Below are positions 1 to 64,000 of a stretch of DNA of 64,000 nt, in pieces. This DNA comes from Bordetella parapertussis (GTDB lineage: Bacteria; Pseudomonadota; Gammaproteobacteria; Burkholderiales; JACQAP01): assembly GCA_945900965.1 (NCBI GenBank), contig CAMDKM010000001.1, positions 1-64,000 of the forward strand, in the 5' to 3' direction. Made by a program: the position numbers and the translations under genes. The notes under the pieces were generated by a model. It searched no databases, was not told the DNA's origin, and worked only from the letters and a program-made list of their open reading frames with translations. Position 1 is the first letter of the stretch, and every line of letters starts with the position of its first letter.

Positions 1-126
1 AATGATTCGGCTGCAACGCCGGGAGAGCGGTCCATATTTCGCCGCTTTCTCCTTACATATTCCCGATATGCGCGTCGAAATCGTCAAAATCTGTCCTCGC
101 CCTCCCACCGTTTCGCTTTCGAACAT

Positions 127-690
127 CTAAGTCCGACAGGCTGCTAGGCCCAGGCCAACCGCCACATCGGGCCATCCGGAGCCTGTGACCCAGACGCCTG
201 TCGCCGCAACAAACACGGCGATGTTGGCGGTGATGTCATTGCGCGAACACTCCCACACTGAGTTCATATTGATATCTTCCTGCCGGTGTTTCCAAAGGAG
301 CGCCAGGCACGTGCCATTCGCGGCGCGAGCCAGGACGCTGATGGCGCCCATTACCTCGAAAATCGGCAATGTGGGTATGACAGTTCTGTAGACCACCTGC
401 CCGAGAACCACAATCCCGGCGACCAGAATCAATGTCCCCTTAAACATCGCCACCCTGGCCTTCGACCGCGCGCCTCTCGACACTGCGTACAGGCTTAACC
501 CATAGGTCAGCGTATCACCCAGGTTGTCGAGCGAATCGGACAGGACGGCTGTGGACCCGGAAACCACGCCCGCCGTCAACTCCACGACAAACAAGAGCGC
601 ATTGATTGCGAGCACCTGCTTGAGGGTCGAACTTTGCCGTTCCCCGAGCGTGTCCAGCGCACATACCTTTTTTTCGCAGCAATCCGCCAT
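127..690 (-). CDS. CDF-like cation efflux transporter, short C-terminus
   Basis: Inner-membrane cation diffusion facilitator-like protein, presumably exporting divalent metal ions. The start is taken at the internal Met followed by ADCCEKK, because family members begin with a similar Cys-containing stretch; the longer frame to 762 has no family support. Visible hallmarks are a first membrane helix (LAINALLFVVELTAGVVSGS), the TM2 motif LSDSLDNLGD with the Asp residues typical of the metal site, and the later DINMNSVWECSRNDI segment. The protein stops at GLGLAACRT, about 20 residues earlier than I expect for relatives, so the last helix seems clipped. It diverges from the ArsR-rhodanese regulator gene, which may control it. 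Substrate unknown. Confidence 0.8.
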   Translation of the reverse strand: MADCCEKKVCALDTLGERQSSTLKQVLAINALLFVVELTAGVVSGSTAVLSDSLDNLGDTLTYGLSLYAVSRGARSKARVAMFKGTLILVAGIVVLGQVVYRTVIPTLPIFEVMGAISVLARAANGTCLALLWKHRQEDINMNSVWECSRNDITANIAVFVAATGVWVTGSGWPDVAVGLGLAACRT

Positions 691-789
691 ATTCCGATGC
701 GCATCAAGCGCCTCATGGCGCCTGCTTTCAATGGTCAAAAACAGATTAAACGTCGGCTCCAAGGCGCGTCTGGCCTGCGCCCCGCCCTG

Positions 790-819
790 TTGACATATCT
801 AGCGAATCTCGACTACATT
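790..819 (+). promoter_or_regulatory. putative sigma-70 promoter of the ArsR-rhodanese gene
   Basis: TTGACA (790-795) is followed after 18 bp by TACATT (814-819), a perfect -35 with a 4/6 match to the -10. The predicted start of transcription falls near 826, inside the 8-bp direct repeats that precede the ATG at 847, so the leader would be only about 20 nt. Inferred from consensus matching only. Confidence 0.45.
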
Positions 820-824
820 CTAAT

Positions 825-848
825 AATCGTTAGATCGTTAAATCGTAT
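825..848. promoter_or_regulatory. three tandem 8-bp repeats, candidate operator
   Basis: Three direct units AATCGTTA / GATCGTTA / AATCGTAT lie between the putative -10 and the start codon of the ArsR-type gene and overlap the predicted transcription start. Position and repetition suit an autoregulatory site. ArsR-family operators are usually AT-rich inverted repeats, so a direct-repeat operator would be unusual. Confidence 0.35.
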
Positions 849-1503
849 GCGCGAACTGAAGAATCTTTTGTATGAACAGGTCAGCCGGATCGGCAAGACC
901 TTGGCCAGCCCGAAGCGCCTGGAACTCATTGAGTTGCTGTGCCAGGGAGAGAAAACGGTGGAAATGCTCTCAGGGCAAGCGGAAATTAGTGTCAAGTTGA
1001 CCAGCGCCCACCTGAAAGAATTGCGCGCAGCCCGCCTGGTGGAAACCCGCAGGGACGGCAAGTACGTGCTGTATCGGCTGACCAATCCGGGAGTGGCCAA
1101 TCTGTGGGTGAACCTTCGGGAGTTGGCTGAAGAGCGCTTGGTCGATTTGCAGATCGGACTGAATTCGCTGGTAACCCATGGCGGAGACCTGCGTGGCGTG
1201 GACCGGGAATCGATTTTGAAGAAAGCCCGAAGCGGCGAGGTCGTGATTATCGATGTGCGGCCCGGAGACGAGTTCGCCGCCGGACACCTTCCCCACGCGC
1301 GTTCGCTCCCTCTGCCTGAACTCAGGAAACGGCTCAGGGAATTGCCCAAAAACAAACCGGTGGTCGCCTACTGCCGGGGCCCGTTCTGCATGATGGCCAA
1401 GGAAGCGGTGGAGCTTTTGCAAAAACACGGCTATCGCGCATTCAAGCTGGATGACGGTGTGGCCGAATGGCGGGCCCGCGGCCTGCCGGTCGAACACGCG
1501 TGA
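847..1503 (+). CDS. ArsR-family regulator fused to a rhodanese domain
   Basis: Cytoplasmic transcription factor with an N-terminal winged-helix ArsR domain (about residues 10-100; ASPKRLELIELLCQGEKTV start, SVKLTSAHLKELRAARLV recognition region) and a C-terminal rhodanese domain (about 120-217) with the active-site loop YCRGPFC, so a catalytic-type Cys is present. This fusion is common beside sulfur- or persulfide-handling genes, and the rhodanese domain may sense sulfane sulfur (inference). ATG 847 was chosen because homologous sequence begins there; the open frame back to 634 is an overlap with the divergent transporter. No clear Shine-Dalgarno precedes the ATG. It heads a rightward set with DsrE-like, metallo-beta-lactamase and MFS genes. 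Confidence 0.88.
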   Translation: MRELKNLLYEQVSRIGKTLASPKRLELIELLCQGEKTVEMLSGQAEISVKLTSAHLKELRAARLVETRRDGKYVLYRLTNPGVANLWVNLRELAEERLVDLQIGLNSLVTHGGDLRGVDRESILKKARSGEVVIIDVRPGDEFAAGHLPHARSLPLPELRKRLRELPKNKPVVAYCRGPFCMMAKEAVELLQKHGYRAFKLDDGVAEWRARGLPVEHA

Positions 1504-1514
1504 AGAAACCCTTT

Positions 1515-1866
1515 ATGAAGATACTGTTCATTCTCAACGATGCACCCTATGGGTGCAGAGCGCACTTACAACGCACTGCGGCTCGCCGGCGCGCTCGCCA
1601 GGGCCGCCGACAATGAGGTCCGTGTATTTCTGATGGGCGACGCCGCACTGGCCGGCAAAACGGGACAAAAAGTCTCTGAAGGGTTCTACAACATTCAGTT
1701 GATGCTCGATCGGGTGGTCAGGCACAAGGGGCAAGTCGGCATCTGCGATACCTGCATGGACGCCCGAGGAATATCGGAAACCGAGCTGTCGCAAGGGATA
1801 CATCGCGGAAGCCTTGATGAACTGGCCGCGTGGACGCAGTCGGCCGACAAGGTGCTGGTCTATTAG
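1515..1866 (+). CDS. DsrE/DsrF-like sulfur-relay protein, apparent frameshift
   Basis: Small DsrE-like protein of the type seen beside persulfide dioxygenase-like genes; such proteins carry sulfur on a Cys. The expected N-terminus MKILFILNDAPYG is encoded from ATG 1515, but the rest (AERTYNALRLAGALARAAD onward, with a CDTCMDARG Cys motif) lies in the next frame, tracked from 1540. Removing one G from the GGG at 1551-1553 would join the two into an uninterrupted protein of about 116 residues. As written, the 1515 frame stops at 1616. Either a real mutation or a sequencing indel; the ATG at 1540 could also give a shortened product. It ends 9 bp before the GTG of the next gene. Confidence 0.7.
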
Positions 1867-1875
1867 GAGGGAAAT

Positions 1876-2610
1876 GTGTTTTTCAACCAATTTGCCACAA
1901 AAGAATCGTCACTTTCCTACTTCTTCGGCTGTGGGACCCTCGGCAAGGCCGTTGCAGTGGACGTGGTCGCCGGGGATGAGGAATGGTTCATGGATCGGGC
2001 GCGCGACGCCAAGTCCGCGATCACGCATGTCATCGACACGCACATCCATGCCGATCACTACTCCGGCGGGCGCAAACTGGCCGAAATGTCCGGCGCCGTC
2101 TACTGTCTGCACGAAAGCAATGTGGGCTTCGTAAAGTTTCCCTTTGTGCCATTGCACGACGGACAGGTCATCGAGGCCGGGAATACAATCATCACGGTCA
2201 TGCATACGCCGGGACATACGATGGACGCCATGTCGCTTGTCGTGACCGACAAGCGGCGCGGCGCCGAGCCCTGGTTTGTGCTGACCGGCGATACGCTGTT
2301 TGTCGGCGCGGTCGGCCGGCCGGACCTCGCGGGGCGCGAGCGCGAAATGGCCGGTGTGCTCTTCGATACATTGGAGAAAAAAATTCTGCCTTTGCCCGGC
2401 ACGCTGGAGATTTTTCCCGGCCATCAAGCCGGCAGCGTTTGCGGCGCGGGACTGTCGGGCAAACCGTCTTCGACACTGGGTTTCGAGAAGCGCTGGAATC
2501 CGGCGCTGGCGATCCATGACCGTGAGCAGTTTATCGACTACGTGGTGCGCGAGATCCCGCCCCGTCCGGCCAACATGGACCGCATCGTCGCGGCCAATAT
2601 CGCGGGCTGA
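1876..2610 (+). CDS. metallo-beta-lactamase fold hydrolase, persulfide-dioxygenase-like
   Basis: Cytoplasmic MBL-fold enzyme of 244 residues. The metal motif THIHADHYSGG (HxHxDH) is at about residues 54-64, a second His lies in HTPGHTMD, and the TGDTLFVGAVGRPDL and FPGHQAGSVCG segments supply the remaining ligands. These match the ETHE1/rhodanese-associated group, which oxidises glutathione persulfide; the exact substrate is not proven. GTG start at 1876, five bases after a perfect AGGAGG (1865-1870), which decides the start over the out-of-frame ATG at 1874. It lies between the DsrE-like and MFS genes, consistent with a sulfane-sulfur detoxification unit. Confidence 0.85.
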   Translation: MFFNQFATKESSLSYFFGCGTLGKAVAVDVVAGDEEWFMDRARDAKSAITHVIDTHIHADHYSGGRKLAEMSGAVYCLHESNVGFVKFPFVPLHDGQVIEAGNTIITVMHTPGHTMDAMSLVVTDKRRGAEPWFVLTGDTLFVGAVGRPDLAGREREMAGVLFDTLEKKILPLPGTLEIFPGHQAGSVCGAGLSGKPSSTLGFEKRWNPALAIHDREQFIDYVVREIPPRPANMDRIVAANIAG

Positions 2611-2633
2611 GGGCGCCTACAAAACAAGCTGCC

Positions 2634-3923
2634 ATGTCCCGCACCGGCGAACTGCTGCACGGCATCCGTCACAACCGCGTTCAGTTCGCGCATCAGTTGC
2701 TGCAAGTGCTGCTGGTGGGCTTCACCATCGGCATGACGCGCACCGTGGTGCCGGCTCTCGCGGAGACCGAGTTCGGGGTGCCGCGCGATTCTTTCATGTT
2801 GCTCGGTGCGTTTGTGGTCGCCTTCGGTTTTGTCAAAGGCATAATGAATTTCGCCGCCGGGCGGCTCTCCGAGCGCATCGGGCGCAAGCGGGTGCTGCTG
2901 CTCGGCTGGCTGGTCGCACTGCCGATTCCGCCGCTGCTGCTGTGGGGGCCAAGCTGGAACTGGATCGTGGCGGCGACGGTTCTGCTTGGCGTCAATCAGG
3001 GGCTCACTTGGTCAATGACCCAGACTGCGAAGCTCGATCTGACCCGGCCGGAGCAACGCGGACTGACCATCGGTCTGAATGAGTTTTCCGGCTACGCCGG
3101 CGTTGCCGGTGCGGGAATCATGACGGCTTATCTGGCCGATGCATTCGGCGCCCGCCCCGGTGTTGCGGCATTTGGGCTCACTGTCATCGGGCTGGCCATC
3201 GCGCTCACGCTGTTGTGGGTCAAAGAAACGCGACCTTGGGCAAGCGCCGAGGCGGCGCGGCATGCCCGCGACCCGGCCAGAACCGCGGCGCGCTGCCCAA
3301 AAAGTATCTCGATCCAGCCTACGACCTGGGAAGTTTTCACGTTCATCACTTGGCGCGACAAACGACTGATGGCGCTCTGCCAGGCCGGACTCGTTGAAAA
3401 ATTTGTCGATGCGCTGGTCTGGGTGTTTTATCCGGTATTCCTCTACCACCATGGCGTCAGCCTTAGCGGCATCGGTTGGGTGGTCGGCGCCTACGGCTTC
3501 GTGTGGGGCGGGGCGCAGCTTTTCACCGGCAAGCTCTCCGACCAGGTGGGCCGGCACCGGTTCAACGTCTGGGGCATGTGGGTGTGCGGGGCTGGCGTGG
3601 GGCTGATGCTCGCCTTCGATGGCGTGTTGTGGTGGACGCTATGCGCCGCGCTGAGCGGACTGGGAATGGCGATGTTGTATCCGAACCTGAGCGCTGCGGT
3701 CGCGGATATTGCGCATCCAAACTGGCGTGGCTCGGCGATTGGCATTTATCGTTTCTGGCGCGATATTGGCTATGCCATGGGCGCGCTGGGAATGGGGCTG
3801 GCGGCGAGTGCCACCGGCGCCATCGAAAGCGGATTCTGGTTCGTTACCGTCGCCATGCTGCTCTCCGGTGGCGCGCTCTGGTATTGGGGCGAGGAGACGC
3901 ACCCGAAACCTACCTCTGCCTGA
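2634..3923 (+). CDS. MFS transporter
   Basis: Twelve-helix major facilitator superfamily permease of 429 residues. The helix 2-3 loop motif GRLSERIGRKRVLLLGWL is clear near residues 82-99 and its second-half counterpart (GKLSDQVGRHRFNVWG) appears near residue 300. N-terminal helices are GFTIGMTRTVVPALAE and LLGAFVVAFGFVKGI. It follows the MBL gene by 23 bp and probably shares its transcript. Substrate unknown; context suggests export of a sulfur compound, metal complex or toxic product. Confidence 0.85.
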   Translation: MSRTGELLHGIRHNRVQFAHQLLQVLLVGFTIGMTRTVVPALAETEFGVPRDSFMLLGAFVVAFGFVKGIMNFAAGRLSERIGRKRVLLLGWLVALPIPPLLLWGPSWNWIVAATVLLGVNQGLTWSMTQTAKLDLTRPEQRGLTIGLNEFSGYAGVAGAGIMTAYLADAFGARPGVAAFGLTVIGLAIALTLLWVKETRPWASAEAARHARDPARTAARCPKSISIQPTTWEVFTFITWRDKRLMALCQAGLVEKFVDALVWVFYPVFLYHHGVSLSGIGWVVGAYGFVWGGAQLFTGKLSDQVGRHRFNVWGMWVCGAGVGLMLAFDGVLWWTLCAALSGLGMAMLYPNLSAAVADIAHPNWRGSAIGIYRFWRDIGYAMGALGMGLAASATGAIESGFWFVTVAMLLSGGALWYWGEETHPKPTSA

Positions 3924-4109
3924 AGCCGTGTTTTTTTGCGATATCTCTTGTCGGTGCTTATAGACAGGGTGCTGGTATCGCGGCGAAAATGCGGAACAGT
4001 GCCCGATACGCCGGGCATTGGCGAGTCCGACACCGGCTTCGCGCCGCAGGATTTTCCCAAGTGGGCATGATCGACCCACTGCCCGTCAACATCACAACGA
4101 TCTGAGCCA

Positions 4110-4430
4110 ATGCCCGAGCAACTTTTGTTCGCAGCCGGCGCGCCCTTCGAGGCGGCCCGCAAGGTGACCCTGTTGCCGGAGGGCCACCGCGCGCGGAATC
4201 TGCATGGGCATAGTTTTCTGGCAAAGGTGCGTGTTGCGCTGCCTGTGGATTGGGCGAGCTTTCCTGGTGGCGAAACGGGGGATCTTCGGGAACGCCTCAC
4301 CCGATGCATCGCGCCGCTGGATTATCAGTTGCTCAACGATCACCTCGAACAGCCCACCGATGAGAATCTGGCGCGCTGGCTGCGCTCGAACCTCAATGTC
4401 CCGGGAATCGAGCAGATCGGCATCCGGTAG
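4110..4430 (+). CDS. 6-pyruvoyl-tetrahydropterin synthase-like protein, truncated
   Basis: 106 residues matching the first half of a two-domain PTPS/6-carboxytetrahydropterin synthase-like protein: FAAGAPFEAARKVTLLPEGH, then LHGHSFLAKVRVALP with the HGH zinc motif, and LDYQLLNDHLEQPTDENLARW. Relatives I recall continue past the IGI position with a second domain containing another HGHGFEV motif; here a TAG follows IGIR and neither the same nor the other frames of the next 85 bp continue it. It therefore looks like an N-terminal remnant whose end coincides with the left edge of the copper block. Activity is doubtful. Confidence 0.6.
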   Translation: MPEQLLFAAGAPFEAARKVTLLPEGHRARNLHGHSFLAKVRVALPVDWASFPGGETGDLRERLTRCIAPLDYQLLNDHLEQPTDENLARWLRSNLNVPGIEQIGIR

Positions 4431-4515
4431 ACCCCTCGCGCTTGTGCTGGCAACGCGGGAACTGGCGAACCCCCGCTAATGGTCCGCGCGCTCAAGCCCT
4501 GTTACGGCGCCACAG

Positions 4516-6882
4516 TCACAATCTGATGCGGTTTAGCCGCAATGCATTGGTGACCACCGACACCGAGCTCAGCGCCATGGCCGCACCGGCGATGACCGGC
4601 GAGAGCAGCAAACCGAACAGCGGATAAAGCACACCGGCCGCCACCGGGATGCCGAGGGCGTTGTAGCCAAACGCGAAAACAAGATTCTGGCGGATGTTGC
4701 GCATGGTGGCGCGCGAGAGCACGGCGGCGCGCGCAATGCCGCGTAAATCCCCCTTGACCAGGGTGACCCCGGCGCTTTCCATTGCCACATCGGTGCCGGT
4801 ACCCATGGCGATGCCGACATCGGCCTGCGCCAGAGCCGGCGCATCGTTGATGCCGTCCCCGGCCATCGCCACTTTGCGCCCTTCGGCTTGCAGGCGTTTG
4901 ACGTGACCGGCCTTGTCCGCAGGCAGCACTTGCGAGAGCGCCTCGTCGATGCCGAGCAGGCGCGCGACCGCTTGCGCCGTGCCGTGAGAGTCTCCCGTGA
5001 GCATCACGATGCGCACGCCGCTGTTCTTGAGTGCTGTGATGGCCTGCGCCGTGCTGTCCTTGATCGGATCGGCCACCGCGGCGATTCCGGCAGGGATGCC
5101 GTTGACCGCGAAGAACACGACCGTTTTCGCATCCGCTCGCCAAGCTTGCGCGCGCGCTTCCCAGCGCTGCGTATCGACACCGCGCTGCGTGAGAAAGCCG
5201 CCGCTGCCCACAAGCACGCGCTTGCCATCGATGTCCGCTTGCACGCCCAGGCCGTTGACGGCCTCGAACGCTCCGGCTGGGCGCGGTGTCAGGCCGCGCG
5301 CCTTCGCGCCCGCGACGATGGCGAGCGCGATCGGGTGTTCGGAGAGTTGCTCAACGCCCGCAACCAGCGCCAGCGCTTCGTTTTCCGCAATGCCTTCGAC
5401 GACGAAATCGGTCAATGCGGGATGGCCCAGTGTCAGCGTACCGGTCTTGTCCACCACCACGGTGTCGATGTCGCGCATGCGCTCGATCGCCTCGGCATTG
5501 CGAAACAAAATGCCGGCGCGCGCGCCTTGTCCCATGGCAACCGTCATCGAGATGGGGGTAGCCAGACCCACGGCACAGGGGCACGCAATGATCAGCACCG
5601 CAATGGCATTCAGAAACGCGTAGGCAAATTTCGGCTCCGGACCGAAGAACCACCATGTCAGCGCAGTCACGACGGCGATGACCACGACGATCTGGACAAA
5701 GTACGCCGCGATGATATCGGCAAGGCGCTGGATCGGCGCGCGCGTGCGTTGCGCTTCGCCCACCATGTGGACGATGCGCGAGAGCAGCGTGTCCGCGCCC
5801 ACGCGCTCGGCGCGCAGCACCAATGAACCATTGCCGTTCACGGTGGCGCCGGTGAGCTTGCTGCCCGCAACCTTGGCCACCGGCACCGGCTCGCCGGTGA
5901 TCATGGATTCGTCAACATGGCTGGCGCCTTCGAGCACCGTGCCGTCCACCGGCACTTTCTCGCCCGGCTTCACCCGCAGGCGGTCGCCAACCACTACCGT
6001 ATCGAGCGGCACTTGCTCTTCGCTGCCGTCATCGCGCAAACGCCAGGCGAGATTGGGCGCGAGTTTGAGCAGTTGGCTGATGGCCTGACTGGTCCGCCCC
6101 ATGGCGCGCAATTGCAGGAAGTCGCCCAGGATCACCAGCGTCACGATCACCGCCGCAGCCTCGAAATAAGTGCCGACCGCGCCATCGTGCTCGCGGAACT
6201 CTGACGGAAACCAGCCGGGCACCAGCACTGCGGCGAGGCTGAACAGGTATGCAAGCCCGACCCCCAGGCCGATCAGGGTGTACATGTTGAGCGCGCGATA
6301 GATCAGCGACAGCCAGAATTTGCGCAGAATCGGCCAGCCCACCCACAGCACGACCGGTGTGCCCAGCACAAACTCGACCCATCCTCTCGGCCGTGGCTGA
6401 AGGCCGAACAGTTCATGGATGCCGATCATTGGCGACATCGCCAGCACGACCAGCGGTATTGACAGCACGGTACCGATCCACAGCCGCTTCTCGAGATCAC
6501 GCAGTTCGGCATCGCCGCTGTCACCCGTGCCGGCAACGGGCACCAGGGCCATGCCGCAGATGGGACAGTCGCCCGGTACGGCGCGCAGGATCTCCGGGTG
6601 CATCGGGCAGGTATACCTCGCCGCGGCGGGCAGTGTGGCGCCGGCAGCAGGCGTCCCATGGGTCTTGAGCGCGGCGGAAGAAGTTGTTTGCGGGTGCGCA
6701 GTCCTTGGTCTGGGCCGCATGTTGTTTGCGTCAGGCGCCGCGCCAATAAACGCAGACGGGTTCGCGTCGAACTTCTGCTTGCACCTGGCGGAACAGAAGT
6801 AATACCGCTGACCCTCGAACGCGCGGCTGCCTGCCGCAGTTCGCTCATCGACTGGCATGCCACATACCGGATCGGTTGTCAT
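4516..6882 (-). CDS. copA: Cu(I)-translocating P1B-type ATPase with YHS and HMBD domains
   Basis: Inner-membrane copper exporter, 788 residues. Domains in order: YHS domain (TDPVCGMPV with [10 protein letters not shown]), a linker, a heavy-metal-binding domain ([20 protein letters not shown]), then the P-type core with the TGEPVPV actuator motif, CPC in helix 6 ([10 protein letters not shown]), phosphorylation site DKTGTLT, an HP motif (SEHPIA) and [10 protein letters not shown]. Helices 7 and 8 carry YN (FGYNALGIP) and MxxSS (MALSSVSVV), the pattern of Cu(I)-specific pumps. There is no N-terminal CxxC HMA domain. It is the last gene of the leftward copper block, 4 bp after the small membrane-protein gene. 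Confidence 0.93.
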
Positions 6883-6886
6883 CTCC

Positions 6887-7375
6887 TTACCTCGACCTGA
6901 ACAAGCGCGCGCTGAGAATACGGTAGCTGCCCACCATCACCGGCGGCAAGATCAACCATTGCAGCAACGGGGAAAGCCCAATGCCGAAAATCACCGGCAT
7001 GCTCTGCGTATAACCCCAACTGCCAACGCGATACACGTTGACCCACTCGCTCCACGCCGTGTAAGCCAGCGCGCCAGTCACCACCATGACGCTTCCGCTC
7101 CACGGATGCGATTTGGGCCAATCCCCGTCCCGCAGTACCAGGCCCGTGAGTGCGAACAGCGCAAGTGCGATCAGCACATCGCCCAGGGTGCAGTGAAGCA
7201 GCGCCCATGCGAGCGTCAGTCGATCCGCCTCAAACCAGATCGTGTAGAGCCTGACATGCGCGATTTCCCAGAGCAGGTGAAAAACGAAGGCGAGGGCTGA
7301 CCACAGGCTTGCGCTAGCGAAAATGCCAGGCGCCATCGCGCCATTTGTGCGGTCAGTGCGTGTGCCGTCAGCCAT
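6887..7375 (-). CDS. multi-pass membrane protein of the copper cluster
   Basis: About 162 residues with roughly four membrane helices ([73 protein letters not shown]). ATG 7375 was chosen because it falls 11 bp after the stop of the upstream MBL gene; the ORF-track extension to 7708 is a shadow of that gene. The family is not recognised. Tight spacing with the P-type ATPase suggests cotranslation and a role in the same copper response (inference). Confidence 0.7.
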
Positions 7376-7385
7376 CCGGGTCACC

Positions 7386-8744
7386 TCAGTCCAGTTCGAC
7401 TGTCTCCAGGTAATCCGGCACTCGGCAGCGCCAGCGTTTGTGCTCCTCGATGCGGTGTCGTAATGCATCGGCGGCGACCGGCTCGCCATGGGTGATGAAG
7501 GTCTGCTTCGGTGCTGACGTAAAGCCACCCAGCCAGGCCATGATTTCCGAATAATCGGCATGCGCAGACAAGTTCGACAACAGGGCCACTTCGGCACGAA
7601 CCGGCACGTATGCGCCATGAATTTTGACGCTTTCGGCGCCCGCCAGGATGTTCGCGCCGCGCGTTCCGGCGGCTTGGAATCCGGCGAACAGAATGGTGTT
7701 GCGGGCATCGGGCGCGAAGGCCTTGAAGTGATGCACGACGCGGCCTCCGCTGGCCATGCCGCTGGCGGAGAGAATCACCATCGGGCCTGATCTGAGATTG
7801 AGTTGCTTCGATTCCTCGACGCTGTTGACGATCTTTGCCGCTTGACACATGTCATCGCATTGCCTGGGCGTGAGCCGGTGTTCTCCTGGGTGTTCATGGA
7901 AAATGCGCGTGGCGTCCACTGCCATCGGGCTGTTCAGATACACGGGAATGTCCGCAATCGCCTTGGCGGCCTTGATCAGGTGAACGTAGTAGAGCAGCTC
8001 CTGCGCGCGGCCGACGGCGAAGGTCGGCACGATGACCACGCCACGGCGTTTCGCGGTGCGGTTGATGATGTCGGCCAGTTCCGCCTCGGGGTTTTGAGCG
8101 CCGTGGAGTCTGTCGCCGTAGGTGGATTCCAGTACGAGATAGTCGGCTTGCGCGACCGGGACCGGCGGTTTCATGAGTATGTCGTTGGGGCGGCCAAGAT
8201 CGCCGCTGAACACAATCGACTTCCCCTGGTGCGTGAGCCGCACAAAACACGAGCCGAGGATGTGCCCTGAATGCGACAAGCGCAGGCTGAGGCCATCGCC
8301 GAGATCGATGTCGCGTTCGAGATCGACGGGTGCGAGCAGTTTCAGACAACGCTCTGCATCGGCCTGGGTGTACAAGGGCAGGGCGGGGGAGTGTTTGGAA
8401 AACCCCTTGCGGTTGGCGTAGTCGGCTTCTTCTTCCTGCAGATGACCCGAATCGGGCAACAGTATTCCGCACAGATCACGGGTGGCGCGGCTGCAATAGA
8501 CTTTTCCGGAAAATCCGTTCCTGGCCAGCAGTGGCAGATAACCGCTGTGGTCGATGTGGGCATGGGTCAGAATGACCGCATCGATTTTTCTGGCATCGAG
8601 GGGTAGCGGTGCCCAGTTTCTCAAGCGCAGTTGCTTCAAACCCTGGAACAGCCCACAGTCCACCAGTACCTGCTTGCTGCCGGCGCGGATCAAATATTTG
8701 GAGCCGGTGACAGTGCCGGTCGCGCCAAGAAAAGTGATTTGCAT
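7386..8744 (-). CDS. metallo-beta-lactamase/beta-CASP RNA-processing-type exonuclease
   Basis: 452-residue cytoplasmic protein of the CPSF/YSH1-like MBL family. The metal motif is HAHIDHSG (HxHxDH) near residue 57; later come SGDLGRPND, the beta-CASP region with LESTYGDRLHG and PTFAVGRAQELLYY, and the C-terminal RNA-specificity region (SASGMASGGRVVHHF, NLSAHADYSEIMAWL, FITHGEPVAADALR). ATG 8744 starts MQITFLGATGTVTGS, the usual family N-terminus. Its position inside a copper operon is unusual; bacterial copies sit in stress and anaerobiosis islands, and the substrate is unknown. Confidence 0.85.
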   Translation of the reverse strand: MQITFLGATGTVTGSKYLIRAGSKQVLVDCGLFQGLKQLRLRNWAPLPLDARKIDAVILTHAHIDHSGYLPLLARNGFSGKVYCSRATRDLCGILLPDSGHLQEEEADYANRKGFSKHSPALPLYTQADAERCLKLLAPVDLERDIDLGDGLSLRLSHSGHILGSCFVRLTHQGKSIVFSGDLGRPNDILMKPPVPVAQADYLVLESTYGDRLHGAQNPEAELADIINRTAKRRGVVIVPTFAVGRAQELLYYVHLIKAAKAIADIPVYLNSPMAVDATRIFHEHPGEHRLTPRQCDDMCQAAKIVNSVEESKQLNLRSGPMVILSASGMASGGRVVHHFKAFAPDARNTILFAGFQAAGTRGANILAGAESVKIHGAYVPVRAEVALLSNLSAHADYSEIMAWLGGFTSAPKQTFITHGEPVAADALRHRIEEHKRWRCRVPDYLETVELD

Positions 8745-8788
8745 GTTGAGTATTGTTTTTCTGGTCAGAGGCGGCAATCGCGGGCGCG

Positions 8789-9451
8789 TCAATGCACGGG
8801 CGGACCGGTGGTCTTGCTTCCGAGGCGGGGAAAGTAAGCCGGTGTGCGTACTGCATAGCGCGTGTAGTCGTCACCGAAGCGGGCCTGAGCATCGCGTTCC
8901 TCGTTGAACGACAGGCGCGCATACACCAGCACCAGGATTGGAAACATGACCAAGGTCAGCAGCGTGGGCCATTGCAGCAGAAAGCCAAACATGATGAGTA
9001 CAAAGGCGACGTACTGCGGATGGCGAATGACGGCGTAAGGGCCGCTGGTCGCCAACTGGCCCGCGCGTTGCGCCTTGAAAAGAACATTCCATGCCGAGGA
9101 CAACAGGATGAAACCACCGCCGATAAAGGCAAAGCTCAGCAAATGGAATGGACCGAAGTGAGGATTGGCGCGCCATCCGATCAAGGTCTCGAGCAAATGG
9201 CCCGCGTCATGGGTCAGGAAGTCGATGCCGGGATAACGGCTACCGAGCCAGCCCGACAGCAGGTAAATTGTCAGCGGAAACCCGTACATTTCGGTGAACA
9301 ACGCGACGATGAAGGCCGAAAATGCGCCAAGCGAACGCCAGTCGCGCGCGCTTTGCGGCTTGGCAAAGCTGAAGGCGAAAATGATGAACATCAGCGAGTT
9401 AATGACCACCAGCCACCATAAGCCGTAGGCCTGGACAGGTTCTGGGTTCAT
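8789..9451 (-). CDS. ICMT/PEMT-like integral membrane methyltransferase
   Basis: 220 residues with about five membrane helices. The C-terminal half shows the isoprenylcysteine carboxyl methyltransferase/phospholipid methyltransferase pattern: SGPYAVIRHPQYVAFVLIM, then RLSFNEERDAQARFGDDYTRY with the EE..R..F...Y signature. It probably methylates a lipid or membrane-bound substrate using S-adenosylmethionine. ATG overlaps the stop of the DUF2933 gene, so the two are translationally coupled. Such proteins recur in copper/silver resistance clusters, but their role there is not known to me. Confidence 0.8.
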   Translation of the reverse strand: MNPEPVQAYGLWWLVVINSLMFIIFAFSFAKPQSARDWRSLGAFSAFIVALFTEMYGFPLTIYLLSGWLGSRYPGIDFLTHDAGHLLETLIGWRANPHFGPFHLLSFAFIGGGFILLSSAWNVLFKAQRAGQLATSGPYAVIRHPQYVAFVLIMFGFLLQWPTLLTLVMFPILVLVYARLSFNEERDAQARFGDDYTRYAVRTPAYFPRLGSKTTGPPVH

Positions 9452-9708
9452 GGTTTTTCACCTGTCTTGGTTCCATGATTGTGAGTGTCGGACGAGGAGC
9501 CATGGTCATGTCCACCGTGGCCGCGATGCATGAACACGTGCATCAGCGGACAGGCCAGCAAAATCAGAAACGGCAGCGCACCGAATACATGGGCTCTGTG
9601 TTCGGTGATGAGGTAGAAGCCCGCAATGGCAAGAAATGCCAGTAGTACCCAGTTTGATCTCGATTCCCACCAGCTCTTGCAACCTGCGTTTTTGGGATCG
9701 TGTTCCAT
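9448..9708 (-). CDS. DUF2933 small membrane protein
   Basis: 86 residues: a polar N-terminus, two hydrophobic helices (WVLLAFLAIAGFYLITEH and FGALPFLILLACPLMHVFMH) and a His-rich tail (HRGHGGHDHG..HNHG). This matches DUF2933 proteins, frequent in copper/silver resistance loci. The tail could bind metal ions at the membrane surface (inference). Its stop overlaps the start of the ICMT-like gene by 4 bp. Confidence 0.85.
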   Translation of the reverse strand: MEHDPKNAGCKSWWESRSNWVLLAFLAIAGFYLITEHRAHVFGALPFLILLACPLMHVFMHRGHGGHDHGSSSDTHNHGTKTGEKP

Positions 9709-9756
9709 GTGTCAGCCCCTGAATGCCTGGCGATCGGGCGTACTTGCTCCTGGCAA

Positions 9757-10266
9757 CTACCGGCCTTCCATCTTCTGCTCCATGGCCTCGCGCTCGATCA
9801 TCTGCTCCAACATTTTTTGCATGGCGTCCATGCGCGCTTCCATCTTTTTGTGCATCTTCATCATGCCACCCATCATCATCTCGCCGCCCGGTTTTTCACC
9901 CTGAACAGGCGGCGCAGAGGACGCGTCGCTGTCCGGTTTTTTCTTGCCCATCATGCCGCCTTTCCCCATCATGTCGCCCATGGTCTTCATGCTCTCTTGC
10001 ATTGAACTCATGTGCTCTTTCATCAGCTTCGCGCGTTCCCCGGGGTCCGTGGTGGCGCGAATTTTCGCCATCAAATCCTGCATTTTCTTCATCTTCTCTT
10101 GCATTTTTTCCATGCCCATTGCGGCGGCCTTGTCTTCCGGCGCGGCATCGGTCTGGGCCGGGTCGGCGGCGGGGTGATGAGCGGAGTGATCTTCTTCGTC
10201 CGCAGCCTGGGCCAAGGGTAGTGCAAGCAGGGAAGTCAGAAAAATCGTCAATGTGAGTTTGTTCAT
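9757..10266 (-). CDS. secreted Met/His-rich protein, putative periplasmic copper binder
   Basis: 169 residues: a signal peptide (LTIFLTSLLALPLAQAADEE), a His-containing acidic start (DHSAHHP) and a helical charged body very rich in Met (MGMEKMQEKMKKMQDLMAK; GGEMMMGGMMKMHKKMEA). Methionine clusters with His are typical Cu(I)/Ag(I) ligands in the oxidising periplasm. The pattern also suggests a coiled coil. No close family is recognised; copper storage or chaperone function is inferred from composition and neighbours. Confidence 0.7.
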   Translation of the reverse strand: MNKLTLTIFLTSLLALPLAQAADEEDHSAHHPAADPAQTDAAPEDKAAAMGMEKMQEKMKKMQDLMAKIRATTDPGERAKLMKEHMSSMQESMKTMGDMMGKGGMMGKKKPDSDASSAPPVQGEKPGGEMMMGGMMKMHKKMEARMDAMQKMLEQMIEREAMEQKMEGR

Positions 10267-10307
10267 TTGAGTGCTCCTTCAGGTTATCTTGTTAAACGGT
10301 TGCAATG

Positions 10308-10517
10308 TCAGCGTCCCGCCAGATCATCGCGTTTCTTCAAGTACTCGTCTCTCGACAGCTCGCCTCGTGCGTAAGCCTCATCCAGCAGCTCGCGTGCGGA
10401 CGGCGCAGGGTTCCCAGCGTAATTCTTCAAGGCCAAAAACAGCAGAACGAACGGGGCAATCCAGAGCAAGAACATGCTCAACCAGCCCCCAAACATCCAG
10501 CTACCATGATCCGGCAT
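10308..10517 (-). CDS. SHOCT-domain small membrane protein
   Basis: 69 residues from ATG 10517 (MPDHGSW). One membrane helix (WLSMFLLWIAPFVLLFLAL) is followed by the short C-terminal SHOCT motif (ARELLDEAYARGELSRDEYLKKRDDL). SHOCT segments are found at the ends of many small membrane proteins and probably mediate oligomerisation. The longer frame to 10559 adds residues without family support. It is part of the copper block, and its own role is unknown. Confidence 0.75.
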   Translation of the reverse strand: MPDHGSWMFGGWLSMFLLWIAPFVLLFLALKNYAGNPAPSARELLDEAYARGELSRDEYLKKRDDLAGR

Positions 10518-10629
10518 GGGAATCGCTCCCTCGCGTTTGCGAGAGCAGCCTATGCCCAAGGGAGTGCGCGGCGCATGACGCAGGTCAAGTAAACCCTGGT
10601 CCTGACCGCATCGAGTGGCACTGAATTTC

Positions 10630-11166
10630 TCAATCGTGCGGGCGCGCGTGGTGGTGAGATCCGTCGTTCACCTTCGCAGCCGCCTGATACTGCGCTGGTG
10701 TGAGGGTCGGCAATTGCCGCAGGAAGGCGACCAGAGCCCAGATGCTTTGATCGTCATGGGTTTTCCCCCAGGCTGGCATGCCGGACATCTTGATGCCGTG
10801 TTTGATGACCCAGAACGTCTGCGCGGGACTCAAATGAACCGGTTCGATGAGGCTGGGCGGCTGCGGGTACAGCCCGCGACGAAGTTCCGATTCACTGGCG
10901 CCGGGTGCGAGATGGCAGTCGCGGCACATGGCATTATAGTGTTGGGCGCCGGTGGCAATCAGGGCTGGATCGTCCAGGCCGGGAACTTCGATGTTCCCGG
11001 TACGCACCGCGATTGAGCGTTCGCGAATAATTTCCATGAGTGCATGGGTCATCGCCCAATGGGGTTCATCGGCGGCTATGCTGAAAAATCCGGCGTAAAC
11101 GAAAATCGCCGCAGCCGCGAGAGCGGCGCCAAAAAACAGCAGGATCGTTCGCAAGGTTTTCATCAC
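10630..11166 (-). CDS. membrane-anchored c-type cytochrome
   Basis: 178 residues with an N-terminal signal/anchor helix (ILLFFGAALAAAAIFVYAGFF) and one haem site CRDCH near residue 82; the distal Met is probably in KMSGMPAWG. The His-rich tail (GSHHHARPHD) could bind copper. Its ATG overlaps the stop of the multicopper oxidase gene, so the cytochrome may accept electrons from, or donate to, the oxidase in the periplasm (inference from coupling). Confidence 0.85.
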   Translation of the reverse strand: MMKTLRTILLFFGAALAAAAIFVYAGFFSIAADEPHWAMTHALMEIIRERSIAVRTGNIEVPGLDDPALIATGAQHYNAMCRDCHLAPGASESELRRGLYPQPPSLIEPVHLSPAQTFWVIKHGIKMSGMPAWGKTHDDQSIWALVAFLRQLPTLTPAQYQAAAKVNDGSHHHARPHD

Positions 11167-12452
11167 TGATCTTCCAGTTTCCAGGCTACGGTTCCAGGCG
11201 GGTGCTGGTACCAGCCCGGGTCGCGGTAGTCACCGGGGGCCAAGTCCGCGCGAATTTTGACAACAGTGAACATGCCGCCCATTTCCAGCGGCCCGAACGG
11301 GCCTTCGCCCATCATCATGGGCAGCGTGTTCTCCGGCAGTGACATATGGCCCATGGCGCTGTGTACGGCATGTTCCGCCATACCCGTCTCGCCCATGGCC
11401 ATGTAACCGGGAATCAGATTGCTGATTTTTTTCGCGAGGTCATCGTGCCTGACCCCCACCATGTTGGGAACATCGTGGCCCATGGCATTCATGGTGTGGT
11501 GCGATTTATGGCAGTGCAAAGCCCAGTCGCCGGGTGCGTCGGCGATGAACTCGCCGACACGGATATTGCCCACCGGCACCAGCATGGAGGTTTCACGGTA
11601 GCGCGCCGTGTGCGGAATCCAGCCCGCGTCGGTGCCGGTGACTTCGAACGCGGTGCCGTGAATATGGATCGGATGCTCGTGCATCGACAGGTTGGCCACC
11701 CGGATGCGCACGCGCTCGCCCAGCCGTGCGACCAGCGCATCGATGCCGGGGAAGACGCGGCTGTTGAAAGCCCACATGTTGAAGTCGGTCATCACCGAAG
11801 CATCCGGCCGGGCGGTGCCGGGCCGCACCGCGAAGTTGTGCAGGATGATGCCGTAATCGCGGTCGATGCGCGGATTCTCCGGCTTTTTCGGATGCACGAT
11901 GAACAAACCCATCATGCCCAGCGCCATTTGCACCATTTCATCGGCGTGCGGGTGGTACATGTAGGTACCGTTCTGGCGCAAGGTGAATTCGTAGACATAG
12001 GTTTCACCCGGTTTGATGTGCGGCTGGTTCAGGCCACCAACGCCATCCATGCCGTTGGGCAGAAAAATGCCGTGCCAGTGGATGGTTGTGTGCTCGGGCA
12101 GTTTGTTGGTGACCAGAATGCGCACCCGGTCGCCTTCGACGCACTCGATCGTGGGCCCCGGCGTCTGCCCGTTATAGCCCCAGCAGTTGACCACCATGCC
12201 GGGCGCGAACTCGCGCGTGACCGGCTCGGCGGTGAGGTGAAACACCTTGACGCCGTTGTCCATTTTCCAGGGCGCGGTGCTGCCGTTGAGAGTGACAACG
12301 GGCGTGTAACGTTGTCCAGCCGGCGGCGGCAGTGGTGGCTGCGTGGCAGCGGCGGATTGTTCGGCGGCGCTGGCCTGGCGAAACGCCGCCGACACGGCGC
12401 CGCCGGTGATTAGCGCCGCGCCGGTTCTCAGAATGTCTCGACGGGTCATCAT
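11163..12452 (-). CDS. Tat-exported multicopper oxidase
   Basis: 429-residue periplasmic cupredoxin-type oxidase. Twin-arginine signal MTRRDILRTGAALITGG. Copper ligands visible: HWHGIFLPNGMDG and YHPHADEM in the first domain, HEHPIHIHG and the HCHKSHHTMNAMGHDVPNM segment at the end, giving HWH, HxH, HxxHxH and HCH. Probably oxidises Cu(I) as in CopA/CueO-type resistance; the C-terminal Met/His stretches (MGHMSLPENTLPMMMGEG) may help bind copper. The start overlaps the TolC-gene stop by 4 bp. Confidence 0.9.
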   Translation of the reverse strand: MMTRRDILRTGAALITGGAVSAAFRQASAAEQSAAATQPPLPPPAGQRYTPVVTLNGSTAPWKMDNGVKVFHLTAEPVTREFAPGMVVNCWGYNGQTPGPTIECVEGDRVRILVTNKLPEHTTIHWHGIFLPNGMDGVGGLNQPHIKPGETYVYEFTLRQNGTYMYHPHADEMVQMALGMMGLFIVHPKKPENPRIDRDYGIILHNFAVRPGTARPDASVMTDFNMWAFNSRVFPGIDALVARLGERVRIRVANLSMHEHPIHIHGTAFEVTGTDAGWIPHTARYRETSMLVPVGNIRVGEFIADAPGDWALHCHKSHHTMNAMGHDVPNMVGVRHDDLAKKISNLIPGYMAMGETGMAEHAVHSAMGHMSLPENTLPMMMGEGPFGPLEMGGMFTVVKIRADLAPGDYRDPGWYQHPPGTVAWKLEDQ

Positions 12453-13864
12453 GATTGCTTGTCTCCTTCCGATTGAGGGTTGGCTGTCGGCGTGGTCGCG
12501 GGGACTGCGATACGTTCACCCAGCGCTCTTTCCAGATCGGTCCATGCGAGCCAGAAATCGCGAATGGCGGCGACATATTGGCGGTTGGTCTGCATCTGGG
12601 CTTGCGAGGCGAGCAGCAGGTCGTAGACGCCGAGCAGCATGCCGTTGTAGAACTTGAGCGTTTCGCCGACGATGGTTTGCTGCAACGGCAGCAGTGTCGT
12701 CTCGTAATATATTGCTGCGCGATGCAGCGCCTGGAGCCGGCTACGAGCCTCGCGGGCTTCAGAGCGGATGTCCACGGCCAGTGCAGCGACCCGCTCTTCG
12801 GCGCGCCGGCTTTCGGACTCGAAACGCGCGATCCGGGTCTGCCCCTGGTTGAACAAGGGCAACCCGAATTCGATCTTTGGTCCGTAAGACTTTTCCCCAT
12901 TGGTGCTGCGTTTGTACTGGACACCGATTCCCAGCGGGCCTAACCAGCGGAGCTGGCGCGCCAGATGCAAGGTACGGGCAAGGCCTTCCGTTTCCTGCTT
13001 CGCGGCGGCCAAATCCAATCTGCGCCCGATTGCCCGGCGCTCGACATCATTGAGCTCAGGTAGCGCGGCTGGAATTGGCGGCAGCCGCTCGGGAAGGCTC
13101 CAGCGGACGTCGACGCCCCACAGCCCCATCAGGCGGGTGAGTTTTTCGCGGTCGATTTCGAGTTGTGCTTCCGCCTGTGCAAGCTCCAGCAGCGTCTGGG
13201 CATAAAACGCCTGTTGCAGGCTTTGCTCGCGCTTGCTCAGGTTGCCGGCGGCATATTGGCGCTGCGCCAGTTCCGCGGCGGCTTCGGTGGCGACAATTAC
13301 CTGCTGCGCCAGCCCCAGCGCTTGGGTGTCGCCCAGCACACGGAAATACTGGTTCTGCACTTCGGCGGCGAGATCGAGCACGCTTTGCGATACTTCCAGG
13401 GTCGTACGGTGGGCGGCGGCGGCACCAATTTTTTTGCGTGCCGACAAGGTGAAAACGCCGAGAAAATTCTGCACGACGTCCAGTTCCAGTTCGGTGCCGC
13501 CGTCCTGGAAAAACGCGCTGACGCCCAGCACCGGATTGTCCAGCAGCCCGGCTTCGATCAGATCCGATTGCGCGATACCGAGATCCTCGAATTTGGCCTG
13601 CAGCCGGCGATTGTTGAGCAGCGCGATTTGCACCGCGGCGTCCGCGCTCAGCGGGTTCTTCAGGAGCTTGCGCACGGCCTCGCCGGATTGCCCGCGCGGA
13701 AACGTGTCGTCGCGCCATTGAACTTCCTTGCCTATGCGCTCGGCAACGGAAGCCTTCAGCGCTGGAAATTGCGCGTCGCGTTGCACGGTTGCGCAGCCTG
13801 CCGACATCACCAGCGCAGCCAGCCCGACGGTCAGTCTTTGCATGCCGCGATCAATGTTTTTCAT
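12449..13864 (-). CDS. TolC-family outer-membrane efflux lipoprotein
   Basis: About 471 residues from ATG 13864. Lipoprotein-type signal (AALVMSAGCATVQRD) and the long alpha-helical repeats of TolC/CusC proteins (LSADAAVQIALLNNRRLQAKF; AEAAAELAQRQYAAGNLSKRE). It would form the outer-membrane duct for metal efflux, but no membrane-fusion or RND pump gene is in the window, so the partner must lie elsewhere. It overlaps the upstream lipoprotein gene by 14 bp. Confidence 0.87.
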   Translation of the reverse strand: MKNIDRGMQRLTVGLAALVMSAGCATVQRDAQFPALKASVAERIGKEVQWRDDTFPRGQSGEAVRKLLKNPLSADAAVQIALLNNRRLQAKFEDLGIAQSDLIEAGLLDNPVLGVSAFFQDGGTELELDVVQNFLGVFTLSARKKIGAAAAHRTTLEVSQSVLDLAAEVQNQYFRVLGDTQALGLAQQVIVATEAAAELAQRQYAAGNLSKREQSLQQAFYAQTLLELAQAEAQLEIDREKLTRLMGLWGVDVRWSLPERLPPIPAALPELNDVERRAIGRRLDLAAAKQETEGLARTLHLARQLRWLGPLGIGVQYKRSTNGEKSYGPKIEFGLPLFNQGQTRIARFESESRRAEERVAALAVDIRSEAREARSRLQALHRAAIYYETTLLPLQQTIVGETLKFYNGMLLGVYDLLLASQAQMQTNRQYVAAIRDFWLAWTDLERALGERIAVPATTPTANPQSEGDKQS

Positions 13865-14081
13865 GGTGCTGCTCCGTGGACGGGGAAGTATCACTTGCTG
13901 GCGGGCCCGCAATTGGCCGGCGGGGTGCAGTCAGGCTATCGGCCGGCTCCGTCACCGGCGTCATCGGCGCTTGAGGGTTGGCGGGATGTTCGATCGGGTA
14001 ACTCGGCAGAGTTGCCATGGCGCAGCCGGCCAACCCGCTTATCGCCAGGGCGGAAATCAGATTGCGAAATAAGGGATGCAT
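13851..14081 (-). CDS. small proline-rich lipoprotein
   Basis: 76 residues from ATG 14081 (MHPLFRNLISALAISG) with a lipobox LAGC followed by a proline-rich tail ending in Glu-His residues (EQHHEKH). No domain recognised. The 3' end overlaps the TolC-family gene, indicating coupled translation. Upstream codons to 14126 in the ORF track have no support. Confidence 0.6.
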   Translation of the reverse strand: MHPLFRNLISALAISGLAGCAMATLPSYPIEHPANPQAPMTPVTEPADSLTAPRRPIAGPPASDTSPSTEQHHEKH

Positions 14082-14255
14082 CGAAATGCTCCTGGAATGT
14101 TGGTACGTCGTATCAGCGCCTGGCAACGCGGGCGCGGGTACGCGAAAGTGACCAACCGTCTCGCGAGTTGGGCATGACGGCTAGCGGTGTTTTAACGAGG
14201 GAAGCAGGCGAACCCGGCGTGAAGCCAGTTCGTCAGGCAATAACCCCGCGCCCGA

Positions 14256-14657
14256 TCAGAGCGCGGCTCGGGGAGGGCGCTGCGGCTGTTCGGGGGAAAA
14301 CGAATGCGGAGAAGGTTGAACCTGTACATCAAATACGTTGTGCCCTGCCGGTTTGAATAAAATGGTTTCGGACATCAGCAGAGGGGAGCAGGCAAGATGG
14401 CAGACGCCACAATCGTTGCATGCCAGCCCAGACCCGGTAGGGTCAGTAGAGGCACACGGGTCGGCATCATGTGTCGCCCCGGAAGCCGGGTCTGCGTGGT
14501 GTGCCATGCCGGAATGATCCCCAGCGGACATCGTTGCAGGAACAGGCATGTCGGCGCCGCCGTGCTGACAGAACGGCATGGCCAGGGCGACATAACCGTT
14601 GATTGGCAGCCACAACGCCATCATAAGGCTGATGATGTATTTGCAACTCTTGCACAT
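14256..14657 (-). CDS. secreted Cys/His/Met-rich protein, first gene of the copper block
   Basis: 133 residues. Signal-like segment (YIISLMMALWLPINGYVALA) then a metal-binding-looking region rich in His, Met and Cys (FCQHGGADMP, HSGMAHHAD, CNDCGVCHLAC). It resembles small proteins at the head of copper operons, but no family name is assigned. ATG 14657 is preferred over 14708; a good -10 box ends only 6 bp upstream, so the transcript would be leaderless or nearly so, unless an internal Met about 11 codons in is used. 174 bp with no recognised gene separate it from the lipoprotein gene. Confidence 0.65.
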   Translation of the reverse strand: MCKSCKYIISLMMALWLPINGYVALAMPFCQHGGADMPVPATMSAGDHSGMAHHADPASGATHDADPCASTDPTGSGLACNDCGVCHLACSPLLMSETILFKPAGHNVFDVQVQPSPHSFSPEQPQRPPRAAL

Positions 14658-14663
14658 GACTGG

Positions 14664-14691
14664 ATTATAGGCCGGCCGGTTGCCATTACAA
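14664..14691 (-). promoter_or_regulatory. putative promoter of the copper block
   Basis: On the minus strand TTGTAA (14691-14686) and a perfect TATAAT (14669-14664) are separated by 16 bp that contain the palindrome CCGGCCGG. The predicted transcription start coincides with the ATG at 14657. Copper operons of proteobacteria are often driven by MerR-type or two-component regulators; none is encoded beside it. Confidence 0.5.
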
Positions 14692-14753
14692 GCGCTTGGA
14701 TGCCGCAAATATTGAACAAGTTCCCGTTCCGATGGATTTGAAAGCGATCTGAT

Positions 14754-15206
14754 TCAAAGCATGTCCGGCGCAATCGTCGCGCGCAGTACCACCTGCGCAT
14801 GCTCGTCCCGCACTCGATTCGATAGCCACCAGACCGCGCCTTTGCGAACGCTCCAGGGCATGGGTTTTCCGGCAATTAACATCGCTGCGACCATGCCCAG
14901 CGTTGGCTGGTGGCCCACCACCAACACCGCGCCCTTTTGTCCGGGCCAGCCGGCTGCGGACAGTAATTCGACAGAGGATGCTCCAGGCGCGATGTCCTCG
15001 ATCACTTCGAATTCCTCGGTCAAGGCTGCGGCTGTCTGTCTTGTGCGTAATGCCGGGCTGACCAGGATGCGGGTGGTTTTGGGCAGCCGCGATTTCAGCC
15101 AACGAGCCATTTGGTGGGCCTGCTTAAGACCCCTGAGCGTGAGGCTGCGTTGCAGATCGGGCGTGCTGTCTACGGCCTCGGCATGACGCCAGAGAATCAG
15201 TTCCAT
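14754..15206 (-). CDS. sixA: SixA-type phosphohistidine phosphatase
   Basis: Cytoplasmic histidine-phosphatase superfamily enzyme of 150 residues. Catalytic RHAEA motif at residues 7-11 (MELILWRHAEA); the second His is in VVGHQPTLG. SixA removes phosphate from His-phosphorylated HPt or PTS proteins. ATG 15206 gives the exact family N-terminus; the TTG-started extension to 15248 does not. It lies downstream of ppk1 in the same orientation, a pairing often seen in betaproteobacteria. Confidence 0.85.
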   Translation of the reverse strand: MELILWRHAEAVDSTPDLQRSLTLRGLKQAHQMARWLKSRLPKTTRILVSPALRTRQTAAALTEEFEVIEDIAPGASSVELLSAAGWPGQKGAVLVVGHQPTLGMVAAMLIAGKPMPWSVRKGAVWWLSNRVRDEHAQVVLRATIAPDML

Positions 15207-15244
15207 GGCCGGTATCGATACCGTTTCATGAGTTCCGGCGCACG

Positions 15245-17413
15245 TCAAATGGACGCGGCCAGTTTTTCCAGGAGGGTTGCCTGCGCAAGCGTTCGGATCC
15301 GCCGTGCTGGTTGAGCCGGCCGGTAAACGCCGTCACTATTCATTTCCCAGGCTTGCACGTTGTCCGCGAGGTAGAGTTTCAGGGATTCGTCGATAACACG
15401 CTTCTTGAGTTTTGGGTCGAGGATTGGGAAACAGACTTCGATGCGGCGAAAGAAATTGCGGTCCATCCAGTCCGCGCTGGAAAGGTAGACCGCGTCCTTG
15501 CTGTGAAAATAAAAAACCCGATGGTGCTCCAGAAAGCGGCCGATCACGGAGCGCACGCGAATATTTTCCGACAAACCGGGAATACCCGGGCGCAGCGTAC
15601 ACACGCCGCGCACGATCAAATCAATCGGCACCCCCGCCATCGATGCTTCGTACAACGCCGAGATAATTTCCGGTTCGAGAAGCGCGTTCATTTTGGCCGT
15701 GATGCCGGACGTTTTCCCGCTGCGCGCCTGATCGGCTTCGTAACGAATGGCATCCAGAATCCGGGAATGCAGAGAAAACGGCGACTGCCAGAGGTGCCGC
15801 AGTGTGCCGGCCTTGCCCAGGCCGGTGAGTTGCAGGAACACTTCGTTGACGTCGGCGCAAATTTCCTCGTTGCAGGTGAACAGGCCGAAGTCGGTGTACA
15901 GGGTCGCGGTGCGCGAATGATAGTTGCCCGTGCCGAGGTGAACGTAACGGCGCAATTTGCCGTCTTCGCGCCTGAGCACCATGGCCATCTTGGCGTGGGT
16001 TTTGTGGCCCACGACCCCGTACACCACATGGGCGCCCACCTCCTCGAGCTTCGAGGCCCAGTTGATATTGGCCTCTTCGTCGAAGCGCGCCATCAATTCG
16101 ACCACCACGGTGACTTCCTTGCCTTTGCGCGCAGCTTCGATCAGCGAATTCATGATTTCCGAATTGGAACCGGTGCGATACACGGTCTGCTTGATCGCTA
16201 CCACATCCGGGTCGATAGCCGCCTGCTGAACGAAGCTCGCCACCGGCCGGAACGATTGGAAGGGATGGTGCAATAGGATGTCGGACTTGCGAATCGCGGC
16301 CAGCATGTCCGGCCCCTTTTCGAAAATAGCCTGCGATCCGGGGGCAAACGGCGGGTATTTGAGGTCCGCGCGGTCCACCCAGTCCGGCATCTGTATCAGC
16401 CGCACCAGGTTGACCGGTCCATTGACCTGGTAAACGTCTTCCGTGCCCAGCCCGAATTGCTGCAGCAGAAAATTCGAAATCTCCGGCGGGCAGATATCGG
16501 TGATTTCGAGGCGAACCGCGTCGCCGAAATGACGTTGCGGCAATTCCCCCTGCAGCGTCAGGCGCAGGTTTTTGACTTCTTCTTCGTCCACGAACAGATC
16601 GCTGTTGCGGGTGACGCGAAACTGGTAACAGCCGCGGACCTGCATGCCGGCGAACAACTCTCCGACATGGGCATGGATAATCGAAGAGAGAAACACAAAT
16701 CCGTAGTCGGCTTCGGCGAGTTCGCTCGGCAGGCTGATCACACGGGGCAGGACCCGCGGCGCCTGCACCAGCGCAAACCCAGAATTGCGGCCAAAGGCAT
16801 CTTTTCCCGAAAGCTGTACCGCGAAATTGAGGCTCTTGTTGAGAATGCGCGGAAACGGGTGGGATGGGTCCAGGCCGATTGGCGTCATGAGCGGCAAAAT
16901 TTCCCGGATGAAATAGGACTTGATCCAGTCCTTTTGTGCAGCGTTCCAATCCCGCCGTCTGAGAAAGCGAATCCCCTCGCGCGCCAGTTGAGGGAGGATT
17001 TCGTTGTTCAGCAATTCGTATTGGCGGGTTACCTGCTGGTGCAAGATCGTGGAAACTTCGCGCAGCACCTGAGCAGGCGAGGCTCCGTCCGGGCCCGTCG
17101 TTTCCGTGCCCAGTTCCAGTTGTGCCTTGAGGCCCGCGACTCGAATTTCGAAGAACTCGTCGAGGTTGCTGCTGACGATGCAGACAAATCGCAGGCGCTC
17201 GAGCAGGGGCATGCTGGCATCTTCGGCCTGCGCGAGCACCCGTCGATTGAATTCCAACTGGGCCACTTCCCTATTCAAGAACAACTGCGGGTTCGGCGCC
17301 TTGGCCTTGGCCCCGGTTAAGGGGCGAGGCTTGGCAGGACTTGAGGACGTGCGCGCAGCCGGCTCGGCGGTGTCAGCCGGCACGGCGATGGCTTTGTTGA
17401 TGTTCGGTTCCAC
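15245..17413 (-). CDS. ppk1: polyphosphate kinase 1
   Basis: 722 residues, normal for PPK1; reversibly makes inorganic polyphosphate from ATP. N-terminal domain begins LFLNREVAQLEFNRRVL, typical of the family; the phospholipase-D-like C-terminal domains contain the His that is autophosphorylated (GVVGHKTHAKMAMV) and the HLGTGNYH motif. It carries an additional basic/proline N-terminus of about 40 residues. sixA follows by 38 bp and yggX precedes by 42 bp, suggesting one transcript. Confidence 0.96.
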   Translation of the reverse strand: MEPNINKAIAVPADTAEPAARTSSSPAKPRPLTGAKAKAPNPQLFLNREVAQLEFNRRVLAQAEDASMPLLERLRFVCIVSSNLDEFFEIRVAGLKAQLELGTETTGPDGASPAQVLREVSTILHQQVTRQYELLNNEILPQLAREGIRFLRRRDWNAAQKDWIKSYFIREILPLMTPIGLDPSHPFPRILNKSLNFAVQLSGKDAFGRNSGFALVQAPRVLPRVISLPSELAEADYGFVFLSSIIHAHVGELFAGMQVRGCYQFRVTRNSDLFVDEEEVKNLRLTLQGELPQRHFGDAVRLEITDICPPEISNFLLQQFGLGTEDVYQVNGPVNLVRLIQMPDWVDRADLKYPPFAPGSQAIFEKGPDMLAAIRKSDILLHHPFQSFRPVASFVQQAAIDPDVVAIKQTVYRTGSNSEIMNSLIEAARKGKEVTVVVELMARFDEEANINWASKLEEVGAHVVYGVVGHKTHAKMAMVLRREDGKLRRYVHLGTGNYHSRTATLYTDFGLFTCNEEICADVNEVFLQLTGLGKAGTLRHLWQSPFSLHSRILDAIRYEADQARSGKTSGITAKMNALLEPEIISALYEASMAGVPIDLIVRGVCTLRPGIPGLSENIRVRSVIGRFLEHHRVFYFHSKDAVYLSSADWMDRNFFRRIEVCFPILDPKLKKRVIDESLKLYLADNVQAWEMNSDGVYRPAQPARRIRTLAQATLLEKLAASI

Positions 17414-17455
17414 GGCGCTCAGTAGGCAATGATCGATACCGCGCGATCGCTTCTA

Positions 17456-17731
17456 TCAGCCCTTGGGCGGCGGGACATAACCTGCGGCGATGTCGGCGCC
17501 GGAACCGAAAAAATATTTCTCGGTCTGCTCCATCAAATACTTGCGGGCTTTCGGGTCGGCGAGGCTCAGGCGGTTCTCGTTTACCAGCATTTTTTGCTGC
17601 TCCAGCCAAACCTTCCAGGCTTCAATCGATACATTCTCGAAAATACGCTGACCTATTGCGCCGGGGAAAGGCGGGCGATCCAAGCCCGGCGTCTCCCGCC
17701 CCAGTTTTAGGCATTGCACAAGTCTCGTCAT
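17456..17731 (-). CDS. yggX: YggX-family Fe(II)-trafficking/oxidative damage protection protein
   Basis: 91 residues starting [18 protein letters not shown], the standard YggX N-terminus with its single conserved Cys. The core ([20 protein letters not shown], then [20 protein letters not shown]) is complete. YggX limits oxidation of Fe-S clusters, probably by binding labile iron. ATG 17731 is chosen over 17794 on family grounds. Confidence 0.93.
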
Positions 17732-17835
17732 GTTGTGGAGGGCACCAGGCAAGTCGGCAAGCAAATCCGGCATGTGACAAATTCGTGGCAACACGAGTTG
17801 ACCATAGCCACTGTCAAATTATAGCCGCTCAAGGC

Positions 17836-19155
17836 TCAGAGCGCCTTGATCAACACTTTAGAGCGTCGCTGGTAGTTATATAAAGCCTGTTTCTGTTTGG
17901 GCAGACTTTCCACGCCGGCTTCGGTAAACCCGTGTTCGATGAACCAGTGGGTTGCGCGAGTGGTCAGCACAAATAGGCGTTTGACCTTGAGTTTTTTGGC
18001 CCGTTCCTCGATCCATTTCAACAATTGCTCGCCCGCCCCGGCATCCCGATAGTCTGGATGCACCGCCAGGCAGGCCAGTTCGGCGGATTTTTCCGATGCG
18101 AAAGGGTAAAGGGCCGCGCAACCCGCGATCATGCGATCGTGCTCGAGCACGCAAAAACGCCCGATTTCGATTTCCAGCATTTCGCGTGAACGTTTGACCA
18201 GTGTGCCGTCGGCCTCCAGCGGTTCGATCAGGCGAAGAATGCCGCCCGCGTCGGCAATGGTGGCCTCGCGCAATTGTTCCAGCGGATCGCGCGTCACCAT
18301 GCTGCCGATGCCGTCGCGCGTGAATAATTCCACCAGCATGGCGCCATCGACATGGTGGCTGATTAGATGAACGCGAGAGGCGCCGCCCTTGCAGGCCTTG
18401 ATGGCGTGCGGCACATAAAGCGCCGCGTCGTCCGACAGCGCGTGGCCCTTGTCCAGCAGCTTCTCCGCGTCGGATACCGTCAACTCCCGCAGCAAGCGGC
18501 CCGCCTTATCCTTGATGCCATCTTCGTTCATCAGGAAGATCAATTTTTCCGCCCCTAGCGCGATGGCGGTTTCGGCGGCAACGTCTTCCAGGGTCAGGTT
18601 AAATATTTCGCCGGTTGGCGAATAACCCAAGGGTGAGAGCAGCACCAGTTCGCCGTCGTCCAGGCGCGTATTGATGGCTTCCGCATTTACCTTGCGCACC
18701 TCTCCGGTATAGAGCATGTCCACGCCATCCAGCACGCCGCGCGGCCGAGCGATGACAAAATTGCCGGATGCCACGCGGATCTCGGCGTTGGCCATCGGAG
18801 AATTGGGCAATCCCATTGACAGCAGGGCTTCTATTTCGACTCGCAGCTGCCCGCTCGCCTGCTTGACGTGGGCAAGTGCGGGCTCGTCGGTGACGCGCAT
18901 GCCGCGCACGTATTTCGATTCGATTTTCGCGGCCTTGAGTTGCGATTCGATCTGGCCGCGCGCCCCATGCACCAGCACCAGCCGCACGCCCAGGCTCGCC
19001 AGCAAATTCAGATCGTGCGTCAAGGCCAGAAAGCGGCCGTCTGCCACCACCTCGCCGCCGAAGGCGATCACAAAGGTACGCCCACCGAACGCGTGGATAT
19101 ACGGCGCGGCGGCGCGGAACCACTGGACGAAATGAGCCTGTTGCGATGCTTGCAT
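17836..19155 (-). CDS. argA: N-acetylglutamate synthase
   Basis: 439 residues from ATG 19155 (MQASQQAHFVQWFR). An N-terminal amino-acid-kinase-like domain (YIHAFGGRTFVIAFGGEVV; VLVHGARGQIESQL) binds arginine for feedback control, and a C-terminal GNAT acetyltransferase domain (AVHPDYRDAGAGEQLLKWIE) transfers acetyl from acetyl-CoA to glutamate, the first step of arginine synthesis. The length and two-domain order are those of bacterial ArgA. Confidence 0.94.
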   Translation of the reverse strand: MQASQQAHFVQWFRAAAPYIHAFGGRTFVIAFGGEVVADGRFLALTHDLNLLASLGVRLVLVHGARGQIESQLKAAKIESKYVRGMRVTDEPALAHVKQASGQLRVEIEALLSMGLPNSPMANAEIRVASGNFVIARPRGVLDGVDMLYTGEVRKVNAEAINTRLDDGELVLLSPLGYSPTGEIFNLTLEDVAAETAIALGAEKLIFLMNEDGIKDKAGRLLRELTVSDAEKLLDKGHALSDDAALYVPHAIKACKGGASRVHLISHHVDGAMLVELFTRDGIGSMVTRDPLEQLREATIADAGGILRLIEPLEADGTLVKRSREMLEIEIGRFCVLEHDRMIAGCAALYPFASEKSAELACLAVHPDYRDAGAGEQLLKWIEERAKKLKVKRLFVLTTRATHWFIEHGFTEAGVESLPKQKQALYNYQRRSKVLIKAL

Positions 19156-19174
19156 TAGATGGGCCGAAGCCGGG

Positions 19175-19942
19175 TTACTTGGGCTGCATGCGTATGGCGC
19201 CGTCGAGACGAATGACTTCGCCATTGAGCATTTCGTTCTCCGCGATGTGTTTGACCAATTGTGCGTATTCCGCCGGACGCCCGAGTCGCGGCGGGAAGGG
19301 GACCATTTTGCCCAGCGCGTCCTGCACGTCCTGGGGCATGCCGACCAGCATGGGCGTTTCGAATATGCCCGGGGCGATGGTCATGACACGGATGCCGCTG
19401 CGGGCGAGGTCGCGCGCGATGGGCAGCGTCATGCCGACGATGCCGCCCTTGGAGGCCGAATAAGCCGCCTGGCCGATTTGCCCGTCGAAGGCGGCGACCG
19501 ACGCGGTATTGACGATCACGCCGCGCTCGCCGGCCGCATTCGGCGCCTGTTTGGCCATGGCATCGGCAGCGATGCGAATCATGTTGAAGCTGCCGATCAA
19601 ATTGATGTTGATCACCCGGGCGAATTTTTCCAGCGAATGCGGACCGTCCTTGCCCACGGTTTTTTCCCCGATTGCGATGCCGGCACAGTTCACCAGGCCG
19701 TGCAGGCCGCCAAATTCCTGCTGGGCCGCCTCAACCGCCGAACGGGCGTGATCTTCGCGGGTAACGTCGCATTCGACAAAGCGGGTCTGTTTGCCAAGTC
19801 GGGCGGCCAGCGCTTCGCCGGCGGCTTTCGACACGTCGGCAATAATGGCATTGCCGCCGGCAGCTATGACCATTTCGACAGTCGCTGCGCCCAGCCCGGA
19901 ACTGCCGCCTGTGACGATGAATGTGCTCTTGCTAAGTTGCAT
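19175..19942 (-). CDS. SDR oxidoreductase, 3-hydroxyacyl-CoA dehydrogenase-like
   Basis: 255-residue classical short-chain dehydrogenase. NAD-binding TGGSSGLG at residues 12-19, [11 protein letters not shown] after strand 4, catalytic Ser in [11 protein letters not shown] and YSASKGG (YxxxK). The segment [17 protein letters not shown] and the overall pattern are those of the HSD17B10-like type II 3-hydroxyacyl-CoA dehydrogenases used in fatty-acid or branched-chain oxidation. It ends 20 bp before argA, but the functional link is unclear. Confidence 0.88.
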
Positions 19943-20180
19943 GGTGAGTCCCGTTACTGGTCAAGTGATCAAAGCGCGACAGTATAAGGGTTGTCTGTTC
20001 CGCGCCGAAATCCGGAACGACCAGGAGAAGCTTCGACGCAAAGAAAATCGCAAAGTCCGGGTCGAGAGAAATACCACTTCTTGGCCATGCCCATTGAATC
20101 CGGAGCGATCGCATTGTGAACGTATAACGTTTCGCGGCTTGCTTTGGGTCTTTGCGTCAAATATTTTTGTTTGAACTTCG

Positions 20181-20957
20181 TTAGAAGTCACCCCACAAGG
20201 CCTGCATCGCGGCCAGCGCGGCGATGCCGGCGGTTTCGGTACGCAGGATGCGCGGGCCCAGGCGCAGCGGCGCAAATCCGCAGGACTGCGCCAATTGCAT
20301 CTCGGTGGCGGTGAGGCCGCCCTCTGGGCCGGCAAGCAGGACTACCCGGCCTGCGGGGCGAGTCATTTCCCGAAGGGATACATCCGAGCGCGGCGAGAGC
20401 AGAAACCTGGTTTCGTGCAGCGTGGGCGGCTTGGCCAGCGAGGCGAGCCAATGGTCCAGAGCCTGAGGTGCGGCTACGTCGGGCACTCGATTGCGGCCGC
20501 ATTGCTCGCAGGCCGAGCGCACCAGGTTCTGCCAATGTTCGGTACGCCGCGTGGCGCGATCAGGCGAAAGTTTGACCACGCTGCGCTCGGTGGACAGCGG
20601 CTGCACGGCACTTACCCCCAGTTCCACGGCTTTTTGCAGGGTGTAGTCCATACGTTCGCCCGAAGACAATCCCTGGGCGAGCAGCACTTCGAGCATGGAT
20701 TCCCGTTCGATGGCGCGATGGGCGCCGGTCTTGACGCCCACTTCGCCTTTTTCGATGCGCGTGATGCGCGCTTCGAATTCACCGCCAAGGCCATCGAATA
20801 CCGTCACCGGGTCACCCACTTCCAGACGCAATACCCGCGCCGCGTGGTGTGCGGCGGCCTCCGGCAGGCGCACATCGGAGCCATTGCCGAGTTTCTGGGG
20901 GACGTGAAAGCGCGCCCCCGATTTGGGCGCCGATTTCTTTTGCAACACCTTAGACAT
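20181..20957 (-). CDS. rsmE: 16S rRNA (uracil(1498)-N(3))-methyltransferase
   Basis: 258-residue SPOUT-class methyltransferase. Starts with a short basic extension, then the PUA-like N-terminal domain (RFHVPQKLGNGSDVRLPEAA). The knotted SAM site is visible as LLAGPEGGLTATEMQLAQ and LGPRILRTETAGIAALAAMQ, both diagnostic of RsmE. It modifies U1498 of 16S rRNA in the 30S subunit. The 238-bp gap to the SDR gene holds a degenerate inverted CGCAAAG/CTTTGCG pair and no gene. Confidence 0.93.
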   Translation of the reverse strand: MSKVLQKKSAPKSGARFHVPQKLGNGSDVRLPEAAAHHAARVLRLEVGDPVTVFDGLGGEFEARITRIEKGEVGVKTGAHRAIERESMLEVLLAQGLSSGERMDYTLQKAVELGVSAVQPLSTERSVVKLSPDRATRRTEHWQNLVRSACEQCGRNRVPDVAAPQALDHWLASLAKPPTLHETRFLLSPRSDVSLREMTRPAGRVVLLAGPEGGLTATEMQLAQSCGFAPLRLGPRILRTETAGIAALAAMQALWGDF

Positions 20958-20976
20958 GTTAAGATTTTGCCATCAA

Positions 20977-21789
20977 ATGAGTGCAGCACTGAAACCCGTT
21001 CCGGGAATACTTGAACGCCTCATCGAGACCGTTCGGGAGGTGGCGGCGCGCGAGGTCATGCCGCGCTATCTCAAGGTGGCCCATCAGAGAAAGTCCGACG
21101 GCAGCCTTTTTACCGAGGCCGACCTGGCCGCGCAGGACGCCTTGTTGCGCGCACTGCCGGAAATAGTCCCTTGCCCGGTGCTGGCGGAAGAAATGACCCG
21201 CGAGAGCCAGGCGGAAAGTTGGATCGGCGGCGAGGCCGGCCTGTGGTGTGTCGATCCCATCGATGGCACCTCGAATTTTGTCAACGGGGTTCCCTATTTC
21301 GCGCTATCGGTCGCTTTGATGCGCCGAGGCCGCAGCGTACTGGGCGTGGTTTATGACCCGGTTGCCGACGAGATGTTTTACGCGGAAAAGGGCACGGGGG
21401 CTTTTCTTAATGGCGAACGCCTGCCGATCAAACAACATGTTCCCCGGCTTGCTGATGCCATGGCCCAGGTGGATTTCAAACGCCTGCCGGCGGCCCTGTC
21501 CCGAGAATTGGCAGCCGCTCCACCCTACGCCTCGCAGCGCAGTTTCGGCGCCAGCACATTGGAATGGTGTTATGTCGCTGCCGGCCGCTTTGACGTCTAT
21601 TTGCACGGCGGGCAGAAACTCTGGGACTACGCGGCCGGCAGCCTGATCCTGGCTGAGGCGGGAGGCTCGATGTGTACATTGCACCAGAACGACTTCTGGG
21701 CCGACGATCTCTGGCAAAGGTCCGTTGTGGCAACCTTGGACCAGCGATTGTTCGAGGACTGGAAACGCTGGGTATTCGAGCGGCGCTGA
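20977..21789 (+). CDS. inositol-monophosphatase-family phosphatase
   Basis: 270 residues from ATG 20977, just 19 bp from the divergent rsmE start. Metal/catalytic motifs of the family: LFTEADLAAQDALL, LAEEMTRE, WCVDPIDGTSNFVNGVPYF (DPIDGT) and LWDYAAGSLILAEAGG. Substrate may be histidinol phosphate, inositol phosphate or 3'-phosphoadenosine-type; it cannot be told by eye. The 5' end overlaps no other gene if this start is used. Confidence 0.88.
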   Translation: MSAALKPVPGILERLIETVREVAAREVMPRYLKVAHQRKSDGSLFTEADLAAQDALLRALPEIVPCPVLAEEMTRESQAESWIGGEAGLWCVDPIDGTSNFVNGVPYFALSVALMRRGRSVLGVVYDPVADEMFYAEKGTGAFLNGERLPIKQHVPRLADAMAQVDFKRLPAALSRELAAAPPYASQRSFGASTLEWCYVAAGRFDVYLHGGQKLWDYAAGSLILAEAGGSMCTLHQNDFWADDLWQRSVVATLDQRLFEDWKRWVFERR

Positions 21790-21925
21790 GAAGGTTTTCC
21801 CTCGGCGACCCTGGGTCTCCACGGCCGCTGGCTCCAGCTCTTTTCTTGACCGATATTCCTGTTGCCGGTATTGTCACTGGTTCCCGCACGATTTTGTGCC
21901 GATAATCAATCCTTCAGGTGTTGTC

Positions 21926-23650
21926 ATGGAACTGACCGCCGGCGTTACCACCGAGCTGTCCGGAGCTGAAATCACGGTTCGCTGCCTCCAGGAAGAAGGC
22001 GTCGAATTTGTTTTCGGGTACCCGGGCGGGGCAGTGCTGCCCTTGTACGACGAAATATTCAAGCAGGACAAGTTCAAGCATATTCTGGTGCGCCACGAGC
22101 AAGCTGCCGTACATGCGGCGGATGCCTACGCCCGATCCACCGAGAAGATCGGCGTGGTGCTGGTGACCTCCGGGCCGGGAGTGACCAATGCCGTGACCGG
22201 AATCGCCACGGCCTACATGGACTCCATTCCGATGGTCATCGTTACCGGCCAGGTTCCGACCCATGCCATCGGCCAGGATGCCTTTCAGGAAGTGGATACC
22301 GTCGGCGTGACCCGCCCCTGCGTCAAACACAATTTCCTGGTTAAAGACCTCAAAGACCTGGCGGTCACCATCAAAAAGGCCTTTTATCTGGCGGCCACCG
22401 GCCGCCCCGGGCCGGTGCTGGTGGATATCCCCAAGGATCTGCAGACCGCGAAAACCAATTTCTTTTACCCGGCATCGGTTTCGATGCGGTCTTATAACCC
22501 GATCGTCAAGGGGCACAGCGGCCAAATCAAGAAAGCTATCCAGCTTTTGATGGAAGCCAAGCGCCCGATGGTCTATACCGGCGGCGGCGTGGTGTTGGGC
22601 AATGCGTCGGGTGAACTGACGCAATTGGTTCGCTTGCTCGGATTTCCCTGTACCAACACCCTGATGGGTCTGGGCGGGTATCCGGCGACCGACCCGCAAT
22701 TTGTCGGCATGCTCGGCATGCATGGCACCTACGAGGCGAACCTCGCCATGCAGAATTGCGACGTGCTGCTGGCGATTGGCGCACGATTCGACGACCGGGT
22801 GATCGGCAACCCCAGACATTTTTTCCAGGAAGGCCGGAAGATCATTCATGTGGATGTCGATCCCTCGTCCATATCCAAGCGAGTCAGGGTGGACGTCCCG
22901 GTGGTTGGCGACGTGAAGGATGTGCTGCAGGAAATGAATCGCCAGTTGGCGGGTCTGAAGGAGAAGCCCGACTCGGTGGCGCTGGCCGCGTGGTGGGAGC
23001 AGATCAAACAATGGCGCTCGCGCGATTGTCTCAAATTTGACCGCACGTCCGCGCTCATCAAGCCGCAACTGGTGGTCGAAACCCTGTACGAACTGACCAA
23101 GGACCAGGATTTGTTCGTCACCTCCGATGTCGGCCAGCACCAGATGTGGGCGGCGCAGTTCTACAAATTCAACAAGCCCCGGCGCTGGATCAATTCCGGC
23201 GGCTTGGGCACGATGGGAGTCGGCCTGCCCTATGCGCTCGGGGTACAACTAGCGCACCCCAAAGCCGATGTGTTCTGCATCACCGGTGAGGCCAGCATCC
23301 AGATGTGTATCCAGGAACTCTCCACCGCCAAGCAGTACCGGCTGCCGGTGAAAATCGTCAATCTGAATAACCGCTACATGGGCATGGTTCGCCAGTGGCA
23401 GGAATTTTTCCATGGCAACCGCTACGCGGAATCCTATATGGATGCCCTGCCGGATTTCGTGAAACTGGCCGAAGCCTACGGCCACGTGGGCATGCGCATC
23501 GACAAGCCCGCGGATGTGGAGCCGGCGCTGAAGGAAGCGTTAAGCCGCAAGAATGACCTGGTGTTCATGGATTTCATCACCGATCAGACTGAAAACGTTT
23601 TTCCGATGGTGCCCGGCGGCAAGGGCTTATCGGAAATGATCCTGGTTTAG
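21926..23650 (+). CDS. ilvB: acetolactate synthase large subunit
   Basis: 574-residue thiamine-diphosphate enzyme that condenses pyruvate with pyruvate or 2-oxobutyrate, the first common step of branched-chain amino acid synthesis. FGYPGGAVLPLYDE and the catalytic Glu in LVRHEQAAVHAADAYAR are near the N-terminus; the ThDP motif GEASIQMCIQEL with NNRYMGMV is near residues 450-480 (GDG is replaced by GEA). ATG 21926 chosen on family start; the longer frame to 21725 overlaps the preceding gene. ilvH follows 5 bp later. Confidence 0.95.
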   Translation: MELTAGVTTELSGAEITVRCLQEEGVEFVFGYPGGAVLPLYDEIFKQDKFKHILVRHEQAAVHAADAYARSTEKIGVVLVTSGPGVTNAVTGIATAYMDSIPMVIVTGQVPTHAIGQDAFQEVDTVGVTRPCVKHNFLVKDLKDLAVTIKKAFYLAATGRPGPVLVDIPKDLQTAKTNFFYPASVSMRSYNPIVKGHSGQIKKAIQLLMEAKRPMVYTGGGVVLGNASGELTQLVRLLGFPCTNTLMGLGGYPATDPQFVGMLGMHGTYEANLAMQNCDVLLAIGARFDDRVIGNPRHFFQEGRKIIHVDVDPSSISKRVRVDVPVVGDVKDVLQEMNRQLAGLKEKPDSVALAAWWEQIKQWRSRDCLKFDRTSALIKPQLVVETLYELTKDQDLFVTSDVGQHQMWAAQFYKFNKPRRWINSGGLGTMGVGLPYALGVQLAHPKADVFCITGEASIQMCIQELSTAKQYRLPVKIVNLNNRYMGMVRQWQEFFHGNRYAESYMDALPDFVKLAEAYGHVGMRIDKPADVEPALKEALSRKNDLVFMDFITDQTENVFPMVPGGKGLSEMILV

Positions 23651-23655
23651 CCGGC

Positions 23656-24150
23656 ATGCGACATATTCTTTCGCTACTCATGGAAAATGAGCCCGGTGCA
23701 CTGTCGCGTGTTTCCGGATTGTTCTCGGCACGCGGCTACAACATCGAATCGCTGACGGTGGCACCGACGGAAGATCCGTCTCTGTCCCGGATGACCATCG
23801 TCACCAGCGGGTCCGACGACGTGGTCGAGCAGATCACCAAGCAGCTCAATAAATTAATCGATGTGGTCAAGGTGGTGGATCTGTCCGACGGCGACCATAT
23901 TGAGCGCGAGCTGATGCTGGTCAAAGTGCGTGCCTCTGGCAAAGACCGCGAGGAGATGAAGCGCATGGCGGATATCTTCCGGGGGCGAATCCTGGACGTT
24001 ACCGACAAGGCATATACCATCGAGCTCACCGGCACCGGGAGCAAGCTAGATGCCTTCCTCGAAGCCCTTGAAAAAGGCACGATCCTGGAAACGGTCAGAA
24101 CCGGCGCATCCGGCATTGGGCGCGGCGAGCGAATATTAAAAGTCCAGTGA
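23656..24150 (+). CDS. ilvH: acetolactate synthase small (regulatory) subunit
   Basis: 164 residues, the standard length. N-terminal ACT domain (MRHILSLLMENEPGALSRVSG; ARGYNIESLTVAPTEDPSLS) binds valine for feedback inhibition, and the C-terminal half (ELMLVKVRASGKDREEMKRM) contacts IlvB. Separated from ilvB by 5 bp, so cotranslated. A tandem 7-nt repeat array begins at its stop codon. Confidence 0.95.
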   Translation: MRHILSLLMENEPGALSRVSGLFSARGYNIESLTVAPTEDPSLSRMTIVTSGSDDVVEQITKQLNKLIDVVKVVDLSDGDHIERELMLVKVRASGKDREEMKRMADIFRGRILDVTDKAYTIELTGTGSKLDAFLEALEKGTILETVRTGASGIGRGERILKVQ

Positions 24151-24293
24151 GGGGTGAGGCGTGAGGCTCAAGGGCTAAGGATCGAGGATCGAGGATCGAG
24201 GATTGTGGGTCCACACCCTTCACTCATTCACGCATTTACTCATTCACCCATTCACCCATTCACCCATTCACCCATTCACTCACTTATTCAACT
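24146..24293. repeat. compound tandem array: 9 x 7 nt (NNNGAGG-like) then 9 x 8 nt (ACCCATTC-like)
   Basis: From 24146 to 24208 the sequence divides into nine 7-nt units ending in AGG or TGG, including three exact ATCGAGG. From 24222 to 24293 it divides into nine 8-nt units, four of them exact ACCCATTC and two ACTCATTC. The first block starts on the ilvH stop codon and the second ends 26 bp before the mscS start. The same 7-then-8 design is at 48.83-48.94 kb. Confidence 0.85.
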
Positions 24294-24318
24294 ATTTACG
24301 GATTCCCCGAGAAACCCA

Positions 24319-25146
24319 ATGAACGAACACGTCGAAACGCTTACCCACATCAAAACCCTCGTCATCGATCTTGCAATCCGATTCGGGCCCAAGGTATTCG
24401 TGGCCGTTGCCATCTTGGTCGCCGGCCATTTCGCCGGACGCTGGGTTGGCAAGGTGCTGATGGGCGGGTTGCGAAAATTCGATCTGGAGCCGCCGGTGCG
24501 CGACCTTCTGGTGCGCATCGTGCGGATTCTGGTGCTGGGGCTATTTGCCATCATGGCGCTGCAAAATCTCGGCGTCGAATTGTTGCCCCTGATTGCGGGC
24601 CTTGGCGTGGCAGACGCGGGTATCGCTCTGGCGATGCAAGGTGTTCTGGGTAACGTCGTGGCCGGGCTGACGATTATCTTTACGCGACCGTTCCGGGTAG
24701 GCGAGTACATTTCGATCGTCGGAGTGGAGGGCAAGGTGGAGAACATTGCGCTCTTCAGCACAACATTGACACACTCCGACCTGTCTCGCGTGGTCATCCC
24801 CAATCGCAAGATCGTCGGGGAGATTCTGCACAACTACGGCAAGATCAGGCAGGTTTCGCTGATGGTCGGCGTGGGGTACGAAACTGACCTGAACAAGGCG
24901 CTGGCCGCCATCCACGAGATACTACAAAACAATCCAAAAATTCTCAGGGATCCGCTGCCCGCCATCGCGGTGAGCACGCTGGCGGACTCCTCGATCAATA
25001 TCAGTGTCAATCCATGGGTCGATGTCGCGGACTTCGGCCCGACCACCGGCGAGCTCTACAAGGCAATAGTCGAGTCGTTCCGCGCAGGCGGGATTTCAAT
25101 TCCGTTTCCGCAGCACGAGGTAAGGTTGATTGGCAATGCTGCTTGA
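24319..25146 (+). CDS. MscS-family mechanosensitive channel
   Basis: 275-residue inner-membrane channel that opens under membrane tension. Three N-terminal helices (FVAVAILVAGHFAG; VRIVRILVLGLFAIMALQNLG; the pore helix region GLGVADAGIALAMQGVLGNVVAG) precede the beta domain (FRVGEYISIVGVEGKVENI) and C-terminal domain (SSINISVNPWVDVADF). ATG 24319 starts MNEHVETLTHIK; upstream codons in the ORF track are translated repeat sequence and are excluded. Confidence 0.9.
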   Translation: MNEHVETLTHIKTLVIDLAIRFGPKVFVAVAILVAGHFAGRWVGKVLMGGLRKFDLEPPVRDLLVRIVRILVLGLFAIMALQNLGVELLPLIAGLGVADAGIALAMQGVLGNVVAGLTIIFTRPFRVGEYISIVGVEGKVENIALFSTTLTHSDLSRVVIPNRKIVGEILHNYGKIRQVSLMVGVGYETDLNKALAAIHEILQNNPKILRDPLPAIAVSTLADSSINISVNPWVDVADFGPTTGELYKAIVESFRAGGISIPFPQHEVRLIGNAA

Positions 25147-25148
25147 AG

Positions 25149-25239
25149 CGGTGAACGGTAATCGGTAATCGGTAATCGGTAATCGGTAAATGGAACTCTC
25201 TATAGACGGTCACAGTCAAATGCCGTTCACCGTTCACCG
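25149..25239. repeat. inverted 7-nt tandem arrays (CGGTAAT / CCGTTCA)
   Basis: Left arm: CGGTGAA followed by four exact CGGTAAT units and one CGGTAAA (25149-25190). Right arm: two copies of CCGTTCA ending ACCGG (25223-25239). The outermost CGGTGAACGG is exactly complementary to CCGTTCACCG on the right, so the region can fold into a long hairpin. It separates the convergent mscS and CNP1/adhesin-like genes and may act as a bidirectional terminator. Confidence 0.75.
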
Positions 25240-25242
25240 GCT

Positions 25243-25665
25243 TTATTTCGGCAGCAGGGCCGCAATCGCCACTGGGTCGCAAGCCAGCGCCTTGACCGGA
25301 TCCAGACTCGGTACCGCCGGTGTGTACGCCACGGGATCGGGATGTCCGCTGAATTGCTTGCTTGCGGAATTTGCCGCCACGCTGCCGATAGTACCTGCTG
25401 CGCAATTGATATCGACCAGCAATACATCCGATATATGCGAGTAGGCGTCATCGGCGGCAAAGCGCGGCTTGAGGGTGTGGCGAAGCACGCGAGCATGAAT
25501 TCGCGTGCCCTGAGCCTCAATGCTCTGTATGTCGATAAACAACGACCCCGTATCCGATACCGCGACCGGCTGCCACTGGGCCGCAAAAGCGGACATTGAC
25601 ATCGCGCCCAGTGCTGTCAGGAACAGGTTGCGGATGACCTTGAATTGACCGATGGATTTTCTCAT
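25243..25665 (-). CDS. exported CNP1/surface-adhesin-E-like protein
   Basis: About 140 residues from ATG 25665. N-terminal signal peptide (FLTALGAMSMSAFAAQW) followed by a small beta-rich domain beginning WQPVAVSDTGSLFIDIQSIE and two Cys (VDINCAAGT, ALACDPVA) that could form a disulfide. This resembles small secreted proteins annotated as surface-adhesin-like; the name is only a fold hint. It starts 10 bp after the DUF3563 gene stop. Confidence 0.65.
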   Translation of the reverse strand: MRKSIGQFKVIRNLFLTALGAMSMSAFAAQWQPVAVSDTGSLFIDIQSIEAQGTRIHARVLRHTLKPRFAADDAYSHISDVLLVDINCAAGTIGSVAANSASKQFSGHPDPVAYTPAVPSLDPVKALACDPVAIAALLPK

Positions 25666-25675
25666 TGGTCGCACC

Positions 25676-25834
25676 TTAAAGAATGGGGCGCCAGTAGTCG
25701 GACTCGAGCCTGCGCATGCGGGTCTCCAGATCCTGAACGTTCTGCGCTTGGGCCAGATAGGCCTCGCGGCGGCGGATTTCCTGCGAAAAGAGCAAATTGT
25801 CGATCGAATCCAGCAGTTTGGTGAACACACTCAT
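25676..25834 (-). CDS. DUF3563 small protein (not in ORF track)
   Basis: 52-residue reading frame, ATG at 25834, stop 25676-25678. It begins MSVFTKLLDSIDNLLFSQ and continues with REAYLAQAQNVQDLETRMRR and SDYWRPIL, the pattern of DUF3563 proteins (YLAxAxxxxDLExRxR). A strong AGGAGG lies just upstream. Charged, helical, cytosolic, function unknown. Probably cotranscribed with the exported protein gene downstream. Confidence 0.75.
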   Translation of the reverse strand: MSVFTKLLDSIDNLLFSQEIRRREAYLAQAQNVQDLETRMRRLESDYWRPIL

Positions 25835-26017
25835 GATTGCCTCCTTGGCGAATATTGCTACGCAGCATTATCGTCTACAAAAGGAGGTTAAGAAGGTCTC
25901 TTAAAGCATTGCTACTATGCAAAAAAAGCATGAATCGACAGTACCGCGTCAGTCGTGTGCGTCAGCACAATCAATGGACAAAGCCCTTGCGGCCCGCGCC
26001 GCGTGGTCCGGCCGATA

Positions 26018-26293
26018 CTATTTTCCGGGCTTGGTATCGGGCTTCCTGACTGCGGCGGCGGAGTTTTGGATGGTCTGCAGGGCGGATTTTTGCATCTCGA
26101 GCGTTTTGATCGTCATCTGCACAAAGTTCAGATTCATTTTCAGCCAGTTTTCCACCGATCCCAGTTCGGCGATTTTCTTTTCCACTTCCGCCACATCCAT
26201 CGTTGGCTGAAACATACCGGGAATGGGAAACGACATCGGGTTCCACATTTTCTGAAAGAACTCGAACAACTCCTTGGAAGAATCTTCGGCCAT
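26018..26293 (-). CDS. phaM: PhaM-family polyhydroxyalkanoate granule-associated protein
   Basis: 91 residues. The pattern KELFEFFQKMWNPM, then PGMFQPTMDVAEVEKKIAEL, VENWLKMNLNFVQMTIKTLEMQ is that of PhaM, which in Ralstonia binds PHA synthase and DNA and helps distribute PHB granules. The basic tail expected for DNA binding is short here (VRKPDTKPGK). The PHA synthase is not in the window. A hairpin terminator lies upstream. Confidence 0.8.
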   Translation of the reverse strand: MAEDSSKELFEFFQKMWNPMSFPIPGMFQPTMDVAEVEKKIAELGSVENWLKMNLNFVQMTIKTLEMQKSALQTIQNSAAAVRKPDTKPGK

Positions 26294-26309
26294 TGCGGTC
26301 TCCCCAAAA

Positions 26310-26349
26310 GAAAAACGGTCACCGGTATGAGAACCGGCAACCGTTTTTC
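26310..26349. terminator. bidirectional intrinsic terminator hairpin
   Basis: GAAAAACGGT (26310-26319) pairs exactly with ACCGTTTTTC (26340-26349), and an inner CCGGT/ACCGG stem closes an ATGAGA loop. The A-run on one side and T-run on the other make it a terminator in either direction; it would end leftward transcripts from the kinase/LuxR-remnant region before phaM. Confidence 0.75.
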
Positions 26350-26433
26350 AGTCAAGTAGAGAAACGGGCTTGAGCAATGCGCCTCAGGCCGCCTTTGGAT
26401 GCCTGCGGGGACTTGAGGGCGGGACCGCCCGGG

Positions 26434-26660
26434 TCAGGGAGTGTTGTTTTGGCTGTCTATCCACCGCGAGGCGAATCGGACCAGATCCGCGGCGGACTCA
26501 CGATCGAGTTTCTGCTTGATATTCTGGCGATTCACATTGACCGTCTTCGGACTGCGATACAGACGCTCCGCGATTTGGGCGGTGTTGAATTCCTGGTCGA
26601 TCAGGTCGCAGGACCTCCAGGTTACGATCGGTCAGCCCGGACGTTTTGTTGCCGGTTGCG
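26434..26660 (-). pseudogene. LuxR-type HTH remnant, frameshifted
   Basis: Reading leftward, GLTDRNLEVLR is followed, after a one-base shift (CGACCTGAT where CGACTGAT is expected), by LIDQEFNTAQIAERLYRSPK, then TVNVNRQNIKQKL and a tail ending SQNNTP. Together these are a NarL/LuxR DNA-binding domain (LTxRExEVL..IAERL..SPKTV..). No start codon or upstream domain is present. It lies directly downstream of the pseudo-receiver kinase gene and may once have been its output regulator. Confidence 0.65.
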
Positions 26661-26753
26661 GTTTCAAGATTCGCATGCCGCCGCGCGCGCTGAAAATGCA
26701 AATTCTGCACGACGGCACACCCGCGCCGTTGCTTTTCAATTCGATTTCCTCAC

Positions 26754-28016
26754 TCACTCGATGGCCTTGAGCAATTCCTCTGCGCTCTGAAAGCGGTCGT
26801 CCGGATCCTTGGCGAGCAAACCCTCGATCAAAGGCTCATAGGCAAGACAGGCGGCAGGCAGTTTCGGAATCGGCGCATTGAGGTGCATTTCGAGCAACGC
26901 CATGCGGCTGTCGGCCTTGAAAGGCGGGCCCCCCGTCAAAAGGTGGTAATACATTGCTCCCAAGCTGTAGAGGTCAGCTCGCGGGTCTGGTTGGCGATCG
27001 GCGATTTGCTCGGGGCTGATATAAAGGGGGGTTCCCAAAATTGCCAAATCGCGCGTGGTACGGGGATTGTGCGTGTCGTTGCGCGCCACGCCAAAATCGC
27101 TCACCACCACTATGCCGGGGCCACGAAACAGAATATTGGCGGGCTTGAGGTCGCGATGCACGATGCCGAGACTGTGCGCCGCGCCCAACCCCTTGGCGAT
27201 CTGCACCAGGTAATCCAAGGCCAGGAGCGGCCGAATACCCAATGGCCGCAGCTTGGCTCGCAGATCGCCTCGAGGGCACAGTTCCATGGATACATACGCC
27301 AGATGATCGGCAACACCGTGATCGTAAATACGGATCACGTGAGGATGATCCAGTCGCGCCAGTGCGGCATGGTCGCGCATGAAACGCTCGAGAAATTCCG
27401 CGTTGGATTCGCCTTGCAGATCCAGAATTTTCAGGGCAACCGGCTTTTTGCCGGCCAACGACAGCGCGGAATACATCGCGGCATTGCCTCCCGACGCCAA
27501 CACTGACTCCAAACGATAGCCCGGAATCTGGATGCCGCGGGCGACCTCGGATAACAACGCACTCGCCCTGCGTCCGGTATCCGTAGTGGATTCATTCCCG
27601 GCAAGATCCGGAGGCAGCGTCTCCTCCAGACCGGCGATCGTGTCACGCGTCGCGGTCAGCCAGTCCGCCAGGGCGATCGCACCGGCTGCGTCGGTGGCAA
27701 AACAGGCGCTGGCGCCAAGTTCGATGGCGGAATCGCGCACCACTTCATAACCGGCGCCGACCAGCACCACAAAACGACCTTCGATATTTTCATCCTTGAG
27801 TTCCCGCAACCAGGCGAGTCCACTCTCGCCTGGCAGACCCAGGTCGTGGGTCAGGAATACCACGTCATAGGAACTTGCAAGAACTTCCTGACCAGGCAGC
27901 CCCAATTTGGAGTCATGGAACGTCAATGCCGAGTCGGGCAGAATTTTCCGGGCAATTTTGCCCACGTCGTCCAGCCAATTGGAACGGGGTCCGACAAAAA
28001 GCAAATTTTGCATCAT
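26754..28016 (-). CDS. Ser/Thr protein kinase with N-terminal pseudo-receiver domain (copy 1)
   Basis: 420 residues, cytoplasmic, no membrane helix. Residues 1-125 look like a response-regulator receiver (YDVVFLTHDLGLPGESGLAWL keeps the phospho-acceptor-type Asp) but lack the N-terminal acidic pair (MMQNLLFVGPRSNW). The kinase domain (about 165-420) has the VAIK-type lysine (PVALKILD), HRDLKPANILF, DFGVARND and the activation segment GTPLYISPEQIADR. The glycine loop is degenerate (LASGGNAAMY). Paralogue of the kinase at 32.9-34.2 kb. Substrate unknown. Confidence 0.85.
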   Translation of the reverse strand: MMQNLLFVGPRSNWLDDVGKIARKILPDSALTFHDSKLGLPGQEVLASSYDVVFLTHDLGLPGESGLAWLRELKDENIEGRFVVLVGAGYEVVRDSAIELGASACFATDAAGAIALADWLTATRDTIAGLEETLPPDLAGNESTTDTGRRASALLSEVARGIQIPGYRLESVLASGGNAAMYSALSLAGKKPVALKILDLQGESNAEFLERFMRDHAALARLDHPHVIRIYDHGVADHLAYVSMELCPRGDLRAKLRPLGIRPLLALDYLVQIAKGLGAAHSLGIVHRDLKPANILFRGPGIVVVSDFGVARNDTHNPRTTRDLAILGTPLYISPEQIADRQPDPRADLYSLGAMYYHLLTGGPPFKADSRMALLEMHLNAPIPKLPAACLAYEPLIEGLLAKDPDDRFQSAEELLKAIE

Positions 28017-28113
28017 TTATATTTTCCCCATTCGGAGCCGGCGCATTCTGCCGTCTTGTTCGAAAATGCCGGAATGGAATCGACGTTCGGGCATCAGGCA
28101 ATTACCCGGAAAC

Positions 28114-28482
28114 TCACAGTATCAGCGACCAGTTCTCCACGGGTTCCTCCGCAGCAAATTTCCCCATTTCCGAACAGTACCCATTTTTCGCGAGCCGACT
28201 AATCTCGTAGAGCATTACCGGGTCGGGACGATCCTTGATCTTGAAACTGCCAAGCGGCCGAAATACCGTCCGGATCAATTCCGGAATCGCCTGCTCAACG
28301 GCCACCGTGCCGAGAATCCCTCCTGGACTGGCTCGCTTGCAACTGTTCGCAGCGACATTCACCGGTCGCCGAACAGGTCGCCGTTTTCCTCAAGCACTTC
28401 GCCGCATTCGATGCCTACAATGCCCGTGCTGCCGACGACATCGGCATACAGGATTGCAGTCTTGCAACTGCGTAATCCCTGG
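28114..28482 (-). pseudogene. class III adenylate/guanylate cyclase remnant
   Basis: Leftward frame contains KTAILYADVVGST, the start of a class III cyclase domain, then jumps to ENGDLFGDR, normally some 70 residues later, so the centre is deleted. After GDR a missing base creates a TGA; the next frame continues VNVAANSCKRASPGGIL and ends with the typical tail FRPLGSFKIKDRPDPVMLYEI. The ORF-track entry 28114-28362 is the 3' fragment. Lies between kinase copy 1 and porin copy 1. Confidence 0.7.
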
Positions 28483-28524
28483 GTCTTTGTCGATTTCAGA
28501 AAATCTCGCAATGTAGTTCCCGTT

Positions 28525-29949
28525 TCAGAAATAATCCACCGCCGCCCGCAACATGATGGCCTTCTCCGTGTCCAGACTCAGGCCGTTGACCGTAATCGGA
28601 GTGTCGAACTTGGTCTGGACGACATTGAGAAAAATCGCCGTGTAGGAGTCGGGCATCCACTTCAGGCCCAACGTCGTGCCTTTGGCCTTGGTCGTGAGGG
28701 TGGTCACGCTTGGGCTGGCCCCGGATCCTCCGGGATTGGGACGCCCAGTATTGATCGTGTTCGCGTTGGAAAAATCTCCGGCATCGAAATAACTGAAACG
28801 CACGCCGGCTTGCAAGGCGCCCCAGCCCCCAGAACCGAAACTTTGCTTCGGCCGAATGCGTCCAAATGCGCCGTAGGCATAGGCGTCGGAAAAATTCTCG
28901 CCAGTCACCAGCCAGTTTGCCGATAGATAACCCGCCTTGATGCTGCGGGAAAAATTCGCCCCCGTGGCAATTTCGGAACCTTCGTACTTCGCGATGTGGT
29001 GCTCGGTCTGCAATTTGAATTCATGCCAGGCCAGCGCGAGTTCTCCGCCCATGATCGTGCGCTTGATTTCCGGATTGTTCGCGGACGCGGCATTAAATGA
29101 TTCCGCAGCAAAAAAAGTAAGCCCGCGCCCCTCTGTAATGAACGATGCGGCTGAGTAACCGGTGCCGTCGTTGGCAACTTTGGCCGTACGCCAGCCCCCT
29201 CCGATATGGATTACCGAGTCGGCGCTGTCCATCAAGGGCGCCACATTGGCGGCCAGACGGAGAACCAAATCCTTTCCATCGGCACGTGCCTCGTTTGCAG
29301 TTTGCTGCAATTCATCGACGTTGGTGGCTGTGCCATTCATCAGGGACACGCCGTAATACCCGCCCTTGAACGGCACACCGTGGACCATGAAGCCGCGGTC
29401 ATAGGCAAACGATTGCAAAAGCTGAACGTGGAGCGCGCGCTCCATGAAATCCAGATGCCAGGGCGAAATCATGTTCTCCAGACTGTACTGGGCCTTGAAC
29501 TGGCCAACACGAAACTTCAGCCTGGCGTCCGGCGCATAGTCCACGAATCCCTGATTCAGGTTGGCCAATTGTGCCGCGCCACCCCCTCCCGCTCCCGAGG
29601 CAAACTCGCCTTCGACGAATACCGAAAATTTATCGGGTAGGGTCAATCCCATGCCCAGACGGGCGCGCCGAATGGCGAAGGTATCCGCCAGCGCCGCATC
29701 ATCGGAAAATTTCCGGTAGTCCGCCTGAAGCCGGCCGGTCAGGCGCAGCGCCCATTGGCCGGTGGGATCTTCGACTTGCAGGCCATTGCCCAGTTTGACT
29801 TCCGGAATGACATACCCGGGGCGTACCGGCTTGGCGGCCGTATCGGCCGTTTGGGCCTGTGCAGGCAACCAGCCCGGCAAAGCGCCAAGACAGGCGATTG
29901 ACACCACGCCCGCCAGCCTTGCCAATTCCTTACTCGGCAAATTACCCAT
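28525..29949 (-). CDS. OprO/OprP-like porin (copy 1)
   Basis: 474-residue outer-membrane beta-barrel with signal peptide ending near PGWLPAQAQ. The start of the barrel WALRLTGRLQADYRKF, followed by TFAIRRARLGMGLTLPDKF and VEGEFASGAGGGG, and the C-terminal aromatic residue (AAVDYF) are those of the phosphate-selective porin family. Ion selectivity cannot be deduced. Its Shine-Dalgarno (AAAGGAA) sits at the edge of dispersed repeat copy A. Strongly similar to the porin at 30.2-31.8 kb. Confidence 0.87.
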   Translation of the reverse strand: MGNLPSKELARLAGVVSIACLGALPGWLPAQAQTADTAAKPVRPGYVIPEVKLGNGLQVEDPTGQWALRLTGRLQADYRKFSDDAALADTFAIRRARLGMGLTLPDKFSVFVEGEFASGAGGGGAAQLANLNQGFVDYAPDARLKFRVGQFKAQYSLENMISPWHLDFMERALHVQLLQSFAYDRGFMVHGVPFKGGYYGVSLMNGTATNVDELQQTANEARADGKDLVLRLAANVAPLMDSADSVIHIGGGWRTAKVANDGTGYSAASFITEGRGLTFFAAESFNAASANNPEIKRTIMGGELALAWHEFKLQTEHHIAKYEGSEIATGANFSRSIKAGYLSANWLVTGENFSDAYAYGAFGRIRPKQSFGSGGWGALQAGVRFSYFDAGDFSNANTINTGRPNPGGSGASPSVTTLTTKAKGTTLGLKWMPDSYTAIFLNVVQTKFDTPITVNGLSLDTEKAIMLRAAVDYF

Positions 29950-29960
29950 GATCAGTTCCT

Positions 29961-30149
29961 TTAACGTGAAAGTATAGATGCTCGAAGCCCGCTCAAGTCT
30001 GCCCCCTTGGGTAGGATGGGTTGAGTGCAGCGATACCCATCAAAGCTAACCTTGCAGCATGGGTACCGCTCGCGCTCAACCCATCTACGGGCTTTGCCCC
30101 GCGATATTTTTCATTTCCCAGGGGCGGCGCAAAGCGCCATGACCATTAG
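29961..30149. repeat. dispersed MITE-like repeat, copy A
   Basis: 189 bp beginning TTAACGTGAAAG and ending GCGCCATGACCATTAG. The interior has an imperfect palindrome: GTAGGATGGGTTGAG..GATACCCAT facing ATGGGTACC..CTCAACCCAT. The same ends and interior recur at 55.32-55.51 kb and the left half at 53.98-54.07 kb. No transposase is encoded. It lies upstream of porin copy 1 and brings its edge to within 11 bp of that ATG. Confidence 0.85.
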
Positions 30150-30198
30150 GTTGTCGATCGAAAATCCAGCGTGCGATGCAGGTAATCTGGTCGCCACA

Positions 30199-31821
30199 TC
30201 AGAAGAATTCCAGCGCCGCGCGCAAAGTGAGTGCCCGTTCCCTTCCCACATTCATGCCGTTCACGGCGACCGGAGTATCGAAATTGGTCTGAATCACGTT
30301 GAGAAAAATGGCCGCATAGGGATCAGGCATCCATTTCAGTCCCAGCGTAATAGCGGTGGCCTTGTTTGTAAGGCTGGTTACCTTGGGGTTGGGTCCGCTG
30401 CTCGACGCCGGACGTCCGGTATTGATCGGATTGCTATTGGAAAAGTCGCTGGCATCGACATAGCTGTAGCGCAGACCCATTTGCACAGCGCCCCAGCCGC
30501 CAGAACCAAAATTTTGCTTGGGGCGGATGCGCCCAAACGCGCCGTTGACGTAGGCATCGGAGAAACTCTCTCCGGTCACCAGCCAGTTGGCCGACAGGTA
30601 CCCCGCCTTGATGTCTCGGGAAAATGTCGTTCCAGTGGCGTTCTCCTTGACTTGATAGTTCGCCACGTGGTGCTCGGTTTGAAACTTGAATTCGCGCCAG
30701 GCCAGCGCAAATTCCCCGCCCATGATCGTGCGGGTAATTTCGTCGCTCATTAAAGGAGCAAGGGAATTGAATTCCTCGGGCGCAAAAAAAGTCAGGCCGC
30801 GCGCCTCGGTGATAAAGGATGGGGCGAGATAGCCGTTGCTGGTCGCCGATCCGGTTGCGTTCGCCACATTGGCCGTGCGCCAGTCGCCCCCGACATGAAT
30901 CACCGATTCGGCATTCTCGATCCAGGGCGCGGCGTTGGCGGCAAGACGAAAAATCAGGTCCTTGTTGTCGGCGCTTGCATCAGCCGCGGTTCTTTGCAGC
31001 TCGTCGGTATTGTTCGCCGTGCCGTTCATGAACGACATGCCGTAATAGGCACCCATAAATGGCGTGCCGTGGACCATGACTCCCCGATCGTAGGCAAAAT
31101 TCTGCAATAGCTGAGCATGAAAGGCGCGCTCCATGAAATCCAGATGCCAGGGAGAAGTCATATTCTCCAGACTGTACTGGGGCTTGAACTGACCGAGACG
31201 AACCTTCGTCGCGGCGTAGGGAGCATACTCGACATACCCCTGCTGCAGATTGGCGTTTTGCGCTGTCCCGCCACCTCCTGAGCCGAAGGCAAACTCACCC
31301 TCGGTAAAGACTGAAACCCTGTTGGGCAAATTGAATCCGATGCCCAGACGGGCACGGCGAATGGCGAAAGTGTCCACCAGTGCCGCATCAGCGGAAAATT
31401 TCCTGTAGTCGGCCTGAAAGCGAGCCGTCAGGCGCAGCCCCCACTGGCCGCTGGGATCTTCGATCTGCACCCCATTGTCCAGCTTGGCTTCCGGAATGAC
31501 ATACCCGTCGCGCGCCGCTGAAGTCACAACTTCCTTCGCCTGTGGAACGGGAGTCACGGCGGGCGTGCCTATGGGCCCGGCTCTGGTGGATTGCGGAACG
31601 GGTGTCACACGAGGCGCGGGTTTGGGCGCAGCTTCTTTGGCTTGCGGAGCGGGCGTCACGACAGGCGCCGTTTTCGGCACCGTCTGTTTTACCTGCGGCA
31701 TGAGAATGATGCCCCGCACCGGCCTTGGCGCCGCCACCTTTGTCTGCGCCGCCACCGGCCCGGCACTCATCCACAGAACGGCGGTCACGAAGGCCACAAT
31801 TTTTTGTTTTTCGCGGCTCAT
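30199..31821 (-). CDS. OprO/OprP-like porin (copy 2) with proline-rich linker
   Basis: 540 residues from ATG 31821 (MSREKQKIVAF). Signal peptide (FVTAVLWMSAGPVAAQ), then about 90 residues of Pro/Ala/Lys-rich repeats (VTPAPQAKEAAPKPA; VTPVPQSTRA; VTPVPQAKEVV), then a barrel nearly parallel to copy 1 (WGLRLTARFQADYRKF; TFAIRRARLGIGFNLP; C-terminal AALEFF). The linker may span the periplasm or bind peptidoglycan (inference). It looks like a tandem duplicate of copy 1 with an added linker. Confidence 0.87.
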   Translation of the reverse strand: MSREKQKIVAFVTAVLWMSAGPVAAQTKVAAPRPVRGIILMPQVKQTVPKTAPVVTPAPQAKEAAPKPAPRVTPVPQSTRAGPIGTPAVTPVPQAKEVVTSAARDGYVIPEAKLDNGVQIEDPSGQWGLRLTARFQADYRKFSADAALVDTFAIRRARLGIGFNLPNRVSVFTEGEFAFGSGGGGTAQNANLQQGYVEYAPYAATKVRLGQFKPQYSLENMTSPWHLDFMERAFHAQLLQNFAYDRGVMVHGTPFMGAYYGMSFMNGTANNTDELQRTAADASADNKDLIFRLAANAAPWIENAESVIHVGGDWRTANVANATGSATSNGYLAPSFITEARGLTFFAPEEFNSLAPLMSDEITRTIMGGEFALAWREFKFQTEHHVANYQVKENATGTTFSRDIKAGYLSANWLVTGESFSDAYVNGAFGRIRPKQNFGSGGWGAVQMGLRYSYVDASDFSNSNPINTGRPASSSGPNPKVTSLTNKATAITLGLKWMPDPYAAIFLNVIQTNFDTPVAVNGMNVGRERALTLRAALEFF

Positions 31822-31940
31822 TTTCCTACGAGTATTTGGCTCGAAAACGTTCACAGCTTCCTTTTGCCTGCCTGATGTATCCACCCCCGGCAGGTGCCAA
31901 GGGCAGGATCGACGGGCGGAAAGATTTCTTCTGGCGAACG

Positions 31941-31968
31941 CCGGTTGCCACCCACGCGGGGCAACCGG
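31941..31968 (-). terminator. hairpin downstream of carbonic anhydrase gene
   Basis: CCGGTTGCC (31941-31949) is exactly complementary to GGCAACCGG (31960-31968) around a 10-nt loop, 12 bp past the carbonic anhydrase stop. There is no T-run, so termination is likely but not certain. Confidence 0.5.
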
Positions 31969-31979
31969 TCCGCTCCCTA

Positions 31980-32786
31980 CTATCGAGTGCTCGTGCGCGC
32001 AACCTTCTCGCCGGTCTGGATGTTGCGGCCATTAAGCGGCTGCACCGGTTTTGCGTTGTGGCCAAGCAACTTGACGAATTGCTTGACGTTTTGTGCCGAA
32101 ATCTCGATCGGCTGGGCAAGCACGAACCATTGCACGCCCTCGGAACATGGCGGGGTGGTCAGCGACCCGTTATCGGTGTAGAGATCGGTGCCCGTGGGCA
32201 GCAAGGCATTCAGGTCGAAATCGACGTCCTGCACATGAAATTCCCTGTTTATCTTCTTCGGCAGGTTATTCCAGATGGATTGCAGCGCCGCGCTGCTGGT
32301 TCCGGTTTGCAGAAAAATGCCCAACACGCCCAACTTGCCTTCGACGTCCTTGTGAACCAGATGAACTTCCATCGGGTAAGGTTTTCCGTTGACCGTGTGT
32401 TCACTCGGCGTGTGGAAGTGGAATTGGAGGAACTCGAAGCGCTTGCCGCCGGCCGTCATGAAGTTGCCGGGCGCGACATTGACTTGAATGGTGTGGCCAT
32501 CGTTGACAATCTTGAGCGGCACGCTACCGTACTCGGTGGCCGGCGTACCGGTTGTACCTGACGCCTGAGCCAAAGTTGTGCCTGCCAGATCCACCGGAGT
32601 TTGCATTTTACCGATTTTGCAGGTCTGGAACTCCGGATTCAATTCACCCCAGTTGGCCGGGCCTTGCTTGCCCTGGTAAGCCCAATGCGAGGCGTGCCCC
32701 CCCGACTTCTCGCCTGCGATCGCCGGTAACGCCAGTCCGCAAGCCAGCAGGGACAGCGATGCGATAGTTGCGGTATTGATGTTCAT
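31980..32786 (-). CDS. periplasmic alpha-class carbonic anhydrase
   Basis: About 268 residues, with signal peptide (IASLSLLACGLALPAIAGE). Alpha-CA hallmarks: HWAYQGKQGPANWGEL, the two zinc His in FHFHTPSEH, the third in MEVHLVHKD, and LTTPPCSEGVQWFVL near the C-terminus. Converts CO2 and bicarbonate in the periplasm. ATG 32786 is preferred because AAGGAA sits 6-11 bases before it; the ATG 15 bp upstream is possible. Located between porin copy 2 and kinase copy 2. Confidence 0.93.
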   Translation of the reverse strand: MNINTATIASLSLLACGLALPAIAGEKSGGHASHWAYQGKQGPANWGELNPEFQTCKIGKMQTPVDLAGTTLAQASGTTGTPATEYGSVPLKIVNDGHTIQVNVAPGNFMTAGGKRFEFLQFHFHTPSEHTVNGKPYPMEVHLVHKDVEGKLGVLGIFLQTGTSSAALQSIWNNLPKKINREFHVQDVDFDLNALLPTGTDLYTDNGSLTTPPCSEGVQWFVLAQPIEISAQNVKQFVKLLGHNAKPVQPLNGRNIQTGEKVARTSTR

Positions 32787-32882
32787 GTGCTGTTCCTTCA
32801 TGCTCGTTGATAGGTTCTACTCTATAAAACTTCTTTCAGTGAGTCCCGGGTGCTACGCAAGAACTGTTTCGCAAAGATCGGT

Positions 32883-34178
32883 TCACGCGGCCCGAGGCAA
32901 GGACTTGCGGACCCACTCTATGCCCTGACGTAATTCGTCGGTGTTCTGAAAGCGTTCGTCCGGGTCCTTGGCAAGCAGACCTTCGATCAGAGGTTGAAAC
33001 GCGCTGAGTTTTTCCGGCAGTTTCGGAATCGGCGCGTTGATATGCATGCCCAGCAGCGAGATGCGGCTGTCCGACTGGAACGGCGGATAGCCGGTCAAGA
33101 TCTGGTACAGAACGACGCCCAGGCTGTAAAGATCGCAGCGGGCATCCGGCGTTCTTCCCTCAATCTGCTCGGGGCTGACATACAGCGGCGTACCGATAAT
33201 GGCCTGATCGCGCGTGATGCGGGTATTGCGCGTGTTGTCGGCGGCCACGCCGAAATCGGTCACCACCAGCAAATTCTGATCGCGCAGCAGCACATTGCCG
33301 GGCTTGATGTCCCGATGCACTATGCCGATATTGTGGGCGGCGCTCAATCCATCGGCGACCTGGTCCAGGTAATTGAGAGCCACCAGCGGTTCGATGCCGC
33401 CCGGGCGCAGCCGTGCCTTGAGATCGCCGAGCGGACAGAATTCCATGGCGATATAGGCAAAATCGTTGGCGAATCCGCGCTCGAGAATCTGGATGAGGTG
33501 CGGATGATTGAGATTGGCCAGGGTGGCATACTCGCGCATGAAGCGCGACAGAAATTCCGGGTCAGGGTCGCCTTGCATGCTCAGTACCTTGAGAGCGATG
33601 CGCGAATCGTTCGATGTCTGCAATGCAGTATAGACGGCCGACTGGCCGCCGCGCGCCAGCAATTTTTCTATTTTGTACCCGGGAATGCGTACCGCACTGC
33701 CGGACTCGGTCAATGCGGAATTCGGCGCCCGCCCGCTGTTCGCATTTTTGGCGCCCGCCTTGACCTCACTCGATATCGAGTCTGGCACTTCATCGGCGAG
33801 TTCGTCCCGATACATGACCAGCAGATCGCCCAGTGCTTGCAGACCCGCGTCGTCGGTCGGCAAACAGGCGGCTGCGCCCAGATCGATGGCGGTATCGCGC
33901 ACCATGGCATGAGCCCGGCTGGCGAGCAGTATCACCCGGGCGCCGGCGCTGTCGGACATGATTCCGCGCAACCAGGCCAGCCCGCTTTCGCTTGGCAGGC
34001 CCAGGTCATGGGCCAGGAATACAACGTCGTAATCGCTCCACGGAAAATCGGGACCGGGTCGGCCTTTGGCAGGATCACGCACATCGAGGGATGCGGAAGG
34101 CGATACGTCATGTACCACCTTGCGTACCTGCTCCAGCAGGCTGGAACGCGGACCGACGAAAATCATTTTTGCGAGCAT
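32883..34178 (-). CDS. Ser/Thr protein kinase with N-terminal pseudo-receiver domain (copy 2)
   Basis: 431 residues from ATG 34178 (MLAKMIFVGPRSSLLEQ). N-terminal pseudo-receiver (YDVVFLAHDLGLPSESGLAWL with conserved Asp, no N-terminal acidic pair), then an Asn/Ser-rich linker, then a kinase domain: LLARGGQSAVYTAL, IALKVLS, HRDIKPGNVLL, TDFGVAADN and GTPLYVSPEQIEGR, so catalytic residues are intact except the degenerate Gly loop. It follows the cheW gene by 10 bp at the end of the Pil-Chp cluster, suggesting phosphorylation signalling linked to pilus chemosensing (inference). Confidence 0.87.
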   Translation of the reverse strand: MLAKMIFVGPRSSLLEQVRKVVHDVSPSASLDVRDPAKGRPGPDFPWSDYDVVFLAHDLGLPSESGLAWLRGIMSDSAGARVILLASRAHAMVRDTAIDLGAAACLPTDDAGLQALGDLLVMYRDELADEVPDSISSEVKAGAKNANSGRAPNSALTESGSAVRIPGYKIEKLLARGGQSAVYTALQTSNDSRIALKVLSMQGDPDPEFLSRFMREYATLANLNHPHLIQILERGFANDFAYIAMEFCPLGDLKARLRPGGIEPLVALNYLDQVADGLSAAHNIGIVHRDIKPGNVLLRDQNLLVVTDFGVAADNTRNTRITRDQAIIGTPLYVSPEQIEGRTPDARCDLYSLGVVLYQILTGYPPFQSDSRISLLGMHINAPIPKLPEKLSAFQPLIEGLLAKDPDERFQNTDELRQGIEWVRKSLPRAA

Positions 34179-34188
34179 GAGGGCTTCC

Positions 34189-34728
34189 TCATGCGGCGCC
34201 CATCGCCAGTTCAGGCGCGACGGCATACAAGTTGGATAAATTCAGGATCGGCACCGCACCGTGGTCCGGATGATCCAGGCAGGAAATAGCCCAGGCCGAC
34301 AAGGCGTGCAGCCGGGACGGCATTTCGCAGGCATCGCTGTCGCTGGTTTCGAGACGCTGCGGTACGTCGTGCAAGGCCAGCGCACCCAACCCTATAGTGC
34401 CTTTGCGCGCGCCGCGAAATGCCACGATGCCAATGACAGAAATCGGGGTCGATGGTCCGGACTCGCTTTTGTCCAGCAAAGCGCTTAGATCGATCACCGG
34501 CAGAATGCGCTCCTGCCACGCCATCGCATGGCGAGCATGGGCGGGCGCCCGGGGGATAGGTTGGAGTTTGGGCAACTCTGCCAGAATGTGAACCAATTCC
34601 CGTTCACCAACCGCCACCAGGCGCCCCGCGCCAAGGCTAAGCAGCCAGCCTTTTGGCGATGCCGCGACACATGTCGCGGCAGCAAGGCTGCCGGCACGAG
34701 CCGAATCCTCACGCAGGGATTGCAACAT
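34189..34728 (-). CDS. CheW-like adaptor protein
   Basis: About 179 residues from ATG 34728. A diverged CheW fold: WLLSLGAGRLVAVGERELVHI, QERILPVIDLSALLD (the CheW xVIDL element), then SVIGIVAFRGARKGTIGLGALALHDV. It would link receptor and kinase in the Pil-Chp array. Overlaps the preceding gene by 20 bp. Family membership rests on pattern only. Confidence 0.6.
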   Translation of the reverse strand: MLQSLREDSARAGSLAAATCVAASPKGWLLSLGAGRLVAVGERELVHILAELPKLQPIPRAPAHARHAMAWQERILPVIDLSALLDKSESGPSTPISVIGIVAFRGARKGTIGLGALALHDVPQRLETSDSDACEMPSRLHALSAWAISCLDHPDHGAVPILNLSNLYAVAPELAMGAA

Positions 34729-35212
34729 CGACAACTCCTGTTCTTGTAATGTCAAGATCGCCGCCGGAATAGCCAAAGCCGGCCAGCAGCCGTGCGCTCG
34801 ATGTCACGCACACGATGCGCCCGGCGTGTAATCCCAGTTCGCCGAGCACCGCCGAAGAGGCGGGCATACATTCCGGCAGCGGCATGCGTTTAACGTCAGG
34901 GGCGAGGAGGGAGCCGACACTCGTGCAGACCAGCCCGAAGAACTGGTTCCCCGCCAGGAGCATTGCGCAACATCGCCGCTTGGGCAGCAATTGCGCCAGC
35001 GGCTCCAGATCGTCGGAGGGACAAAACACCGGCCACAGCCCGGTGCGCAGGCGAATCTTGCCCGCCGCGCCGCCCGCGGCCAAACGCGTATCCACGTCCA
35101 GCACCGGCTCGACGCCGTGCAAATCCTGCTGGGGCAGCAGCAGGGCCACCTCGTCGAGTTCGATCAGCGCAAAGCGCTGCCGCGACTCAGGCGTAGGTTC
35201 CGGTGCGCGCAT
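34709..35212 (-). CDS. CheW-like/ChpC-like protein
   Basis: 167 residues, no signal or helix of membrane type. Start FALIELDEVALLLPQQDLHGVEP resembles a CheW N-terminal strand pair; LRTGLWPVFCPSDDLEPLAQL and MLLAGNQFFGLVCTSV fit the rest of the fold, but diverged. ATG overlaps the chpA 3' end by 26 bp, so they are cotranslated. Possible second adaptor for ChpA. Confidence 0.55.
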   Translation of the reverse strand: MRAPEPTPESRQRFALIELDEVALLLPQQDLHGVEPVLDVDTRLAAGGAAGKIRLRTGLWPVFCPSDDLEPLAQLLPKRRCCAMLLAGNQFFGLVCTSVGSLLAPDVKRMPLPECMPASSAVLGELGLHAGRIVCVTSSARLLAGFGYSGGDLDITRTGVVDVAIPA

Positions 35213-38200
35213 GTTCGATCTCCGTCTCGCCAGCCAGCAGTTCGCGCACCTTCGCGAGCAGGCTGTCCTCGGAATAAGGTTTATTCATATAGGCATTCAC
35301 GCCGGCCGCCATCGCCTGTTCCTTGTGCTTGGCGGTGCTGCGCGAGGTGATCATGATCACCGGCACCTTGGCCGAGGCCAGCGTGGCGCGCAGATGGGCG
35401 GTGAGTTCGATGCCGTTCATGCGCGGCATCTCCATATCGGCGATGACCAGATCGGGCAAGCGCCCGGCGGCGATCTGCGCGGCTTCCACGCCGTCGCGGG
35501 CGCTGCGCACCTCATAGCCGCAATCCTGAATGAATTGCGCCAGCGCGCGCCGCGCGCTCAAGGAATCATCCACCACCAGCACACACTTGCGTCCCGTCGT
35601 AACGGCGTCCAAGCCGCCGCGCCCGGCGACGGTCGTTGTGATGCTGCCCGAGCCATGAGTGTCGTCGCCCAGCAGATCGGGCAGGTCCAGCACCGGCGAG
35701 ACCTTGCCGTCGCCCAGAATGGTGGCACCGATCACCCCGCGCACTTTGGGAAAATAGGCGCCCAAGCTCTTCACCACCATGTCGCGGCTGCCCAGCACCG
35801 CGTCCACTTGTACCGCCACAGTCATTCTGGCGGTTTTGGCCAGGATCACGGGCCGGGTGCCGCGCTCTCCGCTTCGGCGATTCACCACCGTGCCCAGCGC
35901 CTCCTCGATAGTGCGCATCGGGTAGAAATTGTCGCCCAGGCGGAACACCGTTTCGCTTCCCATGCGCTGAGTGCTGCCGTCGGTCGGATGCACGATCTGC
36001 TCGATCCCGCGGCTGGCCAAGGCCAATATTTCGGCGCCGGCCCGGATCAGCAGCGCGTGGCTGGAAATCAAATTGAAGGGCAGACGGAATTCGAAGGTGC
36101 AACCAAGTCCCGCCCGGCTGCCAATTTGCAGGGTGCCACCCAACTCGGTGACGCCGGTCTGCACCGCATCCAGCCCGATGCCGCGGCCGGATACCTGGGT
36201 AGCCTGGGCGCGGGTGGAAAAATTAGGCCTCAGGATAAGTTGCTTGAGTAATTCCTCGGGGGCGTCGTCGGAAGCGGAGATAACTCCGCGTTCGATGGCA
36301 GCACGGCGGATCGAATCGAAATCCAGCCCCGCGCCATCGTCTCGGCAGCGCACTAGAATATTGTTGCCGTCGCGGGAGAATTCCAGCCAGACGTTGCCCA
36401 CCGCCTTTTTGCCCGCGGCGGTACGCACCGCCTCGGCTTCGATCCCGTGGTCAATGGCATTGCGCAACAAGTGCATCAGCGGATCGGCGATCTTGTTGAG
36501 TACATCACTGTCCATCGGCGTGTCGCCGCCGGCCAGATGCAGATCGACAACCTTCTCCACCATACGGCAGGCCTGACGGACGCTACGCTGCAAGCGCGGG
36601 AATATCGTTTTGACCTCGACCATGCGGGTGCGCATGACCAGATCCTGCGTATCACGGTTGTGGCCCTCCTGGGTGATCAGCAATTCGTCCACGCCGCTGA
36701 TGTGGCCGATCACCCCGCGCCCTAGTTCGCGCGCGTCGGTGGCCGCTTCGGCTAGACGCCGGGCGCAACTGTGCAATTCGTTGTACTGGTCCATCTCCAA
36801 GGCGTCGAACCCGGCGTCCTTGCTGCGGGTCTGACGCGAACTGAAGTCCTTGACGTCGATCATTTCTTCGAGTTCGGCGCCGAGTTGGTGCAAGAGATCG
36901 AACTGCGCCTGCATCGCACGTAGGTCGGCGAGCGCGCGCTGCGCGCCATCGCGCAATTGTCCAGTCAAAATAATGTTCTCGCCGGTGCCAGCCAGCAATT
37001 GATCGATCAGGGACGCCGCTACCCGCAGCGAGGCACCCGCGTCGGCCTCCGGCTGCCCGTCCTTGCCCGCTGCCGCCTTCGCGCCCGCCACCGGCGCCTC
37101 TTCGCCGGCTGCTTTCTCTTCTGTCCTCTGAACCCTGTCCTCAGTCCTCAGTCCTCGGTCCTCTGTTGTCAGTCCTCTGTCCTCTGTCTTCGGCAACCCT
37201 TGGGTATCAATGCGATTGGCCCAGTCCAGCACTTCCTGCAGAACGGCGCGCGCATCGTCCGGCGCCGGGCCCATACCGAGCAGGAATTCGGTCATTGCCT
37301 GCAGGCAATCCGACGCATTGATCAATGAATTCGCCAATGCCGGGGCGGGCAACATACCCTCCTTGGCCAGTGCCAGCAGAATGTCCTCGAGGTTATGGGT
37401 GAGAGAAGCCAGGCCGCGGATGCCAACAGTATTGCCCGAGCCCTTGATGGTATGAGCGATGCGCTGGGCAAGATTGATATCGTCGATATCGCCCCCGCGC
37501 GCCAGCCGCTCGATGGCGGCCGAGAAGGCTTCGCTTTGACCAGGCAGCTCCTGGAGCATGCCGTGGAGCAAGTCTTTGTTCACGTCCTCCGGAATTTCCA
37601 GTGACACGTCTTCCTGGCTTGCCGTCTGCTCGCGCGAGGTGATGCCGTCTTCGAGCATCGAGAAGTCCGGGTGGCGCAAGGATTGCGAAAGCACCCGCGC
37701 CGCAGCCTGCGGCACCGGCAGTGGCCAGCCCGTGAAAACCAGCCAATTCACCAGTCGCGCGGATCTTTCGGCGGTCAAGGGCGCGTCGAGATAATCGCGC
37801 ACGTGCACGCCGAATTCGACCAGCAACTCGGCTTGTTCCTCGGTCAGGAAATTGCCTTCGCCAGCGACCGCGCGAATATTGTTCGCGGCGTATTCGAACA
37901 CCGTCCCCAGACCCGCGAAGCCCACCGAGCCGGCCGCCCCCCCGAAGCGCGCAAGGATCTCGATGCACGCTTCGCGCGCCTCGGCCACAATTTCCGCATC
38001 CATGCCGTCACTTCGCGACAGTCCGCTGAAGGCGGCGATGGTGGCATGGATTTCCGGCAGTTCGGCTTGCAGTACTTCGATGATCTGCATTGCACCGGTG
38101 GACAATACCGGACTGGCCATTTCGTCCTCGACCAGCAGATCGTCGGCAGCGATGGGCGCCGAGTCCAGATCGTCCAGAGAAAATTCATCCGGCAGTTCCA

Positions 38201-39758
38201 ATTCGCCAAGTGCAGTGGCAGGTTCTTCGGCCATCAGCAAGTCATTCATTGCAGGCGCGGCGTCCACGGGCTCATTCCCGCCGGACCCTATGCCCACCGC
38301 ATGGGCGACTTTATTGACCAATCCCGAAAGCCCATTCAGAAAGCCGCCGGAATTTCCCTCGACCACCTTGTCAGGCATGAACAATTCATCCGGGTTGGCC
38401 GCTAGCGATGCGCTCGGCTCCTGGGCGACCAGGTCATCCAGCCTCATCGACTCCGCACTCTCGGGCACTGGCTCGTCGAAGAGGCTGTCATTCGGCACCG
38501 GCAATGCCATATCGTCAAATGCCAGCTCATCGGCCTTGCCCGGGACTTCCGCCACGCTAGGCTCGGGCATCGCGTCGAATGAAAACTCCGGCACCGCCGC
38601 CGAAGACGGTGCCTCGGCCTGAACCGGCTCGGGGCCATCGAATAAATCGATGTTGTCCAGAGATACAACAGCATCCGCTGGCGAAGACGGCGAATCATTT
38701 GCGAAAAGATCGAGATCAGATGCCTTCACCGGCACATCCAGAGCCAAATCGTCCACCGCCTGCGCCAGATCGGGCAGCGCGACTTCCACGCTGGTGCGTG
38801 CCAAGTCTTGCCATGGCGCATCCGCAACCACCTCTGGCGCCGCCGTTACGGAACGAGCGACGTGCGATTCCAAGGAGGCCGTTTCGGGTATTGGTACGGA
38901 TGCTCTGTCTTCTGTCCTCTGTCCTCTGTCCTCTGTCCTCTGAACCCTCTCCTCTGTCCTCTGTCCTCTGTCCTCTGGGCGCGTCGAACTGGTGGACTGC
39001 CACGCCAGCGCCGGAATTTCCGGCACAGGCAACGGTGCCGTGGTGTCATGCGATATGTCTTGAGTGGAACGGCCGCCTGCCGAAAAATTCGGCAGCACTT
39101 GCGGCGCAACAAGATGGTCGGTTTCGGTCGTGTCGGCGGCAAACGATTCGACTGTCAGTGGGGACGCGCGATCGTCGAAATTGTTAAACGAAGTATCCCC
39201 GCCGGCCCGCGCCAGTTCGACAAATTGTCTTGCCGACATCAAAATTTCCATGGTATCGGCATGCATCAGTTCGCGCGGCACAATGCGCGGCGTGCGCGCT
39301 GGCGCCAGGTGCCGGACATCGGACCGCAATGCCGCATCGATTTCATCGAGATCGCTGTCCAGGAATGGCAAAGCATGCAGGGCGCTAATCAGCGCCTCGG
39401 TTGCGTCGAATTCGCGCCCCACACACGCCGCCATCAACTCCGGCAGAGGCGCCAGCAAATCGCGTAATTCCTCGTTCACGCCTTCTCCGCCGGATCGCAC
39501 CAGGGACGCAATCCGCCGCCACGCCCCAAGCACCGCTCCGCCCAAACCCTCGCCTCCCGAGGAATGCAGGCCGGCAAACGAGCGTTCCAACAAGCGCCAC
39601 GCCTGGCTCACGCCATTCAGGCCTTCGACCTTCGCGGCTATGGCCAGTTGCCCGGCAAGCGTCTGAAATTCCCGGGCTCGTTCCCTGCCACCGACGTCGA
39701 AATCGGCATCCGACACCAGTGCGCGCGAGAAACCTTCCAGTGCATGAAGAAATGACAT
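35187..39758 (-). CDS. chpA: ChpA/PilL-like hybrid chemosensory histidine kinase
   Basis: 1523 residues. N-terminal part of degenerate Hpt-like helical bundles and acidic linkers; a clear Hpt site (AHTIKGSGNTVGIRGLASL) near residue 766; CheA-type ATPase with N-box HLLRNAIDHGIE near 1100 and GRGIGLDAV near 1190; CheW-like domain to about 1355; C-terminal receiver (VLVVDDSLSARRAL; DLVIADMEMPRMNG) about 1392-1515. It controls type IV pilus twitching through PilG/PilH. ATG 39758 is used because the upstream codons (ILDSRLRGNDR) translate a REP element. Two linkers are encoded by 7-nt tandem repeats. Confidence 0.9.
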   Translation of the reverse strand: MSFLHALEGFSRALVSDADFDVGGRERAREFQTLAGQLAIAAKVEGLNGVSQAWRLLERSFAGLHSSGGEGLGGAVLGAWRRIASLVRSGGEGVNEELRDLLAPLPELMAACVGREFDATEALISALHALPFLDSDLDEIDAALRSDVRHLAPARTPRIVPRELMHADTMEILMSARQFVELARAGGDTSFNNFDDRASPLTVESFAADTTETDHLVAPQVLPNFSAGGRSTQDISHDTTAPLPVPEIPALAWQSTSSTRPEDRGQRTEERVQRTEDRGQRTEDRASVPIPETASLESHVARSVTAAPEVVADAPWQDLARTSVEVALPDLAQAVDDLALDVPVKASDLDLFANDSPSSPADAVVSLDNIDLFDGPEPVQAEAPSSAAVPEFSFDAMPEPSVAEVPGKADELAFDDMALPVPNDSLFDEPVPESAESMRLDDLVAQEPSASLAANPDELFMPDKVVEGNSGGFLNGLSGLVNKVAHAVGIGSGGNEPVDAAPAMNDLLMAEEPATALGELELPDEFSLDDLDSAPIAADDLLVEDEMASPVLSTGAMQIIEVLQAELPEIHATIAAFSGLSRSDGMDAEIVAEAREACIEILARFGGAAGSVGFAGLGTVFEYAANNIRAVAGEGNFLTEEQAELLVEFGVHVRDYLDAPLTAERSARLVNWLVFTGWPLPVPQAAARVLSQSLRHPDFSMLEDGITSREQTASQEDVSLEIPEDVNKDLLHGMLQELPGQSEAFSAAIERLARGGDIDDINLAQRIAHTIKGSGNTVGIRGLASLTHNLEDILLALAKEGMLPAPALANSLINASDCLQAMTEFLLGMGPAPDDARAVLQEVLDWANRIDTQGLPKTEDRGLTTEDRGLRTEDRVQRTEEKAAGEEAPVAGAKAAAGKDGQPEADAGASLRVAASLIDQLLAGTGENIILTGQLRDGAQRALADLRAMQAQFDLLHQLGAELEEMIDVKDFSSRQTRSKDAGFDALEMDQYNELHSCARRLAEAATDARELGRGVIGHISGVDELLITQEGHNRDTQDLVMRTRMVEVKTIFPRLQRSVRQACRMVEKVVDLHLAGGDTPMDSDVLNKIADPLMHLLRNAIDHGIEAEAVRTAAGKKAVGNVWLEFSRDGNNILVRCRDDGAGLDFDSIRRAAIERGVISASDDAPEELLKQLILRPNFSTRAQATQVSGRGIGLDAVQTGVTELGGTLQIGSRAGLGCTFEFRLPFNLISSHALLIRAGAEILALASRGIEQIVHPTDGSTQRMGSETVFRLGDNFYPMRTIEEALGTVVNRRSGERGTRPVILAKTARMTVAVQVDAVLGSRDMVVKSLGAYFPKVRGVIGATILGDGKVSPVLDLPDLLGDDTHGSGSITTTVAGRGGLDAVTTGRKCVLVVDDSLSARRALAQFIQDCGYEVRSARDGVEAAQIAAGRLPDLVIADMEMPRMNGIELTAHLRATLASAKVPVIMITSRSTAKHKEQAMAAGVNAYMNKPYSEDSLLAKVRELLAGETEIEHARTGTYA
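37121..37190. repeat. 7-nt tandem array inside chpA (10 units)
   Basis: On the plus strand ten consecutive 7-mers: CTGTCCT, CTGAACC, CTGTCCT, CAGTCCT, CAGTCCT, CGGTCCT, CTGTTGT, CAGTCCT, CTGTCCT, CTGTCTT. On the coding strand this gives a degenerate TEDRGxR heptapeptide in the linker between the Hpt and the CheA core (about residues 856-879). 70 nt is not a multiple of three, so unit gain or loss shifts the frame. Confidence 0.9.
38905..38974. repeat. 7-nt tandem array inside chpA (10 units), second tract
   Basis: CTGTCTT, four CTGTCCT, CTGAACC, CTCTCCT and three CTGTCCT units, exactly 70 bp. It encodes TEDRGQR-type repeats near residues 261-284 of ChpA. Same consensus as the tract at 37.12 kb, including a CTGAACC variant unit. 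Confidence 0.9.
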
Positions 39759-39776
39759 GGTTCCGACCTTTAGTGA

Positions 39777-39992
39777 CCTGTCATTCCCACGCAGGCGGGA
39801 ATCCAGGATTTGCAATCAAGTGGAAAATCCATACGTTTGTTCTTTTCCTGACGCACGACACATTACCTTCCCCCATCCCCACCCTACCGGCGGGAGAAAG
39901 GCTTTTCCTCCCTACCCTTGAGCCTCCCCGCTCGGGCGGGGCGCACGACACACCCTTCTCCCTCCGTGGGTAGGGACGGGGATGAGGGAAAG
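39777..39992. repeat. REP-like element plus imperfect inverted repeat upstream of chpA
   Basis: 39777-39807 carries a REP-type hairpin (TCATTCCCACGC..GGCGGGAATCCAGG), which the ORF track translates as an N-terminal extension of ChpA. Beyond it CCTTCCCCCATCCCCACCC (39866 on) faces GGGTAGGGACGGGGATGAGG (39968 on), and the phrase GCGCACGACACA is repeated near both ends. The chpA-pilJ gap of 279 bp contains no gene. Confidence 0.65.
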
Positions 39993-40037
39993 AGTTAGAG
40001 GTCTCCAGATGTACGGCCTCGGGTGATCTTGTGAAGA

Positions 40038-42281
40038 TCAGGCCACCTTGCGCAGGTTGACGGAAGTTTTCTCCATATCCTCCTTGATTGCGCGCTCGCT
40101 CTTGGGCAGCGTGAACACGCCCACTGCAGTGACCAGACGGTTGGAATATTCAACCAGCCTGGCAACGAAGGAGCTCTGCTTCTGCAACTCGCTCAGCGTT
40201 TCCCGGGTCGACACTTCGATTTCCCCGGCGCGTTTCACCAATTGCTGGGACACTTCGGCCTGCTCGCTGGAACTCTTGTTGATCTGCGCAACCAGCTTCA
40301 CCAGTTCGGCGGTGGAGGCGCGGGTTTCGCGCATTTGCGCACCGGCCTGTTCCGCCATCTTGGTACCCTCCACCACCTGGCTGATGGTTTCGTTCATGGT
40401 GGTCACGGTATCGGCCGTTTCGGTCTGAATACTGCCCACCAGGGTGGAGATCTGCGCCGTCGCCTCGCGGGCGTTTTCCGCCAGACGCTGCACTTCGTTT
40501 GCCACCACCGCGAAACCGCGGCCCGCTTCACCGGCCGAGGCCGCGTGCATCGAAGCGTTCAGCGCCAGAATGTGCGTGCGCTCCGCGATGTTGTTGATCA
40601 GGCTCACCACGCCGCCGATTTCCTGGGAACGCTCGCCCAGGCGCTTGATGCGTTTTTCCGTCTCGCGGATCACGTCGCGAATCGCGGTAATGCCTTGCAC
40701 CGTTCCCAGCACGGTCTCCTGCGCCTTGTCGGTGGTGGCAATAGCCTTGGCCGCCGCGTCGTTGGACTGCAGTGCCAGTTTGGCGATGTCGATCATGGTC
40801 CTGGCGGCGGTAGCCAGTTCGGCGGCAGCCATTTCGACCCGAATCTTGTCGTCCATGGCACCGTTCATCGCGATATCGGCGCCCTTGCGCACTTCCTCGG
40901 AGGCTTCGGCCACGCCCTCGGCCACGTCCACCACCTGGCTCAGAACGTACGCGGTTTCGCTGGTCATCAGATTCAAGGCATCTGCCACCGCGCCGGTCGC
41001 GTCTTCCGCCACTGTCGCCTTTGCGGTAAGGTCCTTTTGCGCCAGCTTTGCCACCACCTGGAGCAGATTCAGCACTGAGTTGTTCAACTGTTCGTTTTCG
41101 TTTTCGATTTTGTTGGTGAGGGCCGCCTGCTGATCGAGCATGCCGTCGAATTGCTGCGCCAACCCGCCGAATTCGTCCTGAGTCGCAAGCTTCGTGCGCG
41201 CCATCTTGTCGCCACTTGCAACCCGTCTCGCCACATCGGTAAGCCGACCCAGAGGACGGGTAATGCTGCGAATAACCAACAGACCAATGGCCATCGCGGC
41301 GACCAGTAACAGAATAACGATGCCAATGGTGAAGGTTTTGTTGCGCTCGAATCTGCCGATGCGGATTTCGAGCAATTCGCTGAGGGTAGACGCGTTCTCA
41401 GCGTAGAGCGCCGTCTCCTCGTCGATCGCTCTTGTCAAGGCAATCAACGTGTCGCCGGCGTTGCCCCGCATTACTCCGCCCGAGCGGACAACATGTTGAT
41501 CGATCGAGGACAGGAGGTGTTCCGCTTCGCGAACAAATTTCTTGCCCTTGGAATCCAGGATATCGGTCAGGCGACTGTTGTTTTTGAACGCCACCTGCAA
41601 GCTCCGCAGCATCTGTTCCAGCGACTGACGCGAATTGGCAAGCATGTTGATGAGCGCGATCCGCTCGTCCTCGGTGATCGTTTCGCGCGCCGCGAAACCG
41701 GCGCCGCGTGCGCCAATGGCGGCAAGATCAGGCATCAGGGACGCCAACTTGACAACCATCACGTCCATTAAATAGAAGCTGTCGAGGTCGGGGTCGAGAA
41801 TAAGGTTGGAAGTATCGCCGACGTGGAAATACAGGTCTTGTACCTTGGCAAGCAGACTGCCGTGTTCCTTGAAACTGTCTTCCGCCGATAATTTGGCGAT
41901 TTTCAGTTTGGACCACCCGTCCTTGACCGATTGCCATTTTTCGCCGCTGGCAAACTGCGATTTGTACTTCGCGTCCATTGCCTCCACGAAGGCGAGATCG
42001 CGCTCAATAACCGCGGTCATCGCCCCGATCGTTTCCCCGGCCTGGAGATGGCCACTCAGATACGCATAATTCGCGGCTCGATGCTGGGCGAGGTTTCTCG
42101 CCAGTTGCTGAACCGGAATCAGGTACTCGACCCCCTCGATTTCCTTTTTTGCAAATTTGATGGCGATGTTCTTTTCCGCCACCAGCAGATACATGAGCAA
42201 TCCGATCGGTATCAGCAGGAGCAAGATGAGTACCGTCAATTTTTGCCAAAGTTTCATGGCCGCAAAGATACTAAGTTTCAT
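40038..42281 (-). CDS. pilJ: PilJ-like methyl-accepting chemotaxis protein
   Basis: 747 residues. TM1 (LTVLILLLLIPIGLLMYLLVA) near the N-terminus, a periplasmic sensor region of about 280 residues, TM2 (FTIGIVILLLVAAMAIGLLVI) near 315-335, a HAMP segment (RSITRPLGRLTDVARRVASGD) and a cytoplasmic signalling rod whose tip reads HILALNASMHAASAGEAGRG. It feeds the ChpA kinase in twitching chemosensing. ATG 42281 has AGGAGA upstream; a second in-frame ATG lies eight codons on. Position between the cheW and chpA genes is the usual pil-chp order. Confidence 0.9.
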   Translation of the reverse strand: MKLSIFAAMKLWQKLTVLILLLLIPIGLLMYLLVAEKNIAIKFAKKEIEGVEYLIPVQQLARNLAQHRAANYAYLSGHLQAGETIGAMTAVIERDLAFVEAMDAKYKSQFASGEKWQSVKDGWSKLKIAKLSAEDSFKEHGSLLAKVQDLYFHVGDTSNLILDPDLDSFYLMDVMVVKLASLMPDLAAIGARGAGFAARETITEDERIALINMLANSRQSLEQMLRSLQVAFKNNSRLTDILDSKGKKFVREAEHLLSSIDQHVVRSGGVMRGNAGDTLIALTRAIDEETALYAENASTLSELLEIRIGRFERNKTFTIGIVILLLVAAMAIGLLVIRSITRPLGRLTDVARRVASGDKMARTKLATQDEFGGLAQQFDGMLDQQAALTNKIENENEQLNNSVLNLLQVVAKLAQKDLTAKATVAEDATGAVADALNLMTSETAYVLSQVVDVAEGVAEASEEVRKGADIAMNGAMDDKIRVEMAAAELATAARTMIDIAKLALQSNDAAAKAIATTDKAQETVLGTVQGITAIRDVIRETEKRIKRLGERSQEIGGVVSLINNIAERTHILALNASMHAASAGEAGRGFAVVANEVQRLAENAREATAQISTLVGSIQTETADTVTTMNETISQVVEGTKMAEQAGAQMRETRASTAELVKLVAQINKSSSEQAEVSQQLVKRAGEIEVSTRETLSELQKQSSFVARLVEYSNRLVTAVGVFTLPKSERAIKEDMEKTSVNLRKVA

Positions 42282-42326
42282 GATTATCTCTCCTGATGAA
42301 AATACCTCTTCGCAACCACAACGCGA

Positions 42327-42932
42327 TCACGCCGCCATCCGGCGTGCGAGCGTCTCGAAAAATTCCTCGTGTCGGAACTCTATCCATATCATGCCTTCAT
42401 GCAGGTATCCGGTCCCGGCGTGAGGCGCCAGCGCCTCCGGCAGCGGCGGCAGTTCGGTGAGCGGCACGGCGCTTTTTACCGAGCGCGGGTAGCCGTCGAT
42501 CAGCAAGCCCGCGGCGCGTTCGCCTTTACCCATCACCAGGATCATTTTTTTCGCGCGCAGAGCGCCGCTTGCCTCACCCGCCTCGGCTTCGCTCTCAAAC
42601 AGCAGCGCCAGGTCGAACACCGGCACCAGATTGCCGCGCAGATTGGTCACGCCGATCAACCAGCCGGGCGTATTCGGAATACGGGCAATTGACGCCGGCG
42701 GCACCACTTCCGAGCCGATGTCGTGGCCGATCAGCAGCCCAAGCTCGCCGATCCGAAAGCCAAACCGCGCGATCTGGTCTTTTTCGCCCTCTGCCTCCAG
42801 TTGCAGGCGCTCCTCGGGCGCAAACCGCCCCAGCGCCTCGACCGGTGATAGCTGCCGGGTAGAGCTGCCCGTCGAAGTTGAGGACTGAGGAGACGGCGAG
42901 GTCGAGTTCAAGTTCACCGTGATTTCGTTCAT
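42327..42932 (-). CDS. pilI: PilI-like CheW-domain adaptor
   Basis: 201 residues from ATG 42932 (MNEITVNLNS). A Ser/Thr-rich N-terminus, then a CheW domain: ARFGFRIGELGLLIGHDIGSE, IARIPNTPGWLIGVTNLRGN and LVPVFDLALLFE are typical for PilI/CheW. It couples PilJ to ChpA. The ORF-track start at 43217 reads through the upstream hairpin and is rejected. Confidence 0.85.
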   Translation of the reverse strand: MNEITVNLNSTSPSPQSSTSTGSSTRQLSPVEALGRFAPEERLQLEAEGEKDQIARFGFRIGELGLLIGHDIGSEVVPPASIARIPNTPGWLIGVTNLRGNLVPVFDLALLFESEAEAGEASGALRAKKMILVMGKGERAAGLLIDGYPRSVKSAVPLTELPPLPEALAPHAGTGYLHEGMIWIEFRHEEFFETLARRMAA

Positions 42933-42954
42933 GCGAGGTATCACACCACAGAGA

Positions 42955-42987
42955 CACGGATACCCTCGCGCAGCGAGGGTATCCGTG
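42955..42987. promoter_or_regulatory. perfect 15-bp stem-loop between pilH and pilI
   Basis: CACGGATACCCTCGC (42955-42969), loop GCA, then the exact complement GCGAGGGTATCCGTG (42973-42987). It lies 22 bp upstream of the pilI ATG and 25 bp past the pilH stop, with no T-run. It could be an mRNA processing/stability hairpin, an attenuator or a palindromic operator. Confidence 0.8.
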
Positions 42988-43011
42988 TTGCGATTTCCAG
43001 GTTCATCGAGC

Positions 43012-43377
43012 TCAGGCTGACTTCTTGATCTGCTCGAGGATTTCGTCGGCAGTCGCCGGCTTGCCCACCAGATCCTTGCCGCCCTGCATCTGCGCCCAGA
43101 CCTTGTCGGCCTTCTGGTTTTTGCTGGTGACAAACACCACCGGGATGCCCTTGGTGTCCGGGTCGCCCTGCAGCGCACGGGTCGTGGCGTAGCCGTCCAT
43201 ATCCGGCATGACCACATCCATGAAAATCAGATCGGGCTTCTCTGACTTTGCCTTCTCGATCGCTTCCTTTCCGCCCGAGGCGGTGATCACCACGCAGCCT
43301 GCGCCTGCCACAATTTTTTCGATGTGAGCGCGGTCCGTCGCGTTGTCGTCGCACACCAGTACCTTTTTGATCGCCAT
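43012..43377 (-). CDS. pilH: PilH-type single-domain response regulator
   Basis: 121 residues, one receiver domain: VLVCDDNATDRAHIEKIV (acidic pair), IFMDVVMPDMDGYATTRAL (phospho-Asp), VVFVTSKNQ (Thr/Ser switch) and the conserved Lys in LVGKPATADE. In the Chp system PilH acts with ChpA to drive pilus retraction or as phosphate sink. Downstream of the PilG-like gene by 87 bp. Confidence 0.88.
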   Translation of the reverse strand: MAIKKVLVCDDNATDRAHIEKIVAGAGCVVITASGGKEAIEKAKSEKPDLIFMDVVMPDMDGYATTRALQGDPDTKGIPVVFVTSKNQKADKVWAQMQGGKDLVGKPATADEILEQIKKSA

Positions 43378-43464
43378 CTTTAACCTCCTTGGTCAATGGT
43401 CCAGCTCAAGTACATTTCATTCAGTCGCTCGGTCCTGCGTTAAATTTGCTTCGCGGCGTGGCGA

Positions 43465-44322
43465 CTACGCCGCCGCGGGCAATCTGAGAAATTCCCGAAC
43501 CATGGTTTCGAACGTGCCTTTTTTCACCGGCTTGATCAGATAGGTGTCGCAACCGGCCAGCTTGGATTTGGCGCGATCCGCCGGCGAGGAATTGCTGGTG
43601 AGCATGATGATCGGGGTCTTCTGCAGGTGGCTCATCTTGCGCAGACGCTTGCAGGTCTCGTAGCCGTCGATGCCGGGCAGAATCAGATCGAGAAACACGA
43701 TGTCGAAACTCTGTTTCTCGGCCAGATCGAGAGCTTCTTCGCCGGTTTCGGCGAACACCACCGAGGGCACGATGTTGTCGAGCAGGGATTTCAACTGGAT
43801 ACGCACGGGCAGGCTGTCATCCACCACCAGTACGTTGCCCGACGACTTGGCAACTGCCTTTGCGGCGGGCGGAGCGGCGGAGGCCGGCGATGGCTTTGGA
43901 GTCGGTTTGGTCGCCACGCGCTCCGGCTCGCGCGCCAGCAGATCGTCACTACTGATCAGCGCGGAGGGGGCCACGTAGCCGTGCTCCTCGGCCACCACTT
44001 TTTCCAGCAGCGCGAACAAACGGCTGGCCAGAAACGGCCGGCTCAATACATACTTGAGTCCCGCGGGCACTTCGCCGCGGCTGAGCAATATGGCGGAGAT
44101 ATTGGCGCCGGCGTTGGCCTTGGCAAACTCGCTCCACTGGCCCAAAGCGGCGTTCTTATCGCCGTTGACGATGACGATATGCGGATATTTTTCATGCTGC
44201 TTGGAAAAGGCGCGAAATTCCAGCGGCCGTTGCTCCGATAATTGAAAAATATTGCGGAACAGAGTTCGCTCTTTTTCTTCGAATCCCAGTAAGGCAACCG
44301 AAAAACTACTTCCCAGGTCCAC
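43465..44322 (-). CDS. pilG: PilG-like response regulator with N-terminal extra domain
   Basis: 285 residues. Residues 1-125 resemble a degenerate receiver without phospho-Asp (PHIVIVNGDKNAALGQWSEF), followed by a Pro/Ala linker (KPTPKPSPASAAPPAAKA). Residues 163-285 are a full receiver: VLVVDDSLPVRIQLKSLLDN, IVFLDLILPGIDGYETCKRL, IIMLTSNSSP and YLIKPVKKGTFE. The double-domain form is longer than classic PilG (about 135 residues). First gene of the leftward pil-chp cluster. Confidence 0.8.
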   Translation of the reverse strand: MDLGSSFSVALLGFEEKERTLFRNIFQLSEQRPLEFRAFSKQHEKYPHIVIVNGDKNAALGQWSEFAKANAGANISAILLSRGEVPAGLKYVLSRPFLASRLFALLEKVVAEEHGYVAPSALISSDDLLAREPERVATKPTPKPSPASAAPPAAKAVAKSSGNVLVVDDSLPVRIQLKSLLDNIVPSVVFAETGEEALDLAEKQSFDIVFLDLILPGIDGYETCKRLRKMSHLQKTPIIMLTSNSSPADRAKSKLAGCDTYLIKPVKKGTFETMVREFLRLPAAA

Positions 44323-44475
44323 GTTGGTTATCTCCAGAAATAGTTGCCTTTCCCGTCAAACTGGCCCAATGCCGGTCCGTCGATCGCATGCGAAGATCGG
44401 ACGAGGCGTTATGTTCAACGCAGAGACCATGCCGGTGCCCCAACATAAGACTCAGAGAAACAGCAAATTAAGATA

Positions 44476-44503
44476 TTTCCGAAACATTCGGATATTTTCG
44501 GAA
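44476..44503. promoter_or_regulatory. overlapping palindromes in the 439-bp gap upstream of pilG
   Basis: TTCCGAAA (44477-44484) pairs with TTTCGGAA (44496-44503), and inside it TCCGAA-ACA-TTCGGA forms a second palindrome, giving three TTCGGA half sites. The surrounding 44.44-44.54 kb is AT-rich against a GC-rich background, as expected for a promoter and operator. The rest of the gap from 44323 to 44761 shows no supported gene; the small minus-strand ORFs there look random. Confidence 0.5.
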
Positions 44504-44761
44504 GGAATAAAATAGGTTTTTTCCGATGAAATGAGGTTACAATTCCCACTTCCACAGCAAGATGTTGATGCAATGGAAACACACGCAGATTGGTGCGTGC
44601 AGCGCGCGGCAGGTGTTGCCAGCCCGCCGATCTGACGCATACCGTCACACAATGACCCATTATTTCGCTACTACGATGGCATACAATCCGATTTTTTCCT
44701 GGCTGGTGCCAAGCGAGGCTCGACGCGAAAAGTCTTCATCCATGCGCGAAACACGGGGGGC

Positions 44762-45655
44762 GTGTTGACCAGCCGGTCGAAAATATCCGGCAGCGACACA
44801 GATGCGGCCATATCGACCCAGGCAATCGAGATGCAATCCCGCAAGCGCGCCGCCCAGCCGGTCGGCGGTTTGCAGCCCGTTAACCGTCTGCCACGCACCT
44901 TGAGAAAGAGCGAACGTAGTGCTCAGGCGCGCATTGCCCTGATGAGCGACCCGTCCGAGCGCAAGGAAAACGCGGAAAAGCGCAACGCGGTGCGCGGCAA
45001 CCTTGAGCAGCTCGCCCGCCACCTGCAAGATGTCGCCGAGACGGAACGCGCGCGCATCGCACGCGACATTCACGACGAGTTGGGCTCATCCTTGGCGGGC
45101 ATACGGCTTCACATCATGGCTCTGGTCTCGGCGTATCGGAATAACTCGCCCACTGTCCCGGACATCGGCGAACGCCTGTATGGCTCGCTCGACAGTATCG
45201 AAAAAGCCATCGATCGCATCGTCGAGGGGTTCAGGCCGCAGGTGCTCGACCATCTCGGATTGCCGGCCGCGCTCAGGCAACTGGCTGCCGATTTCCGCAA
45301 GATTCACAGAGTGGACGTTGCGGTGACGGTAATGCCGGACAATCTGAATCCGCCATCGCAGGTTGGCATTGCGTTGTTTCGCATCGCGCAGGAGTGCCTC
45401 AACAATATAGCCAAACATGCCCGTGCCCGACACGTCCAGATAAATCTCAACACCCGGGATCGGGATCTTGTGCTCGAAATCAGCGATGACGGCATTGGGC
45501 CACCGACCCGTGAGTATCGGCGTGCCGGCCACGGCATCGCCGGCATGCGGCAACGAGCCGCACAATTTGGCGGGGCTCTTGAAATCCGCCACGGAGAGCC
45601 GGGCATGCGGGTGCGGGTGAACCTGCCCGCGGGCACATGGACCGCGGAATCATGA
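44762..45655 (+). CDS. soluble NarL-type sensor histidine kinase
   Basis: Up to 297 residues, no membrane helix. HisKA_3 dimerisation/phospho-His motif ERARIARDIHDELGSSLAGI around residue 98, then HATPase_c: IAQECLNNIAKHARA, ISDDGIGPPTR and GHGIAGMRQRAAQFGG. GTG 44762 is the annotated start, but ATG 44831 or ATG 44942 (MSDPSERKENAEK) are plausible; the first 60 residues are low-complexity basic. ATGA overlap with the regulator gene. The signal is unknown. Confidence 0.82.
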   Translation: MLTSRSKISGSDTDAAISTQAIEMQSRKRAAQPVGGLQPVNRLPRTLRKSERSAQARIALMSDPSERKENAEKRNAVRGNLEQLARHLQDVAETERARIARDIHDELGSSLAGIRLHIMALVSAYRNNSPTVPDIGERLYGSLDSIEKAIDRIVEGFRPQVLDHLGLPAALRQLAADFRKIHRVDVAVTVMPDNLNPPSQVGIALFRIAQECLNNIAKHARARHVQINLNTRDRDLVLEISDDGIGPPTREYRRAGHGIAGMRQRAAQFGGALEIRHGEPGMRVRVNLPAGTWTAES

Positions 45656-46305
45656 TCAATCCGGTGCGCGTTTTTCTGCTCGACGACCATCCCTTGTTGC
45701 GCAGCGGGCTGCGCCTGGTTCTTGAGGGCCAGTCAAACGTCACGGTGGTAGGGGAAGCGGGAACGGCGGCGGAATTTTTCGACCTCATCATCCATGCGCG
45801 CATCGGAATCGACGTTTTGATTCTCGATATCAGCCTGCCCGATCAGAGCGGCATGCAGGTATTGCGCGACATCAAGGCCCGTGTGCCGTCGATTCGCGTA
45901 TTGGTCTACACACGCTTTCCGGCGGATCAGTATGCCGTGCGCTCGCTCAAGGCCGGCGCCGACGGCTTCCTGAATAAAACTTCAAAGCCGGAAAACCTCA
46001 TCGAGGCAATTAAAATTCTGGCCTCGGGGGAAACTTACATGGATGCAAAAGTGGCCGGACTACTGAGTGCCGCCTTGCGCGAGAAACGCATGAGCACCAG
46101 CCACGACGACCTTTCGGAACGGGAATTCGAAATTTTGCGGATGCTGGTCGCTGGCGCATCGCAAACTGATGTGGCGAACAAACTGGGATTGAGCGCCAAA
46201 ACCATCAATACTCACCGCACCAACATCATGGCCAAACTGGGGGTATCGACATTCGCAGACCTGGTGCGCTACTCGATAAAACACAATATCGATACGGAAG
46301 CTTGA
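45652..46305 (+). CDS. NarL/LuxR-family response regulator
   Basis: 217 residues from ATG 45652, whose ATGA overlaps the kinase stop. Receiver domain (VFLLDDHPLLRSGLRLVLEG; DVLILDISLPDQSGMQVL) and C-terminal LuxR HTH (LSEREFEILRMLVAGASQTD; LSAKTINTHRTNIMAKLGV). It pairs with the adjacent kinase; targets are unknown, but the pil-chp operon reading away from it is a candidate. Confidence 0.92.
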   Translation: MINPVRVFLLDDHPLLRSGLRLVLEGQSNVTVVGEAGTAAEFFDLIIHARIGIDVLILDISLPDQSGMQVLRDIKARVPSIRVLVYTRFPADQYAVRSLKAGADGFLNKTSKPENLIEAIKILASGETYMDAKVAGLLSAALREKRMSTSHDDLSEREFEILRMLVAGASQTDVANKLGLSAKTINTHRTNIMAKLGVSTFADLVRYSIKHNIDTEA

Positions 46306-46351
46306 GCCTGGCTCGCGTACTGGGATTGACCCGCGCACCCCGTCGATAAAC

Positions 46352-47875
46352 CTACATAGTGGGCCCAAGCACCCACGGCGCGAATTCGTCTTCTCCGTAA
46401 CCCATCGCTTCGCTTTTGCTGGGTTCGCCCGACGCGGTCTTCAGAATAATCTCAAAAAACTTCTGCCCGACTTCCTGAATGCTGGCCTTGCCATCGACGA
46501 TCACGCCGCAATTGATGTCCATGTCGTCTTCCTGCTTGTTGAACATGGCGGAGTTGGTGGCGAGTTTTAACGAGGGCGAAGGTTTGCAGCCGTAAGCCGA
46601 ACCGCGGCCAGTGGTAAAACAAATCATGTTGGCCCCGCCCGCCACCTGGCCAGTGGCGGACACCGGGTCGTAGCCAGGGGTATCCATGAAAACAAACCCT
46701 TTGGCGCTTACGTGCTCAGCGTATTCATAGACGCCCATCATGGCCTGGGTGCCACCCTTGGCCACTGCGCCCAGCGATTTTTCCAAAATGGTGGTGAGCC
46801 CACCTGCTTTGTTGCCGGGCGAGGGATTGTTGTTCATCTCGCCGCCGAGTTTGGTCGTGTAGTCCTCCCACCAGCGAATGCGTTTGACCAGCTTCTCGCC
46901 GATTTCGCGCGTCGCGGCACGGCGGGTAAGCAGATGTTCGGCGCCATAGACTTCCGGGGTTTCGGAAAGAATTGCCGAGCCCCCGTGTTTGACCAGAAGA
47001 TCCACCGCCGCCCCCAGCGCCGGGTTGGCCGATATCCCCGAATACCCGTCGGAGCCGCCACATTGCAGGCCCAGCGTCAAATGACTGGCGGGTACCGTTT
47101 CGCGTTTGACCCGGTTGACGTCAGGCAACAACTCCTTGATTCGCGCTATGCCATCGGCGATGGTTTTTTTGGTGCCACCGGTTTCCTGGATGGTAAACGC
47201 CTGCAACTGCTTCGAGCGTTTGAGCCCTTGCGCTGCCAGCAGATCGTTGATCTGGTTCGCCTCGCAACCCAGGCCGATCATGAGTGAAGAATGGAAATTG
47301 GGATGGGTCGCATACCCTGCCAGCACGCGACGCAGCAGTTCGACCGGCTCGCCCGTGGAGCCCATGCCGCAGCCGGTCTTGTGATGAATGGGTACCACGC
47401 CGTCGACATTCGGATACTGGGCCATGAAGTCTTCATCGAAGAACTTGGCGATGCTGCGGCAAACATGCGCCGAGCAGTTGACGCTGGAAATGATCCCAAG
47501 GTAATTGCGGGTGGCCACCCGCCCGTCCTCGCGCACGATGCCCTGGAAAGTGGCCGGGTTGGCAACATATTCGACCGGTTTGAAATCGGCACAATACGCA
47601 TAGTCGCGCTGGAAGTCGCCCATGGCCAGGTTGTGCACATGAACATGATCGCCGGGCTTGATGGGCTTCACCGCGAACCCGATGATCTGGTTGTAGCGCC
47701 GCACCGGAGAACCTTCCGCGATTTCGCGCGTGGCGATTTTGTGCCCCGGAGGCACCGTGACGTTAACTCGAATTTTTTCCTTGATGATCTCGGTGCCCGC
47801 CGGCAGTTCCAGACGGGCAATCACCACGTCATCGGCAGGGTTGAGGCGGATAGTCAGATCGGCGGCTTGCAGCAT
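46352..47875 (-). CDS. UxaA/altronate dehydratase-family hydro-lyase
   Basis: 507 residues: an N-terminal SAF domain (about 1-90, ADDVVIARLELPAGTEI) joined to the UxaA catalytic region with NYLGIISSVNCSAHVCRSIA, HKTGCGMGSTGEPVELL, GLGCEANQINDLL, LGLQCGGSDGYSGISANPAL and GSAYGCKPSPSLKLATN. This family dehydrates sugar acids such as altronate or galactarate using Fe. With the SDR and FAH genes next to it, it likely opens a non-phosphorylative sugar-acid pathway; the exact sugar is unknown. GAGGAG precedes the ATG. Confidence 0.87.
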   Translation of the reverse strand: MLQAADLTIRLNPADDVVIARLELPAGTEIIKEKIRVNVTVPPGHKIATREIAEGSPVRRYNQIIGFAVKPIKPGDHVHVHNLAMGDFQRDYAYCADFKPVEYVANPATFQGIVREDGRVATRNYLGIISSVNCSAHVCRSIAKFFDEDFMAQYPNVDGVVPIHHKTGCGMGSTGEPVELLRRVLAGYATHPNFHSSLMIGLGCEANQINDLLAAQGLKRSKQLQAFTIQETGGTKKTIADGIARIKELLPDVNRVKRETVPASHLTLGLQCGGSDGYSGISANPALGAAVDLLVKHGGSAILSETPEVYGAEHLLTRRAATREIGEKLVKRIRWWEDYTTKLGGEMNNNPSPGNKAGGLTTILEKSLGAVAKGGTQAMMGVYEYAEHVSAKGFVFMDTPGYDPVSATGQVAGGANMICFTTGRGSAYGCKPSPSLKLATNSAMFNKQEDDMDINCGVIVDGKASIQEVGQKFFEIILKTASGEPSKSEAMGYGEDEFAPWVLGPTM

Positions 47876-48055
47876 TTAAGCAATCTCCTCTAGGGCGCCG
47901 GAGCCTTGTTTCGTCAAAGCCCCTCGTATGCAAGCAGCCATTCTATCCCAGTTATTCGGCCATTGAGCCTGGGCATACCTTGAGCAGGGAGTGCGACGAA
48001 CCTTTGGGACTACCTGACGCCCGTGCGGAGCAGTCAACCCGCTGTGGCATACTGA

Positions 48056-48830
<775 letters not shown>

Positions 48831-48832
<2 letters not shown>

Positions 48833-48944
48833 GGGGCTGGGGGCTAGGGAAATTCTGAAAAACCCCTCACCCCTCACCCCTTACTCCTCACCCCTCACTC
48901 ATTCATTCACTCATTCACTCATTCACTCATTCACTCATTCACGC
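48831..48944. repeat. compound tandem array: inverted 7-nt blocks then 8-nt ATTCACTC array
   Basis: Starting at the SDR stop codon: GAGGGGC, TGGGGGC, TAGGGA, then five CCCCTCA-like 7-mers (48863-48897), which are complementary in sense to the first block, then about five 8-nt ATTCACTC units ending ATTCACGC (48905-48944). Same layout as the array after ilvH, including the ACTCATTC/ATTCACTC 8-mer. It ends 27 bp before the FAH start. Confidence 0.85.
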
Positions 48945-48971
48945 TTTTTTATAATCATTCGGGAGACAAAA

Positions 48972-49817
48972 TTGAAATTACTTCGTTACGGAGACGCAGG
49001 AAAAGAAAAGCCGGGCATTCTGGATTCGCAAGGCAATATTCGCGATCTGTCGGGCATTGTGAAAGACATCGACGGCGCCAGCTTGGGCGGCGATGGCTTG
49101 GCGAAAATTCGCGCGGCGAAGCTCGACTCTCTTCCGCAAGTACCGGGCAAGCCGCGAATCGGCGCGCCGGTGGGTAATGTCGGCAAATTCATCGCCATCG
49201 GCCTGAACTATGCCGACCACGCCAGGGAATCCAATCTGCCGATCCCGAAGGAGCCGGTGGTTTTTTCCAAGGCGACATCCTGCATCGTGGGGCCGAACGA
49301 CGACGTCGTGCTGCCCAAAGGCTCGGTCAAGGGCGATTGGGAAGTCGAACTCGCCTTCGTAATTGGCAAAACCGCGAAGTCGGTATCCGAGGCCCAGGCC
49401 ATGGACCACATTGCCGGATTCATGATCTGCAACGACGTGTCCGAACGCGAATGGCAAATCGAACGTGGCCCGACCTGGGACAAGGGCAAGGGTTTCGATA
49501 CTTTCGGCCCGCTTGGACCCTGGCTGGTCACCCGCGACGAGATCGCCGATCCGCAGAATCTCGCCGTATGGTTGGATGTCAACGGGCAGCGCAAACAAAC
49601 AGGCAGCACCAGCACCATGATTTTCGACGTCCGCAAACTGGTCTCTTACACCAGTTTTCTGTTCACGCTTTATCCCGGCGATGTTATTACCACCGGCACC
49701 CCCCCCGGCGTCGGCATGGGCATGAAACCGGCGCCGCAGTTTCTTAAGGCGGGAGACGTTATTCGCGTAGGTATCGACGGCTTGGGCGAACAGACGCAAA
49801 AGGTGCGGGGCGGCTGA
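48972..49817 (+). CDS. fumarylacetoacetate hydrolase-family protein
   Basis: 281 residues. FAH core: FIAIGLNYADHARESNLPIP, SKATSCIVGPNDDVVLP, DWEVELAFVIGKTAK (metal-binding Glu residues), GKGFDTFGPLGPWLVT and PGDVITTGTPPGVGMG. The length and pattern match 2,4-diketo-3-deoxy-L-fuconate hydrolases; ureidoglycolate-lyase is the usual generic label. Start is TTG 48972 (no ATG or GTG fits), placed 5-10 bases after GGGAGA. Upstream codons in the ORF track are translated repeats. Confidence 0.87.
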   Translation: MKLLRYGDAGKEKPGILDSQGNIRDLSGIVKDIDGASLGGDGLAKIRAAKLDSLPQVPGKPRIGAPVGNVGKFIAIGLNYADHARESNLPIPKEPVVFSKATSCIVGPNDDVVLPKGSVKGDWEVELAFVIGKTAKSVSEAQAMDHIAGFMICNDVSEREWQIERGPTWDKGKGFDTFGPLGPWLVTRDEIADPQNLAVWLDVNGQRKQTGSTSTMIFDVRKLVSYTSFLFTLYPGDVITTGTPPGVGMGMKPAPQFLKAGDVIRVGIDGLGEQTQKVRGG

Positions 49818-49856
49818 CGGGCGCGGGCCTGTCTTGATGACATAAGACACGCGTGC

Positions 49857-50354
49857 ATGGCTCCGGATATCATGCAGCATTGGATATATTCGAAGCTTCG
49901 CGTGAAATACCTTGCCCTGCTGTGGTGGGTCGGCGCGTCGATCGCAATTGCGGGCGCTGCACCGGAATTCCGGGAGTCCGCAATCACCGCGACGGCACGA
50001 CCGGTCTATTCCGTGAGTGCCACGCCAACGGTCGAAAGACTCGAATTTCAATTTAGCGCCGAACAATCGACGGCCTGGCTAAATCGCAAAGGCGATTTCG
50101 GCACAGACGGTTGGGTAAGCCACATTGGATTGCGTTGTGCCGAGTATCAACTGGGCTTGCGCTTCGGCATAGGGGCGCCCGGCTGCCTGAACGTCGAGTG
50201 GATTTCCGCGCCCAGATTTGTCAGCTCGCAGCGTCAATGCAATGGGGCGCGCGTCATGCACTCTGGTGGCGACTCGGTAGCCGATCTCGGCGTCGCGCTG
50301 GAACGCGTTTCCTGCGCGGAACGGATCATACGCTGCGAAGGTACCTGCAAATAA
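49857..50354 (+). CDS. exported hypothetical protein paired with a beta-barrel
   Basis: 165 residues (ATG 49857, or ATG 49872). N-terminal hydrophobic signal (YLALLWWVGASIAIAGAAPEF), then a mature part with several Cys (GLRCAEYQ, GAPGCLNV, RQCNGAR, VSCAERIIRCEGTCK) that could form disulfides. Family not recognised. The TAA overlaps the ATG of the beta-barrel gene, so the two are translationally coupled and probably act together at the envelope. Confidence 0.55.
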   Translation: MAPDIMQHWIYSKLRVKYLALLWWVGASIAIAGAAPEFRESAITATARPVYSVSATPTVERLEFQFSAEQSTAWLNRKGDFGTDGWVSHIGLRCAEYQLGLRFGIGAPGCLNVEWISAPRFVSSQRQCNGARVMHSGGDSVADLGVALERVSCAERIIRCEGTCK

Positions 50355-51205
50355 TGCTTTCGCCCGATAACAAAAAATTCCGGAAACAACTGTCCGAACA
50401 ACTCTCGCGTACTTGGTTTCGACGTGCTTTCTCCGCCTGCCTGCTTCTCGCGGGCACGGGGTATTTGCCCAGCCTCCTCGCTGGCGAATGGGCCGTTGGC
50501 GTTGGAATCGAATACTTCCACTGGAAGGAAGACATTATTAATGGTCTGGACGTCACGGAAACCGGGCAGATTCTGACTGCCTCGCTGCGGTACTTGCAAA
50601 CGCGGGATGCCGGCCTGGTTCTGGGTTACCGGGGCAAGTTATGGGGTGGCAGGGTGAAATACGAAGGATCCGAGTTACACAACCCTGATATACCGCTATC
50701 GGGCAAATCAGGCTACGCCGGGATATCCAATGAAGCCCAGGTACGATGGCGCAGCGCTGGAGATCACAACCGACTCGACGGGGTATTTGGAATGGGGTTT
50801 GACTACTGGCGCCGCAGTCTTACCGTCATACAGGACGAAGATTGGTACGTTGGTTACCTTCGGCTAGGGATGGAATCCGGTATGGATGATCCAGGCAACT
50901 GGTCCGCAGCCCTCGGCGTGAAGTACCCGGTATGGACTCGCGAAAACGCCCACTTAAACAAGATAGGCTTCGACACAAATCCTGTGCTTGAACCGGGGTA
51001 CCAGATTTCCGTCTATGCCGATCTTGCCTACCGGCTCGCCACAGATACACAACTGGTTTTGTACTACGACGGGTTTCGCTTTCCAAGTTCGGAGGAAAAA
51101 CCGATCAACGACCTGAGTACGGGAATTCCAATTTCCGGAACCGTCGGGCAGCCTAGCTCCACAATGTCCATCATCGGCATCAAGCTCGAACATCTGATTC
51201 AATGA
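50354..51205 (+). CDS. outer-membrane beta-barrel-like protein
   Basis: 283 residues from ATG 50354. Signal-like helix (FSACLLLAGTGYLPSLLAGE), then alternating hydrophobic/aromatic strands: WAVGVGIEYFHWKED, TASLRYLQTRDAGLVLGYRG, GVFGMGFDYWRRSL, QISVYADLAYRLATDTQLVL and IIGIKLEHLIQ. This suits a 10-12-strand barrel; no named family recognised. ORF-track start at 50111 belongs to another frame of the upstream gene. The stop overlaps the dusA ATG. Confidence 0.6.
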   Translation: MLSPDNKKFRKQLSEQLSRTWFRRAFSACLLLAGTGYLPSLLAGEWAVGVGIEYFHWKEDIINGLDVTETGQILTASLRYLQTRDAGLVLGYRGKLWGGRVKYEGSELHNPDIPLSGKSGYAGISNEAQVRWRSAGDHNRLDGVFGMGFDYWRRSLTVIQDEDWYVGYLRLGMESGMDDPGNWSAALGVKYPVWTRENAHLNKIGFDTNPVLEPGYQISVYADLAYRLATDTQLVLYYDGFRFPSSEEKPINDLSTGIPISGTVGQPSSTMSIIGIKLEHLIQ

Positions 51206-52224
51206 TCCGGCCCCAGCCCTTGCCGGTGGCAAATACGGTATTCGCCTCGCACACTCTTTGTACCGCTCCGATGATGGACTGGTCGGATCGGCACTGCCGG
51301 TATTTTTTCCGGCAATTGTCGCCTCGCGCCCGGGTCTATACGGAAATGGTCACCACCGGCGCGCTGCTTCACGGCAATGTTCCCAGTCACCTGGATTTCG
51401 ATGCGGCCGAACATCCCGTCGCGCTGCAACTGGGCGGATCGGAACCCGTCGAACTGGCCCTTTGCGCCAAGCTGGGCGCGGATTACGGCTACGATGAAGT
51501 CAATCTCAATTGCGGGTGCCCCTCCGAACGTGTCCAGCACGGCGCCTTCGGCGCCTGTCTAATGGCCGAGCCGGAGCTGGTCGCGGATTGCGTAAGGGCG
51601 ATGCGGGAAGCGGTGTCGATTCCGGTCACCGTGAAACACCGCCTTGGCATCGATTCCATCGAGGAATTTGAGTTCGTATACCGGTTCGTCGCAACGGTAT
51701 CGCAGGCCGGATGTCACCACTTCCTGGTGCATGCGCGCAATGCCATCCTCAAAGGTCTTTCTCCCAAGGACAATCGTTCGGTTCCTCCGCTCAAATACGA
51801 CTTTGTGCGCAGGCTCAGGCGAGAATTTCCCGACCTGATATTCGTGGTCAACGGGGGCATCTCGGATGTCGATTCCATCGATGAACACCTCGAATACTGC
51901 GATGGCGTGATGTTGGGCCGGGCAGCTTATCAGAACCCCTGGCTGCTGGCAAAGATCGAGTCGCATCTGTTCGGCACAGCCGCGCTGAATCGCCTGCAGG
52001 TCGTGAATGCAATGTGCGACTACGCGCGCCGCCAATGTGCGCAAGGCGTGGCGTTGCGTTCGATCGTGCGACACATGTTGGGACTCTATCGCGGGCAGCC
52101 CAACGCCAGCCATTTCCGCCGCATGTTATCAAATGCCAATCTGCTGGCCTCGAATCTGCCGGAACTGCTGCTGGAAGCGGCACAGATCGCGGAAGATGCT
52201 TTGCCGATACGCGCGGTTGCCTGA
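51202..52224 (+). CDS. dusA: tRNA-dihydrouridine(20/20a) synthase DusA
   Basis: 340-residue FMN enzyme that reduces U20/U20a in tRNA D-loops. TAPMMDWSDRHCRYF at the N-terminus, EMVTTGALLHGN, the catalytic Cys in VNLNCGCPSERVQHGAFGA, VTVKHRLGID, HHFLVHARNA, and NGGISDVDSI and DGVMLGRAAYQNPW for phosphate binding are all diagnostic for DusA. The start overlaps the barrel gene stop by four bases. Confidence 0.95.
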   Translation: MIRPQPLPVANTVFASHTLCTAPMMDWSDRHCRYFFRQLSPRARVYTEMVTTGALLHGNVPSHLDFDAAEHPVALQLGGSEPVELALCAKLGADYGYDEVNLNCGCPSERVQHGAFGACLMAEPELVADCVRAMREAVSIPVTVKHRLGIDSIEEFEFVYRFVATVSQAGCHHFLVHARNAILKGLSPKDNRSVPPLKYDFVRRLRREFPDLIFVVNGGISDVDSIDEHLEYCDGVMLGRAAYQNPWLLAKIESHLFGTAALNRLQVVNAMCDYARRQCAQGVALRSIVRHMLGLYRGQPNASHFRRMLSNANLLASNLPELLLEAAQIAEDALPIRAVA

Positions 52225-52257
52225 ATTGCCGTTGACCCGTAATGAAGCCGCTTGTCC

Positions 52258-53952
52258 ATGAGCGCCATTCGTTTTGACACTTACTACCGATACGACGAAC
52301 TCGTCGAGGTTCTTCGACGCTGGGCAAGCGATTATCCCGACTTGATCCGCCTGGAGCCCATCGGCAGGAGTCACGAAGGGCGCGAAATTTTTGTTGTCTG
52401 CGTAAGCAATCGGAACAGCGGGCCCGATTCGGAGAAACCCGCGTTTTGGGTGGATGGCAACATTCACGCTACCGAGTTGACGGGTTCGATGGCTTGTTTG
52501 CATCTGATTCATAGCCTCGTTGCAAACCATGGGATAGATCCCGAAATTACCCGATGCATGGACTCACGGGCGTTTTATGTTTGCCCGCGCGTGAATCCCG
52601 ACGGCGCGGAATGGGCGCTGGCCGATGTGCCGATTCTGATTCGCTCCAGCACCCGCCCCTATCCCTATGACGAGGAACCGGTCGGCGGACTGGTTCGCGA
52701 GGATATCGATGGCGATGGCCGTGCTCTCACCATGCGCATACCGGACCAGAACGGCCCCTGGAAATTATGCCCGCAGGATCCGCGCATTCTGGTTCGACGC
52801 GAGCCGGCGGAAAGCGGCGGCCAGTATTATCGGATTCTGCCCGAAGGCCGCTTCGAAAATTACGATGGCGTTACGTTGAAGGTGCAGGAAAGGAAACAAC
52901 GTCTCGATCTGAATCGTAATTTCCCGGCCTTCTGGCGCGCCGAACACGAGCAGGCCGGCGCCGGACCATTTCCCGCCTCGGAGCCGGAGATTTCGGCGGT
53001 GGCGAAATTCGTGGTGGAACATCCGAACATCACGGGCGCCTGTTCTTTTCATACCTTCAGCGGAGTATTGCTGCGGCCTTATTCGCACCTCGCAGATGAT
53101 CAGATGCCGGCCGAAGATCTGTGGACTTATCGGACCATCGGCGCCAAGGGAACCGAGCTCACTGGCTACCCGGCAGTCAGTGTATTTCACGATTTTCGCT
53201 ATCACCCGAAGGAAGTCATCACCGGCGATTTCGATTCCTGGATGTACGAACATCGCGGCGTCTATGCATGGACGGTTGAAATCTGGAGCCCGCAGCGGCA
53301 GGCGGGCATTGCCGATTTCAAATTCATCGAGTGGTATCGGGAACACCCGCTTGAAGACGACTTGAAACTCATGCAATGGAACGATCAAGCGCTCGAAGGC
53401 AGGGGCTTTGTGAACTGGTACCCCTTCGACCACCCGCAACTTGGCAAATTGGAAATTGGCGGTTGGGACGGCCTGTATTGCTGGACCAATCCGCCGCCTA
53501 CGATGCTGGAAAAGGAAATTGCACCTTTATCACGCTGGCTGCTGTGGCATGCGCAAATTTCGCCACGCCTGGAACTGTTCGAGGCTACGGCGACCCGCCT
53601 CGGTGAGAATGCCTGGCGCGTGCGGCTCGCGGTGCACAACACCGGCTGGCTTCCGACTCAGGTCACCCGACATGCGAAACAAAAAAACATGGTGCGCGGC
53701 GTGGTGTGCGAAATTGCACTTCCCGACGGCGCGAGTCTCGAAACCGGGAAATTGCGGGAGGAATTAGGCCAGCTCGAAGGCCGTGCCCACAAACCGGCCG
53801 CGGCACTGGCTTGGGGAGCGTCGGCCGCGGATGAAACCGTCGATCGCCTGAAAATCGAATGGGTGGTGAGGGCATCGGTAGGTGCCAGGCTTGAGGTCAA
53901 AGCGCGGCACGAAAGGGCTGGTACTGTGCGGGCGAGCCTGACACTGGAATAG
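52258..53952 (+). CDS. M14-family zinc carboxypeptidase
   Basis: 564 residues, no signal peptide. Zinc ligands His70 and Glu73 are in GNIHATELTG; the third His is in SFHTFSGVLLRPYS; LDLNRNFP provides the Asn-Arg substrate site; a catalytic Glu is in YAWTVEIWSPQ. This is the carboxypeptidase A-like M14 group; the C-terminal 150 residues look like a beta-sandwich. Start is ATG 52258 rather than TTG 52252. Substrate unknown. Confidence 0.88.
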   Translation: MSAIRFDTYYRYDELVEVLRRWASDYPDLIRLEPIGRSHEGREIFVVCVSNRNSGPDSEKPAFWVDGNIHATELTGSMACLHLIHSLVANHGIDPEITRCMDSRAFYVCPRVNPDGAEWALADVPILIRSSTRPYPYDEEPVGGLVREDIDGDGRALTMRIPDQNGPWKLCPQDPRILVRREPAESGGQYYRILPEGRFENYDGVTLKVQERKQRLDLNRNFPAFWRAEHEQAGAGPFPASEPEISAVAKFVVEHPNITGACSFHTFSGVLLRPYSHLADDQMPAEDLWTYRTIGAKGTELTGYPAVSVFHDFRYHPKEVITGDFDSWMYEHRGVYAWTVEIWSPQRQAGIADFKFIEWYREHPLEDDLKLMQWNDQALEGRGFVNWYPFDHPQLGKLEIGGWDGLYCWTNPPPTMLEKEIAPLSRWLLWHAQISPRLELFEATATRLGENAWRVRLAVHNTGWLPTQVTRHAKQKNMVRGVVCEIALPDGASLETGKLREELGQLEGRAHKPAAALAWGASAADETVDRLKIEWVVRASVGARLEVKARHERAGTVRASLTLE

Positions 53953-53977
53953 TCCCGGAAAAGGCTATTTGCAGTTT

Positions 53978-54073
53978 TTAACGTGAAAGTATCGATGCTC
54001 GAAGCGCGTTCAAGTCTGACTCGTTGGGTAGGATGGGTTGAGCGCAGCGATACCCATCAAAGCTAACCTTGCT
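53978..54073. repeat. dispersed MITE-like repeat, copy B (left half)
   Basis: 96 bp starting TTAACGTGAAAG, with GTAGGATGGGTTGAGCGCAG and CCATCAAAGCTAACCTTGC, nearly identical to the left half of copy A. The right half is missing. It lies 26 bp past the M14 peptidase stop. Confidence 0.8.
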
Positions 54074-54095
54074 GAAGTGACAAGCTCGGAAGGAA

Positions 54096-54292
54096 CGTAG
54101 CGCATTCCGGGATAATAGCCTCGCTCAAGTACCTCCATGTGACGAGCCCAGTCGATTGGCCACATTCGAAAAATGTATGGATATGTTGATTAAGCGTTGT
54201 TTCCCGCAGATTTGGTTTGCGCAGCGGAAGATGGGCAGCTTGGCGAGTACGCGGAGCATCCCCGGAATACGCTGCGCTCCGTCCGGGCTACG
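54096..54292. repeat. second repeat type: CCGGAATACGCTGCG elements
   Basis: CGTAGCGCATTCCGGG (54096-54111) is an imperfect inverse of CCCGGAATACGCTGCGCTCC plus TCCGGGCTACG (54259-54292). Such GC-rich phrases are widespread REP-like elements of proteobacterial genomes. The 453-bp gap 53953-54405 holds this, repeat copy B and no supported gene. Confidence 0.5.
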
Positions 54293-54405
54293 GTTGCTCA
54301 ATTTCGGCCTCAAGTGGGCGGTGGATGGCGGAAAGCTTGAGCGGCGAGGTGTTTCACCCTTCACGCATTCACTCCGCACGTAACTCCCGACTCGTGCCGC
54401 ATTAG

Positions 54406-54684
54406 ATGAAACGATTGCTCACCATAGCCCTTGTGCTGGCCTCCTGGAGCATGTCCCTATCGGCCGGGGAGGAGAAACCCCCACGGAAATATTCCAAGCA
54501 GGATTTGAAGACCGACCTCAAGTCTGCCGGCAGACAGACAAAAGAGGCGGCATTCTCCGCTGGCCGCGCGATCAATAAAGGCACCAAGAACGCCGTAAAA
54601 GGCGTTAAACAGGGATTCCAGCACGCTGGCGAAGGAGATTCGCACAATGCCACACAGAAAAAAGAGCGGTCAGCGCGGCAGTAA
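54406..54684 (+). CDS. small exported lysine-rich protein
   Basis: 92 residues. Signal peptide (RLLTIALVLASWSMSLSAGE), then a charged helical tail (KYSKQDLKTDLKSAGRQTKE; GTKNAVKGVKQGFQHAGEG). Looks like small periplasmic amphipathic proteins; no family assigned. Confidence 0.5.
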   Translation: MKRLLTIALVLASWSMSLSAGEEKPPRKYSKQDLKTDLKSAGRQTKEAAFSAGRAINKGTKNAVKGVKQGFQHAGEGDSHNATQKKERSARQ

Positions 54685-54871
54685 GCGTAAGACACGCAAT
54701 TGCATCGAGCAGCGCATTGGCGCACACTGTGAACATCCCGCCCATGGTTTCTTAAGAAACGCCGAACCAGTGTCATGACTGCTTGTGCAGCAATGACATT
54801 TCTGGACTGGTGTTTCCGAAGAATTGCCGAGACCAGGCATTGGCAAGCGGGCAAGACTACGGAGGCGGTGG

Positions 54872-55096
54872 ATGCAAAAACAGACAGTACCCGGTGCGCG
54901 TTTTGTCGAGTTGTTGAACGAAGAGATCCAGCGCCACCCGTTCTACAAAAAAGGCATGTCATTTACCGAGAATTCGACATCCGGCAAGCCAGTTCGCTTG
55001 TTGAACGTGACTTGGGATAAGGAAAAGTGGGGCGAGTTCGATTTTGTGTTTGCCGCCGCGCACCGGGTCATCCGGTCTCGTTACGACGCCAGGTAA
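54872..55096 (+). CDS. small hypothetical cytoplasmic protein
   Basis: 74 residues from ATG 54872, eight bases after GGAGG. Compact sequence (FVELLNEEIQRHPFYKKGMS; LLNVTWDKEKWGEFDFVF) without signal or helix. The longer frame upstream has no family support. Function unknown. Confidence 0.45.
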   Translation: MQKQTVPGARFVELLNEEIQRHPFYKKGMSFTENSTSGKPVRLLNVTWDKEKWGEFDFVFAAAHRVIRSRYDAR

Positions 55097-55141
55097 TCGC
55101 CGGCGCGCGATCAAGGGTCGTCATTTTTCGATCGCAACAAG

Positions 55142-55323
55142 TCAGGTAATAACATCGCCTTTTTCCAACGTGGTGCATTCGCGCTTGAACACCAGCGTTC
55201 CGTTGAGTTTGAGGAAAGTCTCGACGGTGTACGGGTCGGCCAATCGCTTGACGTTTGCCATAGGGGCAAACGGGCGATATAGCGAACCTTGGCCTTTTGG
55301 GGTACGGGCGTTCCACGTCGTTA
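55142..55323 (-). pseudogene. C-terminal gene fragment joined to dispersed repeat copy C
   Basis: Leftward frame with protein-like sequence RTPKGQGSLYRPFAPMANVK, then RLADPYTVETFLKLNGTLVF and a stop at 55142. Reading upstream, it enters repeat copy C exactly at TTAACGTGAAAG (55321), so the first part of the ORF-track protein is translated repeat. I infer a gene whose 5' part was replaced or displaced by the repeat. Family not recognised. Confidence 0.45.
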
Positions 55324-55512
55324 ACGTGAAAGAAACGATGGTCCAATCGCGCACAAGCCTTACGACCTCGGTAGGATGGGTTGAGCGCAGCGATACCCAT
55401 GCTGCAAGGTGCACTTTGATGGGTATCGCTTCGCTCAACCCATCCTACGGGGTTCAACGTGGCAAAAATCTCTTTCATTTCCCCGGGTGGCACCAGGCGC
55501 CATGATCGTTAG
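55321..55512. repeat. dispersed MITE-like repeat, copy C
   Basis: 192 bp, TTAACGTGAAAG at the left and GGCGCCATGATCGTTAG at the right. Internal inverted repeat: GTAGGATGGGTTGAGCGCAG facing CTTCGCTCAACCCATCCTAC, spanning about 85 bp. Ends are imperfect inverted repeats (TTAACG / CTAACG). No coding capacity. The 482-bp gap 55097-55578 contains this element and the gene fragment. Confidence 0.85.
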
Positions 55513-55578
55513 CTTTAGATAGAGGGCCCGCGTGCGGATGGGTGCAGGCAAATGGGTGCTGTATGAAGTCCACGCTCC

Positions 55579-56583
55579 TCAGGGTGCCGACGACAACGGA
55601 CGCATGATGGCGATCCGGATGAGCGCCAGCGGCGCCGCGTCGTCGAAGCGAATTTCACCGCCCAGGAGTGAAATCCCGAGTTCGCGCCACAGGGCGTTCA
55701 GATCCACGTTCACCGGCTCGTGTTTCATGCGATCGTAGGTTTCCCTCAAGACGCTTGTTCCCGTGCCGGTATCCGCCACCGCCAACACTCGGGTAATCGG
55801 CCACTCCTGCGCGTTATTGGCCCCGCCCGCAACCAAGGCGCGCAAGGCATCCTGAAGGCCGAATTTGTTCGACGTTCGGCGGCGGATTTCGATATCCGAA
55901 ACCAGGAAATACAAGGCACCTCCCCAATATGTCCGCCCCCAAGTGGGCGTCTGGTCCAAGCCCCGGTCGCCTGACTGCGGCAGGCCCTGCGGCAGCCCCT
56001 TCATCAGTTCTGCCCAGGCCGCCTCGACGCCCAATGTTCCGGACTGTGCCCGAGCCACCGACTCCACGTAGGTGGCCAGTCCCTCTTCCATCCAGTCATG
56101 CGGATCATCGAGGGTTGGCATCGCGTGATGAATGAGTTCGTGCACCAGTATCCAGTCCTGCCGCAATTGTTCGACCGTGGTATCTCGACCCATCAATATT
56201 CTGCTTGCCGCGCCCCGGTATCCCCAGGTGGTGCCGCCGCGCACGCCACTGCCTGCCGAAGGCACGATCAACAGTCTTGCGGCGGGATCGGGCAGTCTTC
56301 CGAAATAAGCAGTGACTATCCGCAGACGTTGCGCCACCCAGTCGATGATCGTTTGGCGTGGCAGCCGCAACTCGCCGGGCGCAAAAGCAACGTCCAGCGT
56401 TCCGCCGGGCGCGGCGATCCGGGCGCTCGGCAGCTCCAGGAATTTGCCATACGGAAAGTAGCGGCCCAGGAAAATTTCGTTCTGCGCGGCGGCCGGCAAC
56501 GAAAGTATCGCCATTGCCCCTAAAACCGCGAGCCTTTTCCCACGCGCAGCGGAACGAAGCGTACTGAAGCAGCTTTTCGGCAT
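55579..56583 (-). CDS. exported zinc metallopeptidase-like protein (HELIHH)
   Basis: About 334 residues from ATG 56583. Signal peptide (LAVLGAMAILSLPAAAQNE). Zinc motif HELIHHAMP with a downstream Glu in WMEEGLATYVESVARA, the gluzincin layout. Family relation to M1/M61-like peptidases is inferred; the natural substrate is unknown. It diverges from the bufferin operon with 289 bp between the starts. Confidence 0.75.
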   Translation of the reverse strand: MPKSCFSTLRSAARGKRLAVLGAMAILSLPAAAQNEIFLGRYFPYGKFLELPSARIAAPGGTLDVAFAPGELRLPRQTIIDWVAQRLRIVTAYFGRLPDPAARLLIVPSAGSGVRGGTTWGYRGAASRILMGRDTTVEQLRQDWILVHELIHHAMPTLDDPHDWMEEGLATYVESVARAQSGTLGVEAAWAELMKGLPQGLPQSGDRGLDQTPTWGRTYWGGALYFLVSDIEIRRRTSNKFGLQDALRALVAGGANNAQEWPITRVLAVADTGTGTSVLRETYDRMKHEPVNVDLNALWRELGISLLGGEIRFDDAAPLALIRIAIMRPLSSAP

Positions 56584-56634
56584 ATTGCAAGGATACGCCT
56601 GGCCGGAAACCATTTTTTACCTCGACGTAAGGTT

Positions 56635-56862
56635 TTGCGCCGGTGTGCGACTTACTCGCGGGGCAACGGAACGAAAAATTCGCGCTCCGCTGCATCCAGT
56701 TGCGGCTTCGAAACGTATTCAAGCTTGCGCGACCAGGCTTCCTGGCAGTTTGCTCGGAGCCCTGCGTGTATCAAGTGCGGGAAACCGGTCCGCACGGGCC
56801 GAAAAGGGCAGGATTTCTGCTCGGCTCACGAAACCGGTGTGTGGTCAACATCTATCCTATAG
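56635..56862 (+). CDS. short reading frame with a CCCH zinc-knuckle-like motif upstream of bufA
   Basis: 75-codon frame opening with TTG (no ATG), ending CIKCGKPVRTGRKGQDFCSAH plus a short tail. Spacing C-x2-C-x13-C-x2-H suits a zinc knuckle. Its TAG (56860-56862) overlaps the AGGAGG of bufA, which could couple translation. Against it: no good start and otherwise random-looking N-terminus; it may be a gene remnant or leader. Confidence 0.3.
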   Translation: MRRCATYSRGNGTKNSRSAASSCGFETYSSLRDQASWQFARSPACIKCGKPVRTGRKGQDFCSAHETGVWSTSIL

Positions 56863-56872
56863 GAGGGTCATC

Positions 56873-57130
56873 ATGGAAGGTAAAAAAATTGCTGGATTGG
56901 CGGTCGCGGCGGCTGCGGCCATGTTGTTTGCATCAGGTTGTGCCAGCACGGGTGGTGGCATGGGTTCGACGGCCAAGATGAAGTGTGCGGGCGCGAATGC
57001 CTGCAAAGGCCAGGGCGAATGCAAGGCCGCCAGCAACGGTTGCAAAGGCCAAAACGCCTGCGGGCGCCAGGGCTGGGTATTCATGGAAAGCAAGGCCGAT
57101 TGCACGGCAGCCGGCGGCACTGCTTCGTAG
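56873..57130 (+). CDS. bufA: BufA-type bufferin precursor peptide
   Basis: 85 residues. Sec signal with a possible lipobox (AAAAAMLFASGCAST), then a Gly/Lys-rich core with six Cys at about 38, 44, 50, 57, 63 and 77: KMKCAGANACKGQGECKAA, NGCKGQNACGRQGW. This is the BufA2-like pattern of periplasmic bufferin-type metallophores, whose Cys residues are modified by the MNIO enzyme BufB with BufC so that they bind copper. AGGAGG lies six bases before the ATG. Followed by a hairpin, then bufB and bufC. Confidence 0.85.
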   Translation: MEGKKIAGLAVAAAAAMLFASGCASTGGGMGSTAKMKCAGANACKGQGECKAASNGCKGQNACGRQGWVFMESKADCTAAGGTAS

Positions 57131-57146
57131 GCTATTTGAAACAAAC

Positions 57147-57180
57147 GGGGCGCCGGGGCTACGCGGCGCCCCAAATTTAA
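57147..57180 (+). terminator. hairpin between bufA and bufB (attenuator-like)
   Basis: GGGGCGCCG (57147-57155) pairs with CGGCGCCCC (57164-57172) around an 8-nt loop and is followed by AAATTTAATTTT. It could reduce read-through so that the precursor peptide is made in excess over the enzymes, as is common in RiPP operons. Confidence 0.65.
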
Positions 57181-57195
57181 TTTTGCGTGGAATTC

Positions 57196-58038
57196 ATGGA
57201 CGGCCTCCTTCCCAATCTTGGCTTTGGACTCGGGCTTCGCACCGATCACTACGATGCGGTGTTGGAGAGCGAACCTGCCGTGGATTGGTTCGAGGCGATC
57301 AGCGAAAATTATTTGGCGCCGGGAGGCAAGCCGCTGCACTATCTCGACCGCATCCGCGAACGCTACCCGGTGGTGCTGCACGGAGTTTCGATGTCGATTG
57401 GCAGCACCGATCCGCTCGACATGGATTATCTTCGGCAATTGAAAAATCTGGCGCGGCGAGTAGAGCCTGCCTGGATTTCCGATCACCTGTGCTGGACCGG
57501 AATTGCCGGGAACAATCTTCACGACCTCATGCCACTGCCCTATACCGAGGAAGCCATCGATCATGTCGCCGGCCGGATCGGGCAGGTGCAGGAATTCCTG
57601 GGCCGCCGCATCCTGATCGAAAACGTGTCGAGTTACGTGACGTTTCGTCAATCCGCCATGCTTGAATGCGAGTTTGTCGCGGAAATCGCGCGCCGCGCCG
57701 ATTGTCTGCTTCTCCTCGACGTCAACAATATATATGTCAGCGCTTTTAATCATCAATTCGACGCGTTGTCCTATCTGGATGCCATACCTGCCGAACGGGT
57801 GCGACAGATCCACCTCGCCGGCCATGAAAATTGCGGGACGCACATTGTGGATACCCATGATGCCGATGTGATCGAACCGGTTTGGGCCTTGTACGCCGAG
57901 GCCATTCGTCGCTTCGGGCCGGTGTCGACCATGATCGAACGCGACGACCACATTCCGCCTCTTGAGGGATTGGTCGCTGAGCTTGGGCGGGCACGTACAA
58001 TTGCCGCCGGGGCCTTGCGGCAAAAGGTGGCCGCATGA
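57196..58038 (+). CDS. bufB: MNIO (DUF692) family bufferin-modifying enzyme BufB
   Basis: 280 residues from ATG 57196 (GTG 57187 is an alternative). DUF692 signature: [72 protein letters not shown] and [15 protein letters not shown], providing the His/Asp/Glu ligands of the multinuclear non-haem iron site in a TIM barrel. These enzymes oxidise Cys of partner peptides. ATGA overlap with bufC. Confidence 0.93.
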
Positions 58039-58844
58039 GTCCGCTCGCTCTCGCCGAGAGCGAATTTCAGAAATTTGTAATGGGCAGTTCAGCGGCGATT
58101 GACACCCAGATCGTCGGGGAACGGGATTTTCGCCAGGTCCGTCTGGGCATTTACTACGACGCGTATCGGCTGCGATTGACCGAGGCTCTGAGCAAGGATT
58201 ATGAAGCGTTATGCGCATGCCTGGGCACCGAGGCCTTTAACCGGATGGCCGGCAAGTACCTTTCGGCTTTTCCCTCCACGTTTCGAAATCTGCGCTGGTT
58301 TGGCGGCCGGTTGGCCGATTTTCTGGCCAACGATGCCGCGTATCGCAATGCGCCGGTGCTCGCCGAACTGGCACGCCTGGAATGGGTAATGGGCCTGGCC
58401 TTCGACGCGTCCGATGACGCGGCGCTGACATTCAATGAGCTGGCAAGCATAGCGCCGGAAGCGTGGCCGGAACTGCGCTTCGAACTCCATCTATCGGTGC
58501 ATCTGCTGGCGCTACGAAGCAACGCGGTGGCCATTTGGCGTGCCGTCAAGGATGAAACGGGCGAAGAAGTTGCGCCGAGGTATGAAGATGCGCCGACCCG
58601 TTATATAGTCTGGCGCCGGGAACTGGCCGCCTATTTTCGCTCGGTCGCTGCCGACGAAGCCTGGGCCATCGAAGCGGTGCGCGAGGGAAAATCGTTTACC
58701 GAAATTTGCTCGGGCCTATGCGAATGGATCGCCGAAGACGCAGCGCCGCCTCGGGTGGCGGGTTATCTGCGCGAATGGGTCGACGAAGGCTGGATCCGCA
58801 CGGTCATTTCCACTCCCGGGAATTCCGGCATGAATTCGAATTAA
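58035..58844 (+). CDS. bufC: BufC/HvfC-type DUF2063 partner protein
   Basis: 269 residues. Begins [18 protein letters not shown], with [20 protein letters not shown] and [20 protein letters not shown], the DUF2063 (putative DNA-binding) N-terminal domain, and a C-terminal part that delivers the precursor peptide to BufB. ATG overlaps the bufB stop by four bases. Together with bufA and bufB it completes the minimal bufferin operon. Confidence 0.9.
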
Positions 58845-58857
58845 CCTAAAAACCGTA

Positions 58858-59020
58858 CCACAAAGACACAGAGGCACCGAGAAGAACAAAAAATCAAACA
58901 GTTGTCGTGTAAGAGGTGTTCACCTTTTTGGTGAGTATGCGGATAGATGCAACGTTTTGTTTTTCTCCGTGTTCTTAAGGCGCAGCACTTACGGCCGAAG
59001 CTGTGATGCCTCTGTGGTTC
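58858..59020. repeat. imperfect inverted arrays (ACCACAAAGACACAGAGG / GCCTCTGTGGTT)
   Basis: Left arm ACCACAAAGACACAGAGGCAC (58858 on) and right arm TTTTCTCCGTGTTC..GATGCCTCTGTGGTTC (to 59020) are imperfect complements with 9-nt spaced GAG/CAC phrases. A smaller hairpin GGTGTTCACC lies inside. It fills the gap between convergent bufC and otnC; no gene seen. Confidence 0.6.
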
Positions 59021-59054
59021 AACTGCTTTTTCTAGGATTAATTTGGCCGCTACC

Positions 59055-59687
59055 TCAAGACGGCCACTTCTTATGCAGTTCGCCCACCTGCTCTGGCGTC
59101 AGAATCTTCAGGCGATTACCCCGTAGCAGCAAATAAAGTTTCGCGGTCTCTTCCAATTCCTCGCTTGCATAGACCGCCGACTCGAGGTCCTTGCCGGCGA
59201 CAATCGGCCCGTGATTGGCCAGCAGAATAGCGTGATGTTTTCCCGCGACCTCCCTGACCGCCCCGGCCAGCGTCACATCTCCCGGCGGGTAATAGGGCAA
59301 CAAAACCAGATTGCCGATTTTCATCACATAGTAGGCAGTGATCGGCGGTATTGCTTGAGCTGGATCCGTATCATGCAGACAGGACACCGCCACCGCGTGT
59401 GTGGAATGCAGGTGAACGATGGCCCCCGCGCCGGGCCGTTCCTGATACACCGACATGTGCAGAAAAGATTCCTTGGTCTGCTTGTCGCCCGATATCAGGT
59501 TGCCGCTGCCATCTATTTTCGACAATCGCGCCGGGTCGAGCCGGCCAAGACAGGCGTTGGTGGGCGTCATCAGCCAGCCCTCGTCCAGCCGCACGCTGAT
59601 GTTGCCCGAGCTGCCAGGCGTCAGGCCGCGGTCATATATCGATTTTCCCAGCAGGCAGATGTCTTCCCGGAGTTTCGTTTCGTTCAT
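59055..59687 (-). CDS. otnC: OtnC-like class II aldolase family (3-oxo-tetronate 4-phosphate decarboxylase)
   Basis: 210-residue cytoplasmic zinc enzyme. GLTPGSSGNISVRLDEGWL (substrate loop), VHLHSTHAVAVSCL with the HxH metal pair, ANHGPIVAGKDLESAVYA for the third His, and EELEETAKLYLLL near the end. Paired with the OtnK-like kinase upstream it would decarboxylate the phosphorylated 3-oxo-tetronate to dihydroxyacetone phosphate. Confidence 0.88.
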   Translation of the reverse strand: MNETKLREDICLLGKSIYDRGLTPGSSGNISVRLDEGWLMTPTNACLGRLDPARLSKIDGSGNLISGDKQTKESFLHMSVYQERPGAGAIVHLHSTHAVAVSCLHDTDPAQAIPPITAYYVMKIGNLVLLPYYPPGDVTLAGAVREVAGKHHAILLANHGPIVAGKDLESAVYASEELEETAKLYLLLRGNRLKILTPEQVGELHKKWPS

Positions 59688-59717
59688 ATACGTTTTCTGT
59701 TTAAAGACTCCCTCTTA

Positions 59718-59906
59718 CCGCGGAGGACGCAGATGACGCGGAGGAACGGCAAGAGAGAGAACAGACTGAAGTTAATGGTATTCCATGGCGAATGATCCCC
59801 AACATTGAATTATGCCGATGAAGGTTCACGATCAAGCACCCCACCGTTAAGTCCAATTTTGCTTTCCTCGTTTTGTTTTCCTTCTGCGTCCTCCGCGTCC
59901 TCTGCG
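59718..59906. repeat. inverted 9-nt periodic arrays between otnK and otnC
   Basis: Left: GCGGAGGAC / GCAGATGAC / GCGGAGGAA (within 59718-59746). Right: GCGTCCTCC / GCGTCCTCT / GCGATGAG (within 59880-59910). The arms are complementary and bracket 130 bp. Same design as the other inverted arrays of this window, in a 235-bp gap between two leftward genes. Confidence 0.65.
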
Positions 59907-59922
59907 ATGAGTGTTGCTTTAG

Positions 59923-61188
59923 TCACGGCTGGAGCTTGAAGGCCTTGGTGAAAAAATCCTCGGCGCCAAAATTGCCGGATTTCAGTGCCAGCGCGAGGGC
60001 CGGCTCGCCGATCGAGAACGTCCACGGCACACCGGGATCGATTTCCGGGCCGACGTGCAGCCCTTCGACGCCTAGGGCACCCACCACCGCGCCTGCAGTC
60101 TCCCCGCCCGCCACCACCAGTCGTCTCACACCCTTGGAAACCAAACCTCGGGCGATTTTCCCCATGGTCTCTTCAACCAGGGCACCGGCGTGTTCCCGCC
60201 CCAAAGCTTGCTGAACTTTTTTCACCTGGTCGGGTGCTGCGGTCGAATAAATCAAGACTGGTTTCTCGCCAAGGCGTGTTGCCGCCCAGTCGAGGGCCTC
60301 GGCGGCCAGGTCACGCCCAGCGGCGATCACGGCGGGATCGAGCGTAAACGCTTCATGGTCTTGTTTCATCCTTGCCACTTGCGCCTGGGTCGCAATGGAG
60401 CAGGAGCCAGCGATCACCGCGCTTGGCCCTGTTACTTTGGGCAATCGACCGGCCTCGCCGCTCGCAATGAGTCCTTTGCGTTGGAAATTTGCTGGCAAAC
60501 CCATCGCCATGCCGGAACCGCCGGTGACCAGCTTCATGTCCGCGCAAGCTTCGCCAAGGATCATCAAATGCTCGTCCGTAAAAGAATCAAGCACGACGTG
60601 GCGAATGCCTTTTCCGCGTAACTCGTTGAACGCCGCGCGAATCGCACCAACACCCTTGGCCACCGTCGTATAGGGCAGGAGCGCCACCTTGTGCGGCGTC
60701 TGGCGTTGCAGCACCCGCACCAGCGAAGGATCGGTCATGGGAGTAAGCGGATGATTGCGCATGCCGGACTCCGAGAGCAATTCGTCGCCCACGAACAAGT
60801 ACCCCTTGTAGACGGTGCGCTTGTTGGTCGGAAATGCCGGGTTGAAGACGCTGAATTTCTCTCCCAGCGCATCGAGCATCGCATCGGCCACCGGGCCGAT
60901 GTTGCCCTTGTCCGTCGAGTCGAAAGTGGAACAGTATTTGAAGTAATACTGGCGCGTGCCCTGTGCCCGTAGCCAATCGAGTGCGGCCAGCGACATGGAT
61001 ACGGCTTCGCCAGCAGAGTTACTGCGCGATTTGAGCGCCACAATAATGCAGTCGGCTTGCGGCACAACAAAACCCTTGCGCGGAACGCCCAGCAACTGGA
61101 TCGTTCGCATGCCGGCCTTGACCAGCGTATTGGCAAGATCGGTGGCGCCGGTAAAATCGTCGGCGACGCAGCCAAGCAGGATGCTCAC
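59923..61188 (-). CDS. otnK: OtnK-like 3-oxo-tetronate kinase (DUF1537)
   Basis: 421 residues from GTG 61188 (MSILLGCVADDFTGATDLAN); AAGGACGG lies just upstream. ADDFTGATDLANTLVKAGM is the family's N-terminal substrate motif; FKYCSTFDSTDKGNIGPVAD, VTGGSGMAMGLP, and the C-terminal GGETAGAVVGALGVEGLHVG with PWTFSIGEP complete the fold. It phosphorylates a four-carbon sugar acid for OtnC. The TTG start at 61236 is less likely. Confidence 0.88.
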   Translation of the reverse strand: MSILLGCVADDFTGATDLANTLVKAGMRTIQLLGVPRKGFVVPQADCIIVALKSRSNSAGEAVSMSLAALDWLRAQGTRQYYFKYCSTFDSTDKGNIGPVADAMLDALGEKFSVFNPAFPTNKRTVYKGYLFVGDELLSESGMRNHPLTPMTDPSLVRVLQRQTPHKVALLPYTTVAKGVGAIRAAFNELRGKGIRHVVLDSFTDEHLMILGEACADMKLVTGGSGMAMGLPANFQRKGLIASGEAGRLPKVTGPSAVIAGSCSIATQAQVARMKQDHEAFTLDPAVIAAGRDLAAEALDWAATRLGEKPVLIYSTAAPDQVKKVQQALGREHAGALVEETMGKIARGLVSKGVRRLVVAGGETAGAVVGALGVEGLHVGPEIDPGVPWTFSIGEPALALALKSGNFGAEDFFTKAFKLQP

Positions 61189-61290
61189 GGCACCGTCCTT
61201 ATCGATGGACCTTCCACGGAATTCACTTCCCTTCAAGGAATGGATGTTTGGGCATAATGGTACCTAAACTCCGCTTCGAAGGAATGGATT

Positions 61291-61608
61291 ATGGCGTTCG
61301 CCGAAAATTTGCGGTCCCTGCCCCCGATCGCAGCCATCGAGAAATTGGATCTGATTGGCGCCGACGGCAAACTCGTCGCAAGCATCGAAAACAAACCAGG
61401 GCAAGCCGGCTCGCTTGCGGTATATCACCACTTGGCCAGCAAGTACGGCGCCATTAATGCCTTGGCCGCCAAAGACGGACTGGCTCTGTACGCCGAGCAT
61501 CGGGAGGACGCGGAACAACATCCCGGCAAGCATCCCAACATCGACCGGCTGTTCAAGGTAATCGCGGAGAACCTGGCGCTCTCGACGCTCATCCACCCAA
61601 GAAAATAG
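61291..61608 (+). CDS. DUF2322-family small protein
   Basis: 105 residues, soluble. Pattern MAFAENLRSLPPIAAIEKLD, QAGSLAVYHHLASKYGAINA and AAKDGLALYAEHREDA matches DUF2322 proteins of betaproteobacteria; function unknown. It is followed 15 bp later by another conserved hypothetical gene. Confidence 0.7.
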   Translation: MAFAENLRSLPPIAAIEKLDLIGADGKLVASIENKPGQAGSLAVYHHLASKYGAINALAAKDGLALYAEHREDAEQHPGKHPNIDRLFKVIAENLALSTLIHPRK

Positions 61609-61623
61609 TTCGCGACCGCTGTC

Positions 61624-62223
61624 ATGGATCCCGTCGTCGTCCAGGCAATGGCCAAATGGCCCTCTGTTCCAAACGTATTTGGCTGGTTATTGCTTGACCG
61701 GCGCGGCAACTGGCTGATCAAGGGCGATCGCATCGCGAATCCCGGGATCATTTCGTTTATCGGCCGTAACTATGCTCAAGACGAGCTCGGCCGGTTTTTT
61801 TTCCAGAATGGTCCGCAAAGAGTATTCGTCTCCCTGGCTTACACGCCTTATGTCGCCTTGCTCGAATCCGGTGCGCCCGGTCGTCTCCACACTCAGACAG
61901 GACAAACCCTGACCCGCGTGTCGGGAGTCTGGATCGACGAAGGTGGGTCAATGTTATTGCGCTGGGAATCGGGTGTCGGAGTGGTCAACGATCGCGACCT
62001 CGAAGCCGTGCTGAGGATGCTGACAGACGCGCGTGGTAGCCCCGTTGCCGACGCTGGTTTGGCGCGGGTGCTGGACTCCGACTTACAACGCCGCAACACC
62101 GGCCTGTACTTCGATTACGCCAGCGTGAGAGTGCCGGTGGGCAGAATTCGCTCGGAGGAAGTCGCCCAGAAATTCGGCTTCGATCCCGCGCCCAGGCAGA
62201 AGGAAGGCGAGCCGGAATGCTGA
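61624..62223 (+). CDS. conserved hypothetical protein (KWPxVPxxFGWL type)
   Basis: 199 residues, no signal peptide. N-terminus MAKWPSVPNVFGWLLLDRRGNW and a middle with LRWESGVGVVNDRDLEAVL are features of a betaproteobacterial family of unknown function whose number I do not recall with certainty. Mixed alpha/beta, acidic C-terminus. Probably cotranscribed with the DUF2322 gene. Confidence 0.6.
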   Translation: MDPVVVQAMAKWPSVPNVFGWLLLDRRGNWLIKGDRIANPGIISFIGRNYAQDELGRFFFQNGPQRVFVSLAYTPYVALLESGAPGRLHTQTGQTLTRVSGVWIDEGGSMLLRWESGVGVVNDRDLEAVLRMLTDARGSPVADAGLARVLDSDLQRRNTGLYFDYASVRVPVGRIRSEEVAQKFGFDPAPRQKEGEPEC

Positions 62224-62271
62224 AGGCGCAAGCTATGGTCGATCCGCTGGATCACAGTTTACGGGGCGGGC

Positions 62272-62487
62272 CTAGCCTTTGATCCGCTTCGCGGTAAAGG
62301 ACTCTTCCACGTTGTCGCGGAAATAGCTGACGATCGAGGGCGCACTGACCAGGCGGCGATGGATTTCCGCCGAAACACCGGTGTACTGAACGACCCGCTC
62401 ATCGCTGAACTCGACTTCCAGAGTTCGATTTCGCTCATCAAAGCCGACCGAGCGGATAGAGCCTGAATTTAGTGTTTTGCGATCCAT
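62272..62487 (-). CDS. KTSC-domain protein
   Basis: 71 residues from ATG 62487 (MDRKTLNSGSIRSVGFDE). The KTSC pattern is complete: short N-terminal Ser, VGFDERNRTLEVEFSDERVV, QYTGVSAEIHRRLVSA and SYFRDNVEESFTAKRI. These small domains occur alone or fused to nucleases and ATPases; role unknown. Confidence 0.8.
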   Translation of the reverse strand: MDRKTLNSGSIRSVGFDERNRTLEVEFSDERVVQYTGVSAEIHRRLVSAPSIVSYFRDNVEESFTAKRIKG

Positions 62488-62707
62488 GACGGACTCATAT
62501 TCTGTGCCGTGACAGGGACGGATTGGCATTGCGCGCGTGTCTCAAGGCTGAGACGGAAGCCAGGGTAGAACGATTCGCGCCACATGACGGAGTGGGCTTT
62601 GGTCATGCGGATTCGAGACTTGCCGGGCCCGATAAGCCAGCCAAAGCTCGCGGCACAGTGTCTGGTATCCGTCACGGAGGCAGACTGCCCGCGAGCATAT
62701 GGGAAGC

Positions 62708-63034
62708 TTAGTTGGGCCTGTTACCAGCTACCGGAAACGGCCATGCGGCCGGCTCGGTCATCGGTTTCGGCGCCGCTGGGGCCGCCATTGCTGGCTTTGC
62801 CGCTGGCTTCGCTTTCACTTTCTTCTTGGCCTTGGCCTTTTTTGCCTTTTTCTTGGCAGGCTTTTTGGCCTTTTTCTTGGCGGCCTTTTTCTTGGCCGCG
62901 CGTTTAGCAGGCCGCTTGGCCGCTTTTTTCGCGAGCTTTTTCGCAGCCTTCTTTTTCGCAGGCTTTTTAGCGGCCTTTTTCTTGCCGGTGGACTTCTTGG
63001 TGGTCTTCTTTGCAGCTTTCTTCTTTGCAGCCAT
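62708..63034 (-). CDS. histone H1-like lysine/alanine-rich DNA-binding protein
   Basis: 108 residues, a long run of KKAA/KKPA repeats (AAKKKAAKKTTKKSTGKKKA) followed by an Ala/Pro tail. It resembles the HctB, AlgP and Bordetella BpH1-like proteins that compact DNA. AGGAG precedes the ATG. Internal repeats make its length prone to vary. Confidence 0.85.
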   Translation of the reverse strand: MAAKKKAAKKTTKKSTGKKKAAKKPAKKKAAKKLAKKAAKRPAKRAAKKKAAKKKAKKPAKKKAKKAKAKKKVKAKPAAKPAMAAPAAPKPMTEPAAWPFPVAGNRPN

Positions 63035-63044
63035 TTCTATTCTC

Positions 63045-63299
63045 CTAATGAGAGTTGAACAAAGGTACTACCGGCCCTTCCGGGGGAATCCCGTCCGGTG
63101 CCGACTGCGGGCAGCCGCTCGCGCGCCATACAGGCCGACGATCGGACACCATCAGTGCGTTGCCGCGGGGCGCCAAAACCTGGCGCACCGACGGCGAAAA
63201 TTCGTAGAGGGAAGGAGGCATCGGCTGGATACGGGACATTCCCCATATCGGCCAAGGATCAGAAACGAAGAGAGACGGAAACCTGGGACCGGGCGTCAT
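63045..63299 (-). CDS. hypothetical small ORF, uncertain
   Basis: 84 codons with ATG at 63299 preceded by GGGAG; sequence MTPGPRFPSLFVSDPWPIWG, then PPSLYEFSPSVRQVLAPRG. Composition is plausible for a protein but there is no family match by eye. Otherwise the 429-bp gap 63035-63463 between the H1-like gene and nrdB shows nothing. Confidence 0.2.
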   Translation of the reverse strand: MTPGPRFPSLFVSDPWPIWGMSRIQPMPPSLYEFSPSVRQVLAPRGNALMVSDRRPVWRASGCPQSAPDGIPPEGPVVPLFNSH

Positions 63300-63463
63300 T
63301 GCTCCCAGCCTGACGCCGCATTGGACTGCCATGCGGCGCGAGTTTCGACGTCAAGTTTGTACCGCTTGTCCGGTTTACCCATTCAATCCTATCAAGTGTG
63401 CCGCCGGCAATTGCACGAAACCCGGCAGCACTCGTAATGCAAAAATCGTTCTCGGGGTCATGC

Positions 63464-64000
63464 TCAATCCCAGTTGAGCGCGCCACCCGTCTGATATTCC
63501 GTCACACGGGTTTCGAAGAAATTCTTTTCCTTCTTCAGGTCTATCATTTCCGACATCCACGGAAACGGATTATTCGCTCCTGCGAACAAAGGATCAAGAC
63601 CAATTTGCTGTGCACGCCGATTTGCGACGAACCGCAGATACTCTTTGAACATCGGCGCATTCAATCCAAGCACACCACGCGGCATTGTATCCTCCGCGTA
63701 GCGATATTCAAGCTCCACGCCTTTCTGAATCAGTGACCGAATCTCGTCGCGAAACGCCGGAGTCCACAAATGCGGATTCTCCATCTTGATCTGGTTGATC
63801 AGATCGATCCCGAAATTGCAATGCATCGACTCGTCGCGCAGGATGTACTGGTACTGTTCGGCGGCGCCAGTCATCTTGTTCTGGCGTCCAAGAGCCAGAA
63901 TCTGGGCAAACCCCACGTAGAAGAACAGGCCTTCCATGATGCAGGCGAAGACGATCAGGCCCTTGAGCAGCTTTTGATCGTCTTCCGGGGTTCCGGTCTT
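63464..64000 (-). CDS. nrdB: ribonucleotide reductase class I subunit beta (partial)
   Basis: The last 178 residues; the gene continues beyond the right edge (upstream codons read [20 protein letters not shown]). [18 protein letters not shown] and [20 protein letters not shown] (Glu and His ligands of the diiron site) and the C-terminus ending GGALNWD identify it. The beta subunit holds the radical cofactor for dNTP synthesis. Confidence 0.95.

Follow-up and report, generated by a model that had tools for sequence, protein, structure and literature searches.

A compound array of 7- and 8-nucleotide repeats behind ilvH belongs to a genome-wide, lineage-variable class of repeat elements

Results

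The array between ilvH and mscS

The window analyzed in this study is a 64,000-nucleotide stretch of a draft betaproteobacterial genome. It carries ilvH, which encodes the small subunit of acetolactate synthase, followed by a tandem array and a gene for an mscS-type mechanosensitive channel (Table 1). The original prediction described nine 7-mers beginning at the ilvH stop codon and then a run of 8-mers. Both the sequence and Tandem Repeats Finder (TRF) confirmed this arrangement, with eight clear 8-mers and one degenerate 8-mer. In one register, the left arm reads TGAGGGG, TGAGGCG, TGAGGCT, CAAGGGC, TAAGGAT, CGAGGAT (three times), and TGTGGGT (24148-24210), and the stop codon TGA (24148-24150) is the start of the first 7-mer. 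The spacer CCACACCC lies between the 7-mers and the 8-mers. The 8-mer run (24219-24290) consists of TTCACTCA, TTCACGCA, TTTACTCA, four copies of TTCACCCA, TTCACTCA, and CTTATTCA, and its unit is ACCCATTC/TTCACYCA. TRF placed period 7 in two segments (24147-24167 and 24178-24203) and period 8 in one (24214-24279). The start of mscS was set at 24319, where the alignment with congeners begins; its reading frame is open further back into the array.

As shown in Table 1, the period changes on a small palindrome. The compound array is therefore a quasi-palindrome whose two arms differ in period, with a GAGG-type arm on the plus strand facing a TGAATGGG-type arm on the minus strand. A switch from 7 to 8 within one element had been proposed; at ilvH it proved to be the junction of facing arms, whereas a same-strand switch was found at 48862-48942. 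The exact 15-mer TTCACCCATTCACCC of the array matched the genome 16 times, compared with 0 matches for the backwards-read control, and array counts in dinucleotide shuffles were near zero. These results indicate that the array after ilvH is not due to chance.

Table 1. Features at the ilvH array and related elements (positions in the window)
Feature	Position	Strand	Basis and remarks
ilvH, acetolactate synthase small subunit	23656..24150	+	Pfam ALS_ss_C, ACT_AHAS_ss; TGA stop forms the first three array bases
Left G-rich arm, nine 7-mers, consensus NGAGGNN	24148..24210	+	Sequence, TRF
Apex palindrome TGTGG-GT-CCACA, site of period change	24204..24215		Palindrome scan
C-rich right arm, 8-mers TTCACYCA (eight clear, one degenerate)	24219..24290	- (G-rich strand, TGRGTGAA)	Sequence, TRF
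37-base identity with the array ahead of ilvC (contig C18, 18.4 kb)	24243..24279		Longest stretch common to both junctions
mscS-type mechanosensitive channel	24319..25146	+	Pfam MS_channel; after pip, not ilvH, in congeners
Second element 3' of mscS, between convergent genes: CGGTAAT x5 (25156-25189) facing CCGTTCA x2.4 (25223-25239)	25149..25239		TRF, sequence
Second compound array of the window: 7-mers CACCCCT (48862-48898) straight into 8-mers CACTCATT (48894-48942), same strand	48862..48942	-	TRF

A genome-wide class of 7-, 8- and 9-mer arrays

Of the draft genome (3.88 Mb, 103 contigs), 1.56 Mb was scanned in stretches. Gene calling with a simple codon-pair model gave 1325 genes and 84% coding sequence. 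The scan found 103 arrays of period 7, 27 of period 8, and 57 of period 9. Periods 4-6 and 10-13 gave 0 to 6 arrays each, with almost none at 6, 10, or 11; periods 14 and 15 were also enriched and are multiples or sums of 7, 8, and 9. Most arrays were intergenic (85/103, 26/27, and 54/57 for periods 7, 8, and 9), and their density in intergenic DNA was about 24 times that in genes for period 7 and more than 90 times for periods 8 and 9. Dinucleotide shuffling of all the intergenic DNA yielded 0 to 0.4 arrays per period, compared with the 85 (period 7) and 26 (period 8) observed. An Rfam search at the ilvH array gave no family match up to E 5, and a literature search by unit sequence strings gave no relevant match. 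The ilvH array is thus a member of a genome-wide, lineage-variable class of elements with 7-, 8-, or 9-nt units, in line with the likeness to cyanobacterial short tandem repeats that had been pointed out for it.

Period-7 units were numerous and included GAGGGGC, GAGGATT/C, GGTGAAC, GGGTGAA, and ACAGAGG. The period-8 units were TGAATGAG/TGAATGGG and AAAGACGC, and those of period 9 were of the types CGCGGAGGA, CACAGAGAA, and CACGGAGAA. The original prediction depended on whether compound arrays beyond chance occur elsewhere in the genome. Thirteen neighboring 7/8 pairs were found in the 1.56 Mb, 10 facing and 3 on the same strand, so the prediction stood on this point. The 7-mer partner of the 8-mer arm was GAGGATY in 7/10 (17% expected, P 0.0004).

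Several arrays had features of their own. In the window, 7-mer arrays at 37120-37188 and 38903-38980 lie in a 1542-codon chemotaxis-type kinase frame on the minus strand, where they encode RTEDRGQ-like heptapeptides in interdomain linkers. Similar in-frame arrays occur in other genes, and a facing 7-mer pair lies in frame within a 911-codon frame (C3:44012-44101, given as contig:positions). Five 7-mer elements (C5:129-146, C6:18645-18662, C6:62746-62762, C7:86845-86862, and C11:59629-59646) have a common inner GC palindrome, TGGAGCGCCGC..GCGGCGC, followed between both arms by a T-rich stretch, like a terminator inside the element. Facing 9-mer pairs (e.g., C2:45259-45403, C6:29652-29795, and C12:25456-25601) often enclose a loop of 86-89 bases of unrelated sequence, and terminator-like T-runs follow the C-rich arm in 24/54.

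Position and strand relative to genes

Where neighboring arrays of opposite type lay within 250 bases of each other, the G-rich one came first in 34 cases and the C-rich one in 2. The congener G002 had the G-rich array first in 9 facing neighbors and the C-rich one in 0. Divergent intergenic regions, which make up 21% of intergenic bases, held only 5/116 array clusters. Between co-directional genes, arrays with the G-rich strand coding were nearer the stop than the start in 54/57, and those with the C-rich strand coding were nearer the start in 53/66. The suggestion that such arrays lie just after stop codons was therefore borne out as a tendency, but most arrays near stops do not overlap the stop codon itself. 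The same G-then-C order could result if stops and starts each had a strand preference of their own, so this order by itself does not prove a hairpin.

The same loci in congeneric genomes

The comparison set comprised three genomes of the same genus (G001-G003), whose ilvH orthologues are 92-95% identical to that of the window. In all three, and in the other Betaproteobacteria inspected, ilvH is followed by ilvC. The congener ilvH-ilvC gap is a short hairpin in which a C-rich arm faces G-rich near-7-mers that lie at the ilvH stop or directly behind it, and these hairpins fold at z -7.4, -5.0, and -2.2. The first 19 bases of the left arm in the window match the left arm of the G001 hairpin. The genes pip and mscS are adjacent in the three congeners (L058, L059, and L061). 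Their gap in G001 and G002 is a hairpin beginning at the stop codon (z -5.1 each), the units being of the GGACTGA type in one genome and of the CTAGGCG type in the other; no clear hairpin was found in the G003 pip-mscS region. Short strong hairpins were thus present at 5/6 congener copies of the two orthologous loci.

We then compared arms between species. At pip-mscS both arms had changed together: pairing energies were -41.1/-36.2 kcal/mol within species and -20.5/-22.3 kcal/mol for crossed arms. The same held for C6:62706 (-60.1/-54.9 versus -48.0/-44.0 kcal/mol), where the arm units are GGGGCGA/TCGCCCC in one species and GGGGCTA/TAGCCCC in the other. At the other 3/5 loci compared, the advantage of within-species over crossed arms was absent or partial. 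Of 13 orthologous intergenic regions in which at least one of the two genomes has an array, 3 have one in both, and several 9-mer facing pairs were absent or shortened in G002 at orthologous places. A 20-base 8-mer pattern had 64 matches in the genome of the window and 0 in the three congeners, and it matched 2/299 other Burkholderiales genomes. GAGGATY x4 was found 39 times in this genome and 0 times in the congeners. The 9-mer family was spread more widely (11/143 genomes of the class). The repeat units of the window, the 8-mer above all, are private to the species.

Exchange of gene partners

In the genome of the window, ilvC is on another contig (C18), behind pip. The gene orders are ilvH-array-mscS and pip-array-ilvC here, compared with ilvH-ilvC and pip-mscS in the congeners; therefore, the latter two adjacencies became ilvH-mscS and pip-ilvC. 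The ilvH-mscS adjacency is the derived gene order. Both new junctions are arrays, and their common stretch is 37 identical bases of 8-mers (24243-24279), most likely the region of exchange. Gene order shows a reciprocal exchange with both breakpoints within arrays. The simplest account for a single circular chromosome is an inversion between arrays that face each other, and recombination between the two arrays may have caused the exchange. A caveat is that a short-read assembly of 103 contigs could be chimeric at a 37-base repeat and mimic an exchange, but each junction is internal to a long contig (251 and 63 kb). Arrays were not enriched at synteny breaks with G002 (12/64 conserved versus 11/72 broken regions), and the ilvH/ilvC exchange is therefore a single case. 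We dropped TTCACGCATTTAC, conserved before G002 ilvC and in the window array, as evidence, since it could be a chance match within the 8-mer family.

Pairing between arms

Hairpin arms would be expected to complement the partner at their own locus better than partners from other loci. Arm matching was locus-specific for 9-mers (z -7.6) and 8-mers (z -4.5), with no such effect at the outer flank. For 7-mers as a group, it was not locus-specific (z -0.6): complementarity to the inner (downstream) flank, at -36 kcal/mol compared with -27 kcal/mol for the outer flank, was strong but generic. An identical unit in both arms was found in 4/11 facing 7/7 pairs (0.8 expected, P 0.007). Apices such as AGGGT-TAG-ACCCT and AGGGT-TTAC-ACCCT were present at some, not all, of the other facing pairs. 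The ilvH-mscS array folded no better than its shuffles (z -0.70), nor did the sister array before ilvC (z -1.10). These results support pairing of the arms in the class, yet the arms have drifted apart in many long 7-mer arrays.

Discussion

Two precedents are known: inverted heptamer pairs after stops in Xanthomonas, and tandem 7- to 9-mers arranged in pairs in Geobacter. The GGGNATC heptamers of Xanthomonas and Nostoc are a single unit family with one period and preferentially occur in sets of four units (Rehm et al. 2015, PMC4692102), and each Xanthomonas genome has 70-75 convergent inverted heptamer pairs (PMC4692102). The arrays described here resemble them in their tandem, mainly intergenic 7-nt units, in the G-rich coding strand near stops, including stop overlap, and the C-rich one near starts, and in their rarity between divergent ORFs. 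They differ in their many unit families, 7/8 mixed arms, 9-mers, species-private units, and mostly absent quadruplex potential: only ATTGGGG/ATCGGGG (6/103) fit the GGGNATC/GGGGAYT unit, the main units being GAGGGGC, GAGGATY, GGTGAAC, and GGGTGAA, and the quadruplex G-tracts are generally lacking. In Geobacter metallireducens, the passages of PMC2700814 on 'global regulator binding sites' describe tandem 7-, 8-, and 8/9-mers paired on opposite strands at variable distance. The 9-mer CTCCGTGTT of the present genome is similar to their class 2, TCTCCGTS[Y]; the Geobacter sites differ in being read as IHF/HU protein binding sites in fixed classes, and those passages describe no mixed-period pair. 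TAACTGA of Beggiatoaceae is likewise an intergenic 7-nt direct repeat with many sets per genome, but it is one unit only, lying just before start codons, with 169 direct sets and one indirect repeat (PMC4679880). The cyanobacterial STRR heptamers of Calothrix, as far as they are cited in PMC4692102, are also short 7-nt tandem units with several per genome. Short tandem 7-nt units at many intergenic places were found in this study as well. We know of no 8- or 9-nt facing arms among STRR.

We lean towards the interpretation that the ilvH array is a quasi-palindromic intercistronic element with two facing arms, each with its own units, which would have arisen by slippage and template switching, may act as an mRNA hairpin, and may take part in recombination between arrays. 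A G-rich arm would stand behind the stop of the upstream gene and a C-rich arm before the downstream gene, here with 7- and 8-nt units. Short hairpins in 3' intergenic DNA may come first, and their arms may then be lengthened and replaced through replication slippage and template switching. Such a process would change unit sequence and period fast and keep the orientation of the arms. Template switching converts imperfect to perfect palindromes, according to work cited in PMC4060949. REP/BIME sequences of enterobacteria are transcribed intercistronic inverted repeats that follow stops and are absent from divergent regions. By analogy, the most likely function would be that of a putative intercistronic mRNA hairpin: the transcribed element in its hairpin state could shield the upstream mRNA end or insulate neighboring cistrons. 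The comparison concerns how the elements may work, since the REP sequence is conserved, whereas here the sequence is variable and the arms are iterated. Long arrays would largely be a by-product.

The serious rival is that the arrays are neutral repeats without function. Slippage would generate them wherever they damage neither genes nor promoters, in units whose length exceeds what mismatch repair can handle. The arm order would then reflect strand constraints only: G-rich sequence would be tolerated behind stops, but not immediately ahead of starts, where it would resemble ribosome-binding sites. The rapid turnover (3/13 shared regions), the species-private units, the arrays within protein linkers, and the long arrays of this genome that fold no better than shuffles are consistent with such neutrality. 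Mismatch repair is also efficient only on 1-3 bp loops and poor on loops of more than 3 bases, in the passages on loop repair in PMC4060949. The strict limit to periods 7, 8, and 9 argues against neutrality, as do the locus-matched 8- and 9-mer arms, the two loci at which both arms changed together, and the strong congener hairpins, and we consider neutrality somewhat unlikely. An extended form of the hairpin interpretation, which we regard as slightly less probable still, would hold that intercistronic hairpins occur throughout the lineage and that both arms are rewritten together, time and again, by one 7-, 8-, or 9-nt unit per step. Structure and place would persist while the vocabulary becomes species-specific, a repair or replication process favoring three lengths would drive the change, and the arrays would be sites of rearrangement.

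The remaining alternatives appear far less probable. At least four G-tracts on the G-rich strand could fold into a quadruplex that affects transcription or translation, as proposed for GGGNATC of Xanthomonas and Nostoc, whose arrays occupy the same positions (PMC4692102). Although 33/103 period-7 arrays contain (G3+N1-7)x4, the motif is missing from two thirds of the 7-mer, 24/27 of the 8-mer, and 57/57 of the 9-mer arrays, leaving 36/187 overall; the GAGGATC array of the window lacks it, though its 8-mer arm has it. A common quadruplex cause is very improbable, and we rejected it because most arrays have no G3 tracts. Intrinsic terminators with iterated stems would explain the T-runs within 40 bases after the C-rich arm of 24/54 9-mer arrays, compared with 8% of random intergenic 40-mers. 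However, such runs followed only 4/85 7-mer and 5/26 8-mer arrays, and the congener copies sit between ilvH and ilvC, normally one operon. Terminators as the identity of the class are hence highly unlikely and were rejected, T-runs being marked only for 9-mers. It is equally hard to credit a REP/RAYT- or MITE-type mobile element whose terminal repeats would be the arms, even though the arms are inverted, intergenic, and present or absent between species, and Y1 transposases exist (7 matches in this genome). The arm units differ among elements of one genome, no conserved REP palindrome beside a Y1 transposase was found among these arrays, and no 7-, 8-, or 9-mer arrays occurred in the loci around 12 of the Y1 genes, which led us to reject REP/RAYT mobility. 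A MITE was rejected because the loops of 9-mer pairs are unrelated to each other.

Bacteria have for years been known to carry an excess of 7-nt repeats, to our knowledge with no explanation offered. The genus offers a natural experiment, with different units at identical places in close relatives and periods of only 7, 8, and 9, and it allows arms changing together to be tested against arms drifting. New in this study are the mixed 7/8-nt arms, the many private unit families per genome, the replacement of both arms in place between congeners, and the rearrangement at two arrays. The last is a worked case in which a reciprocal rearrangement split the conserved ilvBHC order and has one such array at each of its two junctions.

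At another locus of this genome (L278; C31, 34.1 kb), a Y1 (RAYT-type) transposase gene lies between inverted GGGGTCAGGCCTTGTTTTTTGC repeats. This inverted repeat is probably a separate REP with no relation to the 7-mers.
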